A stretch of 64,000 nt of DNA from positions 3,100,001-3,164,000 of the forward strand of contig NC_060116.1 in NCBI RefSeq assembly GCF_021155765.1. The letters are read 5' to 3'. Within the stretch, counting starts at the first letter, position 1; every line of letters begins with the position of its first letter. The notes beneath the pieces were generated by a model, which saw nothing but the letters and a program-made list of their open reading frames with translations, did not search any database and was not told the origin of the DNA. The translations under genes were made by a program, and so were the position numbers. Positions 1 to 64,000 of the stretch are shown piece by piece. The DNA is from Diprion similis. Lineage: Eukaryota > Arthropoda > Insecta > Hymenoptera > Diprionidae.

Positions 1-214
1 TCGCGGTAGGTGTGAAAGCACAACTTCAAATATACACTAAAAAATCTATTGTTACAGGTAGTTATAGACACAACTCGAAGAGTATTGAATGATTGAATAA
101 TGAATACCGGACTTGAATAATCATTGTTTTTTTCATTAAAACCATATTGCCCACATTCTTGTAATGAATCAAATCAATTACCTGAAGGGCTAAATTGTAA
201 ACACATTGTCCATA

Positions 215-2908
215 TTATGCAGGATTGGATGGTAAACCCATTGACCAAGCATCCAATAATTTTTGATCATGAGGACCTGCTCCTAAGCTCATCATCAGTC
301 CGGACAAATCTCCTCTGTGACCCCGGCCTCTCATAGCATGCACTACTTTGGCTATGCTAAAAAAACAAGAAATGAAGTTTCTTCGTAGATGACACTAAGT
401 GAGGCTCCATTATTTGTGATCGCCATACGCATACATACTTTGCCCATTCTTCTTGGAGAGCAACAAAATGTGCTTTCAAAACAGGTTCTCCGAGCTTTTC
501 GTTGTCAAACGACTTTTCTATTTTAACCAATAGTGTGGGTAACTTTGCAGGCAGAGTACCGGCCCACCTGACAATGTACGAGTTTTCATTTGCAATCTTA
601 TGCTCTTTTGGTATGATATCCAATCGACATATGTCGGAACTCAGCAACGGTACTGCCACGGATGTGTCGACCCCTGTGTGTCATATAATTTTAGTCTAAT
701 TTTAAAGGTGGATCTATAAATTAGTACACTCACCAATAAAATTGCACGTGTTTGGATTCATATATTCAGATGCTTGCGTGACAACTCGTCTACATGCTAC
801 TGGAACCAAGTAGCTCAGTCCATACAACAACTCTAGAACTTCTAGTTTTGAACCCCGTACTAAAACTTGAATGCCCGTCAAACTTGCATACAATACTTGT
901 CGGAAATGCTCTTTTCCAAGAATACATCTGATTTCCTTCAAAATGGTTATTGGCGATTTATAAGAAACATCTAAAAACTCTGATGCCACTTTTGTCTCCT
1001 CTAGTGTAAGTTTTGGTATAATGGGTGATTTTGCATTGACCAGGGTAAAGCCTTCATCTACTTCTGGAATATGTAAGCATTTTTCAATTGTAAATTAAAG
1101 GTATAATTGTAAAAAAATTGAAAATAATATTTGTAAATAACTGTTTTTAAAAGCTAGTTATTCCATCTTCTGGGTAAAATTTGCCCTACATATAATTCAA
1201 TAATTTTCGGTGGAGCATTTTACTTGAAAGATGAAAACACCAGGCCTAAGTGATATTATTATAAGATAAATTTGTCACAGGTTATATTAGAAGAGAGATT
1301 CAGCACAAGATTTATCCAGAAATATGGCGACAATGACCCAGAATATCTTTGTAAAAAATTAACAGTAAAAATTTAGAATGTAGGATAGGCATAATATAAT
1401 TCCTTATCTACAATAGTGACAATTTGTTAGGTGAATAGTACTATTGAATTATTTCACATACCTATGTGATGTTCCAAGTCATAGCTCAATTCGTCATCTA
1501 ACAAATTCATTGGTAATATTTCAACAAAATGTCTAGCTCCTGCACTAAGTATCCACACTAACCACATGTGTATCCTAGAAAAAATGACAATACTAATAAA
1601 CACTGACATGTGAAAAAGGATTAAATACAGAAAACATTTACCTTGCAAATACATGCTTTTCATTTGTAATATCTCCAAGTGATCTAGGCTGCTTATTGGA
1701 ATTAGCTTCGGACCCGCTACTAGCGGTTTTTAATCTAGCAGCTCTTTGGGGGCATTCGGCTTCTTCTGTGTTGTACTTTTTCTCCGAAATATCTTGAAGT
1801 TCTCTAATCACTTCTCTCAAGTTATCAACTAAGAATGGCCACATATTCAAGAGAAATTGTTTGTCGCGCATAAACACTATGAAACTGTACCACCTTCTGA
1901 ATCCTCGAGTCTGAGTGAAAAAAAATAAGATTAAATACGTTGTGTGTTATTGTAGTGTCTATGCAACTTGTCAAACAAATTTTTCATATTATACAATTAG
2001 AAGAGATGCAATTTATTCTCATGATAATCACCTGGGCATCTTTCAATGTAAATGTTTGACTCAAAACATGACCTCTATGGTCGTCACCGAAATAGCATAT
2101 GCCTTCTTTTCCTGAGTGTACCTCGCAGCTCAAGCTTCTGAAATTTACAAAAACACGTTAAAAATATGAAAAAAAAGTTTAATTCACTAAGTTCCATACG
2201 CAACTGAAGTAACTGGAATATATGACATCTGCATTCAATGGTTTGCATTTTGTACAAAGCTATCTTAAAACTTTTGTGCATAAATAAGATGCTTGAAATA
2301 AAAGACTAGAAACATAGCAAATATGGTACATGTTTTTCCACACTTTAGTGGGTGTAGGAAACTGTACTAACTACCAAGAAAATGAAAATTTCAGGTCATA
2401 AAACGAACAACAAAAAATTTTGTTGAGTTAGAAAGTTTTGGAAGTAATTCCATCCACTTTTTAAGCTCAGTTCACAAAATGATGTTTACTAACTCAATCC
2501 TTTATCACCCGTCCTCTTAATTGTTCTCAATTGAGCACGATAACTCCGAAATTATTTGAGTTACACTATGGAAAGGAAAGGAATCCAGAACGTATACCTT
2601 ATACATGCATCTTTCAATAGATTTCCTATTTCCTGAGTGAGCGGACATTGAGCAGAGAGAAATGAGGTTCTTGTTTCATGTTCGTTGCTCAAATATTTAA
2701 TATTTCCCAAACTTTTGCAGCCTTCACAGTCTTCTGATTGAGCTTTCCCTTGGGGGCTGTCAGCTTTCTTCAAAACATCCTTAGGCCCGTAGAATTTAAG
2801 CTTTTCTGTACTCTCGTTGTCGAAGCAATTGCGATAAGTTTGTGTTGTGAATACTACTTGAGGCCCGTGCATTTCGCAGAATGTACAGAGCGCAATCACT
2901 GCGTTCAT
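215..2908 (-). CDS. FLCN: Folliculin (FLCN), complete coding region in 7 exons
   Basis: Folliculin forms a complex with FNIP and acts as a GTPase-activating protein for RagC/D at the lysosome, in amino-acid signalling to mTORC1 and TFEB. Exons, 5' to 3' on the minus strand: 2908-2598, 2137-2032, 1910-1642, 1574-1462, 1063-734, 673-439, 356-215. They sum to 1506 bases (501 residues), and all joins are GT-AG and phase-consistent. The N-terminus (MNAVIALCTFCEMHGP) and the CEGCKSL motif match the folliculin start. Exon 2 carries SLSCEV and FGDDHRGHV of the longin domain. Exon 3 carries TRGFRRWYS, whose first Arg aligns with what I take to be the catalytic Arg164 of human FLCN. The C-terminal DENN part ends with LKEEW-type and KLLDAWSMGL motifs. 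It is shorter than the human protein (579 residues), mainly in the linker between longin and DENN. The ATG lies just before the conserved start, so I am sure of it. Confidence 0.95.
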
Positions 2909-4098
2909 TTTCCCCTCGGTAAAAGGATCGTAGGCAACAATCCTTCGGCACGAGATTTATATTTTTTTTTCTTTTTCTTTGGTAATTTTGACATTACCTA
3001 GAATTTAAGGTAATTTTTTAACGATGATATATATCTGCTAAGATAATATTCTAATGGTATAATTTATACGAATATGAATGTATGTACTTCTAGATTAAGT
3101 CAATATACGCTCTTCTATACATAAGTAGGTATAGAACAAACACCAAAGGAATTTGACATATTTACGACTTGGACAAATGAGAAAAGAATCTATCACAAGT
3201 TAAAAGCAAAAGCTACTTTTGTACATGAATATTCTGACGGCTAATAATTTTTTTAAAAGTGAAACCTGGTTGCCATATAGTTGATAAATACGTATTACTG
3301 TAAATAGAATACATTTGATGGTGACATAACCTAAAGATCATGTACATTTCAAAAAAGTTCGCTAACCGGCAGCGGTTAACGCGATGTAGTAAAGCTACTA
3401 ATTACTTGCCTTTTCACTAATAATTATGTGCGAGCGAATAATTATTTCGCAGTCATTTCCCGGAATACAATATAAATAACAGCCAGACAGAAGCACATGA
3501 CATTTTGAGATAAGATCGAATACTGCCTTATCAAACGAATAAATTTCTTGTCTAGTTTCGTACAGTCTATTGTTATACTGCACAATATCGTTAATGTAGA
3601 CTACTTCACAGTCGGTACAACATATGAATGAGATTTATAACGAATGCGTTGACTGAATTTTCAGTAAACGATTGTCTCGAAACGCCTGACTATAGGCAAC
3701 TAGTTTTTAGAATTGATAATTGTCAAATTTTTGAATTTACGTTGTCACATGTCCTAGAAAGACTGACCATTGGAATAAGACGCACATTATTTATAAATTC
3801 TGACTATAAATCAGAAAAGACATCTTTTATGATTAATGCGTTTCGTCAAAAGGATTAGTCATTTTTCATATACATATAGAAGTTCTTAAAATCAACTTCT
3901 TCATAAAAAATCCAAAGTATACAAAAGTTTTATTTTACATTTATCAGACATAGGTATAGAGATCAGTCGGCATATCCGTCTATAATAGTATGTACATACG
4001 TACATACGCCAATGTATATTTAAATCTAACCAGGTGAAATACGTCGTACTTCACTTCGTATGCAAAAAATATCCAATGATGATAAATTTCTTGATAAG
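2909..4098. other. Intergenic region between FLCN start and TKFC end
   Basis: About 1.2 kb of AT-rich sequence. It must hold the FLCN promoter (right after 2908) and the 3' UTR of TKFC. A poly-pyrimidine run follows the FLCN start at about 2961-2975. I see no clear TATA box. Open frames here (for example 3628-3858 +) have no recognisable similarity and I do not call them genes. Confidence 0.5.
3929..3934 (-). terminator. Poly(A) signal of TKFC (AATAAA on the minus strand)
   Basis: A perfect AATAAA reads on the minus strand about 165 bases after the TKFC stop codon, followed by a T-rich stretch. This is the nearest consensus signal downstream of the gene, so it probably sets the mRNA 3' end. 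Confidence 0.5.
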
Positions 4099-7000
4099 TC
4101 AATAGAGATGTTTATCCTCACATTGGCATGACATTTTTAATTTAACACCTTCGTATGCAGCTCTCATCCAAATTCCAACTGCATGTGCTCCTGGATCCGG
4201 ATATTCAAATCGCTTAAATTAGATGGATACACAGAATTAGAAACAGGCTGATTAAAGAAATTAAAGACAAGTTAAAATAACAATGATGAAATGCGTCCGC
4301 AAGTATATCATCCAATACAATGCACGAGCAGAGCTAAGAATGCGAAAAATGGGAAAATTTACCTTGCATTTCATCAGACTAGCTCTACCCACAGCTGCCG
4401 GCATTTTAATAGTTTCAATAGCTTTAGATTCTGCTGCTTTTACAGCATTTCCAAAGGCCCTGATAGGATGTAAGTTTAACGTCAATGCCTCCGCAAGATG
4501 ATCTTGGGCTGCAAGCAGTGGATCAAGCATTGTTCTGTCTCCAGCAGCTGCCTGACCATATTCTGCTATTGCTTTATTACCCGCTGCAAGCGCATTGAGC
4601 CACATGCAAGCATCAACTGGTTCTCTTTGGGATCTTTTTGCAAACTCCTGTAATAAATACTAACTGTCAAAATTGTTAGCATTTCTATTATAATTTGATA
4701 TTCAATTCATACGTCTTACTATTATTTATCCACTTGTTTAAGGCAACTAATATTATATATGGGCCTACCCAATCAGTTATACATTGTAGTAGTTTAAAAA
4801 CTGCATATAAAGGTAGAAAAAGCACATGCCTTAGCACCTGCATCAAAAAACAGTGAATACAGCCCGCCCATAATTCCACCCATCACTCGCTCGATGATAT
4901 AACTGATTTGCCTGAGTGTAACAAATGGTCTCGAACCGGAAATTTGTTTTTCCTGGAACAGCAGGAATATAATAAGGTACATGCATGGCAGTATAGACTG
5001 AGAGTCTGTAAATTCAAGTACTATATAAATGGAGGTACTTTGATTGCTGCTTTTACGGCACTAGTGCCCTGTGCAATAGATGTACCACAATCTCCATCTC
5101 CCGAATCTTCATCCATGATATTTAGCTGCTTGGAGCAGCTAGTTAATGCATCGCATGCAAACGTTAGTATCATAAGAAAGACTTGAGCTGTACGTTCATC
5201 GAGTACAGGACCACAAGCTTCAATTTCCGGTATATCACCTCCACAGACAACCTAATACAGTAAAATTATTTAGTGTCGCCAATAACAAATTCAATTACGT
5301 GCTTTACATGTATATATGCAAAACCCTAGATTTAGTATTGAACTCAATTTGATGGCTAAGTAGTTGTTACATATACATATATTTGTACAGTTAATACTAA
5401 CACCAAGTCTTGATATCTTAGAGCCTTGTTCGAGTGACATTACCTCCACATTAGTACGTAAGCCATTCTGTAAATACAAAAATAAAATCTCAGTTAAGTT
5501 GAACGATATAAATTATACCGAAATATATTAAAATACAACAACTATATACCCAGTTTAATACTTTGGGCCAAGCTGGAACAGCTGTCGGAGTGTCGAGATA
5601 TTTGATGAGTCTTGTATCTGATGACAGTTTCAGCACTGACAATTGGAAGCCACTGGTGTCCAAAGAAGTCATGAGGGTTCCAACGTAAATTCTTTCAACA
5701 CATAAGCCACGAGAGGTCAACTGTTGTATGACTTCCATTGTAAATACACCTAATTCTATTTGACTTGACCCTTTTTGAATGATGAAACAATAACGTGAGA
5801 ATAATAGGGGCTGAATTTTCGAGGTGGGTAAATGTGCTAGTGGACGAGCACTTGTTTAATTTTTTTTCGTTTTATATGCTCCTGTTAGAATTTTCTTACC
5901 TCCGAGATTGTTAATAATTACAGCAACCTTATTTTCAGCCGTTTTGGAATCATCAGGCTCAGTAAATTTCAAACTTGCTTCCGCTGTTACATCTGTCATA
6001 ATATCTATCAACTGACAAACAATGTCTTTAGCAGTTGTAAAGTCAACTCGTTTTGCTCCAGGTTCGCCATGGATCCCAAAGCCTGTGGAAATTCACTGTA
6101 AATTTAATTTGAATATAACTGCTGACGCAGCATTACATCGCCAAGAGTACCTTTAATAAGCTCTGATTTATTGTTTGACAAATTTTTGAACTGGACTTGA
6201 TGAAAGAGATGGCAATGATTAATTGTTCACCAAACGCACCGATCTCTATCTGTTCTGTACTTGGATTTCCAGTACATGCACAAATGCCAGCTGGTGGTGG
6301 GATCCTAGTGCAAATGCCGATGGTAGCAAGTTCGCCCGACGTTATAATTTTGTTACAAACTGCCCAAATCTCTCCTAACTTTCTGCCTTCCTCAGCCATG
6401 GCTCCTGCAATCTTGTGAATGAACAAAGTAGCAGCTAAGCCTCGACGCCCAGCTGTTTTTTCAAATGATTTTAAACAGGTATCATCTCCAATAGTGAGCA
6501 TCGAAACGACTATGCCTTCATTCTGCGCTCTTGACTTAGCAAGTCCAAAGTTGATGCGGTAGCCGGTGTAATTTTGAATGATGATCAGTACCCCTGAAAT
6601 AAAATAAATTCAAGCATTAACTCTTATACTGTCTGTTTTTCCTCCTTCCAAGCGAGAATACTTGTTTACGCTGATTTAGTATTGCAAGTCGCACTCATTT
6701 ACGGCATGGCAGAATTTACTGAAACTCGTTCCTTTAGTCTGGACTTCAAGAACAGTAAATTTTATAAAAAATAATGAAGAGAACAATATTCTTCAATGAT
6801 ATGCAATTTATGTAAATAGTTCAAGTAAAAAACTGACTATGTCTGGTTGTGTCTTCTTAGATGTTTTAGGATATCACAGTATATTCACTTTTTTAACCCT
6901 TTGTGTGCACAGTGATATGAATTTGTACCAACTGTTTGAAAACAGGTGAGTACTCCAAGGGTTAATCATCTATGTCAAATATTTCCGACAATTCCACACC

Positions 7001-7806
7001 GTTACAAAATACAGGGTTTGCCCTTGACAGTGTTTACTTTTGTTGAATAATTGGTGACCATATAAACTCAATTTTATGGATATACTTAATGCCTTTCAGA
7101 TATCGCTAACTTTGTTCCTGGTCAATATTTTCATATAAGAGATGCAATAGGAAGTTAGTGTAATTGGTGCAATGAAACTAGAAATTGTTGAATTTTTATT
7201 TGGTAATGTAATCTGTAAGTATGGAAGGGAGGCTCACCTGGTGAATGATTGGTGCCTAATTGTTGAATGACTTTTAATATCGATTTGGTGGGAGGTGCTG
7301 AAAATATATCGCCCACAACGACGCCAGTCAGCATTCCTGGTCCAACAAAACCGGCATGTGTCGGCTCATTGCCCGCTCCTCCACCAGACATTAATTTTAC
7401 CTGTTACATTATTAGGAATCCAATTGTGGTAGTCCCTTAAATAAATCACGCCTGCTGTATTCAATATTCTCTTATATGTCAGATTTTTTTTCTAACATGT
7501 TGAACGTCTGGTGACGTTTACTAACTGTAATGCTATGTGACTTATCGATTTATTGCCATTTCCAGTAGGCGCATTAGATGCGTAGCTAACCACCAATTAA
7601 AACAGTCATCAAAGTTAATTTAAGCTTACCTTCCCAGGCATTTCAGCATAGTCTCTTCGTAGAATTGCTCTGTATTCTTCGAGAACTGTAGTCCCAGGAT
7701 GTGTCAGGGCAAAACCTAGCAAGTATTCGTCTACAGCAGTTTTGGGATCGTTCCAAAGCCTCTGAGATCTCGTTATACCGATGGGACCTCTATTCTTGCA
7801 GGACAT
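4099..7806 (-). CDS. TKFC: Triokinase/FMN cyclase homologue (dihydroxyacetone kinase family), with altered active-site residues
   Basis: Family members phosphorylate dihydroxyacetone or glyceraldehyde with ATP, and can cyclise FAD to FMN plus cyclic FMN. Exons: 7806-7630, 7400-7238, 6593-6240, 6082-5900, 5749-5550, 5467-5444, 5251-5039, 4952-4830, 4647-4363, 4212-4099. The sum is 1836 bases (611 residues), in frame throughout. The DhaK domain spans about residues 20-335 and DhaL about 385-605. Kept: the covalent substrate-binding His (GFGIHGEPG, His236), the Mg-binding Asp cluster (DEDSGDGDCG, Asp414/419/421) and GDRTMLD. Changed: the GHEP motif reads GNEP (Asn70), NYTGD reads NYTGY (Tyr125), and the DhaL loop MGGSSGALY reads MGGIMGGLY. 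Exon 6 is only 24 bases. Intron 8 is best read as GC-AG. The protein may be a low-activity or repurposed paralogue; activity is not shown. Confidence 0.9.
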
Positions 7807-9008
7807 GTCGAAGCGTTTCCGTATTCAAAATATTTAACTATAATCTGCAGGAGCTAGATGTATTCAAAACTGATAAAATGTTGAGAGGTTAGCTGTCAGT
7901 TAGATATTAGGTTAGGTTGGAATGTATCAAAATTATTTGTAGACCAATTCGAAAACTGTGTTCTACATTTTCTGCTTAGACAGAAGTTTTTTTTTTCCTT
8001 ATTCTAGATTGGATTCAACGTGACTTCATACGCAGGAAAAACTTTTGAGGCATATGATATTTGGCAACGGGAAATTTTAAGAATATTTTTGTTCATTTTA
8101 ACACGTGCTTTTTACCGAACTAATCAGGCTGATGGCTTTGTTACTATGGAAATACGTGAAATCCATCGCATGGAGTATTGTTTTGTCATTACTCAATCTT
8201 CTCGTCGAAGGAATCCTCAAATTTTTTAACAATTTTTTAAGTTGATAAAAATGTCTTGGACTTCAGTCGTAGATGACCTCTAAATTTTTACTTTACAACG
8301 TTTTTTAAACGATAACTTAATAATTCATTGACTTAGCCCCGGCAAATAGCAATTAGTTTACATACATAATAATGTACCTGCCGTTACATTTTACTGGCTG
8401 CTAATATCTCAAGTTTGACCGCGTCTTCTACCCGCGGACATAATACTCCCCGATTCTGAGGATAAGCGTCGTTTATGCAATCGTCAGTGCAGCCCGATGC
8501 CATCACCTTATATCGTCTATAGCACCATGCACCACCGGAAACAAATGAAATGTCCAATTCTGTTTTTATCATAATTTCGGTCATTTTGTCCAATCAAATA
8601 ATCCCTAAAACTGTTGACCAAAGCTAAAAGACTAAAAAATATACTTATGCATGAATAAATTACGATTAAAAATAACTATAAATCACTTTATATCATACAG
8701 GTACAGAGAATAAGCCAAAACCACCTATATGTATTTTAAATTTAATGTACATATTTTTTTATGCTCAAATAATAATGGCTATATATATATATGGTATCAT
8801 TCTTATGTCTTGCGATGATGTATAATAATCTTTCTCCAAGCAATATATAATAATAGCCTACAAATGATTTATAATACACTTACATGACCTACCCATGTGA
8901 GTAAACGGTAACAGTAGAAGTACATTTTCAAAACGGTAGCAAGGTATCATGTCTCATATCGTATCACCTAATTAAACTAATTATTATTATTACTACATTG
9001 ATGATACT
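7807..9008. other. Upstream region of TKFC; no supported gene
   Basis: AT-rich spacer between the TKFC start and the V-ATPase D 3' region. It must hold the TKFC promoter just above 7806. A minus-strand frame at 8384-8593 encodes 69 residues with five cysteines. It has no signal peptide and no family I recognise, and I do not call it. Short TA runs lie near 8780-8791. Confidence 0.4.
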
Positions 9009-9014
9009 TTTATT
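9009..9014 (-). terminator. Candidate poly(A) signal for V-ATPase D
   Basis: AATAAA on the minus strand, about 690 bases below the V-ATPase D stop. I see no closer perfect signal. If it is used, the frame at 9063-9455 lies inside the 3' UTR. Confidence 0.3.
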
Positions 9015-9062
9015 AATTCTGATCAGAAACCACTGTTTGATGTACTGAACATCCTAGTAGAT

Positions 9063-9455
9063 TTATGAGTGCTGAAATATATAACATATGTATTGGCAAA
9101 ATTGGTAGGTACGTATTCCGTTGCAATTTTTTCCACGTAAACCTTGTGTGCCATCAAGTACATCACAAACTAAGAGTATTAGCATCATTGCTAATGCTTT
9201 TCTTGAAGTTTTTACCACATATAAATTATTGCAAACTGGCTGGGCGGCTGTCGACTGTGCTGAAGAGTCCGTGAAAAAGGAAGCTAGGGAGCTATTCGCT
9301 TCCTTGATTAGAGACTCTTGAATAGAAACATTTTTGCACGCATTATCAAAATGCCGTTGGCTAAGAGCAACGAAGTAAAAATGAAAGACAAAAAGAAAGA
9401 GTATCAATACGGTACAAAAAAAAATTATTTTTGCCCTACATTTACGTATTATCAA
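9063..9455 (-). CDS. Unassigned 130-residue open frame with membrane anchor, downstream of V-ATPase D
   Basis: I do not recognise this frame. It predicts a basic N-terminus, then a strong hydrophobic segment (about residues 10-30, rich in I, L and F), a polar Ser/Ala-rich stretch, a second hydrophobic stretch (about 88-98) and a Cys-containing tail. That pattern would suit a small membrane protein. It starts about 250 bases after the V-ATPase D stop on the same strand and could simply lie in that gene's 3' UTR. The opposite strand is also open over part of it (9121-9321), so chance is a real alternative. Confidence 0.2.
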   Translation of the reverse strand: MIIRKCRAKIIFFCTVLILFLFVFHFYFVALSQRHFDNACKNVSIQESLIKEANSSLASFFTDSSAQSTAAQPVCNNLYVVKTSRKALAMMLILLVCDVLDGTQGLRGKNCNGIRTYQFCQYICYIFQHS

Positions 9456-9702
9456 CAGTTTCGGTGTCGATCGATAGTAACGTCGTAATACAGAGATATT
9501 TTTCTTTTTTTCCTTAATTTTTCTTCATCTCGACTCTCAAGTATTGTCTGATCATTATGAAACTTTTCTAACATTTTCATCTCAATTTTTAACTTTTTTG
9601 GAGCTCATCGCGCAGATTATACAATACGTAATGATCTCTTCATTCACACTGCATATTCTGCGTCATGTACTTCGCAATTTCCCAGAAACTGATTCACACT
9701 TT

Positions 9703-11622
9703 TTAGAAAAGTAAATCTTCGTCACCCTCATCCAGCATGTTAGCTGCATCTACGTGTTTTCCAGCTTCAATATTCGCTAATCGCTGAGCCTCGGTCTGTA
9801 AAAAATAAAAAATACATCGGTAATATTATAATCTTATGTTATACAATATCTGATCTAAGAAAATTTATGCCAGATATATATCGTACTGAAGGATCTGTAA
9901 TAGCAGGAAAGATTAGAGCTCAGTTGAAATGAAAAACATCGCTTATAGAAAATCAGCGGAACAAAAGAATTTGAAGGCCTCCAGACCTGGAGTCAAACTT
10001 CAACTAAAATCCGAGTTATGGTGACGAGTAGTAAATAACATATTGGAATAAAATTGGAATAATTTGTTGGCGTTAGCTACATCATAATTTGTGAATGTAG
10101 ACTACATTTTTAAGTTAGATATATATTACCTTAGCTTTGGCAATCTTCTTTTTATCCTGAATTTTCTTCAGCCTGTAAAACTCTTCTCTTTCCAGCTCGT
10201 CTAATTCCGAAATAATGTATGCCAGAGTGCGTTCGATTCTAGGGATAATGACATGCTCGATGGCATTAACACGACGATTTGTGATTTTGATGACTTCATC
10301 CAGAGTGACGAAACTCGTCTGCAATGAAGCTAATTCGACAAGCAGTTTCACTGCCCTCTGATAGTTCTTTTTCAATTTGGCCAACTGTTGACCTCCCCTA
10401 GCTAATCCAGCTAGCTCATATGTGTCTGTACCATCCTGGTAGGATTCGAAAACTGGAAGATTAACACCGGCGACGTTGTCCTTCTTTGAGCGAATTTTGA
10501 TCTGTGCCTTAGTCACATTCTGAAGTACAACTTGGTTGAAATCACCAGTCGCAAATTTAGCCTCTGCTAATGAAAATGCTGCTTCTTTCATGACCTCACC
10601 CATCAGAGTTTTTGTCTATACACACGAAAAAAAGTCCAGATTAATCTTGGCGTTAGACTCAATATAAATTGTATACATTATATCAGTTTTTTGTACACTC
10701 TTTGAATTTTAATTATTGATAGGTAGATTGTTGAGTGTAAATATTGCAAAAGTAAAAATTCACCTCAATGATTTTGCCCAAAATCATTCTGAATCTCATC
10801 TGTAAGGCATCAGCTTTCTTCTTGAGTAATCCATGTCCCTTCTGCGCTCCAGCCAGACGAGACTTCATCAACATCTGGGCACTGTAAGTAATGCAAAGAA
10901 ATTAGCTGTGCTCAATTAACTATGACGCCCTTGCTTTACAAATTCAACAAGAAGTTAAAATCAGGTTAAACTTATGTAGTGATGAAGTGATGAAAAGAAT
11001 CAGAATCGATTTGCGGACAAATATCAAGCTCACCGATGATTTCTTCTCCGCAATTCATCGACAATATCGAATTGCGTCCTTGGTATGAATGATAATCGAC
11101 TAAGATGCATCCTGTGAATTCTCATCAAATTCTAAACTTTGAAGTGTTAATTACTTGACGCAAATTGTGCGGGTAAAGGAATTCAAAAAATTGATCTCGA
11201 TCTTTGTTAGGAGACCATTATATTCGCAGGCAAAGAAACTATTCGAAAGAGTCGAAAAACTTTGTAAAGAATTTTATTGGTTTGGAGTTGAAAGTTCATT
11301 GACAATTCGGATTTTTTGAAAAATCGAAAATGCATAATTCTTAGTGAAACGAATATTACAATCACGAAAATACCGGAGATGTACTAGTTTGAATATTCTG
11401 AAACTATTGATATCGTTATAGCAGTTCTGTTATTTGTAGAGGGGTTACACCCACTTTTTCAGCACGGCAAATACACGACACCTAGTCATGTGAATACATT
11501 TTTAACAAGATTATGATATGCGTTGTGAGTATTTGAAAGTGTAAGCTGTTAATCGTGACGTTAGTTAATCAGAATACTCACCCCCTAGAAGGGAAAATCG
11601 GTAGCCTATCCTTTCCAGACAT
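9703..11622 (-). CDS. ATP6V1D: V-type proton ATPase subunit D (V1 central rotor)
   Basis: Subunit D is the long coiled-coil shaft of the V1 rotor, coupling ATP hydrolysis to proton pumping into lysosomes and other acidic organelles. Exons: 11622-11582, 10881-10764, 10615-10130, 9795-9703. The sum is 738 bases (245 residues), close to the 246-247 usual in animals, and all joins are GT-AG and in phase. The N-terminus reads [16 protein letters not shown] and is followed by [19 protein letters not shown], as in all known D subunits. The large third exon starts with [20 protein letters not shown]. Charged heptads at both ends form the antiparallel coiled coil. The C-terminus ends DEDLLF, as in metazoan homologues. 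The first exon is only 41 coding bases and the 701-base first intron probably holds regulatory sequence. Confidence 0.97.
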
Positions 11623-12416
11623 ATTTCTTTCGGTCAGCGAGCAGACAGGAATGAGTTAAATCAGCTGACATGTGGAAACGGACCGTTCCTTGCTCGGCTG
11701 CGCAACCGGAAGTGCGGCTCGCGCCGCTTGATTCAATTGCTACATGCCGATTAGGCGCGCAACTATTTCTTTCGATTGGCAAAAATTGTCGCAACTCGTA
11801 TACCGAACTGAGAAAACTTATAACTGCCTGAACTGCATAACGTTTAATTTACGATCCGTATGTATCGTCGTTTTTTTTTTTTGGAGAGGTATGGATCGAT
11901 CCGCAGGGTTTTGAAAATCAAAGTAAAGTTTCTGTGTAATGTTGCTGTCAATATGAATATTTATGTTGCACGAAAATCATTGCATACGTTATGTTTCATA
12001 TTATTTCCTGAAATATCACCGAGTGTGCCAATTGTACCAGAGAACGTATGTACCAACGACGCAACTGTTTTACCGACGGAACGGTCATGTCTGCCGTCTA
12101 CTTGCTGACTTACAATTATCAATAACACAATTATCTAAAGTCCTAGGGATGCATTCCGATGAAATAAAATTTTCATTGCAGATCGTCGATATTATCAGAG
12201 ATTATTTAAGTGATTCCGCGGTATTGAATTGAACCGTATAGATAATTATCTTTTTCAATGAATAGATTCTTCATCAGCGCGCAAATATAATGATTGTTCA
12301 GTTTTCAAAAATGGTCAGAAAATTAAAAGAACGTTTATTAATGCAAGATCAGGAAAAATTTTTTTGCATGACAGAATTGCAGTTTACATGGAGATAATAG
12401 GAATCAACGCCTCATG

Positions 12417-12800
12417 TTAATCATACAGGTCGGCGACGAAATCCTCCTTTAAAAAAAACTTTATAGATATGAAGGTTTCAATGTGCTGAATCTGCTTTTC
12501 GCTGTCACGTATATGTATATTACGTGATATGATTGTTTTTTTTAGCAGATTTTTGTTGGTCGATTCGCCGTAAAACTCCAATCGATGATATGAAAAGAAA
12601 GAAAACCACAAAATAATTAGAATTATACTTAGTTTAAACTTTATAACTTTGTTTTCTGTAAATACTGTTGTTACCATTAGTGTTTGATTATAATTTGTAA
12701 GCAAAAATAGCATTTTATTAAAAAAAAAATATATATATATTACAGAAAAGTATACGTGGTACGTATTTTTTATTACGATATTTGGATTCAAGAGCATCAA
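12417..12800 (-). CDS. Unassigned 127-residue open frame, hydrophobic
   Basis: This frame matches nothing I know. It predicts two hydrophobic segments (about residues 15-35 and 56-70) followed by a charged tail rich in Lys, Ile and Glu. Codon use is extremely AT-rich, like the surrounding non-coding DNA, and no splice partners are evident. It could be a chance frame or a decayed fragment. Confidence 0.12.
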   Translation of the reverse strand: MMLLNPNIVIKNTYHVYFSVIYIYFFFNKMLFLLTNYNQTLMVTTVFTENKVIKFKLSIILIILWFSFFSYHRLEFYGESTNKNLLKKTIISRNIHIRDSEKQIQHIETFISIKFFLKEDFVADLYD

Positions 12801-13358
12801 ATCTATTATAATTACACATAATGATGAAATCGAGAGAATTTTTTTTTTTTTTTTTTTGCGGACTACGAATCACTATCAAATTTATGCGAAAATTAATGGA
12901 TCACGCGGTGAAATATTATTGACAATGGAAGATCGTTGTTTTTATGCGCGAAAAAGTGTTACATAAAACCGATAGGGTAGGCGTTCATCCCTCAAACGCG
13001 TACGGAAGAAGATAATGGCAGCATGAAATGATTTGAAACAAGCTTGCGACAAAGTTTTAACAAGGATGAATATATTGAAATTTCAACACAAAATAGTAAG
13101 TTTCAATCCACCAGTTCAATTATTTGCTCATTTTCAAGAATTTCAAATCGAAGGGAAATAATTTTATTGGCAAATAAATCTGCTTTTAAGTTTCTGTTCA
13201 CGTTTTGCGCGGTATTAACACACAGACTTTGAGCGTCCAGTCCAATTAGAAGTTTTACAGTAATTTTAACGTTTGTAAAATTGTGGACAGAAACCATCGG
13301 TTCCTGTGTGAAATATGTTAAATCTATAACGCAATTAATAAATGACCTTTGTAAGTGA

Positions 13359-13712
13359 GTGCTGCTCTTTTTCCAGCAATTTTTCACCTGCTTGAAGCCT
13401 AAAATGACCAGCATCGGTGAATCGGAATCTTCGAAAAAATTTGACCTAAAAAATGGGATTCAAATTGCAATTTCGATATTGCTCAAATCGCATGTTGCCA
13501 GTGTAGACGTAACAGACAAGTATTCTGCAAATGGAGTATTCCAGAAGCCAGAAAATGTGATAGATAATGTTCGTATCGTAGAAGATGATTTGAAGGTTGA
13601 CAGTTTAAACAAAAAAAATCATCTTCATACGTGTAGATACTTCCTTGTTAAAATGGCGTCTATTGCTTGGAATTTTTTGAATGTTTCAAATATATTCCCG
13701 CAAGAAATATAA
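13359..13712 (+). CDS. Unassigned 117-residue open frame
   Basis: I do not recognise this frame. An internal Met (about residue 16) starts a stretch rich in Ser, Lys, Asp and Val that looks more protein-like than its neighbours. A T-rich tract ending in a possible acceptor lies just upstream at about 13366-13377. The frame stops at 13712. It could be a single exon of a small gene or chance. Confidence 0.18.
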   Translation: MLLFFQQFFTCLKPKMTSIGESESSKKFDLKNGIQIAISILLKSHVASVDVTDKYSANGVFQKPENVIDNVRIVEDDLKVDSLNKKNHLHTCRYFLVKMASIAWNFLNVSNIFPQEI

Positions 13713-13891
13713 AATTTTTTAATAATTTATAAGTCAGCTCCGATAGAAATGGTGAAAGGAGTCACCAGACAGATATGAATTGATTCTGCCAAGCAATGTA
13801 TCGTATGATTTTTAATAATATATGTAATTTATATTATTAATATGCTGATATTATATTATGATTAAAAAACATATTAAAACGGTATAAATAA

Positions 13892-13897
13892 TTTATT
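13892..13897 (-). terminator. Candidate poly(A) signal of ALKBH1
   Basis: AATAAA on the minus strand, about 400 bases past the ALKBH1 stop. It is the first perfect signal I see downstream of that gene. Confidence 0.35.
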
Positions 13898-14299
13898 TTC
13901 TGATTTCAATCCAATCATACACACACATTAAAAATACGGTAACTCGGAGAATTTTAATTCTATGAATTTGAAAACTCAGGTTTCAAGTTTACTAAAGCCA
14001 AGGTTTAATTTGAAAACGTGTGTCAAATGGATTGGTAATAAAAAACAAGCGAAAATATTCGGTGACATTTTTAAAACAATAATCCAGTTTAAATGCCTTG
14101 ATCGAAAAATGTGACAATTTTTCAATAACGTAACGCAGCATTTTTCAGTCCATGGGTTTTAAATATTGAAGAATTTTTTCAGCACTTATTCAGCCGCTAT
14201 TGCTAAATCTTTGAATGAATTTCAATTTTTTATCCTAACAATTGATTCTACGTATTAAATAATATTCACTTCGGTTAATACTGAAATATAAGAATATAT

Positions 14300-15566
14300 T
14301 TACAGAACTTTATCATCAAGCGAGACTTGTCCCGGTCTTAAGACCTGCCTAACATTCATATTGACGCGGGATTCAGAGATGTATGACATTATTTTATCCC
14401 AATCATGGAACATCGTCTTCGATTTGCAATCGTTCACAGACTCTTCATTTTTCCAAGGTGTAGAATCTGCTTGTAAGATTTTAGGTACACCGTGATACCT
14501 CAGGCGAGAACCTTTTGACATGACAACAACATCTCCACTTCGAAGTAACAGGGCATCTGCTGGATCTTCAAGCGACAAGCCTCCGATTAGAAATATTCCA
14601 GTCTGACCAAAACTGACAGAAAATAACGGTGCATCATAATCCATTTCTGATTTATCCGTATGCCCAGAAAGAGTTGAATTCATTCTGTAATAATTGACTA
14701 TAGCTGATTCTGCTTTGAAATGACATAGACCAGAAATTCTCGCAAGATATTCTGTAAGGTCTACCATGTCATCAGGTATTTCGCCTTTGGAGTTTTCGGA
14801 GTACACTTTTGTGTCCCAATTGTGGTGATAACCTAGAGTTGCCCATCTCAACTTTGGCAAAAGAACTTTGGCTCGCTCAACATTACTGAAAAATTCAAAC
14901 GAGTTTGATTGTGAGCTAATGAGAAAAAAGTTCTTTCTTTAATGGACTTAGATTAGTATGCAATACGTAACAGTTTCAAAATGTGAAATAGAGATCTCGG
15001 AAACTGTAGTACATATAACTTAGTCAGATAAATTAAAATATAATTAAATATTCGGAGTTGCCTTCACCCAAAAATCGACATACTCAGAGCACACATCCCA
15101 CCAATCTTCATGCTCGGATAAAACCCGGTGCAAATCAAGATTCGTTTTGTTTGGCTTCCTGGAATAATCTTTAACGCATCTTGTTATCCAATACCGATGA
15201 CCGGCGTTTGTGAAAGGATTTTCTATAAAAATGAGACCTGCAAAAAGAGAGAATGCTTTAGCGGAAAGTGTGTTGGTTTGAATTAGTTGCTAAAATTTTT
15301 ATCGATCAATTTACCCGGTTTGGCGATAATTTCGTAAATATTCCAATCCTCGGTAGACCTGAGTCCTAACGAAGGCTGCTCCTCCACAATGTCAACAGGT
15401 GAAATTTTTCTAACCTAAAAAACATCCCCATCAAAAAATTTCCAAGTTCTCATTCCGAGCAGCTGGATCTTACTTTGGATAAATCTGGCGTTTTAAGATC
15501 GATAACAGCATCAAGATCAGGGAGCGGGTCCCTACTTTTGTAATATTTAAAAGAGTCTTTGAACAT
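14300..15566 (-). CDS. ALKBH1: ALKBH1, Fe(II)/2-oxoglutarate-dependent nucleic acid dioxygenase
   Basis: ALKBH1 is an AlkB-family dioxygenase reported to act on methylated or modified tRNA and DNA in nucleus and mitochondria. Exons: 15566-15474, 15414-15315, 15237-15068, 14875-14300. The sum is 939 bases (312 residues), shorter than the human protein (389) at both ends. The N-terminus (FKDSFKYYKSR, DLDAVIDL) matches the ALKBH1 start. The catalytic core is in the last exon: KLRWATLGYHHNWD, the iron ligands His193 and Asp195 (HTDKSEMD) and His249 (RYHGVP), and the 2-oxoglutarate-binding Args in RVNMNVRQVL (291, 297). The FSVSFGQTGIFLIGG strand is typical. The acceptor of the last exon is ambiguous. 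A strong site (tttttcag) ten bases upstream breaks the frame, so I use the next AG at 14877-14876. Confidence 0.93.
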
Positions 15567-18500
15567 TTCTGTCAAGAATTTAATCGAGCATCCATTTTTA
15601 AAGGGATGATAATGAATGATAATGGGTATCTATAGAATATATATCAGTGATGCATGGTCTCTACGCGTATGCATACGAACATATAGAAATGCGTTGGAAT
15701 TTTCAACACCAAGTAGCGTGCTGAACGCGCTCTCGTGCTCTAAAGCATAAGTCGATGATTAAAGGCCGAAATTCAGAGGATCTGTCGGTAAAACAGACTG
15801 CGTTGATGAAATTTGTGGAATACGTCGTTTCGTTAATCACGTCGCATTAACATATCCAGTTATCAATAATGAGTGAATCAGTTTTCAAATAAATGCTGAA
15901 TTCATTATACGAAAAAAAAAATCGAAGAGGAAAATTAAAACACACCATTTTCAGTTCTCCTCTTCAATAGTTGGAAAATAAAATAGTTAAAAATCATGTG
16001 GTAGAAATTCCGTTTCATCTAAAGACGTATATTTGAAAAACGCATCAACGCGCACACTAATTTAGATCATTGATTGAAAAATTAGAGGCTCGTTAAACTT
16101 CAACAGCTAAGAAATGGCTGGAATTCAAACATTGGAATCGATTGTCGATTGTCGGTATGACAATAGCGAATTATACTTGTCATCAGGAAGATGTCGATCA
16201 CGGAAATAAATAAGGTATAAATATCAAGTAGGTCTGTCTAATTAATTGTAGAACGAATTAGTTAAAATTTATTTCAACAGCAAATCGATGATTTGTAATT
16301 CCTTCACTTTGAAAATCCTTAAAAAATCTGACAGATCGATCGTTTTTCAACCAATCGCGCTAGTCGATTTCGACTTCGACGTACATATCTCGAAATATCA
16401 AAATCCACGTATCTCAAACGCAAAAAAGGGCTTAATAGCCCCATTCTGTGCACAATTCCGAGCAAAAATACGCAATTTCATTTACATTTGATGCACGAAT
16501 AAAGTAATTGCATGGGTTCTACGAAATAGCAATAGTAAATTTGTAGAAGTCTTGCCATTTCTTCATTTTTGCGTCAAATGATAATACATATGTATTAGAG
16601 TGTTTTTGTTCAGAATCGCGTACAGAATGGGGCTGTTAAGCCCTTGTTGCATTTCAGATACGTGGACTTCCATATTTGGAGATACATGATACGACACTTT
16701 GAAATCGACTAGGACACCTCCTTAAAAAAATATAGCTAAATGAAGTGCGGCGCTCTTGAATTAGACTCCGTAATAATAACCAAGGTGGTAAATAGGCTGT
16801 ATACCTACACCTACTGCGAAGATTGAAAATCTGGCTCGGACTTGAAAGTTGTAAAATGAAACGGTGCGAGTAAATACACGATAGAACGAGATCGTGTGCA
16901 GAGAATAGCCGTGGCGCTTCACATACGTCCAACGCGCCTATTATACGTATGGATAGACCCTAGGCATACATATAGATATGTGCCTACGTACCTACACGCA
17001 TTATTTCGCAAGCATGCAGTGAATTTTTTCACCAACGTTCCTCACCACGCACGGGAACATCTAATAATACTATGAGAACATTATGTGCTGTGGGTGACCA
17101 CATCGAATATGTTAATAACATAGAAAAAAACATTCAACGCTAAGGCGAGATCGTATGTGCATATGTGGGGTGACATACACTCGCAATTTGTGTACCTTAT
17201 TCATGTATATCACAAACACTTGCTTAAATATACGTGTAACTACACATACAGCGTATAGGCCGAGCTATATAAGAATTACACACAATCTGCTTAAATTTAT
17301 GCAGAGTACCTTACTATTAATTTATTATATGCCTATAGGTATAATATGCATAGATGGATACATAATGCTGAACAGTGAGCTTTCAAAAAGCCTTGAGGTG
17401 ATCATTCGGCGAGTGGACGAAGCGGCATACCTTTTGTTCTATGAAATCATTCTATCCCAGTGCAGTCGACTATGTGTAACGTGACTTCCTGCAAGCGAAG
17501 TGACTATTATATGAAAATTATACCTGCACCTAAATTAGTCATAAGTGATTAGTCTTTGAGGACGGGCTGGAAAAATATCGGACATTTTCTCACAACAATA
17601 TTACGTTACTGTGTCTACCTGTATGATATTTTTTTTTAATATAGGTAGGCAGGTATCCATCGCATATGCGTAACGGAGATACGTTGCTAATTACATATCT
17701 CGTATATTATCCGTAACTCATTCAATCACAAGGTTCTTCATACGTGAGAATATAATTTGAACACATATTAGGCATACATTACAAATTGAGCAGCTTGTAA
17801 TCGATAATGTATAGTTATATGAATATATAAATCAGTATCTGCATATTGCAACAGGTTTTCAGCACGTGTACATATTATTAAAACCAAAAATAGAGACATT
17901 TCGATAAACCCTGCGTACCGCGATTTCAAAATAAATCGAATGATCTTCAATTTGTCAACTTTTGAAAGCAACGAAACAGTCGATACATGATACATATTCA
18001 TTACGTACAAGTATGTAAAAAAAAGTCGTATATAAAGTATTCTAACATTTCTAAAACGTTGCAGATCCTTTAAAATTATTGCCATTTTTGAGACAAGTCG
18101 AAACCACAGTTTTCCACGATTCAATACCAGCTTTGAGGAGTGATCTGCAATCAACTATGTTCAATTTTTATATTGATTTTCATTTTAGCCTTACAGCTGC
18201 ATATTGAATTTTTTTGTTATTCAGTAACGTTTCGTTGCCCAATTTTGTGCGTAGATACGAAGTTGTACGCTTGAGTCTGGACGCATGCTCGAAGATAAGT
18301 GATTTCTCAAGAGTTAATAACTAGTTGATGGGGTGCTTCACAACTTCTTGAAGGCTGATCACCTCGTTACAGTTTTCCGAATTCTTCGTAAAACAAACCT
18401 GTATTAACGAGCTTTGAAGTGTTACCCTGAAACGAAAAAATCTGAACTAACATCACAAAGACAAAATCCAATATTGACTTCCGTTTCGAATGAATTCGAT

Positions 18501-18600
18501 CTGTAACCGCGACTTCAAAATCTGTCGTTCAACGAGAGCACGGCGTCGGGTTAAAATCTCAACTAGCTAGTGTGTACATAAATATTGGGTTACGTCGGGC
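15567..18600. other. Non-coding region upstream of ALKBH1
   Basis: This contains the ALKBH1 promoter side and then intergenic DNA with one fold-back element (16361-16711, listed separately). Frames at 17155-17484 (+) and 17768-18154 (-) are AT-rich, without recognisable motifs. I see no gene. Confidence 0.4.
16361..16711. repeat. Fold-back element with ~90-base arms
   Basis: The left arm (16361-16451) and right arm (16620-16711) are imperfect reverse complements. Both contain the pairs tagtcgattt/gaaatcgact, ccacgtatct/agatacgtgg and agccccattctgt/acagaatggggct. The loop is about 170 bases. The structure fits a MITE or decayed fold-back transposon. I cannot define a target-site duplication. 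Confidence 0.7.
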
Positions 18601-18869
18601 ACGATAATCGGCTACGTTGCATAAAGGCGATCCGCAGAGCATCGCAGATGCTTTGGCGGGTGGCGCAGCCGCAACGGCGACGACGGTGGCGAGATGCATA
18701 ACAGCTCCATATACCCAGCTGGCAATCGGTATATCGGTGCGATTTGAGTTCTCAATCCGTAGAGCGGAGGAGAAAATAAGAGGCCGATCGCGAATTCCCT
18801 GACAGTTTCATGTCAACAAATGTCGCGTCCGCGAGTCGCACCCAGCTTCAATTCCCTCCTGAAAAGCGG

Positions 18870-18990
18870 CCAGCCAATCAGAGGCGAGAAGTACGCCATC
18901 TTCGGCCAATCGCGTCGCCGCTTGGTGACGGCAAGTGCTAAAAATAGCTTGTATATATCTAGGCCGGTTGCGGCCGCGAATACTTTACAG
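18870..18990 (+). promoter_or_regulatory. Probable core promoter, CCAAT + CRE-like + TATA, inferred for ATF3
   Basis: Within a GC-rich island (about 18600-19050) in otherwise AT-rich DNA lie, in order on the plus strand: CCAAT at 18874-18878, a second CCAAT at 18906-18910, a CRE half-site in TGACGGCA at 18926-18933, a TATA-like TATATAT at 18952-18958, and an initiator-like tacagtcg near 18984-18991. The TATA-to-initiator distance of about 32 bases is right for a plus-strand start site. The next plus-strand gene is ATF3, and ATF3 genes are known to autoregulate through ATF/CRE sites. The link across 18.7 kb is inference. Confidence 0.5.
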
Positions 18991-19059
18991 TCGTGCGCCG
19001 GCAGCCGACGGGAGAAGGCCTAAGGTGGTCGTGTCTGATACCTTGAAGTTAGCTCGAAG
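18986..19059 (+). other. Possible ATF3 5' UTR first exon
   Basis: From the predicted start site the transcript would run to a plausible splice donor (gaag|gtagga) at 19059/19060. Its partner would be the acceptor at 37721-37723 just before the ATF3 start codon. Another donor-like site lies at about 19024. No sequence in this window proves the join. Confidence 0.3.
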
Positions 19060-20160
19060 GTAGGATTCGAACCTACAACATCATGCTTTTCGAACGCGCA
19101 TGTAACGTCCCGAAACAAACCGCGCATGCTACCCATGCTTGACGTCTATCACTGTATATATATATATATATATACATACAACTTCGAGGCTTCGTTGCGT
19201 TTCTTTAATACTTACCTATGATACGTAGTGCGGTGTTTGATGCTGTGCAGAACTTTTATCGGCTGGTCGAAATCCCCAACCAATTAAATTCCGCACCTTC
19301 TCCCGCTGCACCAGTGATACAGTTGACCAAAAGTGTATATCGTATATTACACACCTGTATTTAAGAGCAACGCGAAGAACTTTACTTAACAGACGAAACG
19401 GGGGAGGGGGGCTTGGATACGCGGAGCAAGTGATTTGAAAATCGCGGTTTTCCCGCTCCCAGAGTGCACTGGTTACACGGATTATCGGTAAAGCAGCTTT
19501 CCCACATTACGAATATCTTCTTCGATCGAGTCTTTATTTCGATATTTTTCCAGCTTCTCCCGCGGCCTTGGACAACTTCCAAGTTTAGTTTTAACAACTG
19601 ATGCCGGTCCGGTGTTGAACTTTAATGTTAGTCCTCGTTGCACGTATGTGTGTACTTACTTCGCGGTGGGTTCCCGTGGGTTCGAGGATTCCATGTAGTT
19701 TCACACACTGGGTATACCCACGACGACACAGAAATGCCTGCATACACGTTTTTTTTTTTTTTTTTTACGCGTCAAACTTGTGTATTGTGTACTCTTTTTT
19801 GTGGGGGGAGTGAGAAGTCACGTGCTGTGTCGCGGACTTCAAGTATATATGACATTTACGTAATGCATTGTATGTACATACATACGTATGTGTAACTAGG
19901 TTTATAGGATTTTTTAGCGTCTGAAACAGTTTTTTTTTTCTCATATTTGTAATGCCACATTAATATACGTATCTATTAATGTATATTATAGGATTACGCG
20001 TATCACGTTATACCGATATGCTTGCAACGAACTGTAAATGACCGGCAAATACATCGTGGAGTGTTAAACAGTATGTAGTTTGATCGGGACGTGTCGGTTC
20101 TAAATAGCTAGCTTCTAAAAATACGCGTAAATAAATCAGCTTGCTTGCACTACATTCGTG

Positions 20161-20570
20161 CACTATTGGAAAATGTCTTCATGACGCCAGAGCCAGATTG
20201 TTATCGCCATTTTATTACCACATAACCTAAGTTTTCAATTTTTAATGGAGACAATTCGTAATTCTTGAATCTTCAATTTCCTTACGTCACATAAATTCAT
20301 GAAAAGTCATCAATGATATATCTGTTCTACCACCCAAACGCGAAAAAACACGACCAACGGTCAGGGGACTTATTACGGTTTTCAAATTCCACATTTCTCA
20401 CCATCCAAGCATTCTGATTGGTTGACTAAACTTTGCGAACCAATCAGAGTGCTCGGATGGTGGGAAATGTGAAAAGTGAAAAATCGTAATGCCTCATTAC
20501 ATTAGTTTGATTTTTCCCCACCAGATGACGCATTGGAAAGTGACAATCCCAATAGCTGTAATATTCTGGG
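20161..20570. mobile_element. Diverged MITE copy interrupted by a second hairpin element
   Basis: Blocks here match, in the opposite orientation, the element at 38464-38843. Examples are the stretch around cacataacctaagtt, the tcacataaatt block, the ccaacggtca block and the ccagatg.cgcattg block with its gtgacaatcccaatag end. The order of blocks is conserved. Between the cggtca block and the ccagatg block sits an extra hairpin (about 20372-20491) that the other copy lacks. That indicates insertion of one element into another. Confidence 0.65.
20390..20471. repeat. Strong hairpin, 34-base arms, nested in a MITE
   Basis: The arms 20390-20423 and 20438-20471 are reverse complements with only a few mismatches around a 14-base loop. 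The inner part reads ctgattggtt / aaccaatcag. Weaker pairing extends outwards to about 20372 and 20491 (attacggttttt / aaaaatcgtaat). Its stem length also resembles a small-RNA precursor, but insertion inside another element favours a transposon origin. Confidence 0.8.
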
Positions 20571-21087
20571 TATGAATTCGCACCAATTTTTTATTCCTTG
20601 TCTCCTGCAACACAGCGACAAATAGTACCTAGAGGACAATACGCGACCAAAGAAGTAGGTTTTTCAAAAGTTCGAGGAAACAATAAGCAGCCATGATCGA
20701 ACGTTCCTATACGTAAAAAACTGTTACCAACCGGATACACCGATGTCGCAATTACCATTTTCAACCATTATCATTCTTTCTCGGTCAGATATCGTTATTC
20801 CTTTTGCGAAATTACATATTTCGGATTCAATGTCATGTGGAAACCCTTAGGCTTCAAATGACGCGAGAGGAGTTTGAAAATGTTTCGAATGCAATAAGTT
20901 TTATCTGGAGGCAAGATTATAACGGATTGAGTTACATTTGATTGGAACTGTATCCCCTTTATGACGTATTCACATCGAGAGAGAAATCCCTAGTTGTGGT
21001 TACTATACGGTTTTTAACTATGTTCATTTTTTTTTAACCATAAACCAAGCATATCCTGCTGGGTAAAAAATGAAAATATTTTTTGTA

Positions 21088-21385
21088 CAAGCTGTAACCA
21101 GAAAATCCAGCATGTCTTACTATTCTTTTTGATCATGGCCTCTTACATATCCATGTTGTCTTGTAACTATATTACGATAATTTGATGTTGACGCAACAAG
21201 AAATTGCTGTCAAAGCCTTATTTACTAAAAAAAAATATAGTAAACTAAACAAACAGATCTGTTGTTTCAATGAGAAAAAAAGTTAGTTTGGATAACTACA
21301 ATGACATTGAATAGTCACTTGCACTACATTTTCTTGTAATTCCAATAGCATTTAAACCGTTGTTGTAACGGCACTCATTTTACGA
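21088..21385. repeat. Dispersed repeat, copy A
   Basis: This shares an ordered series of blocks with 41534-41845 in the same orientation: ctgtaaccagaaa, ataatttgatgttg.cgcaacaa, gccttattta, tgcactacatttt.cttg.aattcc and tttaaac.gtt.ttgtaacg. Identity is roughly 70-80 per cent by eye. It is probably an old non-autonomous transposon with no coding capacity. Confidence 0.6.
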
Positions 21386-24300
21386 GACTTTTGTTGTAGA
21401 CCTCGGTCGTGGCAGATTCTTCATTTAGCCTATCACTTAATTAAAAAAGCATTAAACGTTGAGATCATTATACACATATAATATATGGGATATAAATATT
21501 AAATTTTGTATGGCCTATTAGAAAATTCATGAATGTTACCAAAAATCAACGCATATAGAATATGCATAGCAGGTATCAACACATTTGACGAGCAGGCTTG
21601 AGAAGCTGATTTGTTTTCTCCTTGATTATTTTCCGAGAAAAAAATAAAACCGAGACATCTATAGAGAAATTCCTTAGACATCCTTAAATGTATAATATGC
21701 GGTGAATTTGATTAAATAAAGGTAGAAAATCGCACAATTTTCCTCCATTCGTAAACAATATTGACCAATGAAACATAAAAATTGTTATTCATATCGCGAA
21801 GTGTTCACCTCACGTACACTTTACTTTTAATATATGCATAAAGTTAATCCAATTATCATATTGTAGTCATTACAGGTATCGCTTATAGTTGGCACCGGAA
21901 ATCTGATATACATATGCCTTAGGTTTATATATTCGTATTTGTAGCCGCAAGTTGAAAAGCTCTATCGCGCTGCAAAAATCGAGAACAAGTCAAATTTAGA
22001 AGGTGGAAAGTTACAGAAAGTTGTGTGATCTTTACTGGATCATTTTTTGTCTTCTCTTCGCCTTACATTCCTCTCATCTTGTTACACCGGTATAAGAAAT
22101 GGTATTCCTCTGTTATTTTCGCATTTTATTCTACGCGAAAAGATGTAATGATTTGTAAAAGATTAGCAAAAGAGCAAGAAAAACAAGAAAATTTAACGAA
22201 CTTACTTGCAAAAATTCTGTTTTATAAAAAGAAATAAAGAAAATAGAATCGAATTTTCTTTGTTTGGAATTTTAACAAACCATCGTCACTGGTAGTAAAC
22301 AAATCAGATTCTTTTTACTGAATTGCTATTCGAGTATTGCTGGACGGTATACTTTTGCATCGTGTTAAGAAATGTTTTAAGGCATCGCGCTGAATTCCAA
22401 CGCATCGTTTCAACACTAACACCAGGGTTTAACACTCGAGGGGATATTTTTACATGTATATGTATTCGCGTATATTTACTATTATACACCTTCAACCAGC
22501 AAGAATTTTTATATTCAGCCAATATTCTGCCCGAATAAATAGAAAAATAAATAAAAAGCAAAGAACATTCAGCGAACACTTCGACTTTTCGCAGTAAAAT
22601 TTCGCTACGCTCGGCGCGAAAGCGAAAATAATTTATTTCGAAAATTCAAAATGGACGAATACATCTGCTTATGCAATAACACGTAGGCATGGATCGAAAT
22701 TCATTGTAAGTCGGACAGAAAGTATTGTACAAAACAGCGTATGTAGGTGTATGTGTACGTTATAGGGTGTTTTATCTGAAGGTAACACTTTTTTAAATTT
22801 GTTGTACGTAGCAAAAAAAAAAAAAAATAATAAAAATAAAAAATAATAATAAAAATTCCTTGCGAGAGGAAATTTGTTGAATGCAATTTTTTAAATTCTC
22901 TCTCGAAATTCCAACTTTTTCTCCATTTCTTTCATTCTTTCACCTCCACACATTGTTACAATTTATAATATGGAATTGATCGTGAAAGCATTTTGGAGAG
23001 AATCAAATTTTGTATAAAAATTCATCTTTAAGTTTTACAAGAAAAATTTGAATGCCATCTTTGTAGAGAAGTCAACTCTGTCAAGTGCTTCAAGGAATTA
23101 GTCCGTGTTATTAAATGAGCGTGAAAGGTAAAATTTTTGAATTTCGAGAGCAATTTTTTGAAATTATATTTAAGAGATATTTTTTCGCGAGGAGTTTTTT
23201 TTTTCTATGTAGAACGGGATTTCCAGTTGATAGTGAAAAAGCGAATGTTGTTTCCGAATGGAACTCCATAATCTCTATGGGGCATTCCGTGCCAAATCAC
23301 CCAGCCTAGTACCCTGACTACTTTGCGTGCTTAAATATTTGACAGTTTTCATTCGAAACCACAGAAAAGGTGTTGAAAGATTTTTTTTCAAATCCATTTA
23401 CTAAAATAAAATTGCTTAAACTATCTAGAAATCTCAATTTTTTTTCTTATCTCGTAAAAAATTACATACATTTCATGATAGAACGATGATCGATGATTTT
23501 GAGACTAAAGTGGGAATCACGTTTCGGCTTTTGCCATCTCTTGTAACTGAAGTTCAATATTTAATCTCAATCATCACAACATAAATAAAAAATAGGTTTT
23601 AAATAATAGATGTATTTGAAATAGCTTAAATAATTATTTTTTTCCCCCAATATTTCCCCAAAGTTAAGGACTGTCACAAGGAAATCACAAAATTGAAAAA
23701 TGTGAAATTGTCAGGTTCAGAGGCTTGGCGATTTGGCATGGAATGTACCACGAGCTGTCTACACACACTCGCTTTAAACGGTTTATCCTAATCGCGAACC
23801 GTATAACACCGCCGGTTGTTAGCCGCTTGTAAAACCACTTCCTTTTTGATAACTTGAGGAAATATAAGGATATAATAGCTTCTGTACAGTCATAAAACGG
23901 AGTGAGAGAAAAAACCACACCGTTCAGCGAAACGACGATAATCAGAAGAATAAACTATATACGTAAGGGTCGAGTTCTCGTTACAAAAGGTAATTAAGTG
24001 AGCTTGACGTTATTTTAACGTTTGCTTTAAAACCCAATACTTGCCAAAAAATTGTATAAATTCATCAAGATTATCGCATTGTTCGAGAGTTTAGCTTGAC
24101 TTGACTTATTCGTACAAGTTTAATTAATACAACGCAAATATAAGAATAAAAAAAAAAATTGTTGCCGTTTTCGGTTACCGGTTATTTCTTTGACTCTTAT
24201 TTTCCTTAGTTTTTTTTTCTTTTTCTTTTCTTGTGCCTCGGGTAAATGAAAAAAAAAAAAACAAAAAAAAACAAAAAGAGAATACTCTCGCGGTATTGAA

Positions 24301-25090
24301 ATAAAGAGAAATAAATAAGAAGGGGTTTTAAAATCTCGGTTGAAAATAGACGCTGCGAAAATACACTTCGCTTCCAAGCGTACGTTTGCCAGCAGGTGTC
24401 TTGTCAACGGGTTGTATATAAGAGAGTTGTCCATGCGTTCTATTGAGCTTTTGTATAATACATACACACCCCTGCAGTATAACCATGTATACAGGACAGC
24501 AAGACAAATAAATAAGAGTAATCAAACTGCGTGCATGTATTTTACACGTAGGCATACCAATTACGACTTGATTAAAAAAGTAAATAAATTTTAAACATAC
24601 ACAAGGATAATATGAATTTCATGGAAACGTTGCAGCGTGTATGCGATTGTGTGAATATTACACTACATTTGCTTGGTAGAAAGGATAAACGAGAATAATA
24701 CATTGTGAAACGAGTGGGTAAAAGTGAAGATTTTTAGTGAGTGTGAAAATGTGAAATTATCACACTCACTCGTAATCGTCATTGCCAACTCGTCGCGTGC
24801 GATATATTTCTCAATAAATTACGTAATAGTTGGGAAATAGCAAACAACTTTTCCAATATTCGCGAATTATTTTTCCCAATTTTTACCCATTAGTGAAGAA
24901 ATGGTTTGTCATTTTTCAACTAGAACGTTATTCATTGGGAAATAGCGTCTTTTGTTCGTTTTCATCAGGTAGCCAAATGCGTCTATTTTTACGTTTGAGT
25001 GGCGAAAATAATTTTTTTTTTCAAACACTTCTTCGTTCTTACAACGGATTAAAATTAAAAAATTTCTAAATATAAATTATACGTGTACAT

Positions 25091-25448
25091 TAGGGTGGAC
25101 CAAAAAAAAAAAATTATCATTTTTTTTCGTTAGTCACCGTGAAAATATCGTTCAAGATGATGAAGAAAAAAATGCTGTGAAATTTTGAGTTCTTAATATT
25201 AATGTTAAGATTTTTTTAAATACAAAGAAATTCATATTTTTTTTTTATCAACTTTTGAACCAGTAGACTTACGAAAAAATCGTAACAGACCTTTTTTCTA
25301 AACCGTTGAAATTTCCTACAAAAATGTAAATGGAAAATCGCAAATAGGCTGAAACTTTTACAGAATTATTTTTTCGGTATCTTGAACGATATTTTCATTG
25401 TGACTAACGAAAAAAAATAGTATCTTTTTTTTTTTTTGGCCCACCCTA
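25091..25448. mobile_element. MITE with ~70-base terminal inverted repeats (TAGGGTGG ends)
   Basis: The left arm 25091-25159 and right arm 25379-25448 pair almost fully (tagggtgg.cc / gg.ccacccta, then ttagtcac / gtgactaa and atatcgttcaagat / atcttgaacgatat). A/T runs just inside the ends are typical. The ends TA...TA fit a TA target-site duplication of a Tc1/mariner-type element. No transposase is present. Confidence 0.75.
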
Positions 25449-26497
25449 AGTACATATTGTGTAATAAAAATGCTCGAAAGGTATTTTCTTATGCATATGA
25501 ATACTGCACACAATTTCTCTTTGTCACTTAGTCTCTTCTTCTTTAAGTTTTACCAAATATTCCTGAATGACAGTTCGGTTAAAAATCCATTGTATAAATT
25601 ATACGATATACATATAACATGAAAAAACAAATTATCGTACTCAACATTGCAAGCTTGTATAACTATTTGCACGACGTTGTACGAGTTGCAGGGTTTTTCT
25701 CGTTTCGTTTCTTTTCCTTTCTTTTCTGTTTTTTTTTTTTTTTTTACCGATTGTTTTCTTTTACGTACGTGACTTATCGTGCATCTCGTGCTTAAGTATG
25801 TGTATCCATATTGTATACGCATTACAGAATAATTATTGCAACATAATGAACCGATCGTGACGGATGCAATTTAATTATAAGATCGACAAATCAACCGCGT
25901 TATCTATTTTACGAAATCGATTCGCACTCTTCTTGTCTGTCAGAATCGTATCATCACTATGCCATTTTCGCACAAATTTTTTTTTTTTACCGCAATCGGA
26001 GGAACTCAAGTGCTATTATTGTGATTACAGTATTTGTAGTATTTAACTCGTGATGCCAGTAATTCCAGCTATTGCAATATTGTCGAGCGAGGCTTGTCAG
26101 CTGGGAGTGACATTATTTCAATAGCTTTGTAACAACAAATATTCTTATGCGTATACATATATATATATATATATATTAAACGTACACGCACGCAACTCAA
26201 GCTGTGAAAGATCTCAGTTTGTCTCTTGCTTTATTTTATCACAAGCGCGTATCTGGTTCTCAGATTATCCTTCTTTGGAACTCACATGCCTACCAATATT
26301 ATAAATATATGTATGCAATTCAATTTATCGTCAGTACGATTGCGTCATCGCCGTGGCCGTGCGAAATTTGTTTTTTTTTTTTTTTTGACGAAATTAAAAA
26401 TGACCCCGATTTTAGCCGTGAGAAAAGAAAAATCATCCAACTGTATATGTACGTATCGTATATTACGAATTGATCGTATCTTGCGTTTTATGTACAG

Positions 26498-27082
26498 TAG
26501 GGCAGCTGTGAAAAAAAAAGTTCATGCTCTAACTTGAAAAATCTCGAGTTCACTTTGAAGAAAGGAAAAAAAAAAATCATAAAAGTTTCAATGCTCTATC
26601 TCACTATTAAGGGGTGTCGGCATATTTTTAAAATAATTTTTTTTTTTTCATCAGTTTTCCTTATAAAATGAGATTTCATTTTTTCTCGGACACCGATTTT
26701 TTTCGAATTTTATAACGAATCAAAAAAAAAAGAAAAAAATTATTAAGCACTAAACAAATAAATCTAGGATCAAAAATACTTTTTATTCAAACATTTTCAA
26801 TTTTTCATGATGGAATAAACAACATGGCGTATATATGAAAAAAAAAAAAAAAAAAAAAATAGCCTAGTAATTGGTGAATAAAATTTTTTAAGGAGGACTA
26901 GAATAAAAATTTGACAAATGAAAATAGTTGGAATAAAATAAGAAATAGAAAAAAATTATTTTAAAAACCTGCCGGCGACCCTTAATAATGAGATAGCGCA
27001 ACTTTCAGGATCTTTTTTCTTTCAAGGTGAACTTAAAATCTTTCAAGTTGGATCATGAACTTTATTTTTAATGGCCACCCTA
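26498..27082. mobile_element. MITE / fold-back element with ~155-base arms (TAGGGC...CACCCTA ends)
   Basis: The left arm (26498 to about 26655) and right arm (about 26925 to 27082) pair in blocks: aagttcatg / catgaactt, aacttgaaa / ttcaagtt, gttcacttt / aaggtgaac, gctctatctca / tgagatagcgc, and ttaaggg.gtc / gac.cccttaa. A poly-A run sits in the centre (about 26839-26860). Its ends resemble those of the element at 25091, suggesting a related superfamily. Confidence 0.7.
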
Positions 27083-27178
27083 ATTAAATACATTTTTTCT
27101 TACTACACATATTGTAATACGTTGTATTATAGGAGTGAAGTCTACAAATCGATTATTCATCAGCCAAGTAATCTACTT

Positions 27179-27215
27179 AATAATAATAATAATGATGATG
27201 ATGACGATGATGATG

Positions 27216-27251
<36 letters not shown>
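27179..27251. repeat. Trinucleotide microsatellite (TAA/TGA)
   Basis: A run of taa and tga/cga triplets about 70 bases long. It would read as poly-Asn/Asp in one frame, but no gene context supports translation. Confidence 0.9.
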
Positions 27252-27253
<2 letters not shown>

Positions 27254-30200
27254 AATATCGGCGGTGATTGAATGAATGTGCAAATCCAATCGACGTTGAC
27301 TCATGTGCTAATCTGGCAAAGGTTACAGGAAAAAGTTAGCCGTTGTTCGTATGCAAACGAAACGTAGATAGATAAATAAATATAAATAAATAAAACTTGC
27401 TGGGTAATATGTATAAGCTTACTTTAAACGTGTTAACTTTATATACTGTGTCTTCTATGCTACATTCGTTTGCCAAGTTATACGTACGTTATACATGATG
27501 TGAAAATTTTGGGAGAATATATTATACAGAGAATTATTGTCTGCCGTTTATTTATCAAGTAGTACCCGCAGTGTAAATATTAGGAAATTTCTTTGAATTA
27601 TTCCCATGGCAAAAATTTTGGTTCCTAATTTTTCCTCGCATTTCAATGGTGACTCTCCGAATTTGTTTAATTATCTTGAAGCTTTTGCAAGGAACATATT
27701 ATACATATATTCGCGAGTGTGTATCATGAAAATAATAAGCATTCTTGAGTTTGGTCGACATATCACGAGTACTATTTCATATATAGGTTGCTTCACTCCT
27801 TAATTAGATAATTATGTAATTAAGCATGCAGCTATATATATTTCTCGGCCGTAAGGTAAAATAAAGACTTGAATATCTTGACGATTATAAATTTCGTGTC
27901 ACCGGATAAATGAATTTTATGCCCGTATGAGACGGGACACGGAGATGCGGGTTCGGGCATTAAACTCGATTGAATTTCATGAATTTTTATGATAGTGTCT
28001 GCAAGTGTGATATGTAACTTGTTGAAAGTGAAGCAACATGTCTGTCTGAGTAGAAAATAATTACGTTGATTTCGAGGCTTTTTTTGATGCGTAAAAAAAA
28101 TCTGGAAGAATTTTGAAAATGTCACGAATTTCTATATCCGACTTCCGGATTTTATGGCGGCACATTTGACGGTTATATTTAGCGTGTCAACACCGATTTA
28201 TGAACTGTGTAAAAATTTCTGAATTATTGATATTACTTATAAGATGTAACACTTTTCAAAGAATATTTACACGGATCCGCGATCTAAGGTCAAACTTGAA
28301 AACGTGTTAATTTTTACACGAAACTTTCAACTTTTGGGCACACAAGGTATCTCGATACCGCAAAATTCGCTAGAACACATATCGATATCGAAGTCGACGT
28401 CAATTTTTCATATTTTTTTCTGGCTAATTCAATATAATAATTCTTTTACTGTCCGCCATTTTGAATCTAATAGTTCTACATTTAATTTTTGATTAATATT
28501 AACTAGAACTTTTTGGATAGACCAAGTTTGCTACACACGAGTGAAATAGTTTCACAGTAAAAGTGAGATTCTTTTCAAATCTATTAGTCTTATCTATTAT
28601 CTATTAGCGATATCTTATTGTTAGGAAAGGTGGTTCTTTAGTCACTCCGGAGTCAATGAACTTTCTTTTTAAAGAAGTGTATAATTTGAATTAAAGTTGT
28701 TGAAATCATGCACGATAATAAAATTCATGAATTTTGAAAACATTTTGGAGGATAGTTTATTATAATTTTATTAATAAAACATTAGTACGCGTACGTAATA
28801 AATTATTATCAAAAATACAACTTTCAAAAAGTTCGAATTCGCGTTTTTGGCCAGTAATCTGGCCTGATATTTAACGAGGAAATTCACTTCATTCCTTTGA
28901 AAAAATCAGCCCAAGTCTCAATTATGGCTTAGGACTTTGGATTGACGAAAGAACTACCTTAAAATAGAGTTACGATTCGCTGATTCGTGCAAACTTGTCG
29001 AGAGACTCGTGACGATGCTTATAAGACCGAATAATTGCTTCAACTCGTATCCTCCAAAAACGTAAATTAACAATAAAAATGCTTATCAATTGACATGTTT
29101 GAATTATATTTGTACTAATTTGTAACGGCCATCTAGGCCGTTGATATAACTTGTAAATTGGACTTGGAAGATAAAGTTTAGAAGATGAGTTAATTAAATA
29201 TTCGCTATTCGAATCAGATGAGCAAAAGCAAAATGTTGAAGAAATTTTTGAAAAATCCGTACCAAATAAACCAATTTTGACCCGCGCTGTTTTTAATTTT
29301 GTTGAAATTTGTTTAGATGCAGCATCTCTAAAACCGTCATCATTTTTCTATCGTTCATGAAATCACTTTCAAGTTACAAGCCTACTGACTGAAAGATTAA
29401 AATTTTTGAAAAATTATTAAAATAAAGTTTTTTTTTTATAATTATTCAACCTTGTGTTAGATTTAATTACTTTATAACTTATTTATTTCATTTTTTCACG
29501 CACCGTGGTAAGTTACATCGATTGAAATCCAGTTTGGATTATATCTCCTAAAAATATTGAAATAATTTCCAAAAACAGTTTACTGTCGTTCTGCATAATT
29601 TTGATATTTTTTTTCTTAGAGTGGAAAATGTCTTAGAATTATCTTCATACTTTCTAAATGTTAAATACTGATTTATGCTGGTCAAAGTTAGACAAAAAAA
29701 AAATCGTTCCATTATGGGATCAATTACAGAGTGACCGTAAGAAAGACAGAAACTTTTGCTAAATCTTTAAGAATTTTAAACAAAGGTGAAACCATACAAG
29801 GTTTCAATATTTGTAACGTAAAAATGATTTCAGCAAAAATCAAGATAGAGACAAAGAAATGAATTCAGGGTTTGTAGATGCTATAACTGCGACCTAAAAA
29901 AGTGCGAACAAAATCAAAAATAGAGTAACGGGCCCAAAATCGGTTTATTCTCCATGAAACGCCCCTGCATAGAAACAGTTTTTAAGAAGTGGAGACTCCT
30001 CAACAGAACAAGTCCCGTTGGTTGTGTTTACTTTAAGCAGAACTGAAAGTATAATATGAATAAGTGTATAGAAGCAACATCTAGGTAGGTGGCGTCTCAT
30101 CTTTTGGCCTCTTCGATATAACAAAATCGAAAAGAACCTTCCCGTGACTCCCCTCTCGCTCTTCTCTTGCGAAGTTAAAGCAGCGTGAAAGCTAGACGAT

Positions 30201-33200
30201 AATAACCGAGGCCAAGGCGAAGGCTGTAGAACTCTGAAAGGATCCTTCCTACTTTCGAGGTTTTTGGTATGAGGAGAAGGAGAAGGAGACGGAAGGTGAG
30301 GGTAGCCGGCCGCCTTGGAAACCCCGCGAAAAGCAGCGTCGCACACTGAAAGAATACTTTCAAACGCTGCGCGCGATGCCTTCTCGCTTGTCGCGAAGCG
30401 CATGCATAGGTGTATTGTGCGCGCGAGCTGCGCGCGGTTCTGGCAGGAAACATAAATTTTACGAACACCAAACATAGAGACGAGGAAATCGCGTGCGATG
30501 TATGTATATATATATATATATAATATACAATATACGTGCGGGAATAAAACACCGAAGAATATTTGGTACACTGTGTAGGTATACATCCGTGCAGGCGTAT
30601 ATTATTTACTATGTGTATTGTGGTACGTATGTACATACATACATATGTATACATTTATAACAATATAAACCGCACCTATAAGCGTCGTTTTCAATGAATC
30701 TTGTATGCCATCTATACATATATATAGCGTATGAAATTGGAGTTGGTGTATATTTACAATATACCGTGTATATTTATTCACCTATTTTACACTTGTACAT
30801 GTAACATTCTCTTATAGCTATTCTCGTATATCGTTGCACCTTTCTGACAAGGTTTTCTTTCGCGCCTTACTATACAATCACCGCAAATGCAATATGGCCG
30901 TATCTAAGTCTCTCTGTCTAGTTTTCGCTCATTAAGGAAAACAAACCTATTATTTTTTATACTATTTTGGATTTGAATTACTTGTGAAAAATTATTTTAT
31001 TATTTACCTGGTTAGGTCTGATGAGGTTTTTAACTTGAGAGAAATTTTAGTAAGTATATTTATGGCATTTATCCGTTAGGAGAAAAAAGATTCGAACCAA
31101 AATCGGAGGGGTTAATGAAATATGGATATTTGAACTAATTAGCGAATTGTCACAGACGCTTCGTGTCGTCTGGGAAAATGAAGGCAATTCTAAAATCGTC
31201 GTTGTAGTCTGCAGGAAATAAAAGGCAGAAAAACAAAATCTGAAAATCTACTGCATTAGTCAATCGTATACCGCAAAACGCGGTGTTATTTATACCCAAA
31301 GTCAGCGCTTCGACAGAGGTTTGAAAATTGAAGTCTTCCAAGACGTTTCATAATATTTGTACTAGAATAGTCGGGGAAAAATTGTGTCTTTGAACGGCAG
31401 AAAGAGATGGAATAAAATTTATAAAACTCGGAAATTTCGGTCGCATGGATATGGGAGTTTCATACAGTGAATCGAACCATCACCAACTAACTACACACCA
31501 TCAGTATTTTTTTTTCAACGTCACAATGATCGCTCGATATTCGCGAAGCGAATGAACTTCAAAACTTCAGGTCACTTTGAAAAAATCCAATAAAAATACT
31601 AGAAAAATATTGCGTGAAATTACAAAAATTTTCACATAAAGTCTAAATAGAAAAAAAAAAAAAAAAAAAAAAAAATTCTTAGAGGTCTTTAGACTATTCT
31701 AAAAAAGACTTCATTCTATACACGAACCTTCGGTCGTTGAATTTTTTTTCACTACGTTCGGATTGAAAACGCAACACATTTGTATGTACGTGTAAAATTT
31801 CGTAATATAATTCAGCCAATTCTAAAAATTTTTTTTACAGATAAAAAATTCCTTCTTTTTAACAATAGACACTACAAATGCTGCCAAACTTTGCGCAGAC
31901 TGAAAAGACTCTACGAATCGTGCGTTATGGAGTCGAGCCTTAGTCTTAAACTATCTCGATGCAGCCTCGTCGTTGTCGAGTGGACCAAAGAGCATGATAA
32001 AAATTTTGTGACCAGATGGTCTCCCGCGGTTGTGTAACTTTCCCGCACGTTACAGTTTTATTACATAGGCATATAGGTATGTACTTACATACCATACATA
32101 TACTGCTGAAGATCGGTTCGCCTTCAAGAATCTGCAAGAATCTTGAATCTTAATGTCATTCCCGTACGCGAAAGTCGTTACAAAATTATTTATAAAGAAT
32201 GCCGATGTACAGGTGCAGCCTCGACGTATACATATAGGTATATATGCAAGTATATAAATCAATTTTTATTGCAACACAGCTAAAATAGTACATGTTTTGA
32301 TAAATGATTTATTTGTTTACTTACCATTATTTTTTGTATATTTTATTTACCCTTGCTCGCTAAATACGTGTGATACGTTAGCAGCAACAAACTATCTTTG
32401 TTCTTTGGTAAATTAATTTTTAGAATATCGCAAAATAGTTGCACGTCGTTCTGACATTTCACAAATTGATTTTTCAATTTCTTTCTTTCTATATCCTCAT
32501 TGCTACAAGGTACCGATAAATGCTTGTTAGTTATCTAAATGTTGGGATTTGCGCATTTGTGCACGGAAATAACAGCATCAATAACAAGATCCAACGGAAT
32601 TTGGTGTCCTTGGAAATACGTTTGAACACCTCATTCTAGTTATCGAACGGTATGTCTATAGGTATATGCACGTGTACATACATGACATATGTGTATAGAA
32701 CGTAAGTAGTATACATAGGTATACGCTTAACGAGCTATCAGTAAAATGGAAAATACTTGTTAATCAGTATTTCGTAGGTGTGTTTGCTTGTTTTCTGTAC
32801 TCGTAAGGTTCAATTTATACTTTATATATCTCTAACGATACGATCAAGATATTTTAGTATCGATAAAATATTGTATTCGGACAAACCGATTACCTCGCAT
32901 ACATAATGCATCATGATATGCTACGTGCTTATATCGGTTTACGTGTGTACAGTCTATCCGTAGTTTGAATTTCTTACTTTAATTTATAATTGAACAAACT
33001 ACGTTATTACATCTAATTACCTTTGATTCGTTCTTTAATTTGGTACATCGTCATTCAATTAAAAAACGGTTCTCTTGAAGCGTTATTTTTCAACTGAAAA
33101 ATAAGTTGCCAAGTCATTTCTCGTTGTATGTACTTCACAATGTACTATTCATTCAATGACTCGTATGATTTCCTCGCATTCGTTAAACGAAAATTCCTCC

Positions 33201-33893
33201 ATATCGCAATATTACTGTACAAATCAATAGCGTTTGAAATATGCGGAAGTAATGCAATGAGCCTTTCTGTATCCATCATATGTTAATAACGCGGAGCGTT
33301 ATTTACTTATACCCAAGTACAATTACTTAAAGAGAAGAAATAACAAGCGTATGGAGTTTATTGGTCTGTTGTATATAATTTTTTATCAATCTACAGCCTG
33401 AAATACTGCAGATTCGAATTCGGCTTTTGGTCAAATTTCTAAAAAATTTTCTCGTCCGTACGTCCAGTTACATTTCGAGACACACACACACACATGCGTC
33501 AAGCTTCGTTACACAAGATATTCTCGGTAACGATTGGTTGCCGTATCAAATACCAAAGCGTCTGAACCCATACGTCAAAATCAAACGATTTCTATTTATA
33601 ATCCTTGACGAGCGGCTAGCTCTCTTGCTGCAGCCTTAAAAACGATCAATGGACACGAACAAACGCATCATGCAAACTATAATTTGAAATTCGTTTCACT
33701 AATGTAAGATAAACTACAAAACCAGACAAGATGTTCGCCACATTTATAAACTATCGATCATCGTTCTCTGCATGAATACAACAGAAGCATTTTCTCCTTC
33801 ACATTCCATCAGACAGAAAAATGAACAAAATCTTATTCGATACGCCTTTGATTGTTGGCATTGAGAAATAGTCATCGAAAGATAGTACTTATC

Positions 33894-33922
33894 ATCATCA
33901 TCATCATCATCATTATTACTAT
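33894..33922. repeat. Trinucleotide microsatellite (ATC)n
   Basis: About eight atc triplets followed by att/act variants, in non-coding DNA. Confidence 0.85.
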
Positions 33923-34280
33923 TACTTGTATACATATTTTCAAACAAGTTCCAAACCTCGTTCGGTCCCATCGCTTATGATCGTCACGAAAACTGGCGGG
34001 TATTGCTTTACAGTTTATATACTTTTACGCTTACATGTGTATCGTGGACCACGCTTGTATATAGGTCACTAGGTATACATGCACGAACCTAGTTACAGGC
34101 CTCGTGTACATACATACCTACGTTTGCTAGAAGTAAGGCCCTTTTATGCGCCCGCGCTGATGTGTGGCTTACACGTTATTATAGGTGTGTATGAATGTAT
34201 AAATTGATCCTCGTGTAAAGCGTTGGTGCAGGTATAATGCCGTGATCGAGAACGCGGCGCGTTAAACAGATACGAAGTTG

Positions 34281-34310
34281 TGTGTGCGTGCGTGTGTGTG
34301 TGTGTGTGTT
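34281..34310. repeat. Dinucleotide microsatellite (GT)n
   Basis: A gtgtgtgcgtgcgtgtgtgt-type run in non-coding DNA. Confidence 0.85.
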
Positions 34311-36121
34311 TTGTGTGCCGTTGTTAGCCAAAGAAGGCCCTTCGGCTTGAATACGGAACGAGGTGATAATTTTGTTGTTACGTACTATTATGAAATACCC
34401 ATGCAGCATATGAAGTTGGTTCGTTGGATTGCATGAGGTAACAAAAAGTTGCTTTTTACATTTTTTTACACTCCCTGCCATCATCGACACAATGCTTTAC
34501 CTACATTCTACACCTGGCATAATATTATTAATGAATATGCGCATTGATATAGAAGGTTCCAATAAAGTTAACAACTTTCTAGCTCTGCCATCGGCAGATC
34601 AAAAATTCGAAAAACAATGATGTTCTATGTGTCCAGAAATTCACAGGACAAAATTTTGAACACACCATATGATTTATTATAGATTTTTCACTATTCTTCA
34701 ATTGGCTAATTCCGAATAATTTCATATAAAATATCTTGTTCGGTAATAAAAATCAAATGATTGGAGTTCAATCTCGAATATGCTGCGTGCAATTCAATGT
34801 TTTGTCAAATTCGCGAGCAATACTTACCGACCGAGTAAAATATCACTTATTTTGTCTATTAATTATCAGAGCCTATGCATCACTGCACTCGATAAAATAC
34901 CGCACATAGGGTACTTCTATACAATTACGCACTGCTGGACAGAAGTATCCAAAAACTTTTTTATTTCATTATGCTAGAATAACGTCAGAAAATGTATTCC
35001 TGAAAGAACTGGTAACTGAATGATAGAAATACATTTTCTGGAGTTATTTTTTCATGCATTTTTTTTTTTTTTTTTGCTATTTGTGTTCGGCATTGTTTGC
35101 ATGAAATTGCACTCGGTACAAATTTTTGAATCAACGATGCACAAGATATGATAATTATTGACAAAATGAGACATGACATTTAACGCGGTCAGTAAAAAGC
35201 TACAGTATGTGGAATACGCGTGTGGCTGCAGTAAATAGAGTTGGAAGAAAGACGTGACGATTTTCTTTGAGTTTGGTTTTTTTCACGTCGGTTTTCATCG
35301 ACGAACGACAGCTCACATTCGTCAAGTACTATTTCCAACGCGAGCACACGTCGGCATTCATGCTTCGTTGGTGGCCCATGACTGTGGTACAACTTTTCGA
35401 CGGGAAAATTTTTTGCAAGACCACACGCAGCGATTTAAGTATATAAATACTCGAATTTACTCAAAATTTAATTCACAATATATTTTTGAGTTATTTTTGA
35501 GCTAAGAAAAAACTTCTACCATATTGCATGTATAGGAAAAACGATCCTGATTATCAATAAACTGTATTCAGATCTTGGCAAGTTTTTCAGAAAATTATCG
35601 GCATGTGCAGGCCGACTCTGTACATTTTTTCTTTTCTTACTTGTTCAAGTCAAATTCTAACGATTCTAACGACGCCTAAACGTAAGATATCGTATAACAT
35701 GGGTCATTGTGAAAGCAGTCACTTCACCTGCGCATATTTAGTAATTATAAATGGAGAAGACAACTCACCGGGGAACTCATTTCTTTCGGATCTAATTGTC
35801 TGCACTTAGCCGCGTAATGTTTTCGTACATTATCACAATGTAATTGTCGTGATCAGTGTGCTGCTACAAATATATACACTTAAACCCATGTGTATTTAAG
35901 TACAGATTCCCATGGAAAATATTGATGAAATTCTATACCGCGCGCGACTTTATATTAGCATCGCTACATTATGTCGATCAGTATATACATTTAATACATG
36001 CGTATACATATAGAGAAATACGTGAATGTGTCTATACATCACTGCACGATTATGTACTCCCATAGCATTCATCGCCTTCGAGAGCAGCAATACCATTGTA
36101 TACATGAACGTAGGTATTATA

Positions 36122-36413
36122 CCGTGTGTCCGTGAGGAAAGTGCGTACTTTATGCGCCTGCGTCAAATCGTTCGAATTTTATTGGCCAATAGTTACCGCC
36201 TGATTGAGCAGCTGAGGCAATACCAATCGCGACCGACAGAAAATGCCCTTAGGAGCAGCCTACCGTTAGCTGTGGGCTCCTAGGGATATTTTCTGACAGT
36301 CGAAATTGGTATAATTGCGTCGGGTGCTCAATCAGGTTGCAACTGTCAGCCAATAAAATTCGAACGCCTTGACGCACGCGCATAAAGTCCGCACTTTCCT
36401 CACGAACACACGG
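36122..36413. mobile_element. TA-flanked palindromic MITE, family 1 copy 1
   Basis: Terminal inverted repeats begin ccgtgtgtccgtgaggaaag and end in its near complement. The TA at 36120-36121 and 36414-36415 looks like a target-site duplication. Most of the ~292-base element is self-complementary: cctgattgagca / tgctcaatcagg, ggccaatag / cagccaataaaattcg, and ctaggga.attttctgacagtcg pairs with gaccgacagaaaatgccctta. The copy at 39878-40156 is clearly the same family. Confidence 0.85.
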
Positions 36414-37723
36414 TATATGTGTTAGGTATAATACCTATAGATATATTTTTTGAGCAAGTGCCGTTATAATCATTATATCTATACGGATATGCAGTATATT
36501 TAAAATCCAACATGGATATGATATAATATAATATGTGCAATGTGTTTATTATTCTTGTTGTTGAAATATTCGCTTATTGTTATAGTTGATGGGCTCGCGA
36601 AACGCACGAGAATATCCCTCAGCTCTGAAGAACGAATTGACAGATGCCGCACTCGTAACATAAATATTATAAATGTGTCTCGCGTTTGAAACTTTTGAAC
36701 GATTATCTTACAGTTTGACATGTAGAGCTGCGTAACCAAGAGCCGCATGCGTGCGTCAGCGATGGGCCAAAAGTACTTTGTTTTTTTTTTACTTTTTCTC
36801 CTCCTTAGTCTTTTCTGTACTACTATACATACCTCGGATATTAATAAATTTCCTATCCGAAATACGTGCCAAAATCTATACAACAGTGTTGCATCTACTA
36901 CTATCTCCATAATATATTCAATATTCATAAAGTGTATTTTTTCCTCTCGTGCAGCATCACGCAACTCCAAAGTCTATAGGTACTCTAACGTAAGAGAACA
37001 ACAACGCGTGTAGATATACCTATTAGTATTGTGTACACAAGTGATAATTAATTTTTCGTGATATGCATCCCCTTTCTCCAAATTGGGATCCGGTCCTTCC
37101 AAAATCAACGAAGCAGCGCTGGAACATTTTATTATAATACACAACAGCGTCACGGGACAATTGATAAAATATGCACAAAAATGCAAATTGATAGACGTTT
37201 TGTCCTTGAGATACCGACCGCGCTGGGAGCAGACAGACTAGCTGGCAGGCACGGATGCGATCGTCGAGTCCGCCTGAATCTCTGTGTTCTGCTTGTTTTG
37301 TGTACAGATGTAGATACACGAGCTACACATGCATGCCGACTCACACATCAATAAACGTTTATACACGTGTATTATGCAAACGATTCCAGGCTAGTATTGA
37401 GGTATACCTTATACATATTCTTATGCCATCGTGTCTTTCACGACCTGCGGCTCTTAGACGTTCCTCGTGAATATTTTTCGATTACTTACAGGTTCCATGT
37501 GTATGTTACCGATTGAGAGAATCGGAATCCGAAGTATTGAGATACGTTGTTTATGAATTATGGTTGCGATTCACAAGCCCAGCTTCGGGTTTTTGATAAT
37601 CCCGGTTTGTGTTGGTCAGACTGCGTAGACGCAATGCGTTTTTACCGATTGAACGCCTGTTGCGAGAGGTTACATTTGGTCTACATTAATTTTAACGTCG
37701 GTTTTTCTTCTTTTTCATTTCAG

Positions 37724-38006
37724 ATTAAATGTGAGAAGCCGCTGTAAGGAGGAGAGAAAAAAAGAAAAATGTATAACTTGAACGTGAATGTGAATCCCAG
37801 CCCCGCCGCAGCTGCAGGTCTGCTTGGCGTCGCGGCGGCCGAGGTCACGCCAAGGACACCAGAAATTTTGAATTCTCTAATCGCCATGACCAATCCCTTC
37901 GAGGGTTATCCACACGAGCGAAACCGCGAGAGGGCGGATTCTAGCAGCAGCAATGAACCGAGCCCTCCAAGCGTTCAGCACACCTGTAGCCAACTCATTA
38001 AAGAAG
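37724..38006 (+). other. ATF3 exon carrying the start codon (with 5' UTR)
   Basis: A long pyrimidine tract ends in cag at 37721-37723, followed by 45 bases of UTR and then the ATG at 37769. The exon ends at a GT donor after 38006. An in-frame TAA in the UTR just before the ATG supports 37769 as the start. Confidence 0.75.
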
Positions 38007-41000
38007 GTACACCCTCATACACCCTCCGTGTTTTACATTTTACTTTTACTTAATTAATGCGTAAATAATTAGGTGGTTACACCTTGGCTGAAGGATACTC
38101 TTTACTAGCATAACCATTAGACATAGCCATATACACTAGCGGATTCTTATCTAAAGCTCCCCGAGACCTTGAAAACTGATCTTGAACATAACTTTTTTTT
38201 ATCTAAGAGTTTAGCCAACGTTCAAGCGTGTGATCTCGTTTCGACCTGCCTTACAAATATCGTTGTAATATCTCCAAAACTGCATGTTCATCGGTTGTAA
38301 TGAAATATAGCCTAAAACCTGGCCAGACGGTGTAACTATCCATACAAAAAAAAAGAAACATCGAAACGGGTTCAGAAGTTCTGGAGCCATAAGCGAACAT
38401 ATGGACTGATGGTTACAAAAATAATAGTGTAAAATCAATTACTTACCATTGCCAACGTGATAGGGTAATTCCGGGTGAGATGGCCGTAGGTAAGAGATGG
38501 CTCACAGTATAGTTTCTTGTGTAGTTTAACTGCATTGGACTATTGGGACTGTCACTGCAATGCGCCATCTGGTAGAAGAAAATGTAATAAATGCAACCAG
38601 GCTGACATTTGACCGTTGACCGTATTTTTTCCGCGTGTGAATGGTAGAAAAGGTATATTATTGATTATGTTTAATTAATTTATGTGACATGTGTAATTTG
38701 AAACCTCAATAATTAAGATTTGCCTCGATTAAAATGAAGAACTTAGGTTATGTGATCGTGAAATGGCGCCGAAAACCAGGTTCTGACGTCATGAGGACAT
38801 TTTCGAATACTGTGATGTGTGGGCCATCTCACCCGGAATTACCATAAATAAAATGTATTCAACCGAATCTGTAAATAATAGTTTCTGCCCTCCCTCCGAC
38901 AAAAACGATTTTTTATTCGGCTGCAACTGTTATGATTCTGATATTATATCGATCTATTATGCGTATAAAATATTAAGCATGCAGTCAAGATTTGAAACTG
39001 CGATGGATGTAATTCTTCTTAGTACTTATTCAAAAACCGATTTTGTCGAACATCAATTCTTGACCTGGGAACAATCTACGTCGATAATTTGAAATTAATC
39101 GATTTCTTAGATCTTACATTCCATTTGTTGATGGTACATTACACCTTAAATTTTCTTGACGTACCACGTACGAGAAATATTTAGAAATCGTTAATTCGGG
39201 GTCAATTGTAACAGGATAAACTTCTTTCACGCCGCCAATTGATTGGCATTATTCGGTGCATGCACATCACAGGCTGCGGTTTTATTTTGTCAAAAGTTTA
39301 TCGAGGGCATCCTCGGAATTGCTTGTGCATAATCGTTTTGTTTGACAAAAATTGCGAGTGTTAATTATCTTTTCTTTCGAATTAGTCGCAGTTTATACAG
39401 TTTAAAACGTATACGTACGTTATACGCTGGTTCTTGTATACAAAGAACGGGACAAAGACGAAGCGATTCATCAGCAGTGACAGCGCGCACAAAAACCACA
39501 ATTATTAACGTAATATACACGCCGTATGTATATGGGTACATTAATCTTGTTTGTATAGTATTCAAGGTGAAATTGAATTAGGTACCTTTCTACTAGGCTA
39601 AATTTTTTTTCAATCCGTATAGGATATTTTTTGTTCCATTTTTTCAAGTATTGACAAACACCTCGCGCGTCGTGAGAAATCAGCAATGAAAGGTCAAGAG
39701 AAACAGTGCAGCTTTATGATAATAGTGGCATACATAGCGTGTAGGTTGTACTTATTGACATACTATTGATCAATCGACAAATTAGGAATTTTTCTGCAAT
39801 ATTAGTTATAAATTTATTTGCGAATTAATCATGTGAAAGTACGGATTTAGAGCCCCCTTACAATACACTGCAATATACCGTGTGTCCACGAGGCAAGTGC
39901 GCACCTTATGCGCTCGCGTTAAGTCGTTCGAATCGTATTGGCTAACAGTTACCGCCTGATTGAGCAGCTGAGCAATTGCGACTGTCAGAAAATGTCCCTA
40001 GGAGACCACCGTTAGCTGTTAGCTATGGGCTCCTAGGGACATTTTCTGACAGTCGCGATTGGTCAGATGCTCAATCAGGCGGTAACTGTCGGCCAATAAA
40101 ATTCGAACGACTTGACGCACGCGCATAAGGTGCGCACTTTCCTCATAAACACACAGTATATTATACCTATGTGTATTTTAGTTTTTAGATAGTAGTTTAA
40201 CATTTTATGAAAATTATACATCTCTCGATTATGTATCGAGAAATTGCGATATATTAAATCTTTACACACTACACACTCCTATACCTGTCAGGAATACGAT
40301 ATAGCTCCATATCACTAAAATCGATTTTTATTTTTATTTTTTATCTTGTAGGTCTAAAGTTGACGTTACAAACGAAAAGACGGGCCAATGGTAGCGGGGA
40401 CGAGGGCAGGAAAAAATCGAGAAAAGAAGATGGTAGTGCAGACGATGAAGAAGATGACGAAGGAAGTAGCACTAGCGGTCGTGGTGGTGGAGTAAGTGAC
40501 ATATCTATTAACAAATTTCATTAAATTGTGTGTCAATACACAATGAGAAATTGTTTGTTGTTGTTACTATACAGTAAGGTGGTTCATTTTATATGTGTTT
40601 CTTTTTGCCTCTTGCCTGAAAACTCCACGTCAAATTGAGAAAAAAAGAAATCTCGTTGAAGCACAGAGAATAAAAAAATTATGTAGTGAAATGGGTATCG
40701 CTATCGAAGGTCAAAAAGGTAAAAAATGTTAATAATTGTTGTAAATGAGTCAGATATCGTTTAAGGGTAGTTCACTTGGAATAAATTTTTTTTTTTGCCC
40801 TGAAGGACCAGGATAAACAGCTTATTCCAAGGTCGTTACCGATGGTTGAATATATATCGATAGGAATAAATTAATTATCGTGATTTCTTATTTTTTATAT
40901 AGAAATTGAATTTCATTTTTGTCTCCCATCAGAGTAAGTGTTACAAAATACTTGAAAATAGATTTTCCTGAAAGATGAGTACTAACAAAAAATATTTAGA

Positions 41001-42396
41001 GGTCGCTATTAATTATTGAAATATATTTTATTTATTTATGTGTACACCTTACGGACTTATATACGTATACATAGTATAAACAGTTTTTGCTACCAAAAGA
41101 GGAATGTCACATCACTTTAATGTCCCTATTTCGTTTTCAGTACTGATTTTTATGACGAATGATTAATTGAACCGCAATACGAAAAAAATAAAATAATTTA
41201 AAAAAGTGGATAGTTTTATTTTTTCATATCGTGGTTCAATTAATGATTGTTCATAAAAATCAGTGTAGAAAACAAAATGTGGACATTGAGGTGATGTGAT
41301 ACTTCTCTTTCGGTAACAAGAACTTTTTATACTATACATATATATAAGTCCGTAAGCTTTACACATAATAATAAATAAAAAAATATTTCAATAATTGGTA
41401 GTGACCTCTAAATATTTTTTTTCATGCTCTGCGCTTCAACGAGATTTCTTTCTCCTGAGTTTAGCAACGAGTTTTCAGGTAAGAGGCAAAAAAAAAAATG
41501 TAAGATTAAAATGAACTTATATGTATGTATGTAGTTCTGCAGTAACCAAGAAATGTAACACATGTTATTATTTTTGTTCATTATTGTTAATCGCACTGTA
41601 TTTTCTGGTAAAAATTGCAATAATTTGACGTTGGTGCAACAATAAATTAATGTTAGGGCCTTATTTAACTAGAAAGAAAATAGTCAACCGATGAAATAGA
41701 CTTAACATTGCTATACCAGGGAATGTAGTATTGCCAACTATAATCACACTAAATAGTTGCTTATACTACATTTACTTGCAATTCCTACAACAATATTTAA
41801 ACTGTTATTGTAACGATACCAATTTTCTTAAAAAAATTTTAGTTAGTGTAACCAATGAAATTTTTCTCGCTGTATAAAGTGCTTAATTGACAGTAAAAAA
41901 TCGATTTGTTATCAGTTCTGATTATAATGACAATCTTATTTTTTGTCTGTAATAGTTAACACCGGAGGACGAAGAGCGGCGTAGAAGAAGGCGAGAGCGC
42001 AATAAAATAGCAGCGACGAAATGTCGGCTAAAAAAGCGTGAGAAAACGGTGATACTCGTCCAAGAATCGGAGGAATTAGAGACCCAAAATCACGATTTAA
42101 AATCACAGATACAGGAACTTGAGACGCAGAGGCGCCGGTTAGTGGAAATGCTGAGCGTTCACAGTCCAACGTGTCTGAAACAAGGTGGTGCTAACGAAAG
42201 TTCGTTTCAACAATTTACCGAACCCTTACCTCTGCCCAGTTACCAAGAAAATTTCGCCCAATCCACCTTGAATCAACCTCAAAACTGCGTCACGGATTAC
42301 CCCGTAAAAGTTGAAGGGTATGAAAACTCTGGGCAGGATTTTTACCGGCAAAACAGTCCTTATATACCTACGTCGGATGCCGGTTGTACGGTTTAG
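37769..42396 (+). CDS. ATF3: ATF3-type bZIP transcription factor
   Basis: This is a CREB/ATF-family stress-response transcription factor that dimerises with Jun and other bZIP proteins on CRE/AP-1 sites. Coding exons: 37769-38006, 40352-40491, 41956-42396. The sum is 819 bases (272 residues), in phase with GT-AG introns. Exon 1 gives an Ala/Pro-rich N-terminus with the TPRTPEILNSLIAMTNPF motif found in Fos/ATF3 proteins. Exon 2 gives GLKLTLQTKRR and an acidic DDEEDDEGSS tract. Exon 3 opens with LTPEDEERRRRRRERNKIAA, TKCRLKKRE (basic region, about residues 133-155) and a leucine zipper to about residue 190. A Gln/Ser/Pro-rich tail ends in DAGCTV. JDP2 and Fos are close relatives, but the layout fits insect Atf3 best. 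A CRE-bearing promoter far upstream would allow autoregulation. Confidence 0.93.
38464..38843. mobile_element. MITE with GGTAATTCCGGGTGAGATGG terminal inverted repeats, in ATF3 intron
   Basis: The first 20 bases recur as an almost exact inverse complement at the end (38824-38843). The ~380-base interior has no coding capacity and matches the older copy at 20161-20570. I cannot see a clean target-site duplication. Confidence 0.8.
39878..40156. mobile_element. TA-flanked palindromic MITE, family 1 copy 2, in ATF3 intron
   Basis: Same family as 36122-36413. It has the ends ccgtgtgtcc / aacacacag, the core cctgattgagcagctgagc, the paired tgtccctaggag / ctcctagggaca, and gcatggcgcataaggtgcgcacttt-type sequence at the right end. 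TA flanks lie at 39876-39877 and 40157-40158. The inner palindrome is nearly perfect, so an unspliced transcript through it could fold into one long hairpin. Confidence 0.85.
40574..41520. mobile_element. Large fold-back element in ATF3 intron 2, probably composite
   Basis: The outer arms 40574-40660 and 41428-41520 pair (gttcatttta, gcctctt.cctgaaaac, gaaatctcgttgaagc). The inner arms about 40988-41195 and 41212-41427 pair strongly (tatttagaggtc / gacctctaaata, cttacggactta / taagtccgtaag, ctgatttttatga / cataaaaatcag). About 330 bases between the outer and inner parts on the left have no counterpart on the right, suggesting a further insertion or deletion. Confidence 0.7.
41534..41845. repeat. 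Dispersed repeat, copy B
   Basis: Partner of 21088-21385, same orientation, with conserved blocks ataatttgacgttg.tgcaacaa, gccttatttaa, actacattt.cttgcaattcc and tttaaactgttattgtaacg. It lies between the fold-back element and ATF3 exon 3. Confidence 0.6.
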
Positions 42397-45300
42397 TCCA
42401 AGAGTATAGCGTGTCCACGTACCTTGGGGAGAGTGCTGCGTATATACTAGGAAAAAATACATGCATTAAGGCGACATGTATGTACTTCTTTACCGGCTGA
42501 AATTGCCCCATCAAATTACTGCAGATTGTCGTATGATCTCACAAACGGAAAAGTGAAATTGATTTTTGTTATTGCATTCGGTCGATCAATTGCGGTGGGA
42601 TCTTTATTGTAATCGAGAAGAAAAATAATTATTTCCATGAGAATGTCTATACTGCTTGATTGAGCGTTCTAACGATTTTAACAAAGTTCAAACCGTTTAA
42701 TGCTTCAAAAGCCAAGTAATTTTTATGTATCTATTACGTGCAGAATATACGAACATTAATTTTTCTTTAATGCTGACAAAGATAAGAAGACAGTTTCGAA
42801 AACTGAAAAATCGTAGTATTGCATTGCGGGCCAAGATAATAAATTTTTTTTCACGATTATAACGAATTTTTGTCTCAAATAACATCGTTATTACCAAATC
42901 AGTGAATGTCAGATGGTAAATTTATTCTATATTTTTAGTTTTGATATATTTGCAAAATTATATAGAGTTTTAGTTACCGACGAATTAGATATCTTCCGTG
43001 AGTATTGCAGCATTACTTTAACAAGTCGTTCAAACTTCCTGCCATGCTTCCGTTATATCTGGTTAAATTTTTTATTTCCCTTTCTCCGTTTTTTCAAAGA
43101 AAAAACAGAGAGATAAATTATAATATATGTATGGATTCGATGCTTCGTTTTGCGCACTTTTTAACTCTTTCGACGAAACTTTGTAGGTATATAACTGAGT
43201 GAATCACTTGAATGAATAGTGATTTACCACTTATATATTGTGATATCAGAGTTTTGATTTCGTAAAAAGAGGGGTAATTTAAAACGGCAGTTGTGATATA
43301 GTTGCGCCAAAACGTTATTATTAATATTATTAATATTATTATTACTCTGACATATTAAAACGTTATTTTATACGATATGTATCTACAAAAAATGATCAAA
43401 GTAGATTTATGTTACGATTTTAGGTTTCGCCAAATGCGATTTTCAATATATCTAATTATTGATAATAACTTCTCCGTTAAAGGTAAAATGAACAAAAAAG
43501 ATCACTTTATTTTTGAAGTTCGAAAGTTTCGGGTACATTCATTTTACAAAAGTAAGAAGAAAATTATTCAACTTTATGTGACGAAGAGGAAACCAATATG
43601 AAGTTCTTTATAATCTACAAAACTAGTCTGACAATTCTGAAATGATGAGTTAATTAGTAAAAACTTCACTTTAATCATTTTATGGATCGTGCTCCTTGAC
43701 TAAAAAATATAAAAAAACTTAATGGATTCAAGGCAACCTGATTATTCAATAATGAAATTATGGTCAATTCTCACAAAGCGTGGAGGTCTAGCAACACGCA
43801 ATTGCTTATTGTTATTTGTTTCATAAAATTGAAGAAAACCTGTGCTTCTAACAAACTCACTTTTATTTTGTTGAAATACAAATTCCTTTTCTTTAAAATT
43901 GACCCTAAATTTTCGAACTTTAGATACAAGTGTCCTTTCAAGATGAAAGGTATCGATTCAGATTTATAGGAACTTCATGTACTTGATGTCACTAGTGACA
44001 TAAGTATTTTATGAATCGAAATTTGAGATTAATAGCGAGCACTCTTTCCCTATACTCTTAGATTCAGCGGTAAGACTATTCATGTATAATAATATTTTTT
44101 AACTATCGAGATTCATTTTAGCATTTTTTTTTCTCCGATTACTACCACTACAGTAATGGCGTTTGAAAACTTGTTATTTTTACTCGTATTATAAGAATCG
44201 TTAATTTTTTTTTGCAATGAACTTTCACACATTCCTTTGTAGTAAATCTACTGTGACATTCTAAAAGCTTTGACATCGTAGATAAAATAATGCGTTTTTT
44301 AGATGTGCGAATATGAAGTTACGATCATCATTATATTGAAATAACATTTGAATATATTTCCTTTTGTCTGACAGTTGCAAAAACTATACATCGTGGCTAT
44401 TGTACGCATTTGTGAACTAAAGCTAATTGTTTTTCAATTTTAATTTTTTTATTTTCAAATGCCTTGCTGGGCGAATATAAACTACGAATTGCGTGCTCAA
44501 TAGGGAAACCCGCATTTGCAGACACACTTTTACGTACTATGTGCTATATTATTATTTGGCTACCGAAGACTAACGTACTTTTTTGCACTACGAGTATAAG
44601 TATGTATTTCATAGAATCTTGTCACTTGTAGTGATATGTAAATGATATAATTTCTACTTGCACAGTAATCATTTTACGTAATCTTGCTTGTGTGACGTTG
44701 ATGCCATTGTTGGTGAGTGAGCTCTAGTCGAATATAATGTTAGCTGCAAGTTAAAATGCGGCGTCGCAATGAGTGATTCGAAGAGGATCTTGGATCCATT
44801 TTAGGATTGAGTCGTTGAGGTCCAAACTAACATATTTCAATATCTAAAAAATGCATTTCTACGGACGTACAGAGGCCTAGCTTTTGATGTTTCTTTTCAT
44901 ATTCAATTATGTATGAATGCTTGTTTGAATGTATGTATACTTGTGGTGTATGTGTGTTGATTTTAGGAATAAATTTTTTTTCAGATTGTTACTTTTATAT
45001 TCGCGCATCTGTGACAAGAATTGCTGTAATTAGTACGAGAGAGACGAGAAATTTGGAATCAATCGTTTTAAGCGTACCAGTGCTGTGCAGAAAATTATCA
45101 CGCAAGCAATATTTTATCGAAATATATTATATATTTCTCGTTTCCAATTATCGAAGCTTATTGAAGTATACACCAGTGTATAGAAAATTTGTTGACACTT
45201 GAATTCAATAATTATTTTCTAATGAATCAATTCAGCGTTCAAGAGATACTTACAATAATTTTAATATTTAATAATTATAGTGTATATATGCACACACATA

Positions 45301-46690
45301 TAAATGTATGTATATCAATATATTATATAATATATGTACACGTATTTTATAACCTGTCGATAATCAGTGAACATTTACCGATTTGATTAAATGTTAAGAG
45401 AACCACGTGCCTAACGATATACCTCATTATTACCGTGGGTAGCAGTTACCTTTTTTTAAAATGTGTCTGTAACGCGAACAGATTTCAGCTGGTTTAACCC
45501 TTGTCCCTTACTAATTTTGCTACATGTATAATATATATACATTCGAATGTTTAAAGAAAGATTTGGCATTATTTCTTTGATTTGTACGAGGTACATTCAT
45601 CGTTTATGACATCAATTCAAATACCCTCAACATGTTGTCACGATCAAGAATTTGTCACTCTTGCTCTCACGAGATTTTCTATTCAATGTTCAAACACCAT
45701 TATTTGCATATGTGTTTTTTTTTAAAGATATATTTACGGAGAAAATATGTTACGAGTTACAAACAGACTTTAAATAATGATTATTGAGCATTCGCCTAAT
45801 TAATTGGTTAATTTCGTACTAGCGCAATGCTTGTAGAGAAAAAATTTTACACAAAAAATATAAACGAACGCATAAAGTCCAAGGACTGGATGCTTCCGTC
45901 AAATGTTATAACCATTTAATGGTAGATTGAAAATTTTTACCTTCAATTTTATCAATGTTCTAAATGACGTTGCATTGCCTTTAGCAGGAGATTTGATAAC
46001 TATTTGGAGATAGCTTATTTTTCCTTAAAGGAAATCTCCACGTATGTCAAGAGTCTCAAATATGTTTTTGTTTTTTAATGCTTCCTAGCTTTAAACTTCG
46101 TCTAATATAATCTATAAATTGCCAAACCTTTTATTCGATTTGATGAAATAAATTTAATGAAAGGAATATAAAGAAAAATAACCCCCTGAGATATTTGTTC
46201 ACAGCATACTGCCAGCGTGATACGCAATGCACATTAGTTATAAGTATGATTTATATTACATATTATATATATATATTTTTTTTCTATCACAAAAATATTT
46301 AATACCAATTTTTATTTTCATCGATCGGATAAAGTGGCTGAATTGATATTTATATCCTTCTATACTCAGTACCTGGCTATGGGTTCCCATGCGATAGTCA
46401 TTTTTCCGTTGAAAAGGATATCGACAAATTGAAAAGTGAAATTGCCTTGAAATTTTTTGTCAATCAATGGAAAAAATGGCTTGTCAAATTTTACTATGTA
46501 TTGTACTTGAAGAAAAAAATTCTATTCTTTAAATAAAAGTGTAAAAGTGCCTTCACCCATCACTTTTTATTCCCAATTTACATCCTTGTGCCTGTTATTT
46601 TTACAAATTGACATTTTTTCACTGCGCATTGTATCTGTTATTTGAGGGACAAATTACTCAGGAAATGATTTATTTTTGTTCAATACTCGT
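42397..46690. other. ATF3 3' UTR and convergent intergenic region
   Basis: This AT-rich region has several AATAAA motifs on the plus strand, the first at 42838-42843, and others further on (for example near 46530). The ATF3 mRNA could end at the first, giving a 3' UTR of about 450 bases, or run much longer. ATAA/TTA microsatellite stretches occur near 43314-43345. No coding sequence is evident. Confidence 0.45.
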
Positions 46691-46696
46691 TTTATT
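46691..46696 (-). terminator. Poly(A) signal of SEC61G
   Basis: AATAAA on the minus strand, 165 bases beyond the SEC61G stop and the nearest consensus signal. Confidence 0.6.
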
Positions 46697-46860
46697 ACAA
46701 AATTCATTTTCACACACTCATATCATCACATACTGTAATTCAGCCATAATAATTTCTTTGATATAAATTAAAGAGGTCGGGAAGTGGAGGATGGGTAGGG
46801 GTTGGGGGCGTTAACGCTGATGGACCTTAACAGTTAAAACAATTCAATTGTAGCCTAGCC

Positions 46861-48363
<1,503 letters not shown>

Positions 48364-48877
48364 CGTTGATTGTGTTTTCTAAAATTAAAATCATCTTTAA
48401 AAATGTGAATCAATTCGATAAAAAATTGAGTCGGTGCATATGGTATAAACTTGAAAAGGTGTGTAAACTGAACCTGTATTAAATCGTATATTTAAAGGTT
48501 ATGACGTGAAATTGGTCCTCTTTAAGAGTATAATACCAATAAATCAATACTTGATTTCCTTATTTAAAATGATTAAGTAAATTTTGGGAATGAGACATTT
48601 ACTTACGTTGCGTACTGCTTGCGGTTACTTCAAACACTGTTCTCTGTGATTGACGAAAAACCACCACTGACATTAATTTCACCAGCTACGTGGACGACGT
48701 ATAGAAATACGTAACTTCCGGTTCGATTGACGTGACACTACGCTCGTAAGCTGAAACGGAAGCTTCGCGTGCCACATTGGCTTGTGGGCCAGATAAGTCT
48801 ATGGCATATAATACTAGAGGTAGCATCGCGTGTACAGAAAGTGTAGCGGCGGAGTGAAAGAAAGAGAGGCATATGCT

Positions 48878-49013
48878 TAGGGTGCGTTCCGAAACTAGCT
48901 GGCAGCGCTGAAAATTCCGTAGGACAGAAACAGAGCTATTCACAAACTCGGCAGCGCAAAAGAGATAAGAGATTGCTGATAGCACTGAGGGCTAATTTCG
49001 GAACGCATCCTTA
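48878..49013. mobile_element. Short MITE with TTAGGGTGCGTTCCGAAA ends, upstream of SEC61G
   Basis: The left end ttagggtgcgttccgaaact pairs with the right end tttcggaacgcatccttag. The ~136-base element is repeated in style by its neighbour at 49025. It lies roughly 180-310 bases above the likely SEC61G start site. Confidence 0.7.
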
Positions 49014-49024
49014 GATATGTATGC

Positions 49025-49154
49025 TCAGAGCTGCGTTCTGAAACCTTACACGAATTACTCGAGTATCATTGTTTCTCTGTTTGATCATATGCGTTTGACA
49101 GAGATACGATGATACGTGAGTTAACTCGAGTAAGATTTCAGAACGCAGCTCTGA
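49025..49154. mobile_element. Short palindromic MITE with TCAGAGCTGCGTTCTGAAA ends
   Basis: The outer 19 bases are matched by their inverse complement at 49136-49154. Inner blocks gtatcat / atgatac and actcgagt also pair, so most of the 130 bases folds back. The end motif GCGTTC.GAAA is shared with the element at 48878, suggesting related families. Confidence 0.75.
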
Positions 49155-49734
49155 AGGTATATGTCGGTTATAATCTGCCTCGCTCTACACCGAATTGAGA
49201 GAGAGAGACTGAGCAACCCGAATATTAAAGACCGACCGAAGTTTCGTTATCGGTGGGTATCGGTTTCGGTAAAAAATGCAGATTTCTAGGAGAGAATCCA
49301 AATATAAAATTGTGTTTCGGTCGGACACTACCGAATATATATCTCTGTATATATTCTATATATATATATAAATTTTTGCGAGGGCGACAGGATGGGTAGC
49401 TCTCTTCAGTAATATATACTCTAAGTTTGTGGGTAAAAATTCAAAATTGATACCCAGAATTTTACAGGCATGCATGGCGTTGTGCATTTTGACTTGTTGT
49501 CAACAGAGTACGCAATGGGTATCTAAAATCAGCCCTTCATAAATGAATGGACTGAGTGAGAAACGAGTCGCGAAGAATGACGAAAACGGAGAAAATTATA
49601 GGTCGGTAGACTGACATTCAGTGAACGGTCGGTACTACAAAACCATGGACTTATACAAGAAAATCATCGGTCGATAATACGACCACAGACTTATTTCCTG
49701 TAGCATCGATCATACAAGATCGTGTTCGATAGCA

Positions 49735-49850
49735 ACTTTATAGCAGAATTGGGCATGATTTTTGCATGCCACAGCAGCGTGGGTCGAATGTACGGCAGAA
49801 TTGGACATGATTGTTACTGATACTGCTGTAGCATGGGTCGAAAGCAAAAA
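49735..49850. repeat. Imperfect tandem duplication of ~58 bases
   Basis: Two adjacent units share gcagaattggacatgatt-type, then tgc..cagc.g, then gcatgggtcgaa-type blocks in the same order and orientation. Non-coding. Confidence 0.6.
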
Positions 49851-51450
49851 CGAACGAGGTGTTCGTTCATATACTTCGAGTTCTTACATATAGGTAGCGA
49901 TTCAACGGTTCTCCTTTGTAACTTCCTTGCGAGTGTACAACTATAACCGTGTTCCGTATAATGTATAATCTGGATTGATGCATGAATAATCATATAAATA
50001 CAACACCGTGGTGAACAGTTACGAAAGAAGGTTATTGATGTACGTCACTCGAAACATGTATGACGTAAATTGGTTACGTTATCGAAGAAATACCATATTT
50101 TGCGGCAGAGCATACCTGTCATGTATGTACTTGTCGGCAATCAGCAGACCGCTTCTTTCAGAAGCGAACATGTGCAAGTCTTCTTTATACACCAGCCGGC
50201 AAATGCGCCCAGGTGATGGCCAATGGCCATTACGTGATTCCACAGACGCTACCACTCTAAATGGAGATGCGCAGTAGTAAAGTCACGTGATAACCCGCAC
50301 GTGACTTCACGACAGCATAGTTAAACAAACACAAATGACGTCATATACGCACACATTCTCAATGGCTGGAATGGCAGTGGACACGGAAGAGCACACCTTA
50401 TCTTCTGACACCATGGGATCGACTGCGCATTCCCTATACTAATGTAGTAATGCCTGAAGTGAGAGAGAAAGAAACACACGCGCCCAATATCTGTCTCTTT
50501 CTAAGCATCTGATTGGTTGTTGGTCGATAGCTTAGTATTGTATCACCGTCAAGCGAACCCACGACGTGGATTGTGTCGTCTAGGGCCACTGATTTCAGTG
50601 TATACGACGATGATGATTAAAGAATCGATGCAATAGATTTAGTCAGAGCCTGGGTAGATGTGTTTTCGTTTCGACAATCGACCGAGAACGCGAACGTCTA
50701 TCAAATATACAAGCTCCGTCGGTAAGACTGTCATGCCAGCCTCCGAGACTCGTCAATACGATAATATCGTGCGTCTGTTACCAACAATTACAGGTTCCTT
50801 CTTTGTGGTGCAATTATTGCATGAAATGCTATCTGGGTTCAGCATACATGGTGGCATTACCGTGCAGGGTAGCGTCTAGCAGAAAAATACTTCCCTAACA
50901 ATTATTATTCTCTAGATCAAAAATTATGTTACGATCTCATTTTGAGTGGAACAAACAGGGAAACGAGCTATAGCCATTGATTGTTCCGCCGGTGAGTCGA
51001 TACCGATGGGTTACAATCAGTGACATCGTTTATCATTTTCTACCACCTTATACATTGATTGAATGAAATATACCGTTGACTGAATGCAGATATTATTCTT
51101 CGCAACATTGTAACATTTGTGCGACCTTTAATTATAATTAGTTTAATTAACCTTGTGTAACACTTCTGGTGCAACATCACACAACACAGTTCCCAGCACT
51201 TGTTATTCATTTGGTCGTGATTCATGTATTGTTTACGAGACAAGGGAAGTTCAACGCCGCTGACTAACTGAACTGAACCCGGTACCCTTGAAATTCGAAA
51301 ATACTTTGTGTATTGCGCGTTTCGACGGATAAGGAATATGACGATATCACGTCCTTTCTCTGTTCTCTGATAATCTCGCGCGATGTGTTGGGCGACTGCG
51401 ACTCATCTCGTATCCAGTGTTCGTTAGATCGTCAAGGCGAAGGCGGCAAC

Positions 51451-52795
51451 ATGTTTCCGATAATTTTTGTGGCTCTCTTTAGTTTCTCATCCATTGTCGA
51501 TGGAGTTCCAATTCTCAATTGCGGTTCGCATAATTTCAATATTTATAACCCATTTTTCTCTTCATCATATTTACGAAGCATCAAAGTCAATACTCGAACG
51601 CAATTCTTGCTTAAGATATATTTATCTTTTTACTGTGCAAACATTTTGATATGACGTATGTAGACGACATATTTAGTAAATGATTCCATAACTGATTGGT
51701 TGTGTTTAGAAATCATAACAAAAATGTTGATCAGATATAATTGTCATTCATTTCGATTTTCTATGTTCTCTTTGTTACAGGTTCCAAGTTAGGAAGTTAC
51801 AGCCGAGTTCAAATATCAGGTTGTGACGATTCAAACCAACCCTGTGTTTTGCACAAAGGAAAGAACGCATCGATAGAAATTGACTTTATAACATGTAAGC
51901 TGGTATTTTGATGCAAAATTATACATTATTGAAATTATATCTTAAGACAAAAGTCACAAATGTATGAAAAATTGTTTTTCTCATTCGTTTTTATTTGATT
52001 CTCAATAAATATTGGTGCTCAATATTCTGCTCAGCTGTTTGAAAGCATAGTGATTTAATTAATGCACCCATTTTCTGACAATTTTTACAAAAAGACTAAA
52101 TATTTTCAGACGAAGATGCTACCGACTTGAAGGCAGTCGTGCATGGCACTGTTCTGATTGTACCCGTACCTTTTCATCTGCCAAATGCTGACGCATGCCA
52201 ACACCCAGAGTCTGGGATAACTTGTCCCATGAGGAAGGGCCAAAGTTACAAATACAAGGCAGAGCTACCAGTATCTACAAAATACCCTTCGGTTAGTTCA
52301 GAATAAGTATATTATATTAAATTGCAGACAATGAAAATGAAAAACTGGTTGACATAAAAGATGTAAAACTCAAGGCAGTTTTCTCTAGGAACACACAAAA
52401 AATGTCTTTCCCAGGCACAGGCATAAAAAAGTCACTTCTTAACGCCTGTTTTTGATAAAGTTGCTCTTTACACCGCTAACCTCGGAAGAACCGTATCAAA
52501 TTTTCATGTCGCAGTTCACAACTGCACATTTTGAACTATCGTACAAGGACTTTATATGTCAGTTCCGACTTCTGTTGAATGTCCCGAGTTACGGATCTCA
52601 ATTAGCGTCTAAGTGACTTTTCATGCTTTGCTGAAAAAAATATTGTTTGGGTTGTGCCCGTAAACTAGTTTGGCTCGAGAATGGTTTCGGTAATATGAAT
52701 ATTATTTGTAGGTATCCGTTAAAGTCAAGTGGGAACTTCAGGATCAGAATGGAAATGACATTGTCTGCTTCAAACTTCCAGCTGTAATACGATAA
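51451..52795 (+). CDS. NPC2: NPC2-like secreted sterol-binding protein (ML domain)
   Basis: NPC2-type ML-domain proteins bind cholesterol and related lipids in the lysosome or outside the cell. In insects, paralogues act in sterol transport, immunity and chemosensation. Exons: 51451-51523, 51781-51894, 52110-52291, 52712-52795. The sum is 453 bases (150 residues), the normal length. Residues 1-18 form a signal peptide (hydrophobic FPIIFVALFSFSSIV, then DG). Six cysteines fit the three conserved disulfides (NCGSK, GCDD, PCVL, ACQH, TCPM, VCFK). Other family marks are GSKLGS, the VPVPFHLP loop lining the lipid pocket, YKYKAELPV, KYPSVSV and KWELQDQNG. The first donor (tgcg|gttcgc) is weak but phase-correct. 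Several paralogues exist in insects, so direct orthology to human NPC2 is likely but unproven. Confidence 0.93.
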
Positions 52796-53207
52796 AAATA
52801 TAAATTTATAAATATTATATTTTGATAATGTATTGGTAACAGATTTAATAATTAAAATTTTCTTCTTCGGTATTAGAAGTAATTATTATAGTTAATAGGT
52901 AGATAATTTAGATAAATGTTAGAAAAAGGGAAGTAAAAACCAAACCGGTAGTGCGATAAGTCTCATTTAATTACCATTGGTTTTTTGGTCTGGCAAATCG
53001 CCATGCTGATAATCTGACCGGATGTGGCTCTACTATCTAATCATTATATTGTACAAAGTGTAAGTATAAATATATGTACATATATACCTATATAATTACC
53101 GGCACTGAGCGTAGACTTTAGATTTCCAACTTCCAAGGAGTTAAGAAAAGCAGAGTCCTTGAAAATATTATATTTATTTCTGTTATGTATGATTCATTAC
53201 ATATAGA

Positions 53208-53230
53208 AATAAACTTCAACGATCAATAAA
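53208..53230 (+). terminator. Poly(A) signals of NPC2
   Basis: Two AATAAA motifs on the plus strand (53208-53213 and 53225-53230), about 415-435 bases past the NPC2 stop. Confidence 0.5.
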
Positions 53231-53552
53231 TAAAACATAGAATACATAAGGTGGCGTTATTTAGCTTAAAGTTATCTAATCAAATAAATTCAGTTTCTAA
53301 ATACAAATATTCAGGTGCGATTATAGACCAGGGAAAAAATACCAGCATTAACGTAAACATCATTTCTAGCAGTAGATTCTGGTCCTATTTTCTATGTAAG
53401 GTATATATTTGATATTGAAGCTGGCGAATACATAAGGTAAGCAACACCGGAGGAGTACTCGACGCTACTATATACCTACTATAACAAAATATCATCGCCC
53501 ATTTTAGGTTTTGTAATTTTTAGTCATTAATTAATATTATGCGTGGAATTAT

Positions 53553-53558
53553 TTTATT
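53553..53558 (-). terminator. Poly(A) signal of STYX
   Basis: AATAAA on the minus strand, 243 bases beyond the STYX stop. With the NPC2 signals nearby, the two convergent genes end about 330 bases apart. Confidence 0.5.
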
Positions 53559-53800
53559 GCAGTCATTAATGTTAAAAACCGTTGCCCCGTATATGTCATT
53601 TCAACGTTTGATATCAAATGAGGATTATTTTTTGAGGAATTTGTGAGTACGTTGCGTTTTGACCAGAACATCGTTTGGCTTGTTTCATAACCAGAACTCA
53701 ATTCCGTACCACAATACGGAGGTAAATATTGGGTTATTTTTGTCTTCCTAGGTTTTAATCAAGTCTTATTGTAGTAATTTTGATACTTTTAGAGTTTATA

Positions 53801-56307
53801 TCAACTATCCATTGCGACAGGGCATTCGTCCGTTTGTTCAGTGTCCATTTGGTGAATAGTACGTTTGCTCCTCTGTCTTGCTGAACTCTGCTGTCCGTGT
53901 CTGAGAGTTTTCTGTGCCTGATAAATAGGCTCAAATTCTTTCAATTGTGCCATGAACCCTTCATTCGGAACGATGCAATATCTTCGCTTTTGTACTATTT
54001 CGAAGGCTCTTCTGTAATAAATGTGTTGTTTATTATCGGAACGGTTTACGCGATTGACTACGTGTATGCGATATTTTTGATTTCGCTGAATTTTTCTTAC
54101 GGGTTCTATATATAAGAGATACGTATTCGAAAATTTTTTTTTCACATATTATGGAAAACAGAGGGGATCGAAAATTTGAGAATCTGGTGATTTTCGGCTT
54201 GGAGGCTCATTTTCATAACTCCGATTCTATTTGAGCTGTAAAGTTTTTTTTATCATTTTAAAGCTAAAAGAATGAATTTCAATGAAAAAATTTCAGACTT
54301 ATTGAAAATTATTAACAAATTGATATTGTTATGAACAATTAAAATGTTTAAATCGATTTTTAACTATTGCTTCCAACTCGTAGCGAGTTCTTAGTATAAC
54401 CATCGTATTCTACGTCAAATTTTTTATAAAAAACGCATTTTCAGTCGATGGAGAAATTATTATTACTATTGGAAAAAAGTAATTTATCGGAGCGCGGATT
54501 CCATTGCACGCCTTATTTTCTTGCCTTGTATCGTTTTTCTCTGTAATGTAAATGATTATTCTATATTTTTAATTAAATAATATTATTTATTAGAAAATAA
54601 GACTTTACGTATAAAAAATATTATTGTAGCAAATAAAAAATTTATTTATTAAGATTTCAAAACATTATTATTAACTAATAAGTACCATATATTATACTCT
54701 GATGAGGCGTGCAATGGAACCCGTGCGCCGATGTGAAGTGTGGCGGTAGATAAATTAATTTTTTTCCAATGGTAATAATAATTTCTCCATCGATTAAAAA
54801 TGCGTTTTTGATAGAAAATTTGACCTAGAATACGATGGTTATACTAAGAACTCGCTACGAGGTGTGGGCAATTGTTAAAAATAGATTTAAGTATTTTAAT
54901 TGTTTATAGTAATATGAATTTGTTGATAATTTAAATGAAACGATTTTTCTTTATTAAAATTCATTCTTTTAGCTTTAAAATGTAAAAAAAGAACGTCTAG
55001 CACAAATAGAACTGGAGTTATGAATTTTTGAAAATGAGTCTCCAAGCCAAAAGTTACCAGATTATCAAATTTTCGATCCCTTCTGTTTTCCATAATATGT
55101 GAAAAAAGCATCCTCGAATAAGTATCTCTTTTTTCGATATAGAACCCGTAAAAGCAAAATTCAGCTAAATCAAAAATGTGTCGGTCAATTTTGATCCAAA
55201 TCTGTGCGATTTGTAAGAGAAAGTTTCATATATACAATCAATTTCATTTCGGCACTGATTTGTTATTCAGATTATCAAATGATGAATATTTCAGAAGCGA
55301 AATAAATAGCAATCATGAGTTGAATTAAAAAACAGGTTTACTGCTGCGTTAATCCATAAGTCTCCATCATGTAGGCTAATACCAATGCTGCGGATCTGGA
55401 TATTCCTGCATTGCCATGTACCAAAACCCGACCACCGGAACTCAGAGCATCATCTATATAGATTTTTACCTTCTGAAAGTGTTGTATTATATTTTCGTGA
55501 GCTGTGTCAGCTATATCCAGTACAAGATACCTGCAAGCACAGATATTATCAATTTTTCAATATAAATTGTTTGATTGTAATGTGCTTAATGTAATTATGT
55601 AAAATATGAAATCTTTAAATTTATTAGAAAAAAGAGTTATTATTTCAAGACTGATTTTATCTAAGTCTTGAAAGTGAAATTTCTGTTGAAAGGAAAGTAT
55701 TTTGCATGACGAACTGCTTTCGAAAATGCAAAGCGATTTTCAAGATGGTACAGAATTTGATCAGAATAAGATTAAGCTGGATATAGACTGGTACTGAAAT
55801 TACTGATCTTTGATAACTCATAAGAATATTGAATATTTTGACTTACTGAAATCTATCAGGAAAGTTGGGCTTTACGAAATGTGCTTCAATATCTTGACGC
55901 ACGCAAACTATGTGTGTTATGCCATGTTCCAGCAACGATTCTAATTTTGAAGGGCTCGCGGCGCTATAAGGGCCGAGATAAAGACCAGGAAGCACCTCCT
56001 GAAATCATGGGAATAACGTTCTTCAACATTTTGTAAAATTTATGACTAAATCCAAGATGTTGTTCTGTAATGTTAAAAGGTGCAACGTAAGCTAGCATTT
56101 ACTTTGTTTGCTAATTGCAGTATCAATTTTATTCTTGTAAAATACAGTTAAACAACAAATGTGCAAATTCCATAGACAAAGCCAATTCTTCATTTTTAAT
56201 CAAACCTGCATTCTCCGTCGCATTGTGTAAGTCCATTCTTCAGGAGGGGCCATCGAGTCAATTGGAATTCGAGGGTATTCATCGTGGGCAGTTTCACTAG
56301 CTCCTTC
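53801..56307 (-). CDS. STYX: STYX, serine/threonine/tyrosine-interacting pseudophosphatase (start uncertain)
   Basis: STYX has a dual-specificity phosphatase fold but is catalytically dead. In mammals it binds ERK and the F-box protein FBXW7. Exons: 56307-56206, 55998-55847, 55530-55342, 54011-53801. Together they give 654 bases in one frame, ending in a stop. Diagnostic motifs are EEWTYTMRRRMQ, then EVLPGLYLGPYSAASPSKL, then GITHIVCVRQ, and YLVLDIADTAHENII. The signature loop is VLVHGNAGISRS, where Gly replaces the catalytic Cys, as in all STYX proteins. The final exon gives RRYCIVPNEGFMAQLKEFEP and a basic, Gln-rich tail. The first listed exon has no ATG at its beginning. Either translation starts at an internal Met (SMAPPEEW) or in an upstream exon, perhaps 56600-56565 (MSTTKTDREQSL, weak donor). 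The last intron carries a 1.1 kb fold-back element. Confidence 0.9.
54069..55183. mobile_element. 1.1 kb fold-back element inside STYX intron
   Basis: The left arm (54069 to about 54512) and right arm (about 54700 to 55183) are long imperfect inverse complements. Paired blocks include acgggttctatat / atagaacccgt, ttttcacatattatgga / tccataatatgtgaaa, gggatcgaaaattt / aaattttcgatccc, aagctaaaagaatgaattt / aaattcattcttttagctt, aactcgtagcgag / ctcgctacgag, cgtattctacgtcaaatttt / aaaatttgacctagaatacg, and ccattgcacgcc / ggcgtgcaatgg. The core (about 54513-54700) is very AT-rich and non-coding. Splicing keeps it out of the mRNA. Confidence 0.9.
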
Positions 56308-56831
56308 CTAGAATGGATTGATAAAAATTGTTGAACTCTAACAGTCATATAACAAATTTCAAATTGAAGTACTGCAGCAACTGCATAATGTTATATACGT
56401 CAATAATTACAGAAATTTTATGCTAAAGGAACAGTGATTCACACAATCGAATAAACAGCGTTCTACTCTTTTTATAGGTACGAAACCAGTAATTAGTTCA
56501 TAAGCTACGTCGGGAAATGAAGAAATTAACCTAAAATTAAGAGATATGAATTAATACTACGAACAAGGCTCTGCTCCCGGTCAGTTTTCGTGGTTGACAT
56601 AACAGTCGATAATGAGTGGTTTTTACTATACAACCGGTTTGAAAGACATTCTGAAATGTTTCATCGTTTTAGTTTATGTAATTAACTCGCTGTCATCTCA
56701 ATCAACAGCGCCGTACAAGAGTAAATATGATTTCGCTCTTGTCCTGCTCCGCCGTATGTAACATACACACGTGAGAACGATAGTGAATCACCTGGTCAAA
56801 TTTTGGAGAAATATGCAAACAAAATAAGTAT

Positions 56832-56868
56832 AGGTCCATAGGGTCCATAGGGTTCATAGGGTCCATAG
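56832..56868. repeat. Short tandem repeat, unit gggtccatag
   Basis: Nearly four copies of a 10-base unit, the third with one change (gggttcatag). Non-coding. The related motif ggaccatag recurs at the edge of the element at 57020. Confidence 0.85.
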
Positions 56869-57019
56869 TTGTGTAGGCCCATGAAATTCCGTCAGACCTT
56901 TGGCTATATACCTAATAGTCGAAGCGTCAGACAGATTCGGTCGATCAAATTTGCGCCAATCGTTGGCTGTTTGAAATTAACCGAACAGTGTGATTGGCTC
57001 GTGAACCAGACCTGGTGGA

Positions 57020-57234
57020 CCATAGACTTTATACTTCTGGAGTAGGCAACTCAATGGCCGAGACTGGGCAAATGCATTAAGGGTTACTGAATTTCGGTGT
57101 AGGCTTTGTCTCTCTCGCTCTCGATTCTCTCAGCGTGCAGAGCGAGAGAGATAACATACCTTTAATGGCAGACGACTTGCGCAGCTTGCAAGCGGCCATT
57201 GAAGATGCTTATTCTAGGTGTGTAGACTCTATGG
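57020..57234. mobile_element. MITE-like element with CCATAGA ends
   Basis: The left end ccatagactttatacttctg, followed by gagtaggcaactcaatggcc, pairs imperfectly with the right end (ggccattgaagatgcttatt, then ctaggtgtgtagactctatgg). An inner palindrome ctctcgctctcgattctctc / gagcgagagag also folds. Confidence 0.6.
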
Positions 57235-58023
57235 CTTCAACTTAAATACGAAATGCATTTAATTTGTGGCGCAGCTGAGGGTAAGGTAGAAATTTGGAAT
57301 ATGTGATGCCTGGCTTTTCGAGAAACCCGGAATTAAGTTGTGGCTCAAAATTTATACTTACTTCATCGTACAGGAGATTGTTCTCATTTTCAGATAGCAT
57401 ATCAGTAATTTGGATTAACGAACATGAGCCGCCACAGATCGGAACGCTTTAGGTAATTGGAAACGAATGAAAATAAGGAAATGTTTTTCGACATAACGAA
57501 ATTTTATTGACACGGCGGCCATTTGCAATATTCTTTACCGGTAGACAAGGCCGAGCCTTTCAACCAAGGAACGTTCGGTTGTACCGGCCGTGCGGACAAC
57601 TGATTGCGAGAGTATCTTTTATTTACGAAATTATAGTAATTCCTATTTTTCGTCTAGTGACCTCAATATTGCATGAAAACAGTTTTACGATGGCTCATTC
57701 TACTTCTCATTGTTCTCACTCTGGCGAAAAGTCTCTCAAATATGCACTTCTTTGCCCCTGAAATGCGGGAAATGTGGGAATAGCGACACGTGTCAAAAAA
57801 ACCACACATTTTTTTGACGATTTTCGGGATATGGGTAACCTTCTTCGATTCCGCTACAAAAGAGCTATGTACCGTCGAAATTTCAGCCCATTTAGTTAGT
57901 TTGTTTATTTAATATAGGAAGAAAACGGATGAGTTCACTCGGTCGGTAAGGGTAGGACAGCGGCTGACGCATATTGCATAGTTATGGTCACTAACCCATC
58001 CCTTGCACAAGTATACCGTTTAT

Positions 58024-58570
58024 CGGGACTTATATGAACAGATTTTTAGCCTAATAAAGTCATTAAATTACTATCCATTTTGTGTAATTATTGATTTTCA
58101 CTGTGATACCATTCGAGTAAAATTATGAAATGATCATTTTTACATTTCTTAGAGATTCTTTAGTAAGTAACTCGTATTTTTTCAAAATTTTCGTAAAGGT
58201 ACGTCATAATTAAAAAATTGACAACTTTAAAAAAAAAAATTGAATTATTGACCAAGTTTTAATCGTATTATTGTAAATTGTATTTTTACATAAATGACAG
58301 TATAAATAATACAGCTAAATCTTGGTTAATAATTCAGATTTTCCAGAAAAAATGTTTTTTAAAATTGTTTTCCGTAGTTACGGCGTACCGTTGCGAAAGT
58401 TTGAAAAAATGAGGGTTTTGACAAATCCTTGAAGGAATGTGAATATAAAAATTTCAGAACCTTGCTCGAAAAGTATCACGGTGAAAAACAAAAATTTAAG
58501 AGAAAACAATTTTCTTTATCATGAATTTAGTAAGCTAAAAATCTGTTCAGTGTACTTATAAAAGTTCTTG
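58024..58570. mobile_element. Fold-back element with ~85-base arms
   Basis: The left arm (about 58024-58110) pairs with the right arm (about 58475-58570): acttatat / tacttataa, gaacagatttttagc / gctaaaaatctgttc, tcattaaattac / tgaatttagtaag, and ttttcactgtgata / tatcacggtgaaaa. The centre is AT-rich and non-coding. Confidence 0.65.
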
Positions 58571-58659
58571 ACTCCCCCAATAATATATTAAATTTTCAAA
58601 CAAACCGGCCAAGTAAGTCTTGAGAAAAAATTAGTGTTTAAACAATGGTACATTTGGCA

Positions 58660-58792
58660 TCAAGGAGACGAAGTGGGTCGTTTTACGTCGATTCGACCGT
58701 AAGTTTGCAATATGAGTCGTAGGCGAGCACTTGCGCGAACTGAAGCCAAATTTTGCAAATACGCGGGACGTAAAAAGACTGACTCCTTGGTG
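58660..58792. mobile_element. Short MITE with CAAGGAG ends
   Basis: The left end tcaaggagacgaagtgggtc, then gttttacgtcg, pairs imperfectly with the right end (cgggacgtaaaaagactgac, then tccttgg). Inner tttgcaatat / aaattttgcaaat also pair. Length is about 133 bases. Confidence 0.6.
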
Positions 58793-60081
58793 CACGCTAT
58801 ATTATACTTTATGTGACAAAATGGACAAAAGCATAGTTTATCGATTCTTTTTATCCAAGAGTACGATAAAAAAAAACACTTTCGAGTAATAGGACGTTAG
58901 AGTGCTTTTTTGCATTGTTCGGGGAGTTTTTACAGTACAGTGGAATACAGCGTGAGTGTGGGAACGACTATACACCTTGTAAGGTGAATTCTGATAGATT
59001 CAAGCTGACTCGTGTCGTCTGATGTGCAGGTTGCATGTATGGTATAGCAGATGACACCGTGCAGTTATTGAGAAAATTTTATTAAAGGCTTTACATTTCA
59101 CACAATCAGAGAAATGAAAAAGTATTGAGACAGTTTCAGGTAGCCGGTCAGTATCTATTAATACCGTGAAAAATTTGCAGCGACTATTGCACAATTTTGT
59201 GAAACATTACAAAGTTACAGAGAAAATTGGGAATAACATTTGCATGCAATTATAGAAAATGACAGAGCGTCGCAATCTTGGAGTATGAATTTGGTAAACA
59301 TAGTAGAATCACTACTATGCCCAAGTAGAACGTGTTCTGAATTTAGCCTATGAGATTTGACTAAAAAATTTATTTAGTGTTACTTTTACGACGTAAAACT
59401 ATATTACAAAGTTTCTTCCGTGTTTCACTTTAAATCACATGTAATAATAATTAATCAAGTACAACTTCTCTCAATGTCTGAACTCTATTTTTTTTAAACG
59501 GAATTGTGTCTTGAGGTTTCGACTTTCGTTCTCAACTTTCTGTCTTGAGGTGGTTAAAGAAATAAAATTTACAGCAATGTATGCATTCGAAATTGAAAAA
59601 AGACATTCTCTCTCATTTATATCCATGCAGCTTATGCATTTTGTAGAGGTAGTAGAATTAGACCAATCAAACTGCAACTTTGGTACTTCTGTAACCTAAT
59701 GCCGATTCCAAAGATCAAATGCCGCTCGAGTTAGAGCTGTCGAAAGTGCATAGGGGAAGCCAGCCCAGATCTGCTGGGTTAAGCTGAGGTGAAATTATTT
59801 ATAAATTCATCGTTTTTGCTGCCCGACTGCCGATAGGCTAGACTATAATATCTGCGGTATGAATGACGCAACGTTTCAACTCGCAACGAAATTATTATGC
59901 CATCTCGTGAGAAAATTAATGCTGTTTTCCAATTAATATTCCGAGCTGAGTACAAGGTTTTTGCATCGTGAATGCAAATCACTGTGAGTTATTACCACTG
60001 CATTCACCACAGGAGGAGTTCTCGTTATAGATCGTAATAAATTTCGTATAACTTATAGCAATATTTTCATGTGGATCTTAC

Positions 60082-60473
60082 CTGATATACTTTGAAGCTT
60101 GTACTCCAATTTCAATTCTTTTAATAACCCATGAAATATAGTATTATTTGGTTGTATGCTAACAGAGAAACCTTTGCTTTCTCTACTCGCTGTAACTCCT
60201 TTGCGTGCAATACGATCCTTAAACCCGAGTTCCGGGAGTTTGCTATCCTTCAGTTCACCAGTAAATTGCTTAAAGGCAGAACTAGATAAATATTTCATAT
60301 GGTGATAATCCGTATGATGATTTCCTATGAATTCTGCAGGCGCCATGTTGTACATCAATACCATTAATCCAATAATGAGTTGGGAATGGCATATTGTGTT
60401 TTCAGGTTGGAACAGAACACGTATCAGTAGAACACAGAGAAGGTATCTCACATCAAATGCCTCATCAGGATAG
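60082..60473 (-). CDS. Internal exon of an unidentified gene (partial)
   Basis: An open stretch of 130 codons is bounded by an acceptor (tatattttag, ending at 60474) and a donor (tcag|gtaaga at 60082/60081). The 392 bases fit one base, 130 codons and one base, the pattern of a genuine internal exon. The protein starts YPDEAFDVRYLLCVLLIRVL, goes on FQPENTICHSQLIIGLMVLM, and then YNMAPAEF. It is rich in Leu/Ile helices, suggesting an alpha-helical repeat (ARM/HEAT-like) or regulatory scaffold, and turns Lys/Ser-rich later (FKQFTGELKDSKLPELGFKD). I could not place it in a family, nor find its neighbouring exons. Its base composition and codon use are more protein-like than the surrounding DNA. 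Confidence 0.65.
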
Positions 60474-63400
60474 CTAAAAATATACATTTTGTGTAATAAA
60501 ATGCTTCAAATTAGAAAGGTTCGGTGGGTTTCAGTTAGAATATTTTTTTTCTACTCTCAAAAAAAAAAAGGCTTTCCCTAATTTTTTTGAGAAAGTTGTA
60601 ATTATACTGAAGTTCTGTCTTCCTTTTAATCCTTCGAGTTACATATTATTGTGCTAAGTCAATTTTTGATAACAAGATAGTATTCTATTGTTTTTGGAGT
60701 TACTGATTACGAATCTGAAATCAAATGGCAAAAATTCAAAATGGCCGATCCAATATGGTCGACGAAAATTTAAAATTTAATTCAATACGGTCAAAAAACT
60801 ATATCCAGGGGTTTTTGTGACGCTGATTGTATTGGCCATACTGAATTTTCGAAATCTGTTTTACATTCATAATCGGCAACCCCAGAAACTTATAATTTAT
60901 GTAAAAAATTTATACGTATAGAGGGATAACTTTCTCATAAATAAATTATTCCTTAAATTTTCATGATTTTTTCAATAAATTTATTTCTAACAATAATAAT
61001 TTACATTATTTGGCAATAATGAATCTTGAGTATTGAAACTTAAGTAGTATACTATCGGAAATAACAAAAAACCAAAAAGAATTATTTTTAAGAATACTTA
61101 CCGCTACGACTCAAAGGAAGTTTTTCATGGGAATAAATTAAAATACCAATTATCTGAACGTCAATTAACCGAATCGTAGACCAGATCGTGGATTATATGA
61201 TTGACGATTTCGTTTATCTGGCTGAATATTCGGTTATCCAACCGGTTATTCATTACTTGCATTCTTTTTCCACTGGCAATCTTCACCTTTTCCCAAAGTT
61301 GTGTAAAAACGAGATATGGCATTGAATTTTACATTATATGATGATTGAGCTTACGTGGTAAAGCAGAAGGAAATATTCGACTTGTCTCCAACGAAATAGA
61401 TGAAGCGTCTAATGGCGTTTCAATCGGTTCAAAATGAATATATTTTATCACTTTGAAAGAATCAGCGACTTTTTTCTCACAGAATGAAGCTGTTCGGTTA
61501 TCCAAATTTTCGACCATCCGAACCCAATTAGTTTGGATAATCGACGCTCTACTTCACGTGTAACGTATAAAGTTTATTTTCTGAGGAACTCCGATACTAT
61601 TGATTCAGAATTGGACACTTCGTGTATGGTTAGCAAAAATGAAAGGAATTTTACTCGGCTTCATTCAAACCGTAATTTAGAACTAATTGAAGTAAAATTC
61701 ATCATTATAATTTATACTATGTGCACTTACAATTTTTTATGCCGTTCGTCAACGCTATGCCCACGAGGCAACTGCAGAGTATTACGACGTGTTATTTAAT
61801 CGAGATCACGAACGCCGGCAATCCGGTACGAGGAGCATTCCTTTCTTCGAAGCGAACGATGAAAAGTGATCGAACTGAGTTTCCCGTGGATTGGGAAATC
61901 AATTTTTTTTGTGAACTCTGTGAAATAAAAATGTCCTTCCGGCCTCTAATAATTATTTTGAACTCTCTAGAATTTCCTAAGTAAACTCCATCGTGTACCT
62001 TGCATAATGATGAGTTCTTTCCAATTAGTGTCCAATTATTCTGATAGACGTGTAGGTAATAAAGGAGCAATCACTTATCGCCAAAAGATAACCAACTCGA
62101 CGAAACATCAATCGGTTAATTAAACAATTATTGTTTATCGATTGAATCCAATGATTAACCGTCTTCAAACAACATTATGCAAATGGAAATATCGAACCTC
62201 TGTGCATGGTGTGGCGCGCAACTTCGGTGAAGCCCCGGCGTTTAACACAACAGACGCGGGAGATTTATGAATTATGATATCGAACATTGGCGTTGCGATT
62301 TACGCGTTGGATTGAACAAGAAGAAATAATCGATAGTAATTTTACCTGAAAAAGTAAAAGGCTTATTTGAGAATTGTAAAACTTGGAAGTAGATTGTAGA
62401 GACGGGATTTCAGTGTACTTTCTAGACTTTAGTATCGGCTCGGTCGCAGGTATGTGAATCCGTATTGCCTCCGGGGACTCACTTTAGAAGTCGTGCAATC
62501 TCCATCCTTGGATTCGAAACTGGAGCACATAGTCTTATAGTGCCCGACTAACTAACCAACTAATCGCAACCTCGTTTTATCTAACTGAAACATATATACT
62601 GAATAACGAATTTTTTTTCATTACTCACGTCACTCTCCACCTTCTAGGTCCAGAGAAATGATGAAAAACCATCGGCATACAATTTTTTCATCGGAGAACA
62701 CTAATGTTATTAATATATTGCTAAAACATAGGTACAAGGATATGAATAAGGAGTGACTGGATATATCTAGTCTTTTTTATGAGAGTTGAATACACCGGAA
62801 GTGTAGAATTTGATGCATTCGCTTCAGATTTGCCGATGTACGGTAATAAATAAACTTTCGATTTCTGCGCACCGAACTGCAACTTTACCGCGTTGTTTAG
62901 CGTGTTTCCGGCGTTCTTATATATAATGATTCATGCATAACCGATAAGGCTTATTACAAAATATAGCACCCAGTAGCGCTTACGCTTTCAAACATTTTGC
63001 AAGAATTCATAACCACGCGCTTCTGTCCATGTGTACGGTGGCTATACATATACTTGCATAATTGCAATCATAAATTTACCACTCCAACCTTCCTGCAATG
63101 GACTGTACTGCATGGCTACAGTTTCTAACAATTTTCCTCATCGAACCTACTGTAAACGTAGGAACAATGCAGCCTCGTAATTCGCGATTCACGTGTAACA
63201 CTTCTCTTGGAAAATCGTTGCAATGATGACACCTTACAGCTAAAGATGTGTACTTTTGCCAAGTTAATACAATGTAGCAACACGTTTATGTATAATTTAC
63301 AAAGGTGCACTGCGTCACTGCGTTCTATTTGGATTTGCTACACCGGAAGATGCCGTCAATGTCTATAAAAGCTGAAATTAATGTTCTAGGAGAATTTCAT

Positions 63401-64000
63401 TTGATTATCGGATTCGAACTTGGTGCTGAAGAATCGAAGTTTGACAGATTTTTCTTAGTGTACTGGTATTTGCACAATTTTTTCGGCGCCATATTAACAC
63501 CATTAAGTTAAATGAACCAAAAACTTCGGCACTCTTCATTATTGCAACTGGCCTCGCATTTAGCGTTAGCGACAATCATGGTTGATAAGATGGCACCAGA
63601 GGATCTGACTATCTGACAAAATGTTGCACGAATAGCTAGTCTTCCTAAAATGGCAAGGATAGTCCAAAGGGAGATGCAAACGTTTTCAAAGTAAACCGTG
63701 CCAAGGTACAGGTAACCTCTTGTCGAGGCATTCAACTTCTATAAGGATAAATGTGTGTAGAAATAGGTGGTTATATCGATGGCGACAAAGATAACAATTT
63801 TGAAGGGCAGTCCAGAAACGCCATTGTTCAAAGAATGCTCTCCTCTTTTTCTTGTCCGGAATATTGGTTCCTAGAATTAAGTCACGAAAATTGGAAGATA
63901 TGGATGGCAGAGCTGGATAAGCACAATAAAGTCAGATTTAGGGGGTAATAAGAGCCAAATAAGGGGCCAGAAGGGTCGGCAGGCGAGGTGAAAGGGGTCT
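60474..64000. other. Region upstream of the unidentified exon; no supported coding sequence
   Basis: This may be intron or upstream sequence of the exon at 60082. It contains a decayed inverted-repeat element (about 61140-61555) and AT-rich DNA. Short frames at 61792-62070 (-), 63508-63735 (-) and 63751-63948 (+) have no recognised motifs. The last 60 bases become purine-rich and GC-richer, perhaps the start of another repeat. Confidence 0.35.
61140..61555. mobile_element. Decayed element with pogo/Tigger-like TTATC(T/C)GAAC ends
   Basis: The left side has caattatctgaacgtcaattaaccgaa-type sequence and the right side has gttcggttatccaa, gaacccaatta and tttggataatcgacgc. Repeated TTATCCGAAC-like motifs in opposing orientation resemble ends of pogo/Tigger elements. 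A minus-strand frame (61329-61517) has no clear transposase motif. Confidence is low. Confidence 0.35.

Follow-up and report, generated by a model that had tools for sequence, protein, structure and literature searches.

The TKFC homologue of Diprion similis has lost conserved kinase active-site residues and may be a maintained pseudokinase

A ten-exon gene of the hymenopteran Diprion similis encodes a homologue of TKFC in which conserved residues of the kinase active site are replaced, and it appears to be the sole TKFC gene of the genome, with no canonical backup found. It lies in a stretch of 64,000 nucleotides of contig NC_060116.1 (positions 3,100,001 to 3,164,000 of the forward strand), which is referred to here as the window. 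Judged from the altered residues and the known catalytic mechanism, loss of the kinase activity is likely. With more reserve, we favour the reading that the kinase (K) domain is now a pseudokinase in a protein that is still maintained for whatever role remains.

Three jobs are reported for human TKFC in an excerpt of PMC11506722, namely triokinase, FMN cyclase and control of MDA5. Which of them explains the conservation of the human protein is difficult to say. An animal that keeps the protein without the kinase residues, and in which no canonical backup copy was found, would provide a natural experiment on which of these jobs is under selection. The case is also a warning against annotating dihydroxyacetone kinases on homology alone. 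No report of altered active sites in insect TKFC was found in a partial literature search judged on titles and the openings of abstracts.

Gene structure

A sequence-only reading of this DNA had placed the homologue at 7400-4830 of the window with a length of 611 codons. These bounds span exons 2 to 8 alone; the gene, spliced by eye with sequence anchors, runs from 7806 to 4099 on the minus strand and consists of ten exons with 618 codons and a stop. The exons are as follows (window coordinates).

7630..7806, minus strand: exon 1, start codon and residues 1-59, donor AAG/GTAAGC
7238..7400, minus strand: exon 2, K domain, GAGNEP (A68, N70) and FSAP (A94)
6240..6593, minus strand: exon 3, K domain, QNYTGY (Q120, Y125)
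5900..6082, minus strand: exon 4, K domain, GIHGEPG with His236, equivalent to the covalent substrate histidine
5550..5770, minus strand: exon 5, end of the K domain, GFQ (Q335; S in 84/84 others)
5444..5467, minus strand: exon 6, predicted microexon of 24 bases, lying between the K and L domains, in frame with AG/GT borders
5039..5251, minus strand: exon 7, start of the L domain, Mg cluster Asp421, Asp426 and Asp428 in DSGDGDCG
4830..4952, minus strand: exon 8, L domain, loop MGGIMG (I472, M473), followed by a GC-AG intron
4363..4647, minus strand: exon 9, L domain, GDRTMLD and GRAS (Arg574, equivalent to human Arg543)
4099..4212, minus strand: exon 10, PDPGA motif (aligned with the family), C-terminus and stop

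The view that the gene is open and correctly spliced holds for the full-length frame, which has no internal stop and plausible splice sites: all acceptors are AG, and all donors are GT save one GC. The chance of 617 open codons is about 1.6e-19, with the stop frequency taken from three intron stretches. The GC donor, AAG/GCATGT, follows exon 8 at 4824-4829 (minus strand); a GT a few bases upstream would break the frame, as judged by eye.

In the spliced protein Pfam identifies a Dak1 domain (300.5 bits, residues 31-359) and a Dak2 domain (125.9 bits, residues 425-601). This order of domains in one chain is that of a full TKFC-type protein. An assembly error is an unlikely source of the altered codons, because the frame is otherwise open and eight altered near-invariant codons are spread over four exons (2, 3, 5 and 8).

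Altered and conserved residues

Splicing bears out the three altered motifs that had been seen in the unannotated sequence, GNEP (residues 69-72), NYTGY (121-125) and MGGIMG (469-474). As had also been noted, the changes in the first two require one base each, in the first codon position (N70 is AAT from CAT and Y125 is TAC from GAC), and His236 (in GIHGE) and the Mg-binding aspartate cluster (DSGDGDCG) are intact. The earlier numbering of the L domain was 7 too low, the aspartates being residues 421, 426 and 428 and the altered loop residues Ile472 and Met473.

The protein was aligned with 84 others, comprising 80 bacterial sequences, E. coli DhaK, the Citrobacter enzyme 1un9, 26vk (presumably a fungal and presumably active dihydroxyacetone kinase) and human TKFC. 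The bacterial rows are the best 80 of 584 confirmed stretches ranked by similarity to the window protein, and thus lean towards it; they reduce to 62 when made non-redundant at 80%. The human row, whose letters are provisional, is the only other animal in the set, which holds no other insect, so that a change common to insects would go unseen. The search pattern I[VI][KQ]NYTG[DY] is matched by 78 of the 80 bacterial rows, so NYTG itself is ascertained. The pattern permitted Q and Y, yet K and D are found in 80/80 bacterial rows. Positions 70, 94, 335 and 473 lie outside every search pattern.

Columns 70, 120, 125 and 335 are H, K, D and S in 84/84 of the other rows, and N, Q, Y and Q in the window protein. 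Column 94 is S in 82/84 other rows and Ala here. The pocket columns correspond to H56, S80, K104 and D109 of E. coli DhaK and read Asn, Ala, Gln and Tyr; we take these four DhaK residues to be the side chains that line the pocket and act on the triose, with His56 and Asp109 presumably forming the acid-base pair. Both members of this pair are therefore replaced (N70 and Y125). In the phosphate loop of the L domain, MGGSSG in its usual form, the other rows have S or T at the first position and S at the second (column 473) in 69/69 rows with a letter, fourteen bacterial rows being gapped there; the window protein has MGGIMG.

Other functional positions are kept. The covalent substrate histidine is present as H236 (H in 84/84 other rows), as are the Mg-binding aspartates D421, D426 and D428 (each D in 69/69 rows with a letter) and the essential arginine as R574 (R in 63/63 rows with a letter). 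Excerpts of the human studies state that TKFC His221 binds the triose covalently (PMC6429413) and that Arg543 is essential for the kinase (PMC11506722).

At a threshold of 95% conservation the alignment has 83 near-invariant columns, and 72 of these are kept in the window protein, as against an overall identity to human of 37%. Human keeps 79, 26vk 73 and Citrobacter 1un9 81, a gap in the sequence piece used accounting for one of its two misses. The 11 altered columns are H70N, A86V, S94A, K120Q, D125Y, E134S, M331T, S335Q, S473M, A529P and P532A; S94A, K120Q, E134S and S335Q are among those that the sequence-only reading had not listed. Val86 and Ala532 are common to the window and human rows, and column 529 is altered in human too. 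The losses are close in number to those of 26vk (11/83 against 10/83), so the number is not extreme; it is the identity of the lost columns that is unusual. At this level 26vk is altered beside the covalent histidine (G237N).

In a leave-one-out count of strictly invariant columns, the window protein loses 5 of 52 (H70N, K120Q, D125Y, S335Q and S473M), compared with 4 of 55 for 26vk, 2 of 53 for the human row and one each for five bacterial rows; 77 of the 85 rows lose none. The losses of the other rows, for example G79T and T525S, avoid the triose-pocket, Mg, second-loop-serine and Arg543 positions. Pocket positions are lost in 4/5 cases as against 7/78 of the other near-invariant columns (Fisher p = 8e-4, in a post hoc test with a presumed pocket set). 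The NCBIfam equivalog model for glycerone kinase (TIGR02361) scores 473 bits, below its cut-off of 574.95; the model is meant for annotating prokaryotes, and the score stands without a canonical animal TKFC as control.

Copy number

The sequence-only reading had proposed looking in the same genome for a further TKFC gene that carries GHEP and NYTGD. None was found when the 269 Mb assembly was searched with profiles for Dak1 and Dak2 and with two motif patterns. The assembly searched has 269,008,206 bases in 60 contigs (the window is C12:3100001-3164000). The Dak1 profile (PF02733) gave four matches, all within the TKFC gene, and the Dak2 profile (PF02734) gave one, exon 9 of the same gene. The latter missed exons 7 and 8, which indicates a search of low sensitivity. 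The pattern GGGxG[HN]EP occurs at a single site in the genome, exon 2 of TKFC with Asn, and [KQ]NYTG[DY] likewise occurs only in exon 3, with Gln and Tyr. A tblastn search of the window with the protein recovered its own exons alone and no second TKFC.

A canonical copy would be expected to outscore the diverged window gene on the Dak1 profile. The kinds of copy that these searches could miss are those with motifs cut by introns and exons falling under the first look of the profile, and a copy absent from the assembly, whose completeness is not given. That no second copy was found makes the case stranger, since the altered gene is then apparently the only TKFC.

No relative was found when viral contigs were searched with the window protein; a search with a three-row alignment gave 3 loci, taken as bacterial. 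A tblastn search of plasmids gave 661 records, all with less than 60% identity; the genera listed are bacterial except for Halomarina, 1 of the 40 plasmid rows listed, which we take to be an archaeon.

Evolutionary rate

Against the 64 full-length bacterial rows, the window protein has a mean identity of 0.373 in the K domain and 0.313 in the L domain; the values are 0.464 and 0.376 for human, and 0.380 and 0.331 for 26vk. In trees built with the first 30 of these 64 rows the terminal branches, again for K and L, are 1.05 and 1.54 for the window protein, 0.58 and 0.67 for human and 1.16 and 1.46 for 26vk. The L tree (unrooted, as printed) joins the window and human proteins; in the K tree their joint clade has 16 tips and the two are not grouped. 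In both domains the window protein has thus changed more rapidly than human and at about the same rate as 26vk. A long branch is compatible with relaxed constraint or recent loss, and equally with a new role; because 26vk is about as fast and carries canonical motifs, rate alone proves neither decay nor new function.

Related proteins

Human TKFC resembles the window protein in its K-L fusion over the whole length, with 37% identity (212/566; human letters provisional), and the equivalents of His221, the Mg aspartates and Arg543 are kept. The two differ where the provisional human sequence has H59, S83, K109, D114 and S446-S447, positions that read N, A, Q, Y and IM in the window protein. The ATP-dependent dihydroxyacetone kinase of Citrobacter (1un8/1un9) is also a two-domain protein, matching window residues 45-602, but its catalytic motifs are canonical and it keeps 81 of the 83 near-invariant columns as against 72.

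Among solved structures, the K domain taken by itself is matched best by an E. coli DhaK chain (3pno/3pnq), in which the deposited sequence reads GSGNEP, the same change of His to Asn. This chain, presumably an engineered H56N mutant, differs in retaining the Lys and Asp of KNYTGD. Another related structure is 2iu4/2iu6, which we take to be DhaQ although the structure entry is named dihydroxyacetone kinase. DhaQ is a paralogue of DhaK, and NCBIfam labels the DhaQ family as an operon coactivator. Its residue pattern was rejected as a model for the window protein, which has an L domain and has lost the His and Asp; 2iu4 keeps both and is a chain without an L domain.

Metabolic context

Two matches to the glycerate kinase type family (PF13660) were found in the genome, at C12:9728480-9729226 and C7:599474-600211. 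The open frames that contain them are 667 and 490 amino acids long respectively, which suggests that each gene has few introns over at least part of its extent. The glycerol kinase type family (PF00370) has 11 matches in five places, with three each on C3, C10 and C14. The matches to both families suggest that bypasses are possible, with glyceraldehyde used via glycerate and dihydroxyacetone via glycerol kinase.

Some insects live without dihydroxyacetone kinase 1, which was lost from Drosophila and Anopheles according to an excerpt of a comparison made in 2007 (PMC2258195). In the honeybee, dihydroxyacetone kinase is reported in excerpts of three studies, from spermathecal fluid (PMC2718501), from sperm mRNA (PMC5238380) and from fat body (PMC3182174).

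Function and alternative explanations

With the acid-base pair gone, the protein would not phosphorylate dihydroxyacetone and glyceraldehyde at a useful rate, and triose carbon would be routed through other enzymes. The fold and the metal-nucleotide site would be maintained for the remaining role. Our guess is that the L domain would most likely act on FAD or related nucleotides, in the manner of the FMN cyclase, or else that the protein would serve for plain binding. A FAD-cyclising role is possible because the human cyclase activity requires the L domain alone, according to an excerpt of PMC11506722. The loss of both L-domain loop serines argues against it, since nucleotide use there could be disabled. 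The MDA5-like partner role that the sequence-only reading had also raised finds no support in these results. A fuller version, which we put forward tentatively and hold to be possible rather than probable, is that fructose and dihydroxyacetone metabolism has done away with the triokinase step and that the sole TKFC is kept for moonlighting, in FAD splitting or protein binding. If this is true, a moonlighting job normally hidden behind the kinase would be exposed, and the animal would offer a natural separation of the TKFC activities.

The same residues could belong to a gene that was inactivated recently and is becoming a pseudogene, the kinase being unneeded and the catalytic residues going first, before stops and frameshifts have arisen. 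The long branch in both domains, the presence of other triose and glycerate kinase families in the genome and the loss of dihydroxyacetone kinase 1 in Drosophila and Anopheles (PMC2258195, excerpt) would all agree with this. We nevertheless consider it unlikely, since 618/618 codons are open, every splice border is acceptable and 46 of 51 strictly invariant columns are kept, which is unlike random decay. The kept columns and the open ten-exon frame favour a protein that is maintained rather than dying.

The pocket may instead have been rewired in a protein that is still active, so that His236 holds some other carbonyl substrate and the acid-base work falls to groups such as Tyr125. Other enzymes are known in which a tyrosine can do such work, and the retention of His236, the Mg cluster, GDRTMLD and the Arg543 equivalent is consistent with an active enzyme. 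We find this improbable when the equivalents of His56, Ser80, Lys104 and Asp109 are all replaced, the loop has IM for SS, and none of the 84 compared rows has lost the His, Lys or Asp. It is very improbable indeed that the protein is a small-molecule sensor like DhaQ, a catalytically silent relative of DhaK that would still bind dihydroxyacetone through the histidine. A kept covalent histidine beside a missing acid-base pair is what such a sensor might have, but 2iu4 itself retains GHEP and the Asp (in NFEAD) and aligns to the K domain alone over 336 residues. DhaQ also works with a bacterial regulator. Among these explanations we prefer a K domain without kinase activity in a protein maintained for another role.

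Neighbouring genes

Pfam matches mark four other features of the window, given here with one further exon assigned by us.

717-1094, minus strand: folliculin C-terminal domain (Pfam)
2564-2956, minus strand: exon without a Pfam match, by its look presumably the folliculin N-terminus
10118-10615, minus strand: exon of V-ATPase subunit D (Pfam ATP-synt_D)
14303-14938, minus strand: exon of a 2OG-Fe(II) oxygenase (Pfam PF13532), presumably ALKBH1-like
41956-42393, plus strand: exon of a bZIP transcription factor (Pfam), presumably ATF3-like
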